A DNA stretch of 64,000 bases, from positions 16,929,504 to 16,993,503 of the forward strand of contig OZ038460.1 in NCBI GenBank assembly GCA_964036195.1, in the 5' to 3' direction. Shown here one piece after another: positions 1-64,000 of the stretch (its first letter is position 1; every line of letters begins with the position of its first letter). Below the pieces are notes generated by a model. The model saw nothing but the letters and a program-made list of their open reading frames with translations. It had not been told where the DNA came from and did no database searches. A program made the position numbers and the translations under genes. Source of the DNA: Sphaerolaimus hirsutus (Eukaryota > Nematoda > Chromadorea > Monhysterida > Sphaerolaimidae).

Positions 1-190
1 CAACAAAACCTCCAGCACCCCCCAAAAACGCACGCTCAGCGAGGGGGTCCAAAGTGTGCACCATGAGCTGGACGATGCCGTGTCTGAACATGGCGCCCGA
101 GTGCAGCATGCCGTATTGGGCGGCGCGCGACCGCCTGGCGCTGGAGCGACGCCGAGTACCCCCGCCCGGGGAGGGGGGTAGATCGAGGTC
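1..190 (-). CDS. SLC24 (NCKX): NCKX exon 8, cytosolic loop (runs to or near window edge)
   Basis: Acceptor CCCCCCACCCAG in phase 0, then [11 protein letters not shown], an Arg/Ser-rich stretch, and [18 protein letters not shown]. The last block corresponds to the conserved QLMIHTLDPL motif of the exchanger's cytosolic loop. No strong donor is visible before base 1, although GAG|GTTTTG near base 10 is possible. Confidence 0.85.
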
Positions 191-3100
191 CTGGGTGGGG
201 GGGGGTATGGTAGTATGGGTGTATACTCGGATGACATTACGCCGTACTTTTTTCGGGAGGAAACACTCCATCATGACGTGATCACTTTCGTCGCCATCAT
301 CATCTCTCGCCATCACGTCTTCCATAAGTTCTCGGCTGGCCGTCTGCCAGCCGAAGACATAACTCCTATCTGTTTGTAGAGTATCGTGTCTGCCGAGTAT
401 ACCGTGTTTGTTCTAATAGAAGGGCGGCTTAATATTTTTTAGTCAACTTTCTTACCGCCCTTCTATTGGAGACCCACCCTTCTATTAGGAGAAATACGGG
501 TGTTTGACCATCCGAAATACCGGTGGTTCCCTGTGTTTTGGTAATACTTAAATACTGGTATACTCGGCGGACCGCATAGTATTATACATATGTGCAGAAT
601 CCTACGATAATTTAATGAATAAAATCTTATGATAAATTTCGTAATAAAAGATTCCATAGCGAAAACGAAATATTATGATGAAAAACTATATAATTTTTGG
701 TCCATTATTCAGATGGGTTATGGTTACGTTAAAATACTAAAATAAGTGTGATGTCAGTCGAGTATAGATTGCCAATAAACAGTAGCCATTGGCGCCCTCG
801 GCGTTGGCGCCAGGCACACTTTTTTGAATAGCGCTTGGCGTCCGTTTTTTAGAATCCGTATCCGGCTGCCAGCAAGAAATATCAAACAATCTACCCCAGA
901 CAGCAAAAAAAGAAACAAAAACGCGAACGAACCAATTCCTCAGTGGGCACTTTCTGCCTCAAAATGTAGATTTTGATGAATTTCTCGATTTGCCCGTTGA
1001 ACTTCATCGTGGCGCAGTATAGAATGTAGATGCAAAACAGCACCAGGGCTTCGTACCATCGTATCATCTCGTCCAAGAACGAGATAACCACTATTGCCAA
1101 AGCGACCACGTAAAAGGTGACATCTCTGTGGGGGGGGGGGGGGGGTTGGGGTTGGTGTTGGAAAAGATTGATGGAAGAGTTGGGTTTAAGATTTTGAGAA
1201 AATATAAAAATATCGCTTTTATTTTTTTATATTTTTTCTGGCTTTTTTTCAGGGAGATTTTATTATATTTTGGTTTTATTTACTTTTGGCTTTCTCTTTT
1301 CAATTTTCAAACTACCGTATTTCCTCGAAACATCCCCCCTGTAAATACGCCCCTCAAAATGGCCACTATAAATTAATAAACCCCCCTCAAAATTTCCTCT
1401 CTGAAAAAATAAACCTCTCGGGGGTAATTCGAGGAAATACGGTATTCACAGATTTTTGTGATCTTCATAAATATTTACTCGAAATAACCCCGGCTAGTGA
1501 TGGAATGGCGCCATGGCGCTGGCGCCATTCGAGGGCGCCAAAGGGCGCCGCGCCATGGCGCCATTGGCGCTTGGCGCCCTTTTCCTGTGGTGCCCTTGGC
1601 GCCTGGCGCCCACATTCTGAAAGGCGCCATGGCGCCCTTGGCGCCCTTTTTCCGTGGCGCCCTTGGCGCCTGGCGCCCTGCTTTTAAAGGGCGCCAAAAA
1701 GGCGCCAGCAGGGTTTCAATGTGAGTGCTGTATAAATGGAAAAAAGATGAAAAACGCATTCATGGATGATCTGAATTCGCCAGAAATATGGACGAAGTGG
1801 TGTGAGTGGCTATAAATCTTTGGTGCAACGGTTCATCAGATGTGTCTGACAGATCAGAAGACGAGAATGATGGAACGTTGAACTTGCAAAAGGCCCCGTG
1901 GGTTTCATTTTCCGCACTAAGATATACCGTATTTCCTCGATTTACCCCCCCCCGCCTTGAATTAACCCCCCCTCGAAATACCCCCAGGTGTTTTTGGGCT
2001 GGGGAAAAATACCCCCCCCCTCGAAATACCCCCGTCTGGAATTATGTACATGATTTATGCAGTGTACATTATGCATACCTATATTGGTCGCAGTTTGCAT
2101 CGCAGCCACACATATACTAGTTTGTGTAGCGATGGACGTTGATATGTCCAAATATACCCTAGTTGGACACGTTGATTACCTGTTTTGTGTATATAAAAGC
2201 GTACTCTATACTATGAATTTCGTGATAATTTCTGACGAAAAAATACCCCCCCCCCCTCGAAAAAGCCCCCTCCCTCGAAATACCCCCCTCAAAATTTCCA
2301 CTCTGAAAAAATAAACCCTCTGGGGGTATTTCGAGGAAATACGGTAGGTGTATTCCGAGGGGAGGCTCCATTCTAGGCCGGGCTAATTCGAGGGTAACCA
2401 CTTTCCGGAAAGGGCACGAGTGTGGGCACACCTGAACAAGGGCCACCAGGTGAGTTCGAGCACGGTTTTGGAGAAGATGCAGCAGCAGGCCAGCACGCAC
2501 AGGATGTTGAATGTGGCGCTGCCTGTGCGTTGCAAATGGTTGGAGTATTTATGTGAACGGTTGTTGTTTAGTGGGTAAAAACAATTTTACGGGGATGGTC
2601 CGGCCGTAAAGTAAACCCGGCCGTAAAGTAGAGGGTGCTTCTTTAGGCCGGCCATCATTACGGCAGAGTTGTTAAAATTACTTAATTTTTTTCAAAGTAA
2701 ACGTAAACGTTGAGTATTTTATTTTTAATCACACCTGAATACAGAAAACGTAAAGTAAAAATTTTCTACTTTTACGCTGTGTAAAAGGTGAGTAAACGTA
2801 AACATCTGTAAATACTCATTTTCTGTACTCGCGTACTTCCAAAACGTACGCGAGTAACTGAGTACCGGTATTTTTTCGGGAGGAAACGTAAACGTATTTA
2901 CGCAGCACTCGAGTATACGTATTTATCGAGTAAACGTAAAAACGTTTGTACAACTATGCCTTACGGCCGATTTACTTTACGGCCGGGTTTACTTTACGGC
3001 CGGGTTTACTTTACGGCTGAGTTCTCGCCCAATTTTACATCAAAAATGGTTTGGCGGAAAACGGAAACGTAAAAATTGTTCGGCTGCCGGAAAACGGAAA

Positions 3101-6100
3101 GGTAACATTTTTTCAGCTACCGGAAAACGAAAGCGGAAAGGTAAAAAGAATTCTTCGGAAAAGCGGAAACGGAAAACGGAAATTTGACACCCATAGTGAG
3201 AGTACTGACTTTAATACAAATTTGCACATGAAAATAGCCAATCCCGAACCCCATCAACTGGATAAAACAGCACATTTGAAAAAAACGCACCGACAATAGT
3301 TCCTATACCCACGTTGTCGCTGCTGATGAAAACGCCAATAACGCTGGTGAAAAACTCTGGCGCCGAGCCGCCGGCCGCCATAAAAGTGGCGCCAGCCACA
3401 TCGTCCGATATTTGCAACTTTTCGGTGATCACGCTTAGCGACGGCACGAAGTACTCGTCGCAGACGATCGCCAGCGCCACGAACATGTACACCTGGGGGC
3501 AGTCCCAGACACTGTAAAATGCCCTGTAAAATGTCAAATGTCACGCAAAGTGTGAAAAGTCATGTAAAATGCCCTGCAAAATGACAACGTACGTTTGTCA
3601 TTTTGCAGGGCATTTTACACGACTTTACACACTTTGCGTGACATTTGACATTTTACAGGGCATTTTACAGTGTCTGGGATTGGCACCAGGCCGATGGCGT
3701 GGAAGGTTATGGCGCCGTGTTTGAGCTGCGCGGGGGGGGGGGGTATTTGAGTAGTGATTGAATGGATTGGCGCCATGGCGGCATCATTGGCCCTTGGGCA
3801 TCATTTTCTGTGGCGAATAGTGATGGGAACGCGCCAGAAAAAAGGCGCCGCAGCGCCGAAGCCATTTGAGGGCGCCAAAGTGCAGTCACCACTCCAGTGG
3901 CTTTATATTTACCTTGCACATGAGATTCATGCTAGAAGCGTGCAAGCGATTTTCATAAAGATGAAAAAATCATTGATGTAGCACGTTATATGTTAACATA
4001 TTCACAACAATATTTCATGTTTTTACAAAAATCGCATACTTTTATTGTCGTTGGCACGCTTCCAACGTAAGACATAAGTAAGAGTACAGACGCAGAGTAT
4101 CAAATCCGTCGAGTATAAGAAGTTTATGCAGGGAAATGCTTGATGCGAAATTCTAAACATTGCAGAACTGGCCGCACTTTACATCAATATACTCCTAAAC
4201 CCATCCCAAAATCCATCCCATTCAAAACTCATCCCATTTTCAATAAAAACTTTTTTCTCTTCAAAAATCCCATAAAATTCACCTGATACTTCGTAAAAAT
4301 ATCATCGGGAAACTGTTCGCTGCCGGCGATTTTCTCCTCACCGGTAACATTTTTGTTTTCTTCCTCCTCTTTTTTGCGCGCAATATCCGCACAATATCGC
4401 ATAACGGACGCTGATTGATTTTGTTGAGTAGGAGCCTGGATTTTTTGAGGGGAGTCGACTTTCTGGTGGATAAAATACCGTATTTCCTCGAAATACCACC
4501 CGGGGGGTGATTGTTTCATAGTGCTCCCGAGAGGGGGGGGGGGGTTAAACGAGGGGGGGTATTTCGAGGGGGGGATTTCGAGGAAATACGGTAGAGTGAA
4601 TTAGATTTGCGCAGGATACCGTATTTCTTCTAATTCTAAGAGCGCCGTTCTAATTTTTCGTGAACTTTTTACATAGGTACCTTTCGATTGGAGGTGCCGT
4701 TCTAGTGGACACTGTCATTCTATCTTCTCTCCAATTTTTTTCATACACTTTTTGACATACACATTTTTGGACAAGGGAAGTATTTAAACAAAACGCTCAG
4801 ACTTCTGTCACTTCTAATCAATTTTCTAAAATGCGTCCAAATCTTCAAACTGCGACACACACAACCTAAACACATCTCAGTCCATCAAACATCAATAAAA
4901 ACGGCGAAAAGATGATGATTTTACATCATTTACAAAAATGAACCCCCCCCACATACCTCTCTCTTAAATCTGTGCACCCTCCCCAAAGCCTCAGGTTCCC
5001 TCAGCCCCCCATCACTGACAAAACTGGCACCCCCCTCGAATACAGTCAGACCCATAATGACGCAGAGCAAAATGCCGCCGCATAGAAGCGCCCATCTTTG
5101 CCTAATGGCGCTGCGATGGCGGGCGTATTGGCGCCAGCGCCAGTGGTTGGCGTTGGTGTTGGCGCCGGCGCCAGGGCTGGTGGCAGTGTGAGGCAGCTGT
5201 GAAGTGGGGTGAAGGGTTTTAGGTAATAGTGATTTGGGATGTTTTTCAATTGTCCTTGGGATTTTTTTTTGTTTTGGGAGGTTTGAAAAGACCGAGAATA
5301 TTTCGGGATGGCTAAATATTTAGAACAATGATAATGCCTTTTTCGCGTCAAAACAAATTTGTACAATTGTAACAAAATTTTGAATTGCAACAAAATTCTA
5401 TTAAGTTTTTTTATGTGACCACAAAGCCCAACATTAATTTTTCTAGGAAATAAACGTTCAAGTATGAGGCCAAAACTACCGTAATACCTCGAAATACCCC
5501 CAGGGGGTTTATTTTTTCGCCAGCAATATTCGTGGGGGCGATAATTCGAGGAAGGCGGGTTATTCGAGGGGGGTCTATTATTTCGCCAGAAATTTTCGAA
5601 AATTTCCCATACTCAGACGTATAAATATCAAACAATAACATAGATGTAGATGTGTTTATAGTCATATATGACTGTATATACCGTATTACCTCGAAATACC
5701 CCCAGGGGGTTTATTATTTCGCCAGCAAAATTTGAGGGGGGGACAATTCGAGGGGGGGTTTATTCGAGGGGGGGGGTCTATTATTTCGCCAGAAATTTTC
5801 GGAAATTCCCCATACGCAGACGTAGAAAAATTGAACAATTACATAGATGTATATGTGTTTATAGGCATATATAACTGTATATACACAAAAACCCTGCCCT
5901 AACATCACTTTATCATCAGTTTTAACGTGTGTTCTGCATTGTACAGATCACAAACAGCGGTATTTGTCATGTACGTTCACGTTACACCCAATTTTAGGGG
6001 GGTATTTCGAGGGGGGGTTTATTATTTCCTCAGCCTAAATTTAGGGGGGGGGGTATTTCGAGAGGGGGGGTTAATTCAGGGGGGGGGGGGGTTAATTCGA

Positions 6101-6494
6101 GGTAATACGGTACACATATAAACCCTTCTCTAACGTCACTCAATCATCAGTTTTAACGTGTGTTCTGCATTGCATTGTATTTACAGATCACAAACTGCGG
6201 TATTTGTCATGTACGTTCTCTTTACATTCAATTTTAGGGGGGTATTTCGAGGGGGGTATCATTTCCTTAGCCACATTTTAGGGGGGGGGGGTTCGAGGGG
6301 GGGGGGGGTTAAATCAAGGGGGGGTTAATTCGAGGTAATACGGTAATCAAAAATCAACCAAAAAATACCTGTGCACCACATGAAGCAGGTTCATTTTCAT
6401 TGCCAAGTGAATTACTCCTCACATCTGAGACGTTTGAGCCATCGCACGCTGATGTGGTAGCTTCCAGCAAATGCTGACCATCCATTTTTGGCAT
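1..6494 (-). CDS. SLC24 (NCKX): K+-dependent Na+/Ca2+ exchanger, 5' part of gene (8 exons)
   Basis: Spliced gene span, read on the minus strand from the start codon at 6494 to the window edge. The family exchanges Na+ for Ca2+ plus K+ across the plasma membrane. The sequence shows an N-terminal hydrophobic segment, the extracellular block [10 protein letters not shown], a membrane segment with [18 protein letters not shown], and the alpha-1 ion-binding repeat [18 protein letters not shown]. These are followed by [17 protein letters not shown], a membrane segment ending in [14 protein letters not shown], and the start of the large cytosolic loop with [18 protein letters not shown]. Splice phases agree at every junction (0,0,0,0,1,2,0). 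The second half, with the alpha-2 repeat, lies outside the window. One oddity is GGS where the alpha-1 repeat normally has GSS. Introns are 194 to about 1300 nt and repeat-filled. The family call is secure; which SLC24 member it is cannot be decided. Confidence 0.93.
400..500. repeat. MITE of the TACCGTATTT group, interior type B
   Basis: Left end TACCGTGTTTGTTCTAATAG, right end CTATTAGGAGAAATACGGG, with TTCTAT-rich interior. It sits in NCKX intron 7 directly next to a TATACTCGG element (about 220-400). Confidence 0.6.
550..770. repeat. TATACTCGGCGGAC-ended MITE
   Basis: One end is TATACTCGGCGGACCGCATA at about 557. The interior matches in reverse orientation the element at 43112-43300 (AAACTATAT, GGTTATGG, CATAATATT). 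It ends near GTCAGTCGAGTATAG. It lies inside NCKX intron 7. Confidence 0.5.
951..1125 (-). CDS. SLC24 (NCKX): NCKX exon 7
   Basis: The acceptor follows a run of 16 or more C (CCCACAG) and completes the Arg codon of LFR. The exon reads [16 protein letters not shown], then [15 protein letters not shown] and [13 protein letters not shown], ending near GQIEKFIK. This is the last helix of the first exchanger domain plus the start of the cytosolic loop. The 3' end is uncertain: AAA|GTGCCC (exon end 951, used here) or TTG|GTTCGT (exon end 933); both are phase 0. Confidence 0.9.
1313..1444. repeat. TACCGTATTTCCTCGAAAT MITE (type A)
   Basis: Complete 132-bp copy with TACCGTATTTCCTCGAAAC at the left and GAGGAAATACGGTA at the right, inside NCKX intron 6. 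Interior is CCCC- and GGGG-rich. Confidence 0.75.
1490..1720. repeat. GGCGCC-rich palindromic repeat
   Basis: Dense alternation of GGCGCC, GGCGCTTGG and GCCATGGCGC, beginning CTAGTGATGGAATGGCGCC. All frames are open for a while because of composition. I do not regard any as a gene. Confidence 0.6.
1925..2346. repeat. TACCGTATTTCCTCGAAAT MITE (type A, long form)
   Basis: Full 422-bp copy ending GAGGAAATACGGTA. The interior contains the GTACATGATTTATGCA and ATGTCCAAATATACCCTAG segments found again near 27430, 31260, 41740, 61640 and 63310. In NCKX intron 6. Confidence 0.75.
2432..2522 (-). CDS. SLC24 (NCKX): NCKX exon 6
   Basis: Acceptor ACGCACAG, donor TTCAG|GTGTGC, entering in phase 1 and leaving in phase 2. 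It encodes [14 protein letters not shown], then IFSKTVLEL and TWWPLFR. It continues the TIVG of the previous exon into the family's GSAVFNILC helix and the conserved LTWWPLFRD boundary. Confidence 0.94.
2664..2958. mobile_element. hAT-type element, CAGAGTTG ends, near-perfect 8-bp TSD
   Basis: Starts CAGAGTTGTTAAAATTAC and ends TACAACTATG. Flanks are CATTACGG and CCTTACGG (7 of 8). The interior is repeated GTAAACGTA. It interrupts a repeat made of CGGCCGTAAAGTAAACCC units (about 2598-3020). Related elements are at 46082 and 60163. Confidence 0.75.
3291..3492 (-). CDS. SLC24 (NCKX): NCKX exon 5, alpha-1 repeat
   Basis: Sixty-seven codons plus one base, from CCCCCAG|GTG to GTC G|GTGCGT. It contains [18 protein letters not shown], a helix, then [18 protein letters not shown] and [18 protein letters not shown]. 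This is the alpha-1 repeat that forms half of the ion-binding site in NCKX proteins. The acidic Glu of the APE motif is present. The usual GSS is GGS here. This is the most diagnostic exon in the window. Confidence 0.96.
3493..3686 (-). mobile_element. Introner-like MITE that is the whole of NCKX intron 4
   Basis: On the minus strand the 194-nt intron starts GTGCCAATCCCAGACACTG and ends GTGTCTGGGACTGCCCCCAG. The two halves are a near-perfect inverted repeat built on TGTAAAATGCCCTG and CAGGGCATTTTACA, folding around a short centre. The element begins and ends exactly at the splice sites, so no other intron sequence exists here. Related copies lie at about 8148, 11315, 12505, 13668 and 17221. 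The splice call is supported by the protein match on both sides. Confidence 0.9.
3687..3725 (-). CDS. SLC24 (NCKX): NCKX exon 4, 13-codon micro-exon
   Basis: Thirty-nine bases encoding [13 protein letters not shown]. This fills exactly the gap between FTKYQ and YMFVALAIV in the family, where relatives have RRQGAVLLHILGAL-like sequence. The acceptor is CGCGCAG after a long C run and the donor is CTG|GTGCCA. That donor is the left end of the mobile element forming the next intron. Both ends are phase 0. Confidence 0.85.
3726..3890. repeat. GGCGCC-rich patch in NCKX intron 3
   Basis: A poly-G tract and an AGTGATTGAATGGATTGGCGCCATGGCGGC start like the other GGCGCC clusters. No gene is seen here. 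Confidence 0.4.
4283..4462 (-). CDS. SLC24 (NCKX): NCKX exon 3, extracellular segment
   Basis: The exon ends with [10 protein letters not shown] and a CAG|GTGAAT donor. This matches the family's conserved (Y/F)PDD(F/I)FT block just before the first core membrane helices. Two acceptors are possible, both phase 0: CACCAG with exon start 4462 (60 codons, used here) or ATCCAG with exon start 4435 (51 codons). The part before the PDD block is acidic and Lys-rich (KKEEEENKN). Confidence 0.82.
4476..4593. repeat. TACCGTATTTCCTCGAAAT MITE (type A)
   Basis: 118-bp copy with both ends intact, in NCKX intron 2 just upstream of the exon 3 acceptor. A truncated type B copy (TACCGTATTTCTTCTAATTC) follows at about 4617. 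Confidence 0.7.
4957..5196 (-). CDS. SLC24 (NCKX): NCKX exon 2, N-terminal membrane segment
   Basis: Acceptor with a pyrimidine-rich tract (CTTCACCCCACTTCACAG), donor GAG|GTATGT, 80 codons, phase 0 at both ends. The middle of the exon carries a basic stretch ([10 protein letters not shown]) followed by a hydrophobic run, [18 protein letters not shown]. This is the signal-anchor or first membrane segment seen in exchangers of this family. It is preceded by an Ala/Pro/Thr-rich part whose DNA is GGCGCC-rich. Confidence 0.75.
5477..6345. repeat. Cluster of at least three type A MITE copies
   Basis: Repeated TACCGTAATACCTCGAAATA and GAGGTAATACGGTA ends with copies of ACGTGTGTTCTGCATTGTACAG inside, filling NCKX intron 1. 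Members differ by a C-to-A change in the end (TATTACCTCG instead of TATTTCCTCG). Confidence 0.65.
6369..6494 (-). CDS. SLC24 (NCKX): NCKX exon 1 (start exon)
   Basis: Start codon in a good context (GGCAAAATGCC), 42 codons beginning [10 protein letters not shown] and ending CGAQ, then a CAG|GTATTT donor in phase 0. The segment is polar and has no cleavable signal by itself. I chose it as exon 1 because its phase and strand fit the next exon and no upstream exon is visible. N-termini of this family are poorly conserved, so the assignment rests on splice phase and position. Confidence 0.6.
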
Positions 6495-6505
6495 TTTGCC
6501 ACCGA

Positions 6506-7250
6506 TTTCTTGATAGAAGAAACCCTTATAATGGACACTTTTTTATTTAGTCATTTTGTGTTCGATTTGAGTGAAATGTTTTGGAGTGGGTGTAATATTT
6601 ATATTTGTGTAATTTCAATAGGTAAATATGTAAAGTAGAAAAAGGTAGGTAGATTGAGTTTTTTTGTTATAGCTTTAAGGTCAGTAAATATTCTACACAA
6701 CACAATGGAGACATTTGTGGAATGTGTAGATAGATTGTATTCACCGCAAGGAATTTGTTAAACCTGAAATGTGAATACGGAAAATGTTTTTCTTAACAAG
6801 TAAATAACTGAATGAAAATGAAACTTTTAAATTACAAATGTGAATCTTCTTACAAAGCCACAACTTTTCGCAATATTAGCATATATTGTAGTTGTAAATA
6901 CCACACATTCAGCGTAAATATATGTGCCACACACGATATCTTTGAAATACCTAGATTTCCGGGTTTACGCATTAAAAAAATCGCAGAAAAACATAGATTG
7001 GCAGGCGTTGTTTGTTGACATAAACACAGCTACAATTAAAAAGTAGACATAACCCAAGTGTGATTATCTTTAAATGAGAACAGGAAGTCAACAGACAATA
7101 TCCACTACCGTATATTCTTGAATAAACCCCGCGGAATTGTTTCATAAGACCATTGACCGAATAATTGCAGGAAGGAGTTATTGAAAGGGGTGTGTATTTT
7201 TTTGATGTTGAAGTGTTAGATTTTTCGCATAAGACAACTAGATTTATATT
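6506..7250. other. AT-rich sequence upstream of NCKX, no gene seen
   Basis: This should hold the NCKX promoter and 5' UTR. I see no convincing TATA-plus-initiator arrangement. One TACCGTATATTCTTGAATAA element end is at about 7106. Confidence 0.4.
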
Positions 7251-7251
7251 G

Positions 7252-7487
7252 GACCCACACGCGCTAGTTGACATCGCAAACTCGTGTCAACTATAAACCG
7301 TGTCAATGTCAACTAAATAACACAATAAAATTTTTAAGCATCACAGTGAACAGAAACGATAAAAATTAAGAGTCATGATATAAAATTAACTTGCTCTATC
7401 AGATATGAAAGTTGAAATCACATACCCAATTCACTAAAATTGAGTTGACACGAATTCAGTTGACATCCAGCGTGTGCCGTGTGGCGG
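7252..7487. repeat. CTAGTTGACATCG-ended palindromic MITE
   Basis: Ends CCCACACGCGCTAGTTGACATC and CAGTTGACATCCAGCGTGTG. The same family occurs at 9240-9533, 9568-10190, 23888-24090, 26428-26590, 44490-44705 and 48117-48290. Confidence 0.6.
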
Positions 7488-7988
7488 CACTTTTCCTGGT
7501 CCTGGCACTTTTCCGCCCGCTTTTTTCAATTCGCTTCAACGTGCACTATCAGTAAAAAATCTCGGTCCGATTTAATGTGGTGCCGATTGGCACCCAGAGA
7601 ATGGCAATCAGAAGCACATTGAATTGGCGGCGATTTCAGACGCGAAAAGTGTCAGACTAATTAAATCTCGATCGACTATGCTACGAGAATCGGTGAAATT
7701 TGAAAGGTCCGGTGTAAACTAGTCGAAATCTGTTATTTATATTTATCACATACCGGTCTATTTTTACACAATTACGCGTTTGGAAGTGGAAAAAGCAACT
7801 TAAAACTAAGTACATAATATGAGGTACGTAAAGGCACACCGGATCGATTTAAATAGACTAAACAAGAGCATCAGAATCAAAAATTACCTACCATAAACCA
7901 CGCAATGTGACGCATACCTATGTAAATGTTGTACAGGTTTATTGGGAGTATGCTTCGATTCGATGGCTATTCATTGTGGGTACACCAG

Positions 7989-8147
7989 GGTGCAGTTCCG
8001 CAAGTTGAGAAGTGAGACGTAAATTGGCAAAAGCGTAGTAAAATGAGTAGTGAGAAGTGAAATGGCACTTTTTTAACTTGACTCGCCTTTTTACTTCGCT
8101 TTTGCCGTTTGCTCTTTCACTTCTCCACTTGCGGCCCGGGCCACAGG
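7989..8147 (+). mobile_element. Introner-group MITE, GTGAAATGGCAAAAGCG interior
   Basis: Left end GGTGCAGTTCCGCAAGTTGAGAAG, right end ACTTCTCCACTTGCGGCCCGGG. Interior AGAAGTGAAATGGC / CTTCGCTTTTGCC inverted repeat. It abuts the next element at 8148. Confidence 0.6.
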
Positions 8148-8333
8148 GGCAGTCCGAGACCCTGTGATGTCAAGTGTCAAGTAAAATGTCAATCAAAAAA
8201 GAATTTATTACTCAATTTGCATGACAACTGACACTTAGCATGTGCAAATTGTTGCATGGCAATTGACAAATTTGTATGACATTTTACATGACATTTAACA
8301 CTTGACTTTACACTTGACACACAATTCCTGGTC
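8148..8333 (-). mobile_element. Introner-group MITE, TGTAAAATG interior
   Basis: GGGCAGTCCGAGACCCTGTG at the left and GACACACAATTCCTGG at the right, with repeated GTCAAGTGTCAAGTAAAATG / CATTTTACATGACATTTAAC. It is a diverged copy. No coding sequence flanks it. Confidence 0.5.
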
Positions 8334-8343
8334 CTAATTCATA

Positions 8344-8601
8344 TTGCGAGCCATCCAATTAGAAAAAATATGGTATGCAGATGTATTTATAGTTGAGGCA
8401 AAAAATAATTTTCCATGCAACGCCATTACAATTACACTAGAGCCAGACTGTAGGTTCGAAGCCAAAACTATTAAATACACAAATTCACGTATTTTCGTGC
8501 GAAAAGTGTTTGCGGATGTATGTGACAAAAAATTTACCGGTAAGGTTAAGAATCCATATATGAATGAATATATCTATATCAACACAGAAGAAATAATGTA
8601 A
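8344..8601 (+). CDS. Short orphan ORF, doubtful
   Basis: Open frame of 85 codons without an ATG at its start (begins at TTG after an element end), containing ADVFIVEAKNNFPCNA and KKFTGKVKNPYMNEY. The composition is more protein-like than the surrounding sequence, but the opposite strand is also open here. It could be an exon remnant or a transposon fragment. I do not recognise it and see no splice partner. Confidence 0.15.
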   Translation: MRAIQLEKIWYADVFIVEAKNNFPCNAITITLEPDCRFEAKTIKYTNSRIFVRKVFADVCDKKFTGKVKNPYMNEYIYINTEEIM

Positions 8602-9239
8602 TAGAATAGCATCAAAACGTACAATAATATTAGAATCATAAAGACTACACTACACACTGCTGGAATTTGTGCCATAATAACAAAAATGTGAAATACACGA
8701 CGATGACAATACTAGCCAAAAATATGTGGGCGATTTATTATAGCTAGGTATCTAAAATGAATGTCCACACAAACAAATATGAACACACAAATTTGAACAC
8801 AAACAAATATGAACGCACAAAACACATTTAATTAAGGAACATTCTTAAACAGCCAATCAACACTTGCATGCCGCCCCAAAAGCAAAACAAAAGACTTTCT
8901 AAACAAAAAAAGGACATTCTCGCACACAATCAACCACAAAACCAAAAAAAAAAACAATTAAAAAATGTCCCAACCCACGCAACCAGTGCAGTACCTAATC
9001 CCAAAACAAGGCACACTGATCTCGTGTCTGTTTCCCGGGAAGCAAAGAAAAACACAGCGCACAAAGACACAGTAAAATAGCAATTTAGGCGAGGGGACGC
9101 GCGGCGCTATTCGAAAACCCCTCCAGTTGGACATCACTATCATATCAGCGACGGATGCGAGTGGGGACTTCTGGGTTCAGGGCGCAAATTCAATGGAATT
9201 TAGGGTGGATGTAAGGCGCAGAACGTAGGGCGCGAGTAA

Positions 9240-10190
9240 GGCCCTACACAGACTAGTTGATACGGACATCAAATGTCAACTGGTTCCCATCAAAATTGAA
9301 AGCTTGCTGGTTAGCCGACGAACGACGTTCTAATATTTACACAAATGTCGAAGCATGTTGCAAATGATGTTGTGTTGAAATAAATATTGCAGTCTATTAT
9401 GTACTACAATGTACAAGGCTGGCATAAACTATAAGTGTACCTATACGATAATGCATACTCGAGAGCAAGCTTTGAATTGGGATGGGAACCAGTTGATATT
9501 TGGTAGCGTTGTCAACTAGTGTGTGTGTGGGACCAACACGTTGAACTTGTGCACCCAGGGCTTACACACACCCTAGTTGACATCAAAATTAGTGTCAACT
9601 AAACTTCGGTTAATTGGGTATGTGATTTCAACTTTGCTATGTGCATAGTTAATTTTATTTTGTATACTCGGCAGACACGATACTCTACCAATTGCTAATA
9701 TTTATGTACCATTTTTATAAAAAATCAAATATCTACGTCAAACTGAAAACTTTTAGGACCGACCTTTTACAAAAAGAAAAGATTTGTCTGTATGCCGGCC
9801 GACCCTAGTATTTTCAAATAAGTATTTCGCGTTTCCGGGTGCCAGAAATCTTAAAATATACTCGGCAGAACTTATAACAGGCTATCACGCCGTTCTGCAA
9901 AACATTTAGAAAGTGGCCTTTAGAATCAGGAAATATTTCGTTCCGAATCTCCGCATTCACCAGAACGTATCTCTGTATTTCACACTGGAACGAGTTGGAG
10001 AGCGGTTAAAATTCATGACGTTTCGCACCGATGGAGTGTTTCCTCGGGAAAAATGTACGGCATTAAGTCCTCCGAGTATAACACTGAATTTTCATCGTTT
10101 CTGTTGAGTGATGCATTTTGTAGTGTTTTTTAGTTGACATTCAGTTGACACGCATTCCCGATGTCAACTAGCGTGTGTGGGCCCTTACGT
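9240..10190. repeat. Two adjacent CTAGTTGACA-type MITEs with a TATACTCGGCAG element inside
   Basis: First copy 9240-9533 (CAACTGGTTCCC / GGGAACCAGTTGA arms), second copy about 9568-10190. The second is split by an element whose end is TATACTCGGCAGACACGATA at about 9662. The whole lies within an element with GTAAGGCGC and GCGCCCTACATTAC ends. Confidence 0.5.
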
Positions 10191-10499
10191 TCGCAATATC
10201 CCGCGCGTACTCGCGTGTAGGGCGCCTCTCGTGCGCCCTACATTACATTAAAACTGGCCCCTGGGGGGCGGCAGGGCGCTTTGGAACACAAACTGAAGTC
10301 CAATCATAGAAATGACGCTGTGATAGACCCATTGCGGCGGGCTGCGGAATGCCCGTGCTATATATATACTTTTAGTTGCCAAATGATGGCCACTCGCCTG
10401 CAGCTTTTGGCAACTTTTGAGTAGGGTGTTCTTAAAGCTCGCGTTGTCTATGGGGGAATGTTGAGGAATGAATGTGCATTGCATGTTGCGGGTTTACTT

Positions 10500-11120
10500 G
10501 TGAATGACAATGTTTGTTCAAAATTGTGGAAAGTGGTATGTAGATGCAAATACTTTAACTAGAGTGACTTTTTGCTGTATGATAATGCAATGAAACAGTC
10601 AAATGAAGCATGCAAAACAAAGTAGAGTCTATCTAATGAAATTTAAATTTTAGATGTGGGTATTCTCATTTGAGCAATCTCTTCATGTCAAGATTGCAAA
10701 ACAAGAAGTCACAGTGATGAGCATACAAAGTTATCATAGGAAATGCAGGTTATTACATTTAGCATATCTACATTAAATTTTTGCAAGCTGCCAGCGATTA
10801 CACACATCATGTCTTTGATCAATGGAATGTTGATACATTAATGGAGAAATCGGGCTGCAAAAGAATAAAACGTTTCAACACTAATTAGTACAGTTCAACT
10901 CACTCTTAATGACCTCAAATCTTATCAGACGTATCACCTAAAAGTGTAACTTCCCCAACACAGTGTCCTACGCGAGCTCACAGAACACCCCGCCAAAATT
11001 CCAATAACTGCAGCCCACATTCTCATCTGACTTCCTCACTGCCAACCAAAGAAAAGGGGGAGGAAGAAAATCGGGGGGGGGGGGGAGGTATTCAGCTCAA
11101 TCCAACTTTCCAAATTCGGC
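10500..11120. other. Unique-looking AT-rich sequence, no gene seen
   Basis: No repeat family or coding signal recognised apart from a poly-G tract near 11070. Confidence 0.4.
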
Positions 11121-11314
11121 CATCAGTTCAGTTCAGTGCACCCATCCCCAGCTGCAACCGGGGCAAGATTTCAAATCGTGTCAAGTGACTGAAAGTTACA
11201 AACTTTGCGCCTGGCGCCGGCAAAAAAGCAACTAATTTTGCAATAGTTTCCGCGCGAGTCATAATTCTTCCTACATTCTTTATAAACGTCTTTTCGCTTG
11301 ACATCTCGCGTCCA

Positions 11315-11517
11315 GGTACCAATCCCAGACCCTGTAAAGTGTCAAAAGTCACGCAAAATGTCAAAAGTCACGCAAAATGTCAAAAGTCACCTAAAATGCC
11401 CTGGAAAATGGCAAACGTGTTTGCCATTTCCCAGGGCATTTTACATGATTTTTGACACTTTGCACGACACTTGACATTTCACATGACATTTGACATTTGA
11501 CAAGGTCTGTGACTGCG
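11315..11517 (+). mobile_element. Introner-group MITE, TGTAAAATG interior
   Basis: Left end GGTACCAATCCCAGACCCTG preceded by CCA, right end CAAGGTCTGTGACTGCGCCCGG. The acceptor-like CAG of the right end is mutated to CGG, so a spliced product is not expected. Confidence 0.65.
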
Positions 11518-12504
11518 CCCGGCGGTCACTCATGGGGGAAAAGCGGCCTGCCGCAAGCCGGTCGACTGCACCGGCGCCTCGCACGTGATGCGATCAGAGC
11601 GTCAATTTGCGGAGTTGCGGACATTTTGAGACGCTCGTTTGCGCGACGTTTTTGAGAAAGAGTTTTTTTTAAAGTGGATTTGATGGGTTAATTGGAAATT
11701 TTAGATGTGTGAGGTGCCTGTGTGTATGCGATAAATAATTTATGGCTTGCTCGCGGCGAGGTTTCTTTATAGCATCTCTTAAATTTATTTTAGGTTATAA
11801 ATAAATTGTCTTAAACTGCGATTACTGCTCGACGTGAAATTCAAATGTAAAATTCCACAGCTTACTTGATTACATGGAAGTAGATATTTATAAATATATG
11901 CATTAATTTTGCCCAAAACACATTTCCACGTTCATCTAGCTGTGACCGATTACGCTGAGTTTTGGACACAATTAACATATTGATTAATATATTGTACATG
12001 CAAAACTGTCCATCATCCACTTTCATGCAATCAGTTTTGCAGTGGAATTTTACGTCGAGTTATAATTGCAGCTTTAGGTCTAAAACTGCAGCTTCAAAAA
12101 AAATGTAGCACCATTTCCGCAGCTCGTCAAGTGACAAGTAGCATGTCACGCGCAAACCTGTCACACGCCAGTTTTGCCAATAATCGCAGCAAAAAACTTG
12201 ATTGATGATCGACTCATTTTGCACTTGCGTTGCAGAAACGCGTCTTAATTTATCCGCTATGCAAAACTGAGTCGGACAACCCTCTGGGCGGCCCGCATGC
12301 GAGCGCTGGGGGCAAAGAAAAGTGGTCCGCACCGAGTCCCCACTGGGCACGCATCCAGCCAATGGGCGGAAAATCGACAAATTCGCAAATTTAAACCCGG
12401 AATATCGACGCATTTTAGCCGCATCGACCGTCAAAATCACCCCAAAAACCATTTTAAATCCGCGCATCAACCCCTATTTACCCCAACGAAGTCACATACA
12501 GGGG

Positions 12505-12688
12505 GCTGTCCCGGATCCCGAAAAATGCCCTGTAAAATGTCAAATGTCACACAAATGTCAAGTGTGAAAAGTCATGTAAAATGCCCCGCAAAATGGCAAC
12601 TCGGTTGCCATTTTGCAGGGCATTTTACATGACTTTTGACACTTTGCGTGACATTGAACATTTTACAGGGTCCGGGACTGGCACCAGG
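12505..12688 (-). mobile_element. Introner-group MITE, TGTAAAATG interior
   Basis: In minus orientation it starts GGTGCCAGTCCCGGACCCTG after GACCT and ends GATCCGGGACAGCCCCCTG. The right-end AG is changed. It lies in a GC-rich stretch of unclear nature. Confidence 0.7.
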
Positions 12689-13199
12689 TCTACACCCCCC
12701 CCCCCCCGCCGCTGACCAGCGCACCGCACAGTACTGCGCGCGGACGCGTAGCGCCGTTGCAGCGCACACCACGGCGACACGGCGGCGCGGCGACATGTCT
12801 GAGCGCATGCGCGCCGTGGACGTGACCGCGCGGCTGGGAAAGTTGGGGGGTTTGGGGGGTTGTTGGGTGGGGTTTGTGGGGGGTTTTAGTTGTGCCAGGT
12901 TTTTTAGTGGTTGATCGTCGATTTGGCGACATTTTTCCGCCGCCGGTTTCCACTGGGCCGGCATCCACGCGGCACATAAACAGCACACAAACTGCATAGC
13001 TGCGGTGGATAGCGATGGAAACCCGCGGCGGGAACCGGAAATTGGGGCGTTTTGCAACTTTACCGGGATTTGTGAGGGCAGTCGAAAAGGAACCGTGATT
13101 TCGCGAGAATTTTAACAATGAGGGGAGGCACATCATTGAATATAAACTACCGACTTCTTTAAGTTTTCATATCGACATCGATCACTTATATAATCACTC

Positions 13200-13275
13200 A
13201 GCTAGTCCCAACCCGAATATCCCGTCGACCCGAGTCGGCTGTCGGGTCGGGTCGGGTCGGGTCGGGTCGGGTTTC
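13200..13275. repeat. CGGGT tandem array with a hAT-like end
   Basis: TAGTCCCAACCCGAATATCCCG followed by five or more consecutive GGGTC units. It resembles the subterminal arrays of Ac-like hAT elements, but no matching far end was found. Confidence 0.4.
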
Positions 13276-13667
13276 AACCCGGAGCCCAGCGCAGCAGTGG
13301 GGCAGCTTTAGCCGATATTTCGCATGCAGTCCAAGCGGCGACCGACGGCAGTCGGGGGGGGGGGGGTGCTGCAAAAAGTAAACTGGCGACGCTCGAGGCA
13401 TTTTTGTCTAAATAGCCCCCCCCTGCCGCGCGGCGAAAGCTGATGAGTCCTGTGCAGCGCACTGCTTTCAGCTGGGCACAGCGTCACTCGAATTGCGCGG
13501 CCGCCGCGGAAAATCGGAAATGCGCACACGCGAAATGCCCGCGCGCTTATATGTATGTTGTCGTAGATCAGTGTGGGCGTGTTCGATCGAAATGGGGACT
13601 TTGAGGAAACTTTGTCGCGGTCTGAAATGTTGGCGGCGACGCGAAAATGCGACTGATGAAGTGACGC

Positions 13668-13840
13668 CGGCTCCCCTGTAAAATGTTAAATGTCATGCAA
13701 AGTGTCAAAAGTCATGTGAAATGCCCTGCAAAATGGCAACCCGGTTGCCATTTTGCAGGGCATTTTACATGACTTTTGACACTTTGCATGACATTTGACA
13801 TTTTACAGGGCTTTTTACAGGGTCTATGACTGCTCCCAGG
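13668..13840 (+). mobile_element. Introner-group MITE, TGTAAAATG interior, left end truncated
   Basis: The interior is a near-perfect inverted repeat around GGCAACCCGGTTGCC. The right end is GGGTCTATGACTGCTCCCAGG. The left end stops at CTCCCCTGTAAAATG, lacking the GGTGCCA end. Confidence 0.65.
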
Positions 13841-15183
13841 TCTCACGCAAACACATCACGCATCTCTTCACAATCCCACAAAACGTCACACGACCACGCA
13901 AAAAAAGCCGCGCGACTGCAACTTCTGTCGCGCGGCCGCATTGAAATGCAGTGCACTGCACAAGTCTGCGTTATTTCAAGCCGCCGCACGTGCGGAATGC
14001 GAAACGCGTCAAGGGGGGGGGGCAGCGCACTGCGCAGACGCATGGGCCCTCACGTCGCTGCAGATAACTCCTGCCGCTGGGGGGTATGTGTGGGGTTGGG
14101 TGTGCGAGAATGGGGGGTTGTGAATGATGGTTGACTTTTTTTGAGAGAGATTTCAGTGTCTTGGAGTATGGTGTATAGAATTTTACAATTGACGAGTAAA
14201 TATCGATTTAAAAAGTGAATATTTTGTTTATTTACTAAGCCTACAATTTAGGAGTCCCATTATTTAAGTTGGAAAGGTCAACTCCCAATTGTTAAAGTTA
14301 ACGTGACGCTCACTAGTCACCACTCGCTTAGGGTCAAAGTAATGTTCTCAAAAAAATTCCTTTACTTATACAGGTAAATATGCTAATGGTTATTGAAAGA
14401 GACAGGTTGGGCAATTATTTTCCTGCACAAAATTTAAAATATTGCCACTAAAAAGCGTCTAATAACTTGGAAGTAAGAAATGTGAACTTCCGATTTTTTT
14501 TACTTCCTTCCCGGACAAACCTTCGCATTCCAACTTTTTGGAATTTTTCGGGGGACTTTTTCGAGGCGGGGCGGGGTGTAGTTATTCGAGGAGGGTATTT
14601 TTCATCAGAATTTTCAGTAAAATGTTTGATTAATTGACTGCACAAATTGGGTAAGTTTGGAAACATAAATCATTTGTAGGACCATAAAATTCACAATTCA
14701 AGCAGCGAAATCAATGTTAGTGGACTCTAACTGCAATATAATACATAAAACGTATTTTTGTAAATGTGAAATGTTGTGAAATGTTTTCTACCCATAAAGT
14801 GGGGGGACTTATTCGAGGGTGGACTTATTGGAGGATATACGATATATTTGCTTATATTACACCTGTTTTCTGATGCAAAGAGAAAAACATCGGTGCATAA
14901 ATTCAAATAGATGGCTATGGGTACATATGCCAGCAATTCATTTCGCCAACAAATCAATTGAACTTTTTCAAAAGATTTGGAACATATATCGATGGTCGCT
15001 CGTGGAACTGTGGCGCAACATTTTTGGAAGACGTTTCTGTTTAAGCCAGAACAACATTGCGAAAGATGTAATTTATGAGACTTTTAGAAACGGTTCTGAG
15101 AAATGTGCGCTCTTTTAGAGGTTTTTCGGAAACTGGAACGGATATCTGGTACCCGGGGGCTAATCCTGAACCCTGAAAATATA

Positions 15184-15259
15184 AGGTTGTCAACTAAGTA
15201 ACATTAATTTTTTGCGATCACACATACGCAAAAAATTAAGGTTACTTAGTTGACAACCT
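15184..15259. repeat. Isolated 76-nt near-perfect hairpin
   Basis: Arms AGGTTGTCAACTAAGTAAC and GTTACTTAGTTGACAACCT, extended by TAATTTTTTGCG / CGCAAAAAATTA, around a 10-nt loop. It could be a minimal MITE or a hairpin RNA gene. The sequence alone does not decide. Confidence 0.5.
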
Positions 15260-15821
15260 AATATCATGTAAAACAAAAAAAAACTTTAATTTGCAAGGTA
15301 AAAGTTGATAAGATAGTGAACTTTATCATTTTTTTCCAAATGTGAAAAAAATTCAGATCACTTCACCACGAATGTTACATTTTACATGACACTTTTCATT
15401 TCCATTAACATTTTAGTTTTTGACTGGACCCAAATTCAAAAAACGACATTTCAGATAAATTTATCATTGGTCTACAAAATTGCACGAGTTCAATTTCCAA
15501 TAAAATCTGTCCCAGGAGAATAAACTTAATTTGAAAATCTAAACAGCGCACTACATTGCCTAAACTATTGCAGACATAAATACATATTTATATTGCTCAA
15601 TAGCTAAGATATGTTCAAGCTTTGATTCTATGTAACAGAACAGCATACAGTAATCTGTATTTGTTTGATACAGATTACAGATGATATACTGTTTGTATTT
15701 ATTTTAAGAGGCTTGTTTCCACTAAAATAATGAGCAGCTAGGCAGGAACCTTATAAATTATGGTAAATTAAAATAAAGATAAATTATAAGCTTTATCATT
15801 CCCCATAGGAAAAAATATATA

Positions 15822-15914
15822 TACCGTATTACCTCGGAATACCCCCAGGGGTTTTTTTCAGAATGAGAATTTTGAGGGGTATTTCGAGGGGGGGTATTTC
15901 GAGGAAATACAGTA
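15822..15914. repeat. Type A MITE
   Basis: 93-bp copy, TACCGTATTACCTCGGAATA to GAGGAAATACAGTA. Confidence 0.65.
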
Positions 15915-15919
15915 GACAC

Positions 15920-17220
15920 CTGAATGTAGTGGTTCAGAAACTTGCCATGCATGTGAACTATCAATTTAACCATATTTTCATAGATTTTTGACGAAATAAT
16001 GTGTAAAATCGATGAAAAAAGGACAGCACTCCGCAATAGAAAAGCCGGCGCTGGAAAAGCAATAGTAAAATAAAAAAGCACCATTTAGTAGCGTTTACAG
16101 CTTGGCAAAAAATTAAAAGTGAAGCGTAAAATAAGACTATTACAAACATTTGCAGTCAGACACGTGATTTTCTAATTTGTAAATACAAAAGGATGTACAA
16201 AAAACTAATTTGTACAAAAAACAAATGAGTCAATGTAAAGTAATTTTCCCATCGACTCATTTTACGTTGCATGGAATGGCCAACAGAAAATTATTCAACG
16301 ATTTACGATTCCAATTCAATGATTTTACGTTGGCTCATTTTTAATCGCAGGTATTTACATTTTTCAATCAAATTGAGAGATCACTTATCTTAACGTAAAT
16401 ATATCTGTAAATATATCTCTGTCGCTATGTACTACAATACAATTAATATTTGTTCAAAAAATCAGCTGAAAAACAAATAAAGTTATTTTACACGTGTTGA
16501 TGTTTTACATATCAATAGTTTCAATTCAAGTATCGCGCTTAACGAAATGGAAACAAATTTTACATGCTTTTTATGACTTTTTCGGGTGGGCGTGTACTTT
16601 GAATGAAATAAAAAGTGATAACAATGTGGAAAAACTTTCAAATATTTGACATGAATAGTTGTGCGAATATCCATAACAGGCGTTTGCGCTTTCGGACATC
16701 TCATAATTCTCCAATGATGAAGCGCCAAAAATGCCAAAGAAATCTCCTTAAGCACTGTGGCGATTTTCAGGCTTGTGGCGCCAGCGCCAGGCGCCAGCCT
16801 ACTATGGCGCCAAGTTGAACGGAATTTGAAACTGAGCGCGAAATTGAACAAACCAAAACTAACAGGGCCGGCCACACTGCAATTGATTCAATGTGCCTCA
16901 CATATTTACTATTTAATTTTAATCGAAATTTCGGAAACTCATAAATCAGCATTGAACGAATTCGAGTTTACCAGAATGGGTTACCTTTTTTATCCCCATT
17001 AATTGTAGTTGACGGCACCTCATTCCGGTAAACTGAAATGCGTTCAAAGTTGATTTCTCAGTTATCAAATATTTCGGTTGAAAACTAGCATAAATGTAAA
17101 TAGAGCCAATAGAAAAGCAAACGATGCATTGCATTGGGCAACTACAAAAGCGCACCGACTAATCGAAATTTGGTGGCGGATATTTTTTACTTTCTTCTGT
17201 CTGAATTTTTGTTGCACACG
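15920..17220. other. AT-rich sequence, no gene seen
   Basis: A small GGCGCC cluster at 16779-16815 is the only recognisable item. Short open frames here lack splice signals or motifs. Confidence 0.35.
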
Positions 17221-17397
17221 CTTGGTGCCAATCCCAGACTCTGCAAAAAGTTTCAAAAGTCGTGTAAAATGCCCTGTAAAATGGCAAACGTACGTTGGCA
17301 TTTTCAAGAGCATTTTACATTATTTTTGACACTTTGCATGACATTTGAAATTTAACAGCAAATTAACAGGATAAATATACAGGGTCTGGATGGGACT
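17221..17397 (+). mobile_element. Introner-group MITE, TGTAAAATG interior
   Basis: Left end GGTGCCAATCCCAGACTCTG, right end GGGTCTGGATGGGACTGCCCC with TTGG instead of CAGG. A tandem ACAGCAAATTAACAGG disturbs the right arm. Confidence 0.65.
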
Positions 17398-17719
17398 GCC
17401 CCTTGGCCTGACAAATTCTTTTGTCACAAAAACGTAATGAAGGTATGATGGAAAAGGTTTTACAGATTAGCATGTCTGAAACAGCCAAATTTAATCCATA
17501 CAAAAATCCATAAAACTGATCAGTTCCACTAATCCACAGTGGCATAGACACACAGGGTTGGAATAAATGGTTAAAACAAAATCCACTAATAGAAATGCGG
17601 TAGCTTACATCTTCCTTCACATGTAAGTATGGTCAGGTATAGATAAATACCATCCTATTTATGAAGAATACTGAAACACATACGCACATTTTATGGATTT
17701 TTATAGAGCCGAGAGTACA

Positions 17720-17921
17720 TACCGTATTTCTTCTAATAGAAGAGCGCCGTTCTATTTTTTTCGTCAACTTTTTTACCTGCCTGTTGTATTAGAGGTACCG
17801 TTCAATTGGAGGTATGCCGTTCTATTGTTTTCGTGAGCGCAAAAACTTGTCAAAACCTGCCTTAAAATTGGAGGCTGCCGTTCTATTGAAGGTGTGCCGT
17901 TCTATTAGATGAAATACGGTA
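17720..17921. repeat. Type B MITE (TACCGTATTTCTTCTAATAG)
   Basis: Complete 202-bp copy. Interior GCCGTTCTATTTTTTTCGTC and several GCCGTTCTATT units. Right end CTATTAGATGAAATACGGTA. Confidence 0.75.
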
Positions 17922-17929
17922 TTGATCCA

Positions 17930-19660
17930 GGTATGCTTATTTATTTATGCTTACCATAATATTTCACTATGAAACTGACTCGGCTGCAAAGCAATTATTG
18001 CACAATTTACACAGCCTACATAATGACGTAATTACACCTACGAGGTGTGTCATGAGAATGTGTTGTAATTGTAAAATGAAAATGTTTTTTTTTCTGATCT
18101 GTGTGGAACCTACGAGTAAAAAAAAATTGTTGTTTTGAGTTTTATTCAGAGCAGAGACACTTAAAAAAGCAGGGCGTACAGATATGTAAAATTTTCTATT
18201 TATTTTATAAATATGAACGTTCTAAACATTTTATAAATATAGATCTAGAACAATAAAACGGAATGTGAAAGTGGAATATTTGCCCAGTCTTTTTGTAAAA
18301 AAAATCCCAGTGTAAATATAACCTTAGTCATTCAGTAAAAACATATTTATTTAGATATATGCATGACTAAAGTAAAGCGAAATATAAAATTGCCGTGCTT
18401 TGCAGTGCACTGCTAAATTTCAGTGTGATTTTGGCATGCAAAAATAGTGGTAAACGCACGTTTCCTGTCTAATGGTAATTGTTTGAAAAAAGCTTTGTGA
18501 AGTTGTCTGATGGTTGTTTTATTCATGTAAAGCAGATATTTTTGTGTGTGTTTTCATGAGAAAAACACATAATCGGTTGTGGTTATGTGGCAGAATGAAT
18601 TAACAGATGCTAAAAAAAACTAAATGTCTGGGGAACAAGAGTGTCAAAAGTGTGATATGTCAAACGTGAAATATGTCAAAAGAAATGTATATATGTAATA
18701 TTCATCGAGAAACTTGCAACTTCAATGGCAACTTCGCGGCAACTTTGCACAGCGCCATGTTCTTCTCGCAAATGTAATAAAACACGAGCATCCCGTCCTA
18801 GTGCAAGCAAGAAAGTATAGTTAACCTACTTCAAAAGCACGCCAAGCTAAACGAATTCATGGGACATCAAACGCAGTGCCCCGGGGCACAATACTAGAGC
18901 GAGGAAACACACAAAACACATATTACTACAGTATATACTCAAATGTTACCCTCGAATAGTCCCTCTTTAAGCGATATGAGAAAAAATTCAGGTGGCTTTA
19001 AATACTATTTAAATGAGCAGCGCATGTTTAAGGCCAATTAGTGAAATGTTTAAATGATTGATTAGTTTTCGGGCGGATAAAAATAGCTACAGAATGTGTT
19101 GAAAATAAGCAAATAGATGAAGCTTGAACGAAGTTTACATAAATGATTATGTAAATACAAAGAAGGTAATTAAAAAATTCACGTAGACATTTACAGTAAT
19201 AAAAGCAATTGAATTACGTCTTGAAAAGTTCAAGGTGTATCCATAATAATAAAAAAATTCATCTTTCGGATACTTCCATTCAGTAACCCCCGCACCAAAA
19301 TTGTATGACGAAAAACAACCTCCCAGGGGACCTCCAGAAAATACCGTAAATGAGAGGACTTGCATGCATACAGTGCGCTGCACCATAGGCATTGCAATGC
19401 ATAGAATATAGAAATTGCTAGTTGGAATTTGTAGTAAAATACCATTTTGATGGCAGCATGCATGCGAAATTGCATCGCATTTTGTGCGTGCCGCGTCAGG
19501 TCTGCCGATGGGAAACTTTTTTTAAAAGTGGCATAAATTTGAGTATTTAAAAATGATTTTTCAAAAAAAACTTCTAAACGTGGTTTCAGAATTTCTGCTT
19601 TAAAAGTTGTTCAAATCCTCGTTTTTCAACTGAAAAATTCTTTTCCCGGCTCAAGGGGTT
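17930..19660. other. AT-rich sequence, no gene seen
   Basis: No coding block or repeat end recognised except one TACAGTATATACTC at about 18930. Confidence 0.35.
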
Positions 19661-19667
19661 AAGTCAT

Positions 19668-19708
19668 GATTAGATTAGATTAGATTAGATTAGAGTTTAG
19701 ATTAGATT
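19668..19708. repeat. GATTA microsatellite
   Basis: Six consecutive or near-consecutive TTAGA units. It is internal and short, so not a telomere. Confidence 0.8.
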
Positions 19709-20857
19709 TTGACTTCATAAGAGTTGGATAGAACGCAAATCACTCTCCAGAGTGATGAATAGCTGCAAAAAATTTTTAGGGGGGGCTTGGATGGGGTTCG
19801 GGGGGGTGGGTTGCGGGGTTTAATATATAGGTTTTTTAAGGTGTAGGAAGGAAAGAAAAAACTAATTTCTCAAATATCACTCCAAATAGCTATATTGCTG
19901 GCCAAATTTTTTTTTTTTTTTGGGGGGGAGGGGGGTTTCTGCGGAAAGTAGCCAAAAATTTGGTCGCAGGATGGATAGATAGCTGAGCAGCCTCTGAGAT
20001 AGATAGATTACGGGGGCAGTTACACCCCCTCCCAACCCCCCTCACCAGCGGAGACCAATGCATTCAGGTGAAATGGTGATTTCTATTGCGTGTTGATAGC
20101 ATGCATGAGATTTTGACTTAGAATAAGGGATGGCCAGGTTTTTCAAACTGATTTTAAAAGATGACATTGAAAAACACAAGCATTGTAACATAACCATTTT
20201 AAACCATATTCACTACCTAGTTATTTTGCATTTTTTGTGCACAAGCACACAATTTCACATGAATTACCCTTAAGGGTTGTTTTCATATGTTTTGTTGTAT
20301 AATTAGTGGGAAGCTTAGTCCTGTGTAATGTTACTATGTGATAATAATGTGTGATATGTTAGTGTAATATATGTATCCAGGCAATGTGCTTCCACATGCT
20401 TTGGAAGCATGAAAATTAACTCTCAATCTATTTGTTAGCTTCTCTTACAGCCTTATTTAGGCACTATTCAATGTTCAACCTTATCTGAAGTAATGAATGT
20501 TCTATAAAAATTTATTTTACAGGATGGGTTAACATAAAAATAGATTTTTTCAGCAGAAATCATAGTTTCTTATGATATTGTATGACTCCACAGCCATTAT
20601 TTGACCGTATGGAACTTCATAAATTACTGCAACTTGTTTCATACCTGCATACTCATATCCTTAAACAAGACCCCAAGGGAGTTATTTTTAATCAAATTTT
20701 ATTCAAGGGGAGTGATTCTTTTGCATAACGTACATGATCAATTTTGCTGTGTAAATGGGGTCAAATAGTTTCATAAATTAAAAAGTGGAATAGAAATTCC
20801 ATAATTAAACCAATAAAATCAATACTAGTGAGTACCAAATGCAGAATAATACTTAAA

Positions 20858-21122
20858 TACCGTATTTCCTCGAATTACCCCCTGGGGGTTTATTTTTTCA
20901 GAGTGAAAATTTTGAGAGAGAAACGTGAAAAATGCAACAATAACCATCATTTATAAGTTTTTACAGCCTTATATAAGGATGTAGATGGTATAAACTATGT
21001 TCTAACGTAACACAGTAAGTGTTTTGAACGTCTGTTATGCATTTCCCGGACCGCAAATTCATTGTGCCCAACTTGAGGGGGGGCATTTCGAGGGGGGGGG
21101 GGTATTTCGAGGAAATACGGTA
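20858..21122. repeat. Type A MITE
   Basis: 265-bp copy, TACCGTATTTCCTCGAATTA to GAGGAAATACGGTA. Confidence 0.7.
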
Positions 21123-21760
21123 CTTGAAATTTTAAAGAATCCATACATGAAACAAGTGGGGGTGGGGGGAGTTATTCGATGGAGGAATTAGTTTTTCCTC
21201 ACTGCGATGCATGGGGGAGTTAGTCGAGGGGAGGAGTTATTTTATTCCTCACTCAGCAGCATGGGGAAATAATTGAGGGGGACTTATTCAAGAATATTTA
21301 TGATATGGTACCTGTATGTGTTAACTCATAATCATATTTTAGAGCTTTTAGAAGGAAAAAATTTTTATTTGAGAAAAAAAACGTTGTCGTTTTCCAAAAA
21401 CAGGGTGGTTCAAGAACGTTTTTCCATACGTAAATAGAATAGATAAGAAAATAATTGTCGAACTTCTCAATTTTCAGATACCTCTAGAAAAATTTAGTTA
21501 GGTGTAACGTTTTTAAATTTAGCATATTTTTCTGCGAATGCTAATTTTTGTATGCCACCGCTAAACATTGGAAGTACACCAGATTGCCTGCAGGGGTATT
21601 GAGAAGAATTAAATTGGCGGTGCATGTGCACGGCGCACGGTATTTACGTTGCCAATTATCATCTCATGCAAAAATTGTCTGGCCAAGTTAAGATAGACTG
21701 ATAGTTATCCATTGCATACATAGTTTTCAAGGGAAATATAAAATCTTAAGTATTAGTATT

Positions 21761-21990
21761 CAGGGGTAGTCCAGGGGTAGTCCAGTGGTTACCCCCCACA
21801 AATCGCCCCGCCATCTATCTATCCCGGAGGCAAATTTTTGGGCTATTTTTTCCCCTGACCCCCCTCCAAGTCGGCCAGCTATCTTCTACCTATCTGGTAC
21901 GATTTTTGAGAATATTTCACCAAATTTTTGCTCGAAATCGCCAAATTTTTACACATTTTGTGATTGTTGTGACCTTTAAAATCACTAGTT
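21761..21990. repeat. CAGGGGT-ended element with GATAGATAG motif, partial
   Basis: CAGGGGTAGTCCAGGGGTAG start and CTATCTATCCCGGAGG interior. Same family as 34133-34690 and 48827-50423. Confidence 0.45.
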
Positions 21991-21999
21991 AAAATATTT

Positions 22000-23880
22000 T
22001 TCAATATTCAATTATGAACTTATAAATATGCTAATTAATATTTAATTGATAAATAAATTTGTAAATGTTGATTAATATTTAATTAAGAAATACACTTAAA
22101 AATAAGTAAAATAAATAAATGGGCTTACATGTGCAATGGGTCTAGATGGGTAATGGTAAGAATTATAGGGGTAGATGTGTAATGGGTTTAGATGTGTAGC
22201 GGCACAGGGTCCACCAAAAATACATTACACATTGTGACAGGTTTGAATAGTTGTTTTTGTTTTTCTGTGTCCAGGAATTCATTCTTATCATAAAATTGTA
22301 AAGAGTAAAATTGTACACAGTTTCAAATCTGTATAGCCAGAGTACCCTAAACGATTTTGGTAGCTCAAATATAAGGACCACCATTTCGAAAATTCTTTGG
22401 TTCGACTTCGCGTCGTGAGATGGAGTAAGGATGGACGTTGTAAACATGTCGAACATGAGAGGTTTCTCCAATACTTAAAAACCGAATTTTAATTATTAAT
22501 TTACCCACAAAGCCAACAGCAGTAACATATATCAACGGATTCTACCCATGCAGTTTTCTTCGGCAAAAAAATTCCTGCCCAAAAACATTTCTACGAATTT
22601 TTGTCAAAACGATTTTGACAGAAAATGTTTCCTTGACCGAAAAACTTGACACATCCACTACTTCAATCATCGCAACTAGAGGCCACACAAAGAGTTACAA
22701 ACGATGAAATCACACGACAGCCGGCGCATTTACATCCATTCATATCAGCCCCGAGCAGAGCGAGCAGCCAAGTAAATAACGCATAACATTTACAATTTTC
22801 ACCCAAGGAGGCACGTTGGATGCCAACCGTTGGGGGGGGGGGGGTGCGGAATGGGGGGGGGGGTATTCGTGATATAAACTGCCCACAGCCGAAAGATGCA
22901 TGCATACAATGACTGAGCATTTGGGGCCATGGAGCCGTGCAAGCTGTTGTCGTTCTAGATGGTGTCACTTTGAATGTGTAACAGTGGGGAAATTGTTTGT
23001 CGGGGAGTGCTCAGGCCCCACATGAGAGAAGAGGCAGCAACTTGGCTTGGATATGGTTTTTTTATCCAGTATGCATGGAGCATTCACCAGTAGATCAGCT
23101 CCAATTGTAGTTGAACACTTCCAACAGTGCCAATTAGATGAAGCACAACTTTCCACTGATGACTAATCACCAGTTTGCTTAACAAGCATGCTCAATTTGC
23201 AACCAAACTCACACATATCATACAACATCCTCTCAGATCACTAACCCATCAAATGCACATTGTTAACTTACAAATTGCCAGGTATCCCGCAACATTTGCA
23301 AAATGCTGGTATATCATCGATGCATGCTGGTAACAAACTACTGTCTGATTGAGAAAGCATGCTGGCAATGTGATGATATGATAAGTCACTCACAAATTTT
23401 GACAAATATAAATGTGTTATTGTTTTTTTTGGTGAATCGGCATCAAGTTTTGTCAGTATGCAGCATTTCCTTGTCAATTTTGTAATGGGCAAATGAAATG
23501 AGTCCATTGGTTTTTGCTTGACTCAGCACTGTACAATTCAAATTTCATGGTGTAGGCTCATGGTGATGTATGTTGTGATTATAAATATGACTTCAGATAG
23601 TCAAAACCCCATAATGCCAAAACAAAAACTACCCACAAGAGCACAATCCCACATTCAACCTGACACCCTACACAGCACCTTACAAAGTCCAAACAGTGGC
23701 CCGGTGCCACGGCACAGTATAAGCAAGACACATGTGCACCGGACCATACCCATCCATCACATCACATGTGTGCGTGTGTGTGCCAGCGGCGCGTTTACGT
23801 GCCCCGGGGTCAGATCCAATTAGAAGGTAAGGCGCGCGTAAGGCGCACGACAGGAGAGTAGCGCTGAAATTGAGCGCATT
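22000..23880. other. No gene recognised
   Basis: Short open frames on the minus strand (22965-23156, 23268-23507) are Cys/Ser-rich but have no motif or splice support. Confidence 0.35.
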
Positions 23881-23887
23881 GGCGCCC

Positions 23888-24090
23888 CGCACAGTAGTTG
23901 ACACTAGTGTCAACTGGTCCGTGTCAACTCAGATTTCGGCTTCACGTGTCCTAGAGCGATCGCGAAATGCACATGCGGCGATGTTGAAAACTAAATATTA
24001 CGGTAAGTTCATTGGAAGATCGCTCTGCGACACGTGAAGCCGAACTCTGAGTTGACACGCACCAGTTGACACACGTGTGTCAACTTGTTA
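23888..24090. repeat. CTAGTTGACA-type MITE inside a GTAAGGCGC-ended element
   Basis: Arms CAACTGGTCCGTGTCAACTC and the reverse, with TCACGTGTC/GACACGTGA. The host element has AAGGTAAGGCGCGCG at the left and GTGCCTTACATTCTCCTT at the right. Confidence 0.5.
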
Positions 24091-24638
24091 AGCGCACAAT
24101 TTCAAGGTTTGCTCGCGTATCCGGTGCCTTACATTCTCCTTAAATACTAATTGAATTTGGCGCCTGGCAGGAGGCTTCGTTGAAATGCGACCTAACTAGT
24201 GTTAAGGGTAGCGTATTTTTTGTGTGCGTCAAATACGCTTTTGATTGGGGTCGCTTTCGGGGGAGATGGAAATCGATGTGAGGGAAGGGAAGTTTGGTGG
24301 GTATTCATTTTTTTTTGGAAAGTCAAATTTTTCGCGGAATTTAATAAACGCACCAGTGTCAGCGACAAAATTTGATTGACCCGGCGGGATTTCTTCCGGG
24401 CAGCTCGGTTCATAGTATTTTTTTAAATTTTGAAGTGTCGTAGAATTCTCAAACAATAGAATGAAAAAGACGGCTTCCGTTTTCAAATTTGCAACAGAAA
24501 CATACACAGCACTTGAAACTGAAAATTGTTACCGAAACTAAAATGTGACAAACAATAAGCTGCCATTTAGTATATCTAATAAATTTTTGATGGTCACACA
24601 AGCTGTTGACTGAAATTCAATTCGGTCCCAATGATTTA

Positions 24639-25769
24639 AACACCTTCCCGGTCACGTCCGGCACCCATTTTTTGATTTTACTTCTCACATCCTATCCCCA
24701 GTTCTAGGGCACCCCAGAGGCTGAAACTTGGGGGAGATATTGGCGCAACCCCCCTCTACTTCGCACAAATTTGGGGGGTCGCGGCGACCCCTCTCAGCGT
24801 GGGCCGCCCTAAGTGCAAACATTTTTTTCGGCTTTTTTGGTGTCCCACAGCAGGTCCGGCACCCGCTGATTTCTGAGCTGTGGGAGGGGTATAAATCTAA
24901 AATTTTGGAGATGTGTTACCTACACCACTCCCCTACTATACACTATTCAATAATGTGAAATAAATGCGAAAAATTTCTCAAAGATTCGCTTATTCTCTAA
25001 AAAAACACCACTCCCCAATAGATGGATGACATAAAATTCACTTTTTGGAACTTTTTTATTAGACACTTGAAGAGATGGTTTACGATACTTTAAAGGGAAC
25101 GGTTTGATGTTTAAAGTTTTGTAAAGAACCATACTTCTAAAATGCCTGCATTACAAAATTTACTTAGGGCGAATTTTATGACATCATAATGACATCATTG
25201 CAGGAACAAAAATTTACAAAATTTACACTTTGAAATTCCCCCCAAGTAAATTTTGCAATGCAGGCATTTTAGAGGTATGGTTCTTTACGTAACTTTAAAC
25301 ATCAAACCCTTCCCTTTAAAGTATCGTAAACCATCTCTTCAAGTGTCTAATAAAAAAGTTCCAAAAAGTTAATTTTTTGTCATCCATCTATTGAGGAGTG
25401 GTGTTTTTTTAGAGAATAAGCGAATTTTTGAGAAATTTTTCACATAAATCTCACATTTTTGAATAGTGTACAGTAGGGGAGTGGTGTTGGTAACACATCC
25501 CGAAAATTTACGATTTATACACCTCCCACAGCTCAAAAATCAGCGGGTGCCGGACCTGCTGTGGGACACCAAAAAAGCCAAAGAAAATTTTGCACTTAGG
25601 GCGACCCACCCTGAGAGGGGTCGCAGCGACCCCCCCAAGTCATGCGAAGTAGAGGGGGGTTGCGCCAATATCTCCCCCAAGTTTCTGCCTCTGGGGCGCC
25701 CTAGAACTGGGGATAGGATGTAAGACGTAAAATCAAAAAATGGGTGCCGGACGTGACCGGGAAGGTGTT
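24639..25769. mobile_element. 1.13-kb long-palindrome element, TA target duplication (copy 1)
   Basis: Starts AACACCTTCCCGGTCACGTC and ends GACGTGACCGGGAAGGTGTT, flanked on both sides by TA. The arms of more than 500 bp are near-complete inverted repeats of each other, so the element is a foldback. Each arm carries an 80-odd-codon open frame with VPDLLWDTKKA and EVEGGCANISPKF. The second copy is at 62166-63299. Confidence 0.85.
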
Positions 25770-25994
25770 TACGTCTGTATGTTTCAGGCATATATTTTTC
25801 AGCCCTACAGTAAACAATTAAATGTTTATTTGCTTAAAATGATTCGGGTGCAAATATTCGGTTTGTCATTTCATGGGCATGTAAAAATGAGTTGCTCGTT
25901 ATTCCACACCCATTTGACCCCCCCCCCCCACTGAAACCGCTGCTGAAAAACACAATTTGTTTGTGGTGGTTGCTTGATTTAGAAGCGAAATATT

Positions 25995-26385
25995 AACCGT
26001 ATTTCCTCGAAATACCCCCAGGGGGTATATTTTATCAGAGTGCGAATTTTGAGTGGGGTTAAACAAGGGGATATTTCGAGGGGGGGGAGAGTTTATTTAG
26101 CCAGAAATTTTTTTAAAATCACAGTACTAAATTGTTGTTTGTAACGTACACAGATGTCTAAAAATGCAACAAAAACCGCCATGTATGGGACTCTATATAC
26201 TTATATAAGTAAGTAGACGGTATAAACCCTGTTCATTCATAACAGAGTCATTGTTTTTAACGTGTGTTCCGCGTTTTCCGGATCACAAACCGTAGCTTTT
26301 GTCAGTTACATTCTCTATTCACTATACTTGGGGGGGGTATTTCGAGGGGGTATTTCGAGGGGGGGTATTTCGAGAAAATACGGTA
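25995..26385. repeat. Type A MITE
   Basis: 391-bp copy with ACCGTATTTCCTCGAAATAC and a right end diverged to GAGAAAATACGGTA. Confidence 0.65.
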
Positions 26386-26427
26386 GACAAAATTGACATG
26401 GCGAATAGACAATATGTTGTCACAATG

Positions 26428-26590
26428 GGCCCACAAACGCTAGTTGACATCGACACCAAATGTCAACTGGTTCCGATCCCGATTCAAAGCTTGCTGACGA
26501 GTGGACGAACGACGTTCAAACGCAATCTTTGGATTGGGATCGTAACCAGTTGACATTTGGCGTCGATGTCAACTAGTGTGTGTGGGGCCA
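26428..26590. repeat. CTAGTTGACATCG palindromic MITE
   Basis: Clean copy: GGGCCCACAAACGCTAGTTG at the left, CAACTAGTGTGTGTGGGGCC at the right, arms GACACCAAATGTCAACTGGT / ACCAGTTGACATTTGGCGTC. Confidence 0.75.
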
Positions 26591-27349
26591 TTGTGACAGT
26601 CACATCCCCACCATCCATCCTCAACACCATGTTTCACATTTCTGTCCAGACGATCAAAATAGAAGTAGAAATGTTGTTCTGCACTATTTTCGGGACCAAA
26701 TTACATGGAACCAAAAGATATGATACCAAATGATATGGAACCAAATCATTGGAACGAAATAATATGTTAACCAAGCTGTCACAATGTGTATGAAAAATAA
26801 TTTCCGAATCGTTTGTGTGGCTCTCAAAGTCGATTGATTATTGACAGTTTAGTTTTGAAAAAGCATTAAATATGGATATCTACAATATAAAAAATGTTAT
26901 GAAATCAGGAGGAAAAAGTAGTTAAACCAGTAGTGTTCAAAAAATTTATATTTGTAAATATACCTTACTTTCTCAAATGATAAAGGGTCACCAATAGTTA
27001 ATTACACAGTATTTACCAAATAAAATATAATAGAGGGCACTTTATTAAAGACTCGCCTATCTTTTTGTAGAAAATTGTGATTAATCCATGATTTGGCAGG
27101 CTGTTAGAACAAATGCAATTTTAGAAATATTTAGAAAGCATTGGCATATTGGACTTCTTCGTCAAATAGGAATTCTGTAGTCTGAGAAGTGGATTTTAAA
27201 AAGTCAATTAGTCAAAAAATGTACTTTGAAAAATTAATAAAAGCTTAGAGTTATTTACATGCCATTGCCCGCCCTATTTTCACCTGGTCGCCAACGCGCT
27301 TTGCACTGAAAAAGGGTGATATTCACAGAATATAAATTATAATTAAAAA

Positions 27350-27720
27350 TACAGATTTCCTCGAAAACCCCCCAGGTGTTTTCGAGCTGAGTAAAAAATA
27401 CCCCCCTCTAAATACCCCCGTCTGGAATGATGTACATCATGTATACAATGTACATGATGTATTTATTGGGGTCAAATCTCATCGCAGCTGTACATAGAGT
27501 AGTTTGTATAGCTATTTTTATGTTATATTTACTACGTCCCGTTTGGTGATGTTTATTACAAGTTTGGGTACGTAAAAGCCCATTCTTTACTACGTTATTT
27601 ATGAAAATTTCTGGTGAAACAATACCCTCCCCTCGAATAAGCCCCCCTAGAAATACACCCCCTCAAAATTTCCACTCTGAAACAATAAACCCCCTGGGGG
27701 TATTTCGAGGAAATACGGTA
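27350..27720. repeat. Type A MITE (long form)
   Basis: Left end diverged (ACAGATTTCCTCGAAAAC), right end GAGGAAATACGGTA. Contains GTACATCATGTATACAATG. Confidence 0.65.
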
Positions 27721-27729
27721 GTCTCAGAA

Positions 27730-29330
27730 AATATCACAGAACAAACATAATAAGTAAATCTCCCCGAGAAAAGACGATAAATATAATAAATTATAAATAT
27801 TATTTTTGAATTTTCTGATATTTAAAAAACAATTCTCCAAAAGATTTCATTAATGCATATAGCGCGTATGCTAATGGCTTTTCCATCTCTTAACCCCATT
27901 AATGCAGTATTTCATGGACCAAGCATGAGTATTAAAAAATATCAGTGTATTTACCTAAAATGACAAAAAAACGTGAAAATCTGTAGAGAAAAAAATGTTT
28001 GACTCATTCTCAGGTACATAGCGACATAAGAAAACAGCGACAAATACTTTTAAAAGCCCTCTCAAACCACAAGATACCTATTTTTTATATACCTAACTTC
28101 GATACATAGCAATGTTTTTGAACAAATCTAAATATATAGTGCAAATGAGAAAGAATGCGCTACCACTGGCGAGAAAAAAATATAAATATTTATATCATGA
28201 ACATTAGATGACATTCATGACATTAAGCGTGACATATTTTGCAGCCATAATTTTTTGTCACAATATTTTTACGAGCATGAAATTACCCAATCTATCGAAG
28301 CATAAAAATCTTTCAAATGACAAAAAAAGACATCCACCAAGGCAATTTTTAGCTGTCAACGACAACAAAACTGGCCTAGAAACCTGCATAATTGCAACAT
28401 TGAAAAGTATGAAATAAGACAAGCGTAGGTTGCATAATCCTACCCTGTCATTTCAAATTTCAATTTCACTTTGATGTAGATCAATCGACGTAAAGCAAAG
28501 TCGAGAGCAGAAATCTTGGTATTATAAAACATTATAAAAAAGAGATACAATTTGCAACACGAAGAAAATAAATTTTGTAGGAAAAATACAAAAACTTCCA
28601 CTGTAAATACAACCCATCCAGATGCAAAAGATACATGTACATTCACGTAGAGATGGATATCGTCAAGGAAATTGTAAATAGTTACAAATAGTGTCATAAG
28701 ATAAAAAGTGACAGAATCTTAGCACCTTATAAGCTCGCTCTAACAGGCCAACTAGGTATATACCTCAATATGAAGGCAGCATAAAATATATATTTATGTC
28801 CACTGGCACATGCATAAGTCATGCAAAATTTATCCAGCTAAACTTGTGCTGTGTGCTATGAATGTAAAATGCAAATGGCAAAAAGCTACTTGAATAACAT
28901 GCAAAACTGGTAAATACATGAGCACTAATAACTGCGGGCAGCGTCAGTGCATAAGTAACGATTGAAAAATAAATGGGAAAATGCGAAATTAGTGCTGAAT
29001 TTTAAGGTAATTTATGCAAATGTTGGAAAATTTGTGCAGCAATTCATTAACATTCAGTTGTTTCTTGATTATTTGTTACAAAAGATATACTGAGAATCAT
29101 CATAGGTAAATAGTTCCATACCATTAAATTTATTTGCTCAATAATTCTTCACATGGCGCCGAGGCATCACAGCACTATTGAGATATGAAATAGGTTCACA
29201 AACTTTTGCATGTGCTCAGGTTAAAACTAAACCATGGGATATGGGATGTAGTAACATGACTAATGACCACTTTCACTGAACTAAAGCTGCATGCTATGCA
29301 CCGTATTAGTAATGTAAATACGCCAAGGCG
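27730..29330. other. AT-rich sequence, no gene seen
   Basis: Short open frames only. No repeat ends recognised. Confidence 0.35.
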
Positions 29331-29335
29331 CCATG

Positions 29336-30764
29336 TAGGGTTGGGAATTCCAAAATTTTCGGGTTCGGGTATCGGGTATCGGGTCCTAAAAATTTCGGGT
29401 CGGGTATCGGTTCCAAAAAATGTGCGGGTATCGGGTTCGGGTTCGGGTATTGAGGTCGGGTATCGGGTCGGGTTTTCAGGTTAAAATGTTGGGTATCAGG
29501 TAATAAAAATGTCGGGTATGGGGTAAGAGAATTGTTGGGCATCAGGTGATAAAATCAGCTGGTATTGGATGGACCAAAAAAATACAGCATGGTGTAGTGT
29601 ATCTATCGCAAGGTGTATAACTAAGTACAAATACACAGAGATGCAGCAGTTTTTCCAAAAAAATCATCTTGCAGAAAAAAGCATGACCATTGAATAGTGA
29701 TATAAAACATAGCTCCATTTGTTGTGGGATACCATCACACTGTTGTCGCTGAGTCCCCCAAAAATAGTGAGGCATATTTTTGTTGGATTCAGATTGGCCC
29801 ACAGTGTTACCTCAACATGCTTGGATAATAACTTCTGAAAGCACTGCACTGTGAACTGAGCAGAAATATGTTTCAATAATACTTAGTAATCATTTCCAGT
29901 TGTAGCAATTGAGCTTAATGGTTCTGTTATTTTGCATAGTGTCATGCCATGGCTGCTGAGGCCCCAAGAATGGTGTAACATATTTTTTGCAGGTTTCTCT
30001 TTGGCCCACAGTTTATACCTCAGTAAATTTGGAGAAAAAAACAGTGGCAAACTAGAATACCTGTATATAAACACTCAACCCACCAATAAATTTCAACAGT
30101 GCTTGAAACATTACAGTTAATGGTGGCAGGTGGCCTTCACAGGATGCCAAAAAAGTGCAACTGTCGGCACACTCAGGATATGAATTCTCATTGCCTGATT
30201 ACAAAACAGTTGCCAACTCAACTGTGGATGTTTTCACAACTTTTTGGTTGAGCAAACCACTTTTTCTAGTTGGAACCATGCCATGCCTGGCAGTGCACCC
30301 AGTCAGACTGTCTGCCTCACTGAACCAGTACAACTGAACACACTTTGAAAATAAAACTGCAATCAAGTGTACCCAGATTTCTGGCAGCCATTTTGGCCAA
30401 GGGAAAGGCAGCTATCTGAATTGTCTTAAATTGAATCAAATTTTTTCAAATGTGAATGAAGACATGCAGTAATTAATAAAAGGAGATCTGAACTTATTGA
30501 AGAAAAAAAACAATTAGAAGTGACTAGCTGACAACTGCACCAAACAACTGGAGGCTGTATTTACAATGCTCCTAAACTGCTTGAAAGATTGACCTGTGGG
30601 AAGTTTTTGCGGGGATTTTCGGGTATTGAGTGCGGGTTCGGGTATAAAGGTCGGGTATCGGGTTCATGTTCGGATAGTAGTTTCGGGTTCGGGTGTCGGG
30701 TTTTGGTTCCAAAACGTGTGCGGGTATTGGGTACGGGTCGGGTCGGGTCAGGTTCCCAACCCTA
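29336..30764. mobile_element. Ac-like hAT element with GGGTAT arrays, 8-bp TSD (7/8)
   Basis: Left TAGGGTTGGGAA, right TTCCCAACCCTA. Flanks GCGCCATG and GGGCCATG. Inside the left end lies an array of CGGGTATCGGGTTCGGG, and a similar G-rich array lies inside the right end on the same strand. The middle holds two diverged copies of a block with TTGGCCCACAGT and no intact transposase. It is inserted in a GGCGCC-rich repeat. Confidence 0.85.
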
Positions 30765-31082
30765 GGGCCATGGCGCATTTCCACTTGAAGCGCCAGGATT
30801 TAATGGCGCCCCGCCACATACATGATTTTTGTCTCAAGCGCCAATGGCGCCAGTGCATTTGGTTGGGCATCAAACACCATTTGAATTGTCGCTTGCGCCA
30901 TGGCGCTGCTTAGTTACTAAACGGTATGCATGTATGTTCATAAATGTGCAAACATATGGTCTTTGTGTTCGGCTCTGTCATGATTTTGCGGCATATTCAT
31001 TAAAATATCTACACGGCAAAAGCTGAAAAAATGGCACAGAACAAGCGATTCCAAATGTGGAAGTATTTATTCACGTTTACTA

Positions 31083-31486
31083 TACCGTATTATCTCGAAA
31101 TACCCCAATGGGGGTTTATTATTTCGCAAGCAAAATTTGAGGGGGGGGGGGGGTTAATTCGAGGGGGGCTTATTCTAGGGGGTATTATTTCGACAGAAAT
31201 TTTCGTGAGGATCGTAGTAAATAGTGGGCAATTTCGTAACCGAAACAGGTAATAAATGTGTCCAAACAGGATATATTTGGACATAAAAACGTATATGGCT
31301 ACACGACACGAACTAGTCTTATGTATGTGTAGCTGCATACAAATTAGCAGTAATAAATACATCATGTACATTTCATACATGATGTACATCATTCCGGGGG
31401 TATTATTATTTCCCCAGCCCATTTTGAGGGGGGTTGATTGGAGAGGGGGGTTAATTCAAGGGGGGATAATTCGAGGTAATACGGTA
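31083..31486. repeat. Type A MITE (long form)
   Basis: TACCGTATTATCTCGAAATA to GAGGTAATACGGTA. Interior shares GGATATATTTGGACATAAA with other long copies. Confidence 0.7.
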
Positions 31487-31489
31487 GGT

Positions 31490-33130
31490 ACAGTGCAATC
31501 AGTTGTAGCTGGGAGATGACATGCAGTGGTTTAAAATGTTGATACCCCATTTAAATTCAACCGATGAACTTTCAGCTAAGCATGGGGATAGGTTGAATAC
31601 AAGTTCAAGTGTTAGGTATTTACATTTGGGCCCCAGAGACATTTCCCCACTCTTTAGTTGTAGTGGTCAGTCAATATTTTTCCCAATTTCCAAGTATTGA
31701 GTTTAGATAAAAAAGGTTTTGTTCTGCACTTCTGCTTTTTGTTGTGTTTTGACATAAACTGGAATGAGCTCATAAAATGTTCCCCACTTTCTGTATCCAG
31801 AAATCCCCTCTAACCAGAATCATGCCAGAATACAACAGAATTGCATAAAACAAGGGTAGCACTCAAATGTTCCATTGACATTCAAAAATTAGAAACCTGG
31901 AAAGGGGGCCCCTACAAGGGCAATTTTTGAATGGCCAGGGCTACCCTCCATTGCACACAGCAGGGAATACTCCCATCATCTGTAAAATGTCATGCAAAGT
32001 GTCAAACGTCATGTAAAATGCCCTGGAAAATGTGAAACTACTGGTAAAATATGACAATAAAATTTGATATCTTACAGGACATTTTACACGACTTGTTTCT
32101 ACTCATGTTGAGTAGAAAATCCATAGCTAGCATTTAGTGGTTTATGAAAGTTGTTGAAAAATACTGCATATTAATTTACATCTATACCTGATTTCACTGT
32201 AAATACATACATATTGACATCAAATAGCATTTATTCAGCCTTTAAACTGACGATATTTTGATGAAATCACGCAAAATTATCTTCCTGTGCTCGAAAAACA
32301 TAAAATCTACGTAAATATATTTAACGTGGAAAAATTAGTTCAGAAAAGTGTAACACCCTGTTCAAACTCCGACTTTCATCTTTAAGCTCACTTACAAATG
32401 CATACATATTTATTACCTAACTTTATCTTGACCACATGCGTCTAGCGATGGAAAAACATGTCGATGATTAATAAGTGGTTAGAAAACACCACAGGGCTCT
32501 TTTTCAAGTGGTATGTATACTTCATGGATTCCATTACAATTGAAGCAAGGCGTTTTTGACACATTCTTTCAGATGTTAACAATCATTGAGATGAGACATA
32601 TTTACGGTATTTGTATCAAACCCGATCACCGATATTCAGCTTTTCGAACACTGGAACTTTTTACGGTGTCTTCCGAGTAGACACAGATCACAAATCAATG
32701 TATCGTAATTCCTCGAAACACCCCCACCCCCGAATTACCCCCCTCAATATTTGCACCCTGAACAAAATAAACACAGTTGGGTTATTTAGAGGAAACTCGG
32801 TAGAATAACAGAGACAGCACAGAACGTTTACTTCACACAGCGCAGTTCCGGTCAATTTCAAATACAGTGTATTTCCGCGTATTTCAGATCGTCCAAAATA
32901 ATACACGATAATTTATGGCGCCATTTTAAAACATTGGCGCCACACTGGCGCTGGCGCCATTGCAAGCGCCTGGAAGTCCATAGAAGATGGGCGGGCTAGA
33001 GTTAAGCCGGATGAAAGAACGACGCCATCATAGTAACATGGAAGTGCGGCAGACTTGTTTGAGGGGTTGGCAGAATTATACAGTGTCCGTCAAGTTTCAA
33101 GAAATATTCGAATTGCCCCCTAGGAATAGC
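31490..33130. other. Mostly unassigned sequence
   Basis: A truncated TGTAAAATG-type inverted repeat at about 31980-32100 and a short diverged type A copy at about 32698-32803. No gene seen. Confidence 0.35.
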
Positions 33131-33138
33131 ACGGAACT

Positions 33139-33723
33139 GGTGCCAGTTGCGCAAGTGGAGAAGTGTAAAGTGAAATGGGAAGTGAGGAGTGAAGTGAAAT
33201 GAGAGTGAAAAGTAAAGTGAAATTTTGACGTGACGTTTTTTGAATACGATTCAATTTTCAATTCCAAAGTTCTGACCAGGGTTGGCAAAATCTCAGAAAA
33301 AAATAAAAATACAATAAAAATAAAATAGAAAATTGAAGAATAAAATAAAAATAAAATGTAAAATTGAAGAATAAAATAAAAATAAAATACAATTTTAATA
33401 AAAATAAAATACAATTTTAGTAAAAAGAATTTTACTTAAATCAATCCTGGTCACAATCTAAAATAAAAAATAAAAATAAAATAAAAATAAAATGAAAAAT
33501 TGAATAAAATAAAAATAAAGTACAATTTTAATAAAAATAAAATACAATTTTAGTAAAAAGAATTTTACTAAAACCAACCCTGGTTCTGACGCAAGCGAAA
33601 AATCGGCACGTTTTTAAATAATCATAACCGTTATCAGAGACAATCCTGTAAAAGTCAGAATTCATCAATTACGGTTTTTTTCCACTTTTTATTTCACTTC
33701 TCCACTTGCGGAACTGGCCCCGG
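33139..33723 (+). mobile_element. Introner-group MITE (GAAGTGAAATGG interior) split by a hAT
   Basis: Left GGTGCCAGTTGCGCAAGTGG, right CCACTTGCGGAACTGGCCCC then GGG. Without the inserted hAT element it is about 270 bp. No coding exon flanks it. Confidence 0.75.
33277..33582. mobile_element. hAT MITE with perfect TSD GTTCTGAC
   Basis: CAGGGTTGGCAAAATCTCAG start, ACCAACCCTG end, identical 8-bp GTTCTGAC on each side. Interior is AATAAAATA-rich. Same family as 54333-55978, and a solo end at about 58612. Confidence 0.92.
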
Positions 33724-33779
33724 GAACATTATTCTGCGTTGGCAAGGCGATTGAACATCTGGCACTTGCGATTCGAAAC

Positions 33780-34122
33780 TACCGTATTTGCTTGAATAAT
33801 CCCCCTGGGGGATTATTATTTCGCCAGACTTTTTGAGGGGGAACTATTCGAAAGGGGGACTATTCGAGGGGGGAATTATTCGTGTAGGGAATTACTCTTT
33901 CGTCAAAACGTTCGAGCATCTTTATATAAGTCATTTCACACAATGTGCATTTTTAACACAAACACGTGCCATTTTTGTTAAAATTTGGCACAACTAATTG
34001 ATGATATATGTTTAAGGGGGGATTTTTCGAGTGGGGCAATTTTTATTTCGTCACTCATCTTACAGGGGGGATTATTCGAGGGGGAAATATTCAAAGGGAG
34101 GGCTATTCAAGCAAATACGGTA
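33780..34122. repeat. Type A-related MITE (CCGTATTTGCTTGAATAA)
   Basis: Variant with TTGCTTGAATAATCCCCC instead of TCCTCGAAATACCCCC. Ends ATTCAAGCAAATACGGTA. Another copy of the variant is at about 35912-36157. Confidence 0.65.
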
Positions 34123-34132
34123 TGTCAAATTA

Positions 34133-34690
34133 ATCACTCGACATCAGAGGGGTCTCCAGGAGTTTTAGCCTCGCGACGCGACGCTGGGTGGATAGCAAAC
34201 AAGTCCCCTGGATGGGATAGATAACCGGTCCCCCGGATGGGATAATTAACTGTGGGATATATAACTGTGGGAAGTGGGATAGATAACTGTGGGATAGATA
34301 ACTGGAAAATTTTCTGGGGGCTGGGGTGGGCCTGGGGGAGCTCGCGGGGGCTCAACATACAGGCTTTTTCAAGGTTATATAAATACAAAACGAAAATCGC
34401 TAAAATAGGTAAAACGGCCAAAATTGGCGAAAATGCCTAATAGGTATGTTACCATGTATATAGCAGACAATAGTTATTTGAAGGTGAAAATTGGCAAAAT
34501 AAAGCTAAATTTTTGTGATTTTGAGTAAGAATTGTGGAAAAATCGCTAAAATTACCCCGCATCGATAGATATCCGAGCGATTTGAGGGGATGTCCAGGGC
34601 ACAGTAGCCAAAAATTTTGCCTCGGGATAGATAGATAGCTGACCGATTAGGGGGATCTGCCCCCCAGCCCCCCATTGGAGACCCCCGTTT
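34133..34690. repeat. GATAGATAAC tandem-bearing element
   Basis: Contains repeats of GGGATAGATAACTGTGG at 34215-34310 and GGGATAGATAGATAGCTGA near 34625. Same family as 48827-50423. Confidence 0.5.
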
Positions 34691-35910
34691 GACAGGGGTG
34701 CGTTTGTAGCTATAAAAAACTGCGAAACAACTAGATATATAAACTTCAAAGAATGATAATGCACTACTGCAGCAATGATTGATTATTGACATCTAAATAG
34801 GCACTTCCTGTGGCAAGCGACTGCAAACATTTGACTTATTGAGGACATTACGTGTCTGAAAATGCTTATTTCTACATCTGTCACAACATACAAATTTGCA
34901 CTCATTTAGTTGAGGCAGCAATCATTATATTTATCATGCTAGGTCCTTAATGACGAAATTACAAATCACAAGATAACTGCTAAATGTAAGTTGAATCACC
35001 TTTTGAACCTTTTCAAAAAATCAATGGTTTGAGAAAAAATCTGCGGTAATGGTAAATGATAGACAATTTGAAACAGTGATTTTATATACCAAATCACTTT
35101 AGAGGTTGGAAAACAAGAGCTACAATTTAAAATATATATATATATCATTAGAGAAAATTGTTTTCTAATGTCACTTGCTCAACCGTATTTATTAGGAAAA
35201 CACATTCCTTCTAGCCAGCCAGACTATTAACGGTTAACTTACAGATCCTCAAATTTTCCTATTTCAAAAATGCACTCGCACATCTGTGAGCACAAAAGTT
35301 ACAGTATGGCACAGTAAACTGCATGATGGCATCATTACTAAAAACATATTAGAGTATACCTCTTTTTAAACATTACTTGGTGGTAGAAATTGAAAAACTT
35401 TCTAGCGATCAATTTTGCAAAAATTGGTGAAGCAACAGCTAATTTTTTAAACAACAGCATTTATGATTTTATGTCAATTTAGACTTTATGACAAATACAA
35501 CAATTAGAGAAATTGATGTTGTCGGTGCACCTTTAATGTTCTGTGCAACGATTGTCAACTTCACACATTCTAAAAACTGATTCCCTGGTTGTTTTAAAAA
35601 GATTACAAAAAAGCTGATGTTTTATTATGTTTTCACATCTAGCTAGGTGTTTCTAGGAATGAATGCTTCAATGAGCAAGAATGTTCACGGTTAGATGGAC
35701 ATTGACATAAAAACCTATGTTGCAATAATTTTGACTATGTGAATAGACCATTTATAGCTGTGATCTGCATTGAAAAGTGAATGGGAAATGTAACACATTC
35801 TGACAAGAGGAATATTTTTTTGAAATGTGTGGGCGAGTATTATTATAAGTCGAAGCGAAATCCTTGAATGACGCGAATCAACTGAGACATATCTCGAATG
35901 AGTTACATGA
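34690..35910. other. AT-rich sequence, no gene seen
   Basis: Nothing recognised beyond short AT microsatellites (TATATATATATA at about 35133). Confidence 0.35.
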
Positions 35911-36473
35911 ATACCATATTTGCTTGAATAAATCCTCCGCTTAAATAATCCCCCCTTTGGGCATATGATCAATTTTTGTGTATCTAATTTGCACAAAATG
36001 GCATGTTACTTTGTTTATAAGCCATATACCGTGAAATGAGTTGATAAAACATGCTTGAATATTTTGCCAAATAAAAATCCCCCTTGAATAGTTCCCGCTC
36101 AACAATATCCGACGAAAAAAATTATCCCCAAAAGGGAATTATTCGAGCAAATATGGTATGTATTTACATGTTACATGAGTACATATATTAGCACATGTAT
36201 TAGACACTAGATAACGACCACACTTGAAAAGTCCCCTTGAGTCAACCGAATTAAATATGAAGGAAAAAGTTCACAGTGATCCAGAAAGTTCCGCGCAGCT
36301 ATACTAAACTTTGATTTGAAAATCTGTGGCAACATGAACTGACTACAACTAGGCAAATAGATATTATTTGTTCAAGAGACATCATGCATAAAGCGACTGA
36401 CTAATTACATGGTGAAAAAGTACTTTTGTCAGCTAAAATCACAGGTGTATGTTTAAAATGGGTTGACTTGACA

Positions 36474-36580
36474 CTAGTGATGGAATGGCGCCACGGCGCT
36501 GGCGTTCGTTTCCTGCAGCGCCATTTTTCTGTGGCGCCGCTTCAGAATGGCGCCATTGGCGCCTGGCGCCCTGTTTCCGA
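36474..36580. repeat. GGCGCC cluster with CTAGTGATGGAATGGCGCC start
   Basis: Same start as the cluster at 1495, which suggests a defined element end rather than random composition. Confidence 0.5.
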
Positions 36581-37387
36581 AAAAGTCAACCCCTCACCTA
36601 AAAACAGCCCCCTTCGAATAACTCCCCCATGGTAGCTGAGTAATGGCAAAAATAACTCACCCCTCTGTGATGGAGGTGAAAGATGTCAACTCATCCCCTT
36701 GAATAACTCCCTAGTTAAAAAAGTCTGATGTAAAAATAACTCCCATGGTCACTAACGGTGTCTGCCATCAAAAATGACATAATCTAAATATTTACTTGCT
36801 ATAAATATTTACTAGGGCACCAGGTAAATACTTTTGTTTAACAAATAAAGTTGTTTGCTTGCTCGATTTTTAGAAGATTGAAATCGAAAGAACTTTAAAT
36901 ACAGGAAAATATAAAAAAGCGAAAAACTTGTTACTGGGACTATGGAAATTGAAAAATGGTCAATTTTCATGTAGATACAAGGCTTGTTTTTTAAACCGCT
37001 CTGGTGGTCAGTGACAAAAACATTGTGCCATTTTCCATGCAAAATTAACAATGGCGCTAGCGTCAAGTGCGCCATGACACATTGTCAAGGTAGATTTAGT
37101 TGAACCGGTGGAAGGCAAGGTATAGTAGGCATCAGATGTAGGAAATATAAATAACGAATTTGCTGGAATTATCACTTGGGACTTGCTTTTTCGGCAGACT
37201 TTTATAGGGGGGGGGGGGCTATTCAAGGGGGCATTTTTCAAAGGGGGGATTATTTTTACATCAAAATTTCAAAGCATGTTTCTATCAACTCATTTCACAA
37301 AATATGGTTTATTAACAAAATAACCAGCCATTTTTGTTCGAATTGGATTTAAAAATTTATCGTATGGCTAGAAGCTAAAGGGGTCAT

Positions 37388-37800
37388 TACCGTATTTCTC
37401 CGTGTAAACCGCCCGGGCGTTATACAAAACCGAGGCACTTCTCGGTAACCTTTCTTAAAAACTTGTATAACGCCCGGGCGTTAAATTATTGCGAGGGGGG
37501 TGCTATGCAAGGAAAATGTTTGCTTAAATATTTACATACTTTGTGTTCCCTCCCCGTGTGCACCGAATTCAATGGAAAAACGTGTATTCCGCAGAATAAC
37601 AATGCGTGCCGCAAGGCAAAACGTTCAAATAATTCAAACCAAGTGGACTATTAATTACCATTCAGCTTGATTTGTCCTGAAAATATTTCCACTTAGATTA
37701 TGTTTTTGGAACCAAGCATAGCGCCCCGGGGGCGCTATACAGCTGTATAACGCCCCGGGCGTTGTGCACGGGGGGGCGGTTTACACGGAGAAATACGGTA
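37388..37800. repeat. TACCGTATTT-ended MITE, interior type C
   Basis: Left TACCGTATTTCTCCGTGTAA then ACCGCCCGGGCGTTATAC, right GGCGGTTTACACGG then AGAAATACGGTA. 413 bp. Only the outer ten or so bases are shared with types A and B. Confidence 0.75.
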
Positions 37801-38204
37801 CAGAGATAATTATTTTTTTCACACTCATCCAACAGGGAGGAATTATTCAAGAGGGGACTTATTCAAGTAAATGTATTCAGGTAATGGGATTATTGTATAG
37901 GTAGGTACATGTGTAAGCTATAGAAAAGGTGTCAATAAACAGAATGTGCAATAAACAGAGATTATGGGCAAAAGTTTGCTCCGAGTAGGTATTCATAAAG
38001 CGGGACAAATGTCTAAGCGACAAAAATTGGGACAAAAAATTCCATGCAAGTGAAGTAAAACGGACAAATGACTGACAAAAGACTATGGAATAATGACTAA
38101 AGTATTGTACCAAACGCGCTTGCCTTGAACGTTTTGAACACACGGGAGTTGTGCATTTGACACACAGTTGTTAAAATGTATTGACATTTACTCAAAAAGA
38201 TATC

Positions 38205-38592
38205 TACAGTATTACCTCCAAATACCCCCAGGGGAGTTATTTTTTCAGAGTGGAAATTTTGAGGGGGGTACTTCGAGGGGGGCTTATTCGAGAGGGTTTA
38301 TTTTTTCATCAGAAATTTTCGTGAAATTCATAGTAAAGAGCGCGCTTTTACATAATCAAAACACATAATAAACGTGACCAAAAGCGCTATATCGGGATAT
38401 ATCGACGTAATTATGTACTACACAAATAAGTGTATATTTATCTGTATCTGCGATGCAAACTAGCATCAATAAATACATCATGTATCGAAGGGGGGTTTAA
38501 TTTTTCCTCAGCTCAAAAACACCTGGTGGTATTTCGAAGGGGGGTTTATTCAAGGGAGGTTTATTCAAGGGGGATATTTCGGAAATACGGTA
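38205..38592. repeat. Type A MITE (long form)
   Basis: TACAGTATTACCTCCAAATA to GGAAATACGGTA. Confidence 0.6.
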
Positions 38593-38779
38593 TATTCAAT
38601 CCAATCACGTCTGTAAATACATAGCAGTGTACTCACTTTTTTGTCCCACATGTAATTTTTGAAACACATTTTCTCTACATAGACACTTTTCAAAAGTACG
38701 CGTACAGGTGAGTACCGGTACTTTTTCAAATAGTATATGTTAATGTAATCACCCAGCACCCAACCCAAGTATATGTAAA

Positions 38780-39167
38780 TACCGTATACCTTGAATAAGT
38801 CCCCCCCCCCTTGAATAACTCCCCCCTGTGTGCCTGGTGAGGAAAAAAAAACTCCACCCCTCGAATAACTCCCCCTCCTGAATAACTCCCCCTCTGGGAT
38901 GTTTGATGTGTATCCACAACATGTATTTGAATGATTTGGTTGCCAATGAACATGAATTTTAGCATGGAAACCTTATTGTTGATGTTGTTGAACTGTGAAA
39001 TACCTCGTATAAGTTTACAGAATGTATTCATACAATGAATAAAGTGCAACTTCTGAGGAAAAAATAACTCATCCCCTTGAATAACATCCCCCCCTCAAAT
39101 AACTTCCTCTCCAAATCGTCTGACGAAATAATAACTCCCCTGGGGTTTCATTCAAGGATATACGGTA
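38780..39167. repeat. Type A-related MITE
   Basis: TACCGTATACCTTGAATAAG to TTCAAGGATATACGGTA, interior CCCC-rich. Confidence 0.6.
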
Positions 39168-39932
39168 TTTTTCGAGTAAATGTAAATACATTTTAACAAT
39201 TGTGCAAAATATGGTAACATTCTAAATAAAGCACACGGTCCGCTAACATCAACATAGATTTTTGCGCAAGTTTTGGCGCTCAGCTCAAAACAATTCAAGC
39301 CGAAATAAATCCATTTTCTGTGAGTTCATTTGACCCAAAAAGTACACCCACAACTGTGTGTTTGGTGAAGTTGCACAAAATTGTGACTGGTATCCAGCTT
39401 CATTAGAATTACCAAATGCATGCCATATGAGCGTCATTGGTGGAAAATGTAAATGTCCACACTCACTGATGAGTGAATTAGCTTTGATGCTTTTCCGGCC
39501 ATGTCACAGGCATTCACATGCGGACTGGGATAGGGCTTGTGAACTGGCGCTATAGAACCATGGTTGTAGAGCCAGAGTTATGGTGTATTTAAAGGCGGAG
39601 CATAGGTTTCTGTGAAGTGCTTACTTTGAACAGTGTTATGCATGGCGACCGCAATAATAGCTAAATGAAAACTAGTATAGAGTGGTGTTTTAAGTAATCA
39701 ATTATCGTGCAGTTTTTCACTCCTCCAACAAGCAAAAATTCACACAAAAACCTCATTCACCAGAACACAAACCCCAAAGAAAAACCCAGAGAACCCCCCC
39801 CCCAAAAAAAAAAACGAAAAAAAACCCGGACCCATTTCACCGCGCCAATTTGCGAATGCCACGCACGTTTGCAAAAGTGGACCAATTGGGACCGGGCGCG
39901 CCTGGCAGACCTAACTCAATCAACCTACTGCG

Positions 39933-40322
39933 CGGGGACGTAGCCAGGATATTTGAGCGGGGGGGGGGCGATTGTATATGGAGCCCGGCGAACGGGGGGG
40001 GGGCGGCGCCCCCCCCCCCTAAAATTTAATGGCGCCATTCGTAGGCGCCACCGGCGTTGGTATTGGCGCAGGACCACTGTATGTCTGTATTTACAGACTG
40101 TTACCTTTAATTACGTATTTACAGACATATATTTACAGCGACGTGGACAAGACTTTTCACATTTTCAGTGCATGATCACTGGATTTGAGGCTGCCGCGAC
40201 CGCAAAATCTTTTTCAACTGGTGACTAAATCGCTTCATGGAAGTGCCATTTCTAGCACCTTTTTCCCTGACCCGGGAAGGGGGGGGGGCGCCCCCCCCCG
40301 CACCCCCCTGACTACGTCCTTG
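39933..40322. mobile_element. hAT MITE with perfect TSD CTACTGCG
   Basis: Starts CGGGGACGTAGCCAGGATAT, ends CTGACTACGTCCTTG, with CTACTGCG on both sides. Interior poly-G/poly-C and GGCGCC. Same family as 46020-47330 and a truncated copy from about 50437. Confidence 0.9.
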
Positions 40323-41120
40323 CTACTGCGTGTATGCATCTGCGGGGTGGAAAGAAAATTGTCCCGGAATTATGTATGTTGCGAGAGAATTGAGAATCTA
40401 AAGTTTATCGTGGGCCCGCCCGCGCTGCAGGGATACTTCTTTGCGCTGAAATGTTCGAATCATATTTTAATGTTGAATTTGATTTGTGGAGAGAAACGCG
40501 ATCGTCGAAAAAGTTGCAACTGTGGTGAGAAGTGTAAATAATGTGATGAGAAAAGAAATTTTTCGGGTGAGGAAATACGGTAGACTTTATTCGGCAGATT
40601 TCATCGCATTTTTTTCTTAAGTGTGCGGTGCTGGTAGATAAAATACCACACAAGCTTTTTTGCCATAATTAGTGCCGAAAAAACGTATTTATGTGGATTA
40701 CCATAAACGATAGCAAACCCTTTCGAAAAGTGTTTAAATTTTAAAGTGTTTTTTTTTTCTAAAAGGACTTTTCGAATTTTTTTTGGAAAAAATTTCCGAA
40801 TTTTCAAATATTTTCGATGACTTTTCGAATTTTTTACAAGTATATATTTTTTTGTATCAAATTACTGTCAAATCAAATCACCTATCTTTATGCTTTACAA
40901 ATTTCCATTCTATTACCGCAGACATATTTCACATGTATGTTCTGCCACTACAAAAATAAAATTTTGTGTTGTTTTTCTACATTTTGAACTCATTTTCAAC
41001 CGAAAATACCCAAAAATTCGAAAACGATTTAGAATTTTAAAAAATAAATCGATATTTAAGTGTTTTTTTCTGGTGGTGTAATAAAAATTCGAAAACTCCA
41101 AAAAAAAATAGAATTTTTAA

Positions 41121-41402
41121 TTGCCATCGTTAATGACCATTCAAATACCGCAGCCACAAAACCCAGCAAAATTTTGTCGATTAAGAGAAAATAAAAAAAA
41201 GTCTGATTTGCTCACCATCAAGAATGGTAGCCATGAGGCGACCATTATCAGCATTCAGTGCAGCGGCACCGATCAAATTACTGCAAAGTCTGCAATGAAA
41301 GTAAAATTGCCGCCTCAAGCATCGAAAACCGACGCAAGCTGGGTGCTACCGGCTGAAAAATATATAATTATGATGGTGCAAGAATTCTTCAATAAACGAT
41401 GA
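41121..41402 (+). CDS. Orphan coding-like ORF, product unknown
   Basis: The last 60 codons look like real protein: SHEATIISIQCSGTDQITA, then KVKLPPQASKTDASWVLP and AEKYIIMMVQEFFNKR before TGA. Codon use is mixed, with no low complexity, unlike the surrounding sequence. An in-frame ATG is at 41133. A donor or acceptor for a split gene is not obvious, although AATGG at about 41223 follows CATCAAG, a possible acceptor. It could be a terminal exon, an intronless gene or a captured fragment. An introner-group element starts 60 bp downstream. I do not recognise the family. Confidence 0.35.
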   Translation: MPSLMTIQIPQPQNPAKFCRLRENKKKSDLLTIKNGSHEATIISIQCSGTDQITAKSAMKVKLPPQASKTDASWVLPAEKYIIMMVQEFFNKR

Positions 41403-41461
41403 TTGAAGATGTAAATATTTTACCGTATTTCCTGGAAGTATCCCCCCTCGAAATACCCCCC

Positions 41462-41688
41462 GGTGCCAGTTATTGCAAAGTGAGAAGTGAGAAGTGAAAT
41501 GGCAAAGGCGAAGTAAAAACGCAAAGGCGAAATGAAATGGCAAGTAAAATGGCAAAAAATGGAAATTACTTTTTATTTTTTTTACTTCGCTTTTGCCAAT
41601 TCAGTTGCCGTTTCACTTGGCCTTTGCGCTTTTACTTCGCCTTTGCCATTTCACTTCTCACTTCTCATTTTGCGGAACTGGCCCCAGG
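41462..41688 (+). mobile_element. Introner-group MITE (GAAGTGAAATGGC interior) inside a type A MITE
   Basis: Left GGTGCCAGTTATTGCAAAG, right TTTGCGGAACTGGCCCCAGG. The flanks are two halves of a long-form type A element (CTCGAAATACCCCC before, CTGGAATAATGTAAATAG after), so this is a clean insertion into a repeat. Confidence 0.85.
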
Positions 41689-42169
41689 TCTGAGCGACTT
41701 AAAGAAAAAATAAAACGCCCGTGAAATACCTCCATCTGGAATAATGTAAATAGGTACATAATGTATGCATGTCTACTGACCGCACACTTCACAGCGAAAT
41801 CTACCTTATACCATCCGAATAACGAGAAAAGAATTTGTCCACCTATCACACCACTTGATGAAAACGTCAAAGTTCCCATCTTTCAAGTAGCAAAACATAT
41901 TTAGATGATTGAAATGTCACCCAAACCCTCATGTGAACTGGGACAGTCCTCCAGACATTAAGTATGCATGGAAAAAATGCGTTGATAACTTTACATTGGG
42001 TAGTTTCCATTGTCCACGGAATGAAGCGAATGTCTTGGGATAGGTAAAATATGACCTTACCGTAATTCGCGCAGAAATGCAGTGTTTGAAAGAATTGAAA
42101 TAAGAATTTTTAGAGGTTTTCAATAGATGCATCGTTATGAACGAAATTTTGAAGGGGTATTCTCCATAG

Positions 42170-42660
42170 TTGTTAAAACGTATTCACTTTTACTCGCAAA
42201 ATACGTATACTCGAGTACTGAGTAAATAAATTTACGTTTCCTCCGAAAAAAGTTAACGTACTCACTTTCACGTATACTTTTTGAAAGTACTCGAATACAG
42301 AAAACGTATTTCGGCTAGTCTTTTATATAGACTTTTGCGCGGCATAGAATGGAAAAATTCGAGCAAAAAAGGTAAAAATAGTGGGAAAAATCGAAAATGA
42401 GTATATAAGCACAATTGTAGCAAAAAGTGCTGAATGTAGGCAAAACGTTATGAAAATTAGTGATATCACGCGAAAACTGGGGCAAAATTTCTCAAAAATA
42501 CTCTCTCTTACGTTTCCTTGGCGAAAAAGGACGTTCACTAACGAGTAAAAATAAAATAAAAATTCACTTTACGTTTTCTGTACTCAGGGGGTGAGTAAAA
42601 CATAATAACTTTGCGTTTACGCATACTTTGAAAAAGTTCGGCACTTTTAACAACTCTTCT
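42170..42660. repeat. hAT-like element of the CAGAGTTG family, diverged ends
   Basis: CATAGTTGTTAAAACG at the left and TTTTAACAACTCTT at the right, GTAAACGTA-type interior. I could not define an exact target duplication. Confidence 0.5.
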
Positions 42661-43111
42661 CCATTGAGGGGTGGCTATTAAAACGCTTTTTTCAGCTGTG
42701 GAACAGATCGTCCGACAGATGCTTTTTATTATGCTCTTTATAGCGCTAAAAATATGTTTTTTATCGCATGAAAGGGGTCGCCAGCCTGTCACACACTAAA
42801 TTTTCCCAATGTGATAAAACTTGGAACGTGTAAATAGGTAGTTCGTATGACCGATACCCCGAAAATCATTTCGAAAATCTTTTATAAGATGAATATTTGC
42901 ACGGTGACTTCGGTGAAAACTGAAATGGCGACATGTCGATATCCAATGTACAATTATTGTATTTATGCTGTTTTAGTTTTCAAATGTAAGCTCTCAAATT
43001 CAAATTTAAATGAATTTAAATCATTCAACCGGATTGTATTATTTGATTTTGAATAAAATTTCAGTTTTCACCAAAGTCACGGTGCAAACTAGTGTGCGCA
43101 GTAGCAATATT

Positions 43112-43300
43112 GTATACTCGGCGGACATCACCTATAGTATGGAAACCTACCATAACCCATCTAAACAATCAACCTAATATTATAGTTTTTCATCATAATG
43201 ATTAGTTTTTACTGTGGAATAATTAATTGTGAAATTTATCACAAGATTTTATTCATCCAATTACGGGATTCTGGCATACTTTTCGGTCCGCCGAGTATAT
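43112..43300. repeat. TATACTCGGCGGAC MITE
   Basis: TATACTCGGCGGACATCACC at the left, GGTCCGCCGAGTATA at the right. The best-delimited copy of its family. Confidence 0.75.
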
Positions 43301-43400
43301 CAATCAATTTTCACCATGCTTAAAGCAATGCAATGTGAACTAAAATACAACTTCTGAATAGGTAAATAAAATATTATAAAACAGACTCTAGATAAAATAC

Positions 43401-43982
43401 ATATCGCATTACCTCGAAGTACCCCCAGGGGGTTTATCATTTTGCCAGCAAAATTTAAGGGGGGATAATTCGAGGGGGGTCTACTATTTCGCCAGTCATT
43501 TTTGGAAATTCCCCATACTCAGACGTATAAAAATCAAATAATTACATAGATGTACATGTGTTTATAGTCATATATGACTAAATACACTCAATCATCGGTT
43601 TTAACGTGTGTTCTGCATTGTACAGATCACAAACTGTGGTATTTGTTATACTCGGCGTACATGATACTCTGCCGTCGCACTGATTTATGTCGCGTGTTGG
43701 AAGCGTGCCAATGATTGTTAAGTCATGCGATTTCCGTAAAAAGATGAAAAAATTCATCGATGTGAATATGTTAATGAATAACATTATAACAACAATCAAT
43801 TTTGTCATTTTTTTATGAAACTCGCACGCGCTAACCATCGTTGGCACACTTCCAGCGGGAACCACGCGTGCAGGGTGTAAAGTAATTGGAGTATATGTAC
43901 GTTCTCTTTACATTCAATTTGAGGGGGGTATTTCGAGGGGGTAATTCAAGGGCGGGCGGGTTAATTCGAGGTAATACGATAT
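43401..43982. repeat. Type A MITE interrupted by a TATACTCGGC element
   Basis: ATTACCTCGAAGTACCCCC start, GAGGTAATACGATA end. The inserted element runs from about 43649 to 43893. Confidence 0.55.
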
Positions 43983-44489
43983 TTTATTTCACGCATTTTC
44001 CACAGCAAACCTGTCACTGGAAAAGGCAGCACGGAGTTGACATAATCCTCCAGTGGAAACTCCATGACCAGTCAGGTGTCAAGAATTGACAAAATGATAG
44101 ACGGTCAATACGAAATGAACTCATATACCTGTGCAGTGAACTTTTTATTTCTACTACAACTAGCATCAAAATTGTCAATTTTACGCTTTTGACACTTACC
44201 TCATAACTTGACAATGTTAGGAACTGGACCCTGGCGATAAAAGCACGTGAAATCGAATACCTAAATATTTGAGTGCATTGAAGTATATTTCATGAAAAAG
44301 TGCAAAATTATGAATGCACTCAAAATGGTGACGCATTCCCTGAAGGCACTGTATTTGTCATCGGATTATTTTCACCTCCCAAAAACAAATAAGCAGTGTT
44401 TGGATAAATACACATGAAAAACGCCATTTGCAAGCAACCGTGATATAAATAAGGGTTGGCAGAATTTCAGAAAAATTTGCCGATAATGG

Positions 44490-44705
44490 CGCCACACACG
44501 CTGGATGTCAACTGAATTCATGTCAACTAAATTTTAATCAACTATGTGATTTCAACATTCCTATCTGATAGAGGATAGTTAATTTTACATCACGACACTT
44601 CATTTTCCGTTGTTTCTGTTAAGTTTGATGCTTTTTATTTTTTGTGTTATTTAGTTGACATTAAGTTGACACGAATTTGCGATGTCAACTAGCGTGTGTG
44701 GGCCA
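44490..44705. repeat. CTAGTTGACA-type MITE
   Basis: GCGCCACACACGCTGGATGT to GATGTCAACTAGCGTGTGTG, just downstream of the SRFBP1-like gene. Confidence 0.6.
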
Positions 44706-44825
44706 TTGTCCTTCGAGGATGTATAAAGTAAAAATATGTCGATAAGGCATTATTTAAGTCAAATTCGCTAGATGACAGACATTTAGAGCCGGGTTAAATC
44801 CTCCACAATCGGACGCATACGCAGT

Positions 44826-44831
44826 TTTATT
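44826..44831 (-). terminator. Candidate poly(A) signal for the SRFBP1-like gene
   Basis: AATAAA on the minus strand about 185 nt after the stop codon. It is one of several A/T-rich possibilities. Confidence 0.3.
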
Positions 44832-45015
44832 TTTTCATGAATCAAGAAAAACAAAGAGTAAAAATATTCCTCGCGATAAAATATAAAACAATGAAATCAT
44901 CTGTTATTTACACTGCTTCCTAATCTACGCTAGATTTCTTCTCGAAAAACTTATAACAACTTTTAAAAGTCTGAAGAACAACGCGAATCAAACGCAAAAA
45001 AATATCACTGAAAAA

Positions 45016-45174
45016 TCAATCTTCACCAAAAACAATTTTTTTGCCAGTCGGCTTAGCATTCTTTGCCGCTTCTCTTGCCAACATTTTGGCTTGCCAAGAG
45101 GGATGGATTTTCTCTGAATTTTTCTTATAATTCTCCAAAATTTGGGATTTTAGAGGTCGCTCATTTGTAGATTT
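45016..45174 (-). CDS. SRFBP1: SRFBP1-like exon 9 (C-terminal exon)
   Basis: Acceptor CATTTTTTTCAG, 52 codons and TGA. HPSWQAKMLAREAAKN and PTGKKIVFGED match the invariant C-terminus of SRFBP1/BUD22 proteins (HPSWEAS ... GKKITFDD). Only phase 0 is open, which fixes the frame. Confidence 0.94.
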   Translation of the reverse strand, partial: KSTNERPLKSQILENYKKNSEKIHPSWQAKMLAREAAKNAKPTGKKIVFGED

Positions 45175-48100
45175 CTGAAAAAAATGATACAAAATCGCGC
45201 AAAATAATGAATTCCGCTAATATCATAAATACACAATAAACTAATGCTGCATTGATAAACTGATTTCTACTGGGGACGCATGGTGGCAGACGGTAAGGCC
45301 TTGCGGTAAACCGTATGGTATGATAAATCTTCTATTTTGCGGTAAACGTTACGGTAAATTTCGGAAAATGCGGTACGCGGTACGGTACAGGAAATTTCAA
45401 ACAGTGAGGTAAACGGTACGGTAAACATTCCGGTAAAATGCGATACGGTACGGTAAATTCTGCCATCTACGAAGCCATCCCAACGGACTGATGCACATAA
45501 AAATGTGCGTTCCATGTAGAATACAGAAATTTGGCGAGCTAGCAACAACATGCATCTACCCAAATGTGCCTACACACACTAGTTTTCACCGTGAATTCGT
45601 GTGAAAACTGAAATTTTTTCAAATGCAAATAAACGAACACGGTTGAATGATTTGATCTAATTTAAATTTGAATTTAAATTAATGAAAGTTAAAATTTGAA
45701 AATTTGTAAACTAAAACACATAGAGCATTCAATACGAGTAGGCTGGATATGATAAATCTTTTGAGCCCCCAAACAAATCAAAATGGGGGCGGGGGCCGTC
45801 GGTGCTCTCCGATTTAATGTCGTCCCATTTGCACCAGAAAATCGCACTTTCGAACGTTTCATGGAAACATTTTGCGATGGCAAACTTTCACGACGTTTGT
45901 GAACTCCGCCGCGGCTGCCGCTAAAATGACAGAAACGACAAAATAAAAAATTCACAATAATTTTCACTAACGGCTAATTCGTTGTAAATACTGATCGCAC
46001 GCTAAACAAAGAGTGTTACCAGGGCCGTATCCAGAGGGGGGCGGGGGGGGGCTGCACCCCCCCCCCTTCCCGGGGTGAGACCAGAGTTGTACAAATACTG
46101 GTATTTTTGGAAAACGTAAATGTAAACGTAAATACCTTTTCCAAATCAAAAGTATAAATACTAAAACGTAAGGTATTTTTAAAATACCGGGGAAAACGTA
46201 AAATAAAACGTAAACGTAAAAATTATATTAAGTGCTTCTGCTTCCGCTATAAGATAATAGCTGTTTTTTGTTTTTTTAAATGTTTTTTTTAACAATATGG
46301 ATGTTCATATGATCTCCATCGACATTTCCTGCTTACCTGTATTTTATCTATATATATTTAGAATGATGGGATCGAGATATTGAATTGGTATTGGAGTTGA
46401 CATTTTGCATTGTTGTCAACTACTGGGTGTAGGGCCATAAGGTGCCAATTCCGTAAGAGGAAAACTAAAAAAATTATGAGTGAGAAGTAATGGCAAGTTA
46501 AATGGCAAGTAAAAATTGAAAGAAAAGTAAATTTGTAAGTGAAATGACAAGTTAAAAGACAAATGGTCAGTCATGAGAAAAAAACTAAAAATATTTTTGA
46601 CTTTTTTTGCATTTCAGTTCTCCCTCACAAAAATACTTTCCTTCAACTTTTTACTTTTCACTTGCAAATTGGTGTTTGAGTTCTCCAATTGCGGAATCAG
46701 AACTCCTCAACATTAGAACATGTTGAACTCATCAACATACACTAAATTTGTCAAACAATACAGTTCCGTGTAGCATATTTTTATGTTTTCTCTGGTCCCC
46801 GGGTAATTGTGCCAGGAAAACGTAACAAAGCGTAACGGTATTTTTGGAAAGCGTAAACGTAAACGTAAGTATAAATACCCGAAAAACCGGGTATTTCGGG
46901 TAAACGTAAATACGTTTTTGCAACTCTGGGTGAGACCAGAAAGTGACCGGGAAATGCGATTTTTTTCAACGTCAGCGTAAAAAATTTTGCGCGCAAGCGC
47001 GTATTTTTCACCAGAGATGAGATAATATAATCAGATATATAATATCATCAGATTTGTTCCCTGTGGCCGCTTATCTTTTTAAATACACTCAATGGTGTGC
47101 TTTTTCCTGTATTTATATGTAGATTTACATACATATCTAGTGTTCCATGGCGTTGGCGCCAACGACAATGGCGCCATGGGGTAGCGCCTACTAATGGCGC
47201 CAGCGCCATCGCTTCATTCCGCCACTATGTAGGTAAAATTTTAGGGAGGGACTGAGCCCCCCTCCGTTCGCCGAAATCCTTGAACTAGCAGCCCCCCCCC
47301 CCCGCTCAAAAATCCTGGATCACGTCCCTGAGTGTTACCTTATTTTGGTGAAAAACGTTCATTTTTTGGTGAACATTACGCACTCAATCCAACTATGGTG
47401 CGAGACGACCAATGTTATGGTACGAAAAATAATTAAAAATCGTTTTGTATTTAGATGGGATATGGTAGTACAGAAGCGACAACATAAACGCACCGCTTCT
47501 GTTCCGGTGGCAGGGGCAATGAACTGTTCCAATCTTCAGAAATGTCCACATCGCCGTCGGCAGTGAAAAATGGATCATCTAGTAAATCCTTCGAGTTGAC
47601 TGAGAAGAAAGAGTTGATATTTTGAAATGCTTTAAAATGTGGAAAAAAAGTTTTTCACCGTTTTTGAAGTCATTCCCGTTAATTTTTTTTCCACTTTCAA
47701 CGGTTTCATATTTGTTTCCAAGTAAATTTTCCGATATTTCACTCCAATCCGCACCTTTCAATCGCTGAATAACTGCCGCTCCGCTTACAGATGGAAGAAT
47801 ATCGGGTCTGTGGATAAAAATGCATTATATTTATATCATAATAAGCGACATTTAAAATGATAAGGCAGCGTTTACATGGCATTTTTGTGACTACACAGAG
47901 AACACTTGAAAAAGTTCAATAAGTCGCGTGAAAAGTCCCATATTCACGATAAAAGGTGGTTGAGTATACATAGTATTTAAGTGTATACATAAGCATGTCA
48001 AATTTCAGTCGAATTGGTCTGGTCGCCCAGAAGTTATAGAAGTTTGATTTTTGTATGCTGTTGTCGGGGGCCGACAACGATCACCGAAAAATCGAGAGAA

Positions 48101-51100
48101 AATTGATTTGCACATTGGGCCCACACTAGTTGGGCTAGTTGACATTGACACCAAATGTCAACTGGTGCTGATCCCGATTCAAAGCTTGCTGACGAGCCGA
48201 TGATCGACGTTCAAACGCAAGCTTTGAATCAGGATCGGAACCAGTTGACATTTGGTGTCGATGTCAACTAGCGTGTGGGGGGCCATTGCGCGAGTGTGAC
48301 GATTACTGCTTAGCAAATTCATGCGCTGTGATCGCCACGCTTATAGTGCAGTGGCACAAGTCACCAAAAAATCGCAAAAAAGTCACAAAAACTCCGTGTA
48401 AACAGGGCCTTACTTTTGAAAGGAATAACAAATCTAACTTTGAGACTTGAGGCTCCGGTATAACAGCGTCAAGTTTTCGTTTTTGTAACTTTTGCACAGA
48501 TTTCTTTTTCTTTTTGACATCGGGCTGCACAGAACTTGGTGATCCAGCAATTTCAGATAAAAGTTGCTCCACTGCAGCATCACGCTTTTTGGATTTAACT
48601 TGAATTTTGACATTTGAACTTCTCTCCTGACTTTCCGGTTCCGCAGCGATTTCTTGGCTCTTTTCCAATTTATTTTTGCGTCCTTTTGACAATTTGGCAG
48701 ATTTTCCTTCAACTTTTTGCGGCTTTTCCGAAGCAGAAGGCGTAGGCGATAAGACGGGATCGACTGGAAAATGTGCACGTGAATTAGACAAAATAAAAAA
48801 TAGATGTCAATTGAAAAAGGACTAATCAGGGGTTTTGTGGATTTGGACCCCCGCGGGGGTTCATATAGATAGTAAATCGCTCCTCCGGAGGGATAGATAG
48901 CTGAAAAAAATTTTTGGGGTGGGTTGGGTAGGGTGACAGAATTTACCGTACCGTACCGTACCGCATTTTTGGAAAATTTACCGTACCGTACCGTTTACCA
49001 CATATTTAGAAATTTACCGTACCTTACTGCGTACCGCATTTTCCAAAATTTACCGTACCGTGCCGCGTACCGCACTCAATTGCCGCAGAAAATGCGGTAA
49101 ATTTGACTCAGATTGAGCTTAAAAATGCACCGTAAAACTGACTTTAAAATGCGGTGTTCTGCAAATTTTTGGCGCGCATGCGCGCAAATTTGACAACATT
49201 GTTTCCACTGATTTGAAGCCCTTCCATTTCCGCATGCAATATTACTGTAACTCTTGATCTACATTAGTATAATGTGTTTTTTAAATCAAGCCATGTGCTT
49301 CAAATCACACTGTAGGTGTTTTACATCACCCTCAATGTTTTAAGCTTATTTGTTGTAGGTATACATATGTTTGATGTAGGGTAGTATACAAAAGGTAATC
49401 AACAGAAAAATGAATTTTTTTAATGAAATAATAACTTTGCTGTTGAATTAAAATCTGTTGCTATCCCATGGCTACGCAGCAGGGGTCTTCAATGGGGGGT
49501 TGAAGTGTGTCCCAAAATTGAATTCATGGCGTATTGCCTATTTTCAGCTATTTTTATGTTATATATACTTTTTTTACCATTTTCACCCACTTTTAGCAAT
49601 TTTTCACCCACTTTTAGCAAGTTTTCTCCATTTCTTCCTTCTAAACCTTGAAAATGCCTATATACTGAGCCACTGCATTGTGGTTAATGTAATTCTATGT
49701 CATCACAGTGTTATTGTTTTAAAATCCATTAACAAATTGCAAGATCCAGTTTAGTGTCAATTGATAAAGTAAAAGTTGTCTGTAGTCCAGCAGTGGTACA
49801 TATCTGACAAAGTGAAAATTTACCGTACCGTACCGTACCGCGAACCACACTTTTCAGATTTACCGTACCATACCGTTTACCGCAAAATTGAAGATTTACT
49901 GTACCGTACCGTACCGCGAACCGCACTTTTCAGATTTACCGTACCATACCGTTTACCGCAAAATTGAAGATTTACCATACCGTATTGTTTACCGCAAAAG
50001 AGAAAATTTACCGTACCGTACGGTTTACCGCAAGGCCGTACCGTCTGCCACGCTAGGGTTGGGGGGGGGGGGGTTTCGCTCGCGGGGGTTCAATATATAG
50101 GCTTTTTCGAGTTATAGAAGGAAGAAAAGGAGAAAAATCGCATGTATTTAGGAGAAAAACTGCTAAAATAGGTAGATAAGTACATAAAGTATAAAAAAAA
50201 CTAGCCGAAAGTAGGCAATACGGAACGTGAATTAGAATTTTGAAGGTGAAAAACTACATATAAAACGGTACGAAAATTAGCGATTTGGTCGATTGGGGGG
50301 GGTTTGGGGATAGTAGCCAAAATTTTCGCCTCGGGATAGATAGATAGCTGAGCGGCCTCCGGGATAGATAGATAGCTGGATCGTTTGGAGGGGGGGATAA
50401 CCCCCCCTCATACTGAACCCCTGGGGCTTATGCTCAGGGACGAAGCCAGGATTTTTGAGCGGGGGGCGGATTGTATACGGAGCCCGGCGAACGGGGGGGG
50501 CGGCGCCCCCCCCCCCCCAAAAAAAATTTTTTACCCCTGTTGTAGGGGAATGGCGCCATTCGTAGGCGCCACGCCATGGCGCCACCGGCGTTGGCATTGG
50601 CGCCAAAACAGCAGTATACGTCTGTTTTTTCAGGCATATACAGCGACATGGACCGAAATTCAGTCCATTTTCACTGGCTTTTAGGCCGCGGAGCCTGGTC
50701 AGCCAAAAAGATATGTTGTGAAGGGAGAATGCGCGTTTGAAAGAGCTCTGCGGCAGAAATGGGCCGGACTTAAATCAGTATCCAACAAAAAAAACAAAAA
50801 ACAGACCGCCATCCGAACCGTCACTAATGTCATCTTCATTCCCGTGTAGAATTGGCACCTTGCCAGCATTTTTACCCTTCCTAACTGTCTTCTCTTTCCC
50901 CCTATACTGCAAGCCGAGCCTTTGCAAAAGGAACGGCACACTCGTCGCCCATTGGCTGGGGAATTTTGTCCGGAAAGTGTCCACTTCGAGTGACATCACT
51001 GGTTGCGTTGCGGTGCGATGGATGGCACGACATGATGCGGCCGTTGTTGGGGTGAATGCCTGTTGGGAAGAATTTAAATCATGGATGGAAATTGATTAGG

Positions 51101-53360
51101 CCGGATGAGTTTTCAGTAACTCGATTTTTGGGTTCTGAGATATACATTCAAAGTCATAAATCCAAAATCAACCCTAAAGTATCGGAAAATTACCTAATTA
51201 CCGAAAATTCACTGAATCCTATCGGTTCCGAACCTGAACGCGTCAAACAAAAACTCACTTTTATCAATTCCTCAGCCGATTTAACATTCACTAGTGCGAA
51301 CTTTGACACATCATCCGGACGCAGGTGCTGAAATGTTTTCCAAGATAGAATGAAGTTATGTTTTTGCAGAGTGAGAATGGTCTTGGGAGTAGGGTTGGGA
51401 CGATATATCTCCCAACTTTGTCAGATTCAATACTGAATATCGATATCGACCATTTCGTCACATCGAATACGGATTTTGGCCATTTCTCCTATTAAATATC
51501 AAATATTTTTTTTATAAAAAATATCGGATTTCGACCATTTCTCTTATTGAATATCGACATCGAGTTTCAGAAGATCTAATATAACACCATATCGATATCG
51601 AAAAGTCGTATCGTTAATAACCTACTTTTCAGCAAAATATTCAATCAGAAACTGCACCTTCACGGCATTCAGTTCAGCAGATAATCGTTCGATTTTCCTC
51701 TCATTACGAGTTCGCTCTTGCTCAGATTTCGTTCTGCGCACAAAAATTTTTGAATGCATATATGACGATGGGTAGACTGAAATTTTCCGTTCCGCGTTCG
51801 AACGTTTCCGCATACAAAAACGAAACTATAAATCCGGAAAGGGAAAAATACATAAGACGGCATGTTTGAAGGATCAAAAATGAAGCCCGGGTGTAAATTG
51901 CACTGCACTAAATGTCACTGCATAGATAATTTCTTCGACGGGCGTCCCTCCATTCTGAAAATCATTTTTTGAAATATTTTCTAGATTCGCCAACGTGGAA
52001 CCAAAAATCGTTAAAAAGTCCAACCTTCGTTTCTTCAGCGTTTTAATCCGTCTAACCAAATGATTGGCAACCCTTGTTCTCGCCAGCGCCACGATAGGTC
52101 GCATTTTGACAATCTGAAAGCGGAAAACTACTTTTGGAACAATGCCAAACGTTGATTCAATTCATCGGCATTCTTTTTGCGACTTTTTTGATACTGTGCC
52201 AAAAATTTGATTGGGATCATTGATTTGGATACGGTTGGTACTTCGCATTTATTTAGTTTGGATATGGAATGAGTGCACTTATACACTACAGCTAGAGCGA
52301 CGCTTTCAAGTGGCTTGGGTATTTTTTTTGCCACACTGATTTTCGCCGCCTGCGCATCACAACAGACGCGTGCTCTCGCACAAGAAAAAACTCAGTCCCC
52401 CAAGGTCTGTTTTTATTCTGGGTATTCCGGTTCAAAGTTGGGCTGTCGGCACAGTCCTTTCATTGTTTCCGCTGTCATTGCAGCACAAATAATCCGCTCA
52501 TGTGATGGCGCATTTGCTCGGCAGCTTTTTTTGATGTAGTGTTATGAAAGGTACACAATTGATGTACTTAAATGCGGGTGGTATTTGTTAGTGTAATTAA
52601 ATGCGGGTAATTAAGTGCGGGGTAATTGTCTTATTTGTAAATACTTTTCAATAATTGTACTTGACAATTGCACTTATCACTTCACATAGCACTTAGTACC
52701 AACCTACCAAACCCATCTGAATAGTGAACCAAAAACTATATTTTCATCATAATATTTTGTTTTTTAATATGGCTTAATTAATTACGAAATTTACCACAAA
52801 ATTTTATTCATTGAATTATGGTAGGACTCATTACTACATTATATGAAAGTTGAAATGAATGCATCAATGCAACACATGAAAACAATGCGGCATATAAACA
52901 AAACATTGAGTTGACAATACATGGGTGCCCTTTGGTGTGTGCCGCTCTGACCCCCAAAATGCAAATGTCAATTCTGACATCATAAACCATTCCAAGCCAA
53001 ATTACGGTCAGGACACTAAAAATAAAAAGTGCCCAAGCCATGTGCGGGGCTTGGGTTATGCTGTAGTGTATAAGTCACCGCTACGGCTTTACATGGAAAT
53101 TTGTAATATTTTCACAATATTTTAGGCTCTGCTTAGGCTTAGGTCTGAGTGTTTTGGTGATGCGCTCATTCTCTGGAAGGAGGTACGAGTGTCACTTGGA
53201 CCTAAGCCAATTAGTAAACGAACACGTAGAAATTGTTTGCCGCCAAAACGATCACAATTTTTTATTACACTGTGCACCTTTTACCAACCTGATTGTTCAG
53301 TATCAAAGCTGTGAGTTCCTCTCCAGGATCGTTTGTTTGCATTTCGCCTTGCACGGCCAT
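45016..53360 (-). CDS. SRFBP1: SRFBP1/BUD22 family protein, nine-exon gene
   Basis: Spliced span read on the minus strand. The family (Bud22 in yeast, SRF-binding protein 1 in vertebrates) is nuclear/nucleolar and linked to ribosome biogenesis. Visible landmarks in order: LILNNQIVKMRPIV and LVRRIKTLKKRR (human has LNLNNEVVKMRKEV and RSVGRLKSKK), then a charged helix ending LNAVK. Next come HLRPDDVSKFALVNV, an RAIHRTATQP block, an acidic stretch, a long Lys/Ser-rich linker and LLDDPFFTADGD. It ends with the signature C-terminus KIHPSWQAKM ... KKIVFGED. The sum of exons, about 440 codons, is close to the human protein (about 430). Splice phases fit throughout except at exon 6/7, where the donor is ambiguous. 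The long introns 1, 5, 6 and 8 are filled with mobile elements. The family call is strong. Confidence 0.9.
45276..45475. mobile_element. hAT-like MITE with CGGTACGGTA subterminal repeats
   Basis: GTGGCAGACGGTAAGGCC at the left and ACGGTAAATTCTGCCATC at the right, repeated GGTAAACGGTACGG inside. A small relative of 48929-50055, without a visible target duplication. In intron 8 of the SRFBP1-like gene. Confidence 0.65.
46020..47330. mobile_element. hAT element with perfect TSD AGTGTTAC, carrying nested insertions
   Basis: Starts CAGGGCCGTATCCAGAGGGG, ends CTGGATCACGTCCCTG, AGTGTTAC on both sides. Family of 39933-40322. It hosts the element at 46082-46928 and a GGCGCC block at 47150-47215, all within intron 8 of the SRFBP1-like gene. 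Confidence 0.92.
46082..46928. mobile_element. hAT element with perfect TSD GGTGAGAC, nested in 46020-47330
   Basis: CAGAGTTGTACAAATACTGG to TTTTTGCAACTCTG, GGTGAGAC on both sides. Interior GTAAACGTA repeats. An introner-group copy (about 46441-46700, GGTGCCAATTCCGTAAG) lies inside it. Confidence 0.92.
47490..47599 (-). CDS. SRFBP1: SRFBP1-like exon 8, DDPFF block
   Basis: Acceptor after a pyrimidine tract (CTCTTTCTTCTCAG). Reads VNSKDLLDDPFFTADGD and VDISEDWNSS, the family's DD(P)FF motif near the C-terminus. The last exon requires phase 0; TGC|GTTTAT at 47490 satisfies it, but the exact end is uncertain. Confidence 0.75.
47659..47807 (-). CDS. SRFBP1: SRFBP1-like exon 7
   Basis: Acceptor TTTTTATCCACAG, then PDILPSVSGAAVIQRLKGAD and WSEISENLLGNKY. 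Donor AACG|GTGAAA in phase 1, followed by a 59-nt intron. Without splicing the frame stops at 47579, before the conserved DDPFF block. Confidence 0.7.
48117..48290. repeat. CTAGTTGACA-type MITE in SRFBP1-like intron 6
   Basis: GGGCCCACACTAGTTGGGCT to TGTCAACTAGCGTGTGGGGG, arms around a GACGAGCCGATGATCGACG centre. Confidence 0.7.
48414..48763 (-). CDS. SRFBP1: SRFBP1-like exon 6, Lys/Ser-rich linker
   Basis: Acceptor CATTTTCCAG. Reads DPVLSPTPSASEKPQKV, then several KKxxK blocks including DVKKKKKSVQKLQKRK, a typical nucleolar basic linker. Two donors are possible. AAA|GTAAGG at 48414 is the stronger but leaves phase 0, which does not join exon 7. CAAA|GTTAGA, ending the exon at 48439, leaves phase 2 and joins exon 7 in frame. 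An extra small exon is the other possibility. Confidence 0.85.
48827..50423. mobile_element. CAGGGGT-ended element, 8-bp TSD 6/8, interrupted by a hAT
   Basis: Starts CAGGGGTTTTGTGG, ends CATACTGAACCCCTG. Flanks GGACTAAT and GGGCTTAT. Contains GGGATAGATAGATAGCTGAG near the right end. The element at 48929-50055 is inserted inside it. In intron 5 of the SRFBP1-like gene. Confidence 0.7.
48929..50055. mobile_element. Ac-like hAT element with perfect TSD GGGTTGGG
   Basis: Starts TAGGGTGACAGAATTTACCG, ends ACCGTCTGCCACGCTA, with GGGTTGGG on both sides. Both ends carry arrays of TACCGTACCGTACCGC, like the subterminal transposase sites of Ac-type elements. No intact transposase. Confidence 0.92.
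50437..50700. repeat. Truncated copy of the GGGACGTAGCCAGGAT hAT family
   Basis: Left end GGGACGAAGCCAGGATTTTT with GGCGCC interior as at 39933, but no right end. Confidence 0.55.
50807..51059 (-). CDS. SRFBP1: SRFBP1-like exon 5
   Basis: Acceptor TTCTTCCCAACAG, 84 codons plus one base. CRAIHRTATQP aligns with the family's ERAIARLAVHP. The exon ends in an acidic run, GNEDDISDGSDG. The donor used here, GGCG|GTCTGT, is weak, but its phase 1 matches the next acceptor. An in-exon AAG|GTGCCA resembles the introner-group donor but would remove the acidic run. Confidence 0.82.
51259..51327 (-). CDS. SRFBP1: SRFBP1-like exon 4
   Basis: Acceptor AACATTTCAG, 23 codons HLRPDDVSKFALVNVKSAEE LIK, donor AAA|GTGAGT. 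Corresponds to human ELKPDIVTKSALGDD. Confidence 0.92.
51388..51620. repeat. hAT-like end with ATATCGATATCG repeats
   Basis: TAGGGTTGGGACGATATATC start, then several TATCGATATCGA units. The right terminal repeat is missing. Lies in SRFBP1-like intron 3, between exons 3 and 4. Confidence 0.5.
51658..51733 (-). CDS. SRFBP1: SRFBP1-like exon 3
   Basis: Acceptor TTGTGCGCAG, 25 codons TKSEQERTRNERKIERL then SAELNAVK, donor GTGAAG|GTGCAG in phase 0. Matches the family's charged N-terminal helix before the (E/H)L(K/R)PD block. Confidence 0.88.
52025..52113 (-). CDS. SRFBP1: SRFBP1-like exon 2
   Basis: Acceptor CGCTTTCAG, then IVKMRPIVALARTRVANHL and VRRIKTLKKR. The donor is AAG|GTTGGA, which is weak, but it leaves phase 2 and restores an alignment without gaps to the next exon. 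Reading through would add residues unlike the family. Confidence 0.85.
53289..53360 (-). CDS. SRFBP1: SRFBP1-like exon 1 (start exon)
   Basis: ATG in the context AAAAATGGCC. 24 codons, MAVQGEMQTND then PGEELTALILNNQ, donor CAG|GTTGGT in phase 0. LILNNQ joined to the next exon's IVKMRP mirrors the human start LNLNNEVVKMRK, which fixes the start codon. Confidence 0.85.
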
Positions 53361-53389
53361 TTTTAAAGAGATTTTCTGCTGAAAAAATA

Positions 53390-54290
53390 TCCTAGCGACG
53401 ACTTGCGACACTTCCGAAACTTTTTCTTTTTTTCTGGAAAGGTATTTGCAAAATTGCGTTTTCGGATTATTGGGCCAGGAAAGGAGGTTTTGTGGGAAAA
53501 GTCCCCGTATGAGAACGTGGCAGACGGCCAAAATTTCGAAATCCGCTATGAATATAAATAAAATAGGCTACACTAGATATATAACCATGTCTGTGAACGA
53601 AAATAGCGATTATGAAGGTGGAAATTGGCAAAGTTGAGCAAATTTCAGCGATTTTGAGCTAACTTTAATTTTTCACTCGCATTCGTAAAATACGCAACTG
53701 GTAACTGGGACGAGGGCCAAGTTCTCATACGTGACCCAATCCGTTTTGTGTGCGGATTTGGTCGACAAGTTTACACTAAAGAAAGCAGTCAAAAGAAGTC
53801 CAAACAGTAATGGAATGGCGCCACGGCACTGGGGTTATTTCATTTGAGCGCGTTTCACTCGTTAAAGTTCACGTTTGTTTACAAAAACTCATAAAAGTAT
53901 TTTCCAAGGTCGTATGCAAATTATGACCATAACTTTACCGGGGAAACTGAATTTTCGGGGATACCCGTATGATAAGTTGGCAGCCGGCCAAACACAGCTG
54001 GCAAAAAATTATTTCGAAATTGCTATAAATAAAATAGGCTAAAAAGGTATATAATTTGTATATACACGACAATAGCGATTATAGAGGTGAAAGTGGGCAA
54101 AATTAAGCTAATTTTAACGAGTTTGAGTACTTTGAGCGCTTTCACTCTCGTTCGTATAATACGCAACCGGTAACATGGACGATAAACTAACGACGTAACT
54201 TATCATGTGTTGCCCGATCAAGAATCTTGGTAAAAGTTCTATAAAGTTCTATCTATAAACAACTTAAGGTGTATGTGTATCTGCGATGAA
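53390..54290. other. No gene recognised upstream of the SRFBP1-like start
   Basis: Should contain the promoter. A TGGAATGGCGCCACGGC patch at 53812 and a roughly duplicated block (AAAATAGGCTA...ATATATAA, at 53560 and 54030) are visible. Confidence 0.35.
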
Positions 54291-54332
54291 AACGAACTTA
54301 GATAAATACATCATGTACATTGAATACATGAC

Positions 54333-55978
54333 CAGGGTTGGCAAAATCTCAGAAAATAAAATAAAATAAAATTAAAAAATGGAAAATTTAAGAATAAAAT
54401 AAAATAACATAAAATGGAAAATTAAATAAAAATTGTATAAAAATTTCAGAATTTTTGTTAATTTTTTGTAAAATTGTATAAAAAATCGAATTTTTGTAAA
54501 ATTGTATAAAAATTCATATTTTTTGTAAACATTTTATTGTGTTGCTCGAGTTTCTACCTGTCTATTTTGGGAACTGGGTGCTGTACTAAGCCTGTGAAGT
54601 GTTAAATGTCATGTAAAATGTCATGCAAAGTGTCAATTGTCATGACAAATGTAAAGTAAAGTGTGAATTGTCATGACAAATATAAGTTAAAGTGTCAAGT
54701 TTTAAGCACATTGTATCTTTGTATCAAGCACAAATTTTGTGTTTTGTATCCAAATCTTGTTGTTATTTTTGTATCCAAATCATATGCGAACATCAGATTT
54801 TGATACAAAATGATTTGGATACAAAAACATAAAATTTGGATACAGAAATATTTGATGATTTGAATAAACAATTGAGGCGTCCAATTCTAAAAGTCGACAA
54901 GTCCAAATATGAAAATTTCGAGTTAGGCCCTGAAATGTCATCTGGGGCTACGACCGCACATTTTTCATCATTTTCCATAAATTTTTTGACCTCACATGCC
55001 CATATGGCATAGTGCCAAATTTGACATTTTTGGGGAAAAATGCAAAAAATTTGGGCAAGATGTCGACAAGTCCACTTAGTTTTGGGCTAAAAGTCGACAA
55101 GTCCATCCTGCGCATCCTTTTTTTATGGGAAAAAAACGCAAGAAATGTGATAAGTCCACTATGGGCACCGATTTCTAAAAGTCGAGAAGCGCATAAATTT
55201 CCCATAAGGGAGGCGCAACGCGGGCGGGAACAAAAATGTTCTCGCGTGCAAGAGGGCGACAAGTCCATTTCCCTCCCAAAAACAGTTTTGCTCTGACCGA
55301 ATGGAATTTTATGGACACCCCATTTTTCACATATACGTTGAGATTTGGGGCTGAAAATTTGACACTTTATTGTCAACATATGGAACTTAATGAAAAGCAT
55401 GAGAGAGCCAAATTGGACACGCACCACGGGCCTGGAATTGTGTTTGAAACTTAAAATGCGATTTACTCAAAATCACATTTTGTGGACTTGTCGACTTTTA
55501 GAATTAGACGCCTCAATTTATACTTTGCATGGCATTCATAATGACAATTGACGCTTTGCTTGACATTTGACACTTTACATTTGTCATGACAATTGACACT
55601 TTGCATGACATTTTACACCCTGCACACTTCAGTAGTTGTTTTACCAAAAATGCAAACCATTGTTATCAATAATTGTAACCTTACACTTTTAACTAGCTAA
55701 CAATACCTACTGCATGCAGCGTTTTGCAAAGTAATGAAAAAAATTTCACTTGAAAGTTTTTCATGTTTAGGTCTAATCATAACATTTTGTTGGCCTTGCA
55801 TGCAAGATTCGATTTTTTGTAAAAATTTTGTAAAATGGTTCCATTTTATAATTTTATTAACATTTTGGAATAAAATAAAATAAAATGAAATGAAACAAGA
55901 ATAGAATTAAAATAAAATACATTTTTATACAATTTTCATACAATTTGTATACAAATGATTTTTATAAAACCAACCCTG
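54333..55978. mobile_element. hAT element with perfect TSD TACATGAC and two nested insertions
   Basis: Starts CAGGGTTGGCAAAATCTCAG, ends AAAACCAACCCTG, TACATGAC on both sides. It sits in a long-form type A MITE. Inside is a TGTCATGCAAAGTGTCAATTG inverted repeat (about 54590-55620), itself split by 54873-55516. Confidence 0.92.
54873..55516. mobile_element. Element with ~33-bp inverted ends, GTCGACAAGTCCA motif
   Basis: Left TTGAGGCGTCCAATTCTAAA then AGTCGACAAGTCCA, right TGGACTTGTCGACTTTTAGA then ATTAGACGCCTCAA. Repeated AAAGTCGACAAGTCCA inside. A long minus-strand open frame (54948-55427) spans it without recognisable domain. Confidence 0.8.
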
Positions 55979-56509
55979 TACATGACGTACATCATTCCAG
56001 ACGGGGGTATTTCGAAGGGGGTGCATTTTTTCCTCAGCTCGAAAACACCTGGGGGTATTTCGAGGGGGGTTAATTCAAGGGTGGATATTTCGAGGAAATA
56101 CGGTACTGTGCAATTTAATGCAGTTATGACGTTTCTATTTATAACTGTGTTTCCGTTGTAAGAATTGAGAAGTGTGCCACATCAGGATCAGTGCAGCGTA
56201 TTTTACCTATTATATGAATACCTACACATTTTCACACTGTATGGCACGCAAAATCATTTTGCATATAAATGTTGTACATATAAGATATGAGATTCACATT
56301 TCACATATACCTATTTAACGAGTAGGTATGCTACAAAAAGTCGATAACTCCATAATTTCGAAAATTGAGTGTTTGAGTTTGAAATTTTTTTAACTTTTTG
56401 GAGTTATCGACTTTTGGACGTAGATTTCTCATTTAAATGTATTTGTTAAACTAATATGCCAATTTTATCAACAGATTTAGCCAAGTCCATTCAATAGAAC
56501 AAATGACTA

Positions 56510-56735
56510 GTGATGTGAAAGCGCCCTGGCGCTGGCGCCAAAGCAAAAAGCGCCGTGGCGCTTTTGGCGCTTGGCGCTAAAATGCTGTGGCGCCTTTGGC
56601 GCTTGGCGCCGTGTTTCCGAAAAGCGCCATGGCGATTTTGGCGCTTGGCGCTACTTTCCAGTGGCGCCATTGGCGCTTGGAGCTACCATTTTTTGAAGCG
56701 CCAAAAAAGCGCCAGAGAGTGATCATTGCGCCGCG
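56510..56735. repeat. GGCGCC-rich element with CTAGTGATGTGAAAGCGCC start
   Basis: Ends near AAAAAAGCGCCAGAGAGTGATC. With 59050-59220 (ending AAAGCGCCATGGCGCTTTTC, then GCATCAC) it suggests a family with GTGATGNGAAAGCGCC inverted ends. Confidence 0.55.
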
Positions 56736-57017
56736 GTGATTGACGCAAGTCGTTGTGCGTGCATGCACTAATACACAATAATTGTGTGAAAAGGATGTTT
56801 CTTGAACACATCATGGCAGATTCACGGAGGCTATCAAATTAAAATCAATTAAAACATTCCCAATGCAGCTTTATGTGTGAAATCTCTTAATGAAGTCTGT
56901 GAAATGTGTGAAAAATACAAACCACGTAGCAAATTGCTGAAATTTTTTTGGTTTATAAATATTTGATCTGAGTCGACCCTGTTTTCAAAATCACAAGTAA
57001 AAATCAGTTAAAACCCA

Positions 57018-57242
57018 GGTGCCAGCTCTGCAAAATGAGAAGTGAGAAGTGAAATGGCAAAAGCGAAGTAAGAGCGCATAGGCGAAGTGGAATAACAAGT
57101 GAAACGGCAAAAGCGAAGAGAAATTACTTACTTTTTTTATTATGCTTTTGCCAATTCACTTGCCGTTTCACTTCACCTTTGCACTTTTACTTTGCCTTTG
57201 CCATTTCACTTCTCACTTCTCATTTTACGGAACTGGCCCCAG
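57018..57242 (+). mobile_element. Introner-group MITE (GAAGTGAAATGGC interior) ending at a coding exon
   Basis: Left GGTGCCAGCTCTGCAAAATG after CCCA, right TTTTACGGAACTGGCCCCAG. The final AG is the acceptor of the RRP12-like exon. The sequence before the left end is not clearly coding, so it may be the 3' part of a larger intron. Confidence 0.8.
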
Positions 57243-57407
57243 GTCAATATCATTCCTATGGTTGAGGAGTTGAGGAGTTTGATTCCGAAACCCGTTATCA
57301 GCAGGTTTTTGGGTTTTTTGAAAATCGCATTTGAAAATTTGACATTGGCCCACGATGGCATGCTTCAAGTGACAACGCTTGCCCGAAACTTTTTGAAAAG
57401 TTCATGA
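57243..57407 (+). CDS. RRP12-like exon (HEAT-repeat segment)
   Basis: Reads VNIIPMVEELRSLIPKPVIS, then RFLGFLKIAFENLTLAHDG and MLQ. The middle aligns with the C-terminal HEAT region of RRP12 (human: VVKSALGFIKVAVTVMDVAH), a 40S pre-ribosome export and processing factor. The exon may end at CAA|GTGACA (57368); the remaining residues to the TGA at 57405 would then be intron. Its acceptor is the right end of a mobile element. No upstream or downstream exon of the gene was found, so it may be a gene fragment. The family call rests on one 20-residue match. Confidence 0.45.
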   Translation, partial: VNIIPMVEELRSLIPKPVISRFLGFLKIAFENLTLAHDGMLQVTTLARNFLKSS

Positions 57408-57484
57408 ATTTCTCTACATTTTCCATATTTACAACCCTCTGGCCGGGGTATGTACCTAGAGTTATGGTGATTTGTTTGACGTCA

Positions 57485-57800
57485 CATCAGCATAAATGCA
57501 TACAGATAACGAGTTTCGGGTGCAAAGCACCTGCAGATAACGAGTTTCGGATGCAAATTCATAAAAACCAGTACAGATTTCCTTAACGAGTTTCGGATGC
57601 AAACTCCATTTTTGTATGGTGATTTTGACACCTCCATACTAAATCCTTAACGAGTTTTGGATGCAAACTTTTTTCTCTGCAGATAACGAGTTTCGGGTGC
57701 AAAAAATGATAGTTTTTTTTTGTAGATAACGGGTTTCGAGTGCAAACTCGCCTATTTTGGGCTGCAGATAACAGGTTTCGGATGCAAAATTGCTTTTTTC
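57485..57800. repeat. Irregularly spaced GATAACGAGTTTCGGATGCAAA repeat
   Basis: At least seven units of (C)AGATAACGAGTTTCGGRTGC separated by 10-45 nt of unrelated sequence, all in the same orientation. Confidence 0.75.
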
Positions 57801-58304
57801 AAAAAACGCTATCTCTGTATCTTGGGAATGGTATGAGATATTGAGAAAATTTTTGTTCTATCACGAAGAAATATATATATATACATCAGATCTGCACTTA
57901 ACTCAATATTTTTCACTTTTGCACTTAACGGGTTACGGAACCAAACTCCTCAGTTGAGCATCAAAACTTATTGACTTCCATTTGACCATTTTTGTGTTTT
58001 GATAGGCAACACAAGTTATCGAAATTGAAGAAAATGGTACTGTGTGTCTCACCTGTACCATTAAAAGCAAAAGCATTTTGGCGCTGGCGCCATTGGCGAT
58101 GAGTGTGTTCCACTTTTCATCCCTCACGGTTTACAAGCTCACGTTTTTCATGTAAAATACTCCGTTTTACTTGCTAAAACTTTCGGTTTTCAAGCCACTG
58201 ACATGTTTTTACATGCCCAGTTGATGTGTCACTTTTCATGCCAGAGTATACCACTTTACGTGCCAAAGTATTACGGTTTACAAGCCACAGACATGCCAAA
58301 TAAA

Positions 58305-58846
58305 TACCGTATTTCTTCTAATAGAAGCGCGTCCTCCTATTTTTTCATCAACTCTTTTACCCACCATTCTTTTGGAGCGATCAATTCGCCTTCATTCTTT
58401 CCGACATTTTTTCAAGTTAGGTAGTAAGCAATGGGATAGATTTTTTAATCACATAGAATTGTACAAACATTCAAATTTTTGTAAAATTTTACTAAAATTG
58501 TACAAATATTCGAATTTTAGTAAAATTTTGTATTAATTTTATTAATTTTCGATTATTTTTATTTTATTCTTCAATTTTCCATGTTATTTTTATTTTTTTC
58601 TGAGATTTTGCCAACCCTGCCCAGTACGCACTGAGCATCAGCCTTGTGCGTACCGGGAATTTGTGCGTGGCGGGCTCAATTTTGTGCATACCGGGCATTT
58701 GTGCGTACCAGTGCACCCTCCTAAGTTTCATGATACAAAATGATGGAAGTGTCTTACATCATCTCTTCCAGCAGTTTTATGATGTACATTCCATTGGAGA
58801 CACCATTTTATCGAAGACCCGCACTTCTATTAGAAGGAATACGGTA
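58305..58846. repeat. Type B MITE interrupted by other repeats
   Basis: TACCGTATTTCTTCTAATAG left, CTATTAGAAGGAATACGGTA right. Inside are a hAT end (TTTTGCCAACCCTG at about 58612) and repeated GTGCGTACCGGG units (58622-58710). Confidence 0.65.
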
Positions 58847-59049
58847 TGCCACACTTCACGTAAAAGAGTCAATTGACACAAAACACACAACTCCGGCTTG
58901 AAAAGTGGAATACTTATAGCAAGTAAAGTGTCATACTTTGGATGAAAACTGGCACAGTAGAGTAGCAAGTAAAGTGTCACACTTAGCTAGTAAAGTGACA
59001 CAGAATAGCATGAAAACCGTGAGCTTGACAACCGTACGGGATGAAAAGT

Positions 59050-59220
59050 GGAAATCGCTCTTGGCGATTGGCGCCATGGGCTCCTGGCGCCTTTGGCGCT
59101 TGGCGCTAAGGATCGGGAAAGCGCCATGGCGCTTTTGGCGCTTGGCGCCAATTTGCTGTGGCGCATTTGGCGCTCGGCGCTAAGATTTGAAAAGCGCCAT
59201 GGCGCTTTTCGCATCACTAC
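59050..59220. repeat. GGCGCC-rich element
   Basis: Repeated TTGGCGCTTGGCGCTAAG and GCGCCATGGCGC. It ends AAAGCGCCATGGCGCTTTTC, then GCATCAC. Confidence 0.55.
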
Positions 59221-59911
59221 AAATGACTACTATCCAAAAATTAGAATTATTGATTTTTTTATGTGACGATCAACAGTGAGAGAGAGTCATAGATTTCTTT
59301 TGCACAATTTTTCATCTACAACTGTTATTGATATGCTTTTAAAAATTATTTTAATTACTATAAGAATACACCCATTAAAAAATTTGTTCTTCTACAGAGC
59401 TAGACAAATTTTCCAGGCGGCACATTGAGAACGATTTGCAACATCTGCCAACGATCTACCAACATAAATTCACGTAGTTTCGTAGCATGAACACTACACT
59501 TTTATCAGATAATCGTAAGTATCTTATAGAAAGTTGCACAAAACCACCGATTCATTCGTATGGAAAAGAGGTTAGAAAACGGTGTATATATACTACCGTA
59601 TTTATTCTAATATAAGAGTGCCGTTCCATTTTTTCATCAACTTTTTACCTGCCGTTCTATCGGAGGTGCCGTTCTATTGGAGGATGCCGTTTCATTGGAG
59701 GGTACCGTTTTATTTGTTCGTCAATTACCTGCCGTTTTATTGGAAATTGGATCGTTCCTTTCTATATTTAACCAATATTTTCCACAAATTTTTAATTTGA
59801 ACATGGTGTTATTGATGAAACATGAGAAACGTTTTTACCTATACCAGAACATCAATTCAAACAAAACCAAATGTGAAAACAACCCCTAAATCAAAAGTCG
59901 GTGTACCTTTG

Positions 59912-60154
59912 TGCCTACACACACTAGTTTTCACCGTGACTTCGTGTGAAAACTGAAATTGTTCCAAATGCAAATTAATGAATTCGGTTGAATGATTTAA
60001 TTTTAATTAAATTAGAATTTAAATAAATGAAAGTTAAAGTTTGAAAATTTGAAAACTAAAACACATATAGCATACGATAAGAGTAGGCTGAATGTCGCCA
60101 TGTGGCCATTTCAGTTTTCACACAAGCCACGGTGAAAACTAGTGTGTGTAGGGC
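59912..60154. repeat. CACACACTAGTTTTCACC palindromic MITE
   Basis: CTACACACACTAGTTTTCAC left, GTGAAAACTAGTGTGTGTAG right. A truncated copy is at about 45570 and a relative at 42893-43105. Confidence 0.75.
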
Positions 60155-60162
60155 CTTTGATG

Positions 60163-60655
60163 CAGAGTTGTTCAAACTACCAAACTTTTTTCAAAGTCTA
60201 CATAAACGTAAAGTATTTTTTTACTCACCCCCTGAGTACAGAAAACCTAAAGCAGAATTTTTTACTTTTACTCATGACTAAATGTGAGTAAACGTACTTT
60301 TGACCACAGAAAACGTAAACGTGAGTATTTTTGAAAAAAGTCACCCCAATTTTCGCTTAAATCACTAGTTATCGTGACTTTTTAACTATTTCAAGTAATT
60401 TTTGGATATGTCTGTGCTTATATACACATTTTCGACTATTTTCCGTTATTTTTTAGCATATTATCTCCCTTTTTTTCCTTCAATGCCTTGAAAAACTCAA
60501 TAAAAAGTCTACCAGAAATACGATTTCTGTACTCGAGTACTTTCGAAAAGTATACGTCAAGTAAGTACAAGTACTTTTTTCAGAGTAAACGTAGTTACTC
60601 TGTACTTGAGTATACGTATTTATCGAGTAAAAGTTAATACATTTTAACAACTATG
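60163..60655. mobile_element. hAT element with perfect TSD CTTTGATG
   Basis: CAGAGTTGTTCAAACTACC to TTTTAACAACTATG, CTTTGATG on both sides. Interior GTAAACGTA-type repeats as in 2664 and 46082. Confidence 0.92.
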
Positions 60656-60840
60656 CTTTGATGTTCTCGCCATCTCAAAAAATTTTTGTATTTTGGCATT
60701 GTTCCAAGGAAATTTTTACCGGTCGTTCTATTGGAGGTACCCCTCTAGATGTATGCCGTTGTATTGGAAGAAATACGGTAATTGTTTGTAAATACGTTTC
60801 TTTCTTTAAAAATTTATGTTTAAATATCATTATTTCACAG

Positions 60841-60974
60841 TCCATTTACTTGATGGTCACATGTTTCTCACTGGAAGTGCTCATATCACTAATTGGAAAA
60901 AGTGGATTCAAAGTCAGTTTGAGAGAGGCTGTTCTCTCAGTTACCAATAACTGCGCTGCGTATGTTATTTGCAG
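60841..60974 (+). CDS. AGMO-like exon a
   Basis: Acceptor CATTATTTCACAG, phase 0. Reads SIYLMVTCFSLEVLISLIGK and SGFKVSLREAVLSVTNN, ends CAAYVIC plus AG before GTCAGT (phase 2). Hydrophobic helix followed by the conserved loop. Confidence 0.7.
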
Positions 60975-63877
60975 GTCAGTTTTTTGTCACTGCATTTTCT
61001 TAGAAATGGTGAGACTTTTTAAAATATTTCACAATGCATGCAATGCAACATGTAAATAATTAAATTTTAGTATGTAAATCTATTTACCTTCCTTCAGATT
61101 GATACTCGGTGCTGGAGAGAAGATAATTGACCGGTGATTTAGTGCTTGTCACAGCTGAACTGAAATACCGTATTTCTATGAAATACCCCCGCCAGGGGGT
61201 TTATTTTTTCAGAGTGGAAATTTTGAGGGGGTATTTCGAGGGGGGCTTATTCTAGGGGGTTTATTATTTCGTCAGAAATTTTCGTGAAATTCATAATAAG
61301 GAACGCGCTTTTACATATACGTGGCGGACATCACACTTAAATAGTACGAAAACCTACCCTAACCCATCATCTGAAAAATGAACCAAAAATTATACGGTTT
61401 TTACATCATAATATTTCGTTTTTACTATGGCAGACAAAATGGCGATACATAGAGTTCATTCAACATTTGATGTTAAAAAAACACAAAATGAATGGACCAA
61501 AGCCAATAAATCGCAGCGTACATTTACCGAATTACCTCGAATTATCCCCCCTTGAATTGACCCCCCCTCGAATTAAAAGCCCTCTCAAAATGGGCTGGGG
61601 AAATAATAAACCCCCTCGAAATACCCCCCCCCCCGGAATGATGTACATCATGTATGCAATGTACATGACGTATTTATTACTGCTAATTTGCATTGCAGCT
61701 ACACATAGACTACCGTATTTCCTCGAAATACCCCCCCCCCCTTGAAATACCCCCCCCCCTCGTTTGACCCCCCCCCCCCTCTCGGGACCACTATGAAACA
61801 ATCACCCCCCCTCGAAATACCCCCCCCCAAATTGAGTGTAAAGGGAACGTACATGACAATAACTGTAGTTTGTGTTCTGTGTACTGCAGAACACACGGTA
61901 AAACAATGTCGGTATCACGTTAGAACAGTGTACATACCAACTACATACCAATATTAGTCTACAGAACCTTATAAATGGCGGTTTTTGTTGCATTTTTCGA
62001 CGTCTGCGTACGTTTCAGACAACAATTTCGTACTTTGTTTTCAAAAATTTTCTTGTGAAATAATAACCCCCCCCTCGTTTACCCCCCCCCCTCTCGGGAC
62101 CACTATGAAACAATCACCCCCCGGGGGGTATTTCGAGGAAATACGGTAGTTTGTGTAGCTATCTAAACACCTTCCCGGTCACGTCCGGCAGCCATTTTTT
62201 GATGTTACTTCTTATATCCTATCCCCAGTTCTAGAGTGCCCCAGAGGCTGAAACTTGGGGGAGATATTGGCACAACCCCCCTCTACTTCGCATGAATTGG
62301 GGGGGTCGCGGCGACCCCTCTCAGGGTGGGTCGCGCTAAGTGCAAAATTTTTTGTGGCTTTTTTGGTGTCCCACAGCAGGTCCGGCACCCGCTGATTTCT
62401 GAGCTGTGGGAGGGGTATAAATCTAAAATTTTGGGGATGTGTTACCAACACCACTCCCCTACTATACACTATTCGATAATGTGAAAAATTTCTCAAAAAT
62501 TTGCTTATTCTCTAAAAAAACGCCACTCCCCAATAGATGGATGACAAAAAATTCACTTTTCTGAACTTTTTTATTAGACACTTGAAGAGCTGGTTTACGA
62601 TACTTTAATGTGAATGGTTTGATGTTTAAAGTTATGTAAAGAACCATCCCTCTAAAATGCCTGCATTGCAAAATTTACTTGGGGGGAATTTCAAAGTGAA
62701 AATTTTGTAAATTTTTGTTCCTGCAATTTTTGTTCCTGCAATGATGTCATTATGATGTCATAAAATTCGCCCTAAGTAAATTTTGCAATGCAGGCATTTT
62801 AGAGGTATGGTTCTTTACATAACTTTAAACATCAAACCCTTCTCTTTAAAGTATTGTAAACCAGCTCGTCAAGTGTCTAATAAAAAAGTTCCAAAAAGTG
62901 AATTTTTTGTCATCCATCTATTGGGGAGTGGTGTTTTTTTAGAGAATGAGCGAATTTTTGAGAAATTTTTCACATCAATCTCACATAATTGAATAGTGTA
63001 TAGTAGGGGAGTGGTGTTGGTAACACATCCCCAAAATTTTAGATTTATACCCCTCCCACAGGTCAGAAATCAGCGGGTGCCGGACCTGCTGTGGGACACC
63101 AAAAAAGCCACAAAAAAATTTGCAGTTAAGCCGACCCACCCTGAGAGTGGTCGCCGCGACCCCCACAATTCATGCGAAGTAGAGGGGGGTTGCGCCAATA
63201 TACCCCCCAAGTTTCAGCCTCGGGGGCGCCGTAGAACTGGGGATAGGATATAAGAAGTAAAATCAAAAAATGGCTGCCGGACGTGACCGGGAAGGTGTTT
63301 ACATTTTTATGTCCAAATATATCCTGCTTGGACACATTTATTACCTGTTTTGGCTACGCAAATGCTTACTATTCACTACGATCCTTACGAAAATTTCTGA
63401 CGAAATAATAAACCCCACCCCCTTGAATAAGCCCCCCATTTTGCTGGCGAAATAATAAACCCCCATTGCGGTATTTCGAGGTAATACGGTATTTATTTTT
63501 TGTGCATTTTGCACAATTCCAGCACTTTGTGTACCTTCTATTGGAGATGCCCTTCTATTGGAAACCTGCAGTTCAATTAGAAGTTGCCATCAGTTCACTC
63601 AGATCTGGGGGTATTTGGAAGGAGGTGTCAGGGAGGTTAATATATGAGGATATACGGTAACATCGACAGATGCCTGTCACACTAATAAATTTATTTATCA
63701 TCTCTCCTGGTCCTGGCGTTAATGATGATATCTTCGGTGGCGCCTACCATTCGTTGTATAAGAAAAATAGCATAATCCATATTGATTGCAATAGTAACAT
63801 TCAATTCTATGGTTTATTTGCTGCTTCACTCTTTATCCGTGAATTTTTATTCTACCTGGGACACAGAGCTGCTCATA
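60841..63877 (+). CDS. Alkylglycerol monooxygenase-like fatty acid hydroxylase, partial gene (3 exons)
   Basis: Spliced span on the plus strand, incomplete at both ends. AGMO is an integral membrane, di-iron, tetrahydropterin-dependent enzyme that cleaves ether lipids. The exons show a helix (YLMVTCFSLEVLISLIGK), then SLREAVLSVTNNCAAYVICR and LILGAGEKIID. The last exon has a helix leading to REFLFYLGHRAAH, the first His box (HRxxH) of the fatty acid hydroxylase superfamily. Order and spacing follow human AGMO (LELVVSWILKG; DDALTSISAGVLSRLP; VDFGYYWFHRMAH). The two following His boxes and the first exons are not seen. AGMO is the best fit; another member of the superfamily is possible. Confidence 0.65.
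61098..61133 (+). CDS. AGMO-like exon b, 36-nt micro-exon
   Basis: Acceptor TTACCTTCCTTCAG, then (R)LILGAGEKIID and CG before GTGATT. Phase 2 on both sides joins the neighbouring exons. Matches the SRLPSLFFRSIEL region of AGMO in position rather than strongly in sequence. Confidence 0.55.
61166..62147. repeat. Cluster of type A MITEs
   Basis: Two or more overlapping copies (TACCGTATTTCTATGAAATA at 61168; ATTACCTCGAATTATCCCCC at about 61530; GAGGAAATACGGTA at 62134-62147) with a TATACGTGGCGGACATC fragment at 61316. Confidence 0.55.
62166..63299. mobile_element. 1.13-kb long-palindrome element, TA target duplication (copy 2)
   Basis: AACACCTTCCCGGTCACGTC to GACGTGACCGGGAAGGTGTT, TA on each side. 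Near-complete inverted repeat. It is inserted in a long-form type A MITE: GTTTGTGTAGCTATC before and ATTTTTATGTCCAAATATAT after are contiguous in other copies. It lies in an intron of the AGMO-like gene. Confidence 0.88.
63480..63660. repeat. Type B-like MITE
   Basis: TACGGTATTTATTTTTTGTG to GAGGATATACGGTA, with CCTTCTATTGGA repeats. Immediately upstream of the AGMO-like exon c. Confidence 0.5.
63771..63877 (+). CDS. AGMO-like exon c, first His box
   Basis: Reads IIHIDCNSNIQFYGLFAAS then LFIREFLFYLGHRAAH, followed by a good donor A|GTGAGT. The 5' end is inferred from phase (AATAG acceptor, weak pyrimidine tract). The frame is open back to 63670, so the real start could be earlier. An intermediate exon may be missing. 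Confidence 0.65.
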
Positions 63878-64000
63878 GTGAGTTCTTAAAACTTTTTTAA
63901 ACATTGTTGTTCATTCACACAATACGTGTAATATTGTAAACAATTATGTCGATTTTCACAAAGATAGAATTCCTCATAAATAGAATCCTCCATAATGCTG

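Follow-up and report, generated by a model that had tools for sequence, protein, structure and literature searches.

How new spliceosomal introns originate, and by what route a transposon turns into an introner, are open questions, and both are raised by a single locus in the window analysed here (64,000 nt in total). The 194-nt intron of an NCKX-type exchanger gene at 3493-3686 of the minus strand is one whole copy of a hairpin MITE, and we asked whether the element itself could have made the intron.

The interrupted NCKX-type gene

The earlier note had described this gene as interrupted by 194 nt that form an inverted repeat, and both statements hold: the two flanking exons fall within the Pfam family Na_Ca_ex, and the element consists of two arms of 96 nt each (3492-3587 and 3595-3690), 95% complementary and separated by a spacer of 7 nt. 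The range of 3493..3725 given there is right for the intron at 3493-3686, but its end at 3725 takes in the 39-nt exon 3687-3725. As RNA the exact intron would form a near-perfect hairpin (-150.3 kcal/mol); for the 194-nt stretch offset by a single base (3494-3687) the folding energy is -153.5, compared with -46.9 ± 4.4 for 200 shuffled sequences (z -24), none of which equalled it. That the element family is repeated in the window was also borne out, with four strong and four weaker relatives besides the NCKX copy (Table 1). For two of the strong ones the similarity search itself delimited narrower stretches, 12501-12670 and 17247-17358.

Table 1. Features of the NCKX-type locus and copies of the element family in the window
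Feature	Position	Strand	Remarks
Putative introner, entire 194-nt intron GTGCCA...CCCCCAG	3493..3686	-	
Left TSD copy CTG, final codon of upstream exon; GT donor next	3687..3689	-	
Right TSD copy, reads CAG; putative 3' splice site	3493..3495	-	
Left terminal inverted repeat GTGCCAATCCCAGACACTG, opening with the putative GT donor	3668..3686	-	
Right terminal inverted repeat; minus-strand end ...GTCTGGGACTGCCCC, inward reading GGGGCAGTCCCAGAC	3496..3514	-	
Upstream NCKX exon, 39 nt	3687..3725	-	Pfam Na_Ca_ex
Downstream NCKX exon, ends ...GIGTIV	3291..3492	-	Pfam Na_Ca_ex
More distal upstream NCKX exon	4283..4462	-	borders by eye
Following downstream NCKX exon	2432..2522	-	borders by eye
Family copy	11309..11520	-	strong relative
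Family copy, right end first, ends approximate	12501..12688	+	strong relative
Family copy, one end altered	13674..13841	-	strong relative
Family copy, more degenerate, ends approximate	17220..17400	-	strong relative
Weaker family relative	near 8146-8319		
Weaker family relative	near 31980-32094		
Weaker family relative	near 54597-54681		
Weaker family relative	near 55524-55617		

The intron lies between a codon CTG (Leu) and a codon GTG (Val), and there is only element sequence between the two exons. Its retention in the transcript would put the reading frame out, since 194 leaves a remainder of 2 on division by 3, and would bring in a stop codon as well. The joined exons, in turn, align to Na_Ca_ex without any length difference (residues 9-80 to profile positions 1-72, E 3e-16). 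The presumed pre-insertion site, GGC CTG GTG, matches the CCWGG target of the element family; the ends of the element are the ends of the intron, the target-site duplication (TSD) and the CCWGG target sit exactly at the exon borders, and the codons are restored on excision. This coincidence of target site and borders supports the proposal of the earlier note that the intron is new and was made by a MITE. The left TSD copy reads CTG but the right copy reads CAG, probably through a change of one base in the duplication, and the sequence is best read as a probable insertion at CTG whose right TSD is now CAG, which would make it a GT-AG intron. A long run of C lies at 3726-3745 (minus strand), a short way ahead of the CAG acceptor that belongs to the exon preceding the element.

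Copies, ends and target site of the element family

There are 2,241 exact copies of the left end GGTGCCARTCCCAGACCCTGT in the 348-Mb assembly, in which the reversed control pattern has 0 occurrences; the viral contigs searched contained no exact left-end copy. For closer study we sampled 39 of 40 scored places (the window copy being excluded), 30 loci on C1 found by their right ends and taken in order of location, and 20 more found by their left ends; L059 and L070 were left out, their left ends not being recognisable, and the duplicates L013, L042, L054 and L056 do not enter the coding-flank and alignment counts. The left arm starts GTGCCAATCCCAGACCCTG and the right arm ends CAGGGTCTGGGACTGCCCC. 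An alignment of 60 elements of 150-215 nt gave a consensus of 195 nt, right CWG included, from which L072 (13.5%), L068 (29.6%) and L073 (31.7%) stand apart. Among the 39 genome copies the likeness stops only a few bases short of either border. The family is one of similar introns, alike up to both putative splice borders, and includes exonic insertions that carry a TSD and keep the coding frame when removed.

Of the first 100 left ends listed on C1, which were compared by hand, 86 have a CWG directly before them. Where both ends of a C1 copy are exact, the two flanking trinucleotides are equal in 25 of 30 cases (Fisher p 4e-4): left and right read CTG/CTG in 15 copies, CAG/CAG in 10, CTG/CAG in 4 and CAG/CTG in 1. 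The matching CWG on both sides is a target-site duplication. Lengths of 2, 4 and 5 bp were rejected and 3 bp fits best, because the starting G of the left arm aligns with the last base of the right arm, and because the position that follows the right TSD is variable. Over 64 loci a C stands before the CWG in 38 and a G after it in 59, and a GT donor is present in 67 of 68 loci.

These features recall the NuwaI group of PHIS (PIF/Harbinger-like) transposons, which are found in animals only and have a CWG TSD and terminal inverted repeats (TIRs) of 12-61 bp usually starting with GGG (PMC4482050). The family studied here has the CWG duplication of a NuwaI (PHIS) MITE. Its right end GGGGCAGTCCC begins as NuwaI repeats usually do; the left end GTGCCAATCCC has GTG instead. 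Introns are not mentioned in the available part of that account (PMC4482050). In a profile search of the genome we found 163 matches to the Harbinger-type transposase family DDE_Tnp_4 (e.g., C1:20514088-20514720), and the scores of many are almost the same, as a recent burst would explain. One of these copies, its true ends uncertain, was compared with the element over 2.4 kb and gave a BLAST match of 10 bases only. An autonomous partner bearing the ends of the element was not found, and the same comparison led us to reject the idea that an interruption of about 190 nt in the frame of the Harbinger transposase is itself an introner. At C1:30745337-30745507 and C1:30980503-30980673 two left ends face each other, so that these structures have two left arms.

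Insertions in coding exons and a possible route to the intron

The earlier note had suggested searching the genome for introns made of the element alone. Unrelated conserved genes are indeed interrupted by the same element at positions that preserve the frame. When GT...CWG is removed, continuous conserved proteins result (NCKX, SLC6, PAQR, CNOT9, arginyl-tRNA synthetase and others). Twenty peptides, chosen by eye and in sense orientation, were submitted to Pfam, 19 of them joined across the site and one (L068) taken solely from the right exon. Family matches were obtained for 16 (7 of 10 and 9 of 10 in two sets), and L011, L026, L041 and L058 had no Pfam match. As sense peptides alone were submitted, these matches say nothing on orientation. 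The border falls well inside the match in 11 of the 16, namely in NCKX, a receptor of nicotinic type, SLC6, PAQR, an amino-acid transporter, a 7TM receptor, arginyl-tRNA synthetase, an E1 dehydrogenase (a match below Pfam's own cut-off), an SLC23-type permease, CNOT9 and an MSP domain, and L037 with its leucine-rich repeats could be added. It lies at the edge of the match in L028 and outside it in L043, L068 and L077; the matches of L066 and L068 are below Pfam's cut-off. For CNOT9, residues 1-107 align to profile positions 87-193 (E 5e-55), for SLC6 residues 7-84 to 1-78 and for PAQR residues 14-101 to 71-158. Judging by their sequences, L022 is presumably NDUFS6, L011 a mitochondrial peptidase, L025 a collagen and L041 an NHL protein. 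The gene of nicotinic-receptor type (L016) has a second introner copy that precedes the main element by about 110-330 bases, which by eye reads CAG^GTGCCACTC...CCCCCAG (^ marking a border) and whose removal gives WRP^DVLLYN.

Orientation and frame were addressed by a codon-usage test on 75-nt flanks of 64 loci, on both strands and with leave-one-out training. Both flanks appeared coding at 23 loci, of which 13 were sense and in frame, 1 sense and out of frame, 2 antisense and in frame, and 7 discordant in strand. Sense insertions were thus in frame in 13 of 14 cases against one third expected (p 6e-6), and thresholds of 2 and 4 gave 14 and 13 sense loci in frame, 1 and 1 out of frame, and 2 and 2 antisense. 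At the other 41 loci the two flanks did not both look clearly coding, so that many copies are non-exonic or beyond judging. Of the antisense pair, L015 is in frame and counts against the introner model. In the other, L047, which we take to be a CTR9-like gene, the right end reads GTGGC in place of GGGGC, so that the sequence in the sense of the gene is CAG^GTGGCA...CACCAG^G, with the borders of a canonical intron; this change suggests that a GT was needed.

We consider it highly probable, taking the explanation as a whole, that a non-autonomous MITE with the hallmarks of the NuwaI/PHIS type inserts at CWG, mostly within CCWGG, duplicates the CWG and acts as an introner. The structure of the element, its target, the TSD, the copy number and the restored conserved frames are read directly from the DNA. 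From these we infer that the element is spliced out of RNA. In sense orientation, with the left end first, its own first bases GT would serve as the donor and the right copy of the CWG as the acceptor, and the right arm would supply a C-rich stretch (CTGCCCC) and a branch region of the type TTTTACAG. Since the removal of GT...CWG rebuilds the codons present before insertion, an insertion can be nearly harmless. A CAG target would give a GT-AG intron at once, and a CTG target a GT-TG intron that would have to be tolerated and that a single T-to-A substitution in its right TSD could convert to GT-AG. It was probably a G-to-T change at the second position of one terminal repeat (GGG becoming GTG) that turned the family into an introner. 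The route would then be legible base by base, the GTG-for-GGG repeat giving the donor and the duplicated target the acceptor. We regard the donor CTG^GTGCCA as weak by the usual consensus, which counts against the model. The near-perfect hairpin would set the donor beside the acceptor and may offset both the weak donor and a TG acceptor; it could also hinder splicing instead of helping it.

The closest known systems include the introners of Gozashti et al. (2022; PMC9860276), which show signs of DNA transposition and carry one splice site while the other comes from the TSD; those of Chrysochromulina, for example, carry the 5' site, co-opt the 3' site and have 4-bp TSDs and no TIRs. Our family is likewise an intron-making element with one splice site carried and one borrowed from the TSD, but it differs in its 3-bp CWG duplication, its TIRs, its full-length hairpin, its animal host and a putative acceptor, AG or TG, that depends on the target base. 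Rare GC and GA donors are reported for those introners, and TG acceptors are not mentioned in the available text (PMC9860276). The introner elements of the dinoflagellate Amoebophrya have direct repeats at their borders, inverted repeats capable of forming hairpins, and non-canonical borders (PMC7789003); as far as that account is available, their borders and repeats are very diverse, whereas here there is one family of one design with GT in nearly all loci. PIF/Harbinger elements have also been listed, in a source available in part, among those seen in recently gained fungal introns. In the open-licence literature that we searched there was no report of an introner of NuwaI type.

Putative TG acceptors and alternative explanations

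Where the target is CTG, the putative acceptor is TG and not AG. Such copies are not exceptional: exact right ends followed by G are about equally common with CTG (CTGG, 631) and with CAG (CAGG, 578). Among 28 C1 loci with CTGG at the right and a recognisable left end, the left trinucleotide is CTG in 25 and CAG in 3 (L048, L060, L076). Twenty left ends with CTG had CTG at the right in 10 cases, CAG in 3 and another or unclear sequence in 7, in a sample that skipped loci already taken by their right ends and three near neighbours and is therefore biased against CTG. The 14 exonic CTG/CTG copies examined would, if retained, bring an in-frame stop in 13 cases and a frame shift in one (L074). GT-TG splicing at the TSD would be the simplest reading of these copies. 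We lean towards the view that the W of the CWG target sets the acceptor, that about half of the introner insertions would be born as GT-TG introns, and that the spliceosome of this animal, helped by the hairpin, would remove hundreds of them, in essential genes too, some being later tuned to GT-AG by one base.

Several other explanations have to be weighed against this. That the exonic CTG/CTG copies are unspliced, being broken alleles, pseudogenes or recent insertions, and that the CAG-ended copies alone are introns, would fit with TG being a rare acceptor and with the other introns of the same genes, which end in AG in the few examined by eye; the receptor paralogues L062 and L063, both CTG/CTG, also show no sign of purifying selection over 107 codons (3 non-synonymous differences, 1 synonymous). 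However, CTG/CTG elements split CNOT9 (L074, C1:10595770-10596265) and arginyl-tRNA synthetase (L065, C1:8232976-8233457), each of which occurs at a single place in the assembly, with matches to the two exon pieces that flank the element and no second match elsewhere. The exonic CTG/CTG elements, L068 apart, have diverged from the consensus by 3.5-10%, about as much as the CAG-ended ones (3-9%). The transporter paralogues L061 and L064, moreover, carry a CTG/CTG element at the same site, and while the elements are 89% identical, the flanks differ over 120 codons at 7 synonymous and 0 non-synonymous positions, so that both genes seem to have been kept working since their duplication with the element in place. 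(Codon counts for L037/L042 and L012/L013 are omitted, as the phase of those introns had been ignored.) Taken together, we judge it unlikely that these copies stay in the mRNA. It is doubtful, too, and slightly more so, that they are removed by canonical GT-AG splicing elsewhere, with residues gained or lost. An AG upstream of the border that leaves 18 nt offers an in-frame GT-AG alternative adding six residues in 3 of the 14 (L016, L061, L064), the next downstream AG is in frame in 6 of the 14 (L041, L062, L063, L065, L067, L074), and GTAAAA donors were noticed by eye inside the left arm. In the other 11, in contrast, the AG closest to the border on its upstream side leaves 17, 19, 20 or 32 nt and is out of frame with the border donor, and the downstream sites would delete 5-20 residues; several insertions interrupt motifs such as GL^GNVWRFPY of SLC6, which we presume unlikely to tolerate changes.

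The NCKX element might instead have landed in, or replaced, an older intron without creating one, and the probable existence of copies outside exons, given the 41 of 64 loci that lack a coding signal on both flanks, is compatible with this. Yet the element takes up the whole space from exon to exon, TSD and CCWGG stand exactly on the borders with the codons restored, and the same border pattern recurs in unrelated genes, all of which makes an older intron very improbable. Precise excision from somatic DNA in the manner of ciliate IESs would account for the exact restoration of one TSD copy and for both states of W being equally workable. On that explanation orientation should not matter, but sense outnumber antisense insertions by 14 to 2, and the antisense L047 has gained a GT. 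We know of no DNA excision system of the IES type in animals, and this explanation appears to us the most far-fetched of those considered.

TG acceptors have precedents. In Micromonas, introners of the IE-B and IE-D types with GT-TG sites have been described, with 25 and 6 members (31) respectively (PMC3879977), and they resemble the CTG/CTG copies in this respect. They occur in a green alga, vary greatly in length (up to 6,494 nt) and prefer phase 2, and neither a CWG duplication like that of our family nor a two-state acceptor like its putative one is mentioned in the available part of that paper (PMC3879977). TG is also used as an acceptor in human U2-type introns, with alternative sites in 36 genes (PMC2374985); that report, as far as it is available, says nothing of an origin from transposons. 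In the open-licence literature searched we met no report, for any animal, of an acceptor whose two states depend on the target base. Because the target may be CAG or CTG, the family offers a natural experiment on AG and TG acceptors in similar introns of one animal genome. In the unbiased C1 pairs a bias from T to A in the right TSD fell short of significance (4 against 1, p 0.38), and the excess of such changes in the other copies is explained by their having been chosen for similarity to the NCKX copy.

The L062 gene, a 7TM receptor like L063, has Pfam matches to Srx/Srv. These families are best known from nematodes. The 120 COX1 matches listed are mostly insects; the best named ones among them, also insects, stand at about 65-67% and the best unnamed one at 89%, which points to an animal, perhaps a protostome.

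Other inverted repeats were noticed in the window. At 57013-57243 and about 41460-41687 lies a second hairpin family of the same design with a different inner sequence, its ends being CCAG^GTGCCAG... and ...GGCCCCAG^G, with CCAGG on both sides at 57013-57243; this may be another NuwaI family of introner type. The long inverted-repeat regions at 24637-25771 and 62161-63304, about 1.1 kb each, have the end sequence TAAACACCTTCCCGGTCACGTCCGGCA in common and probably belong to one larger family of foldback elements.
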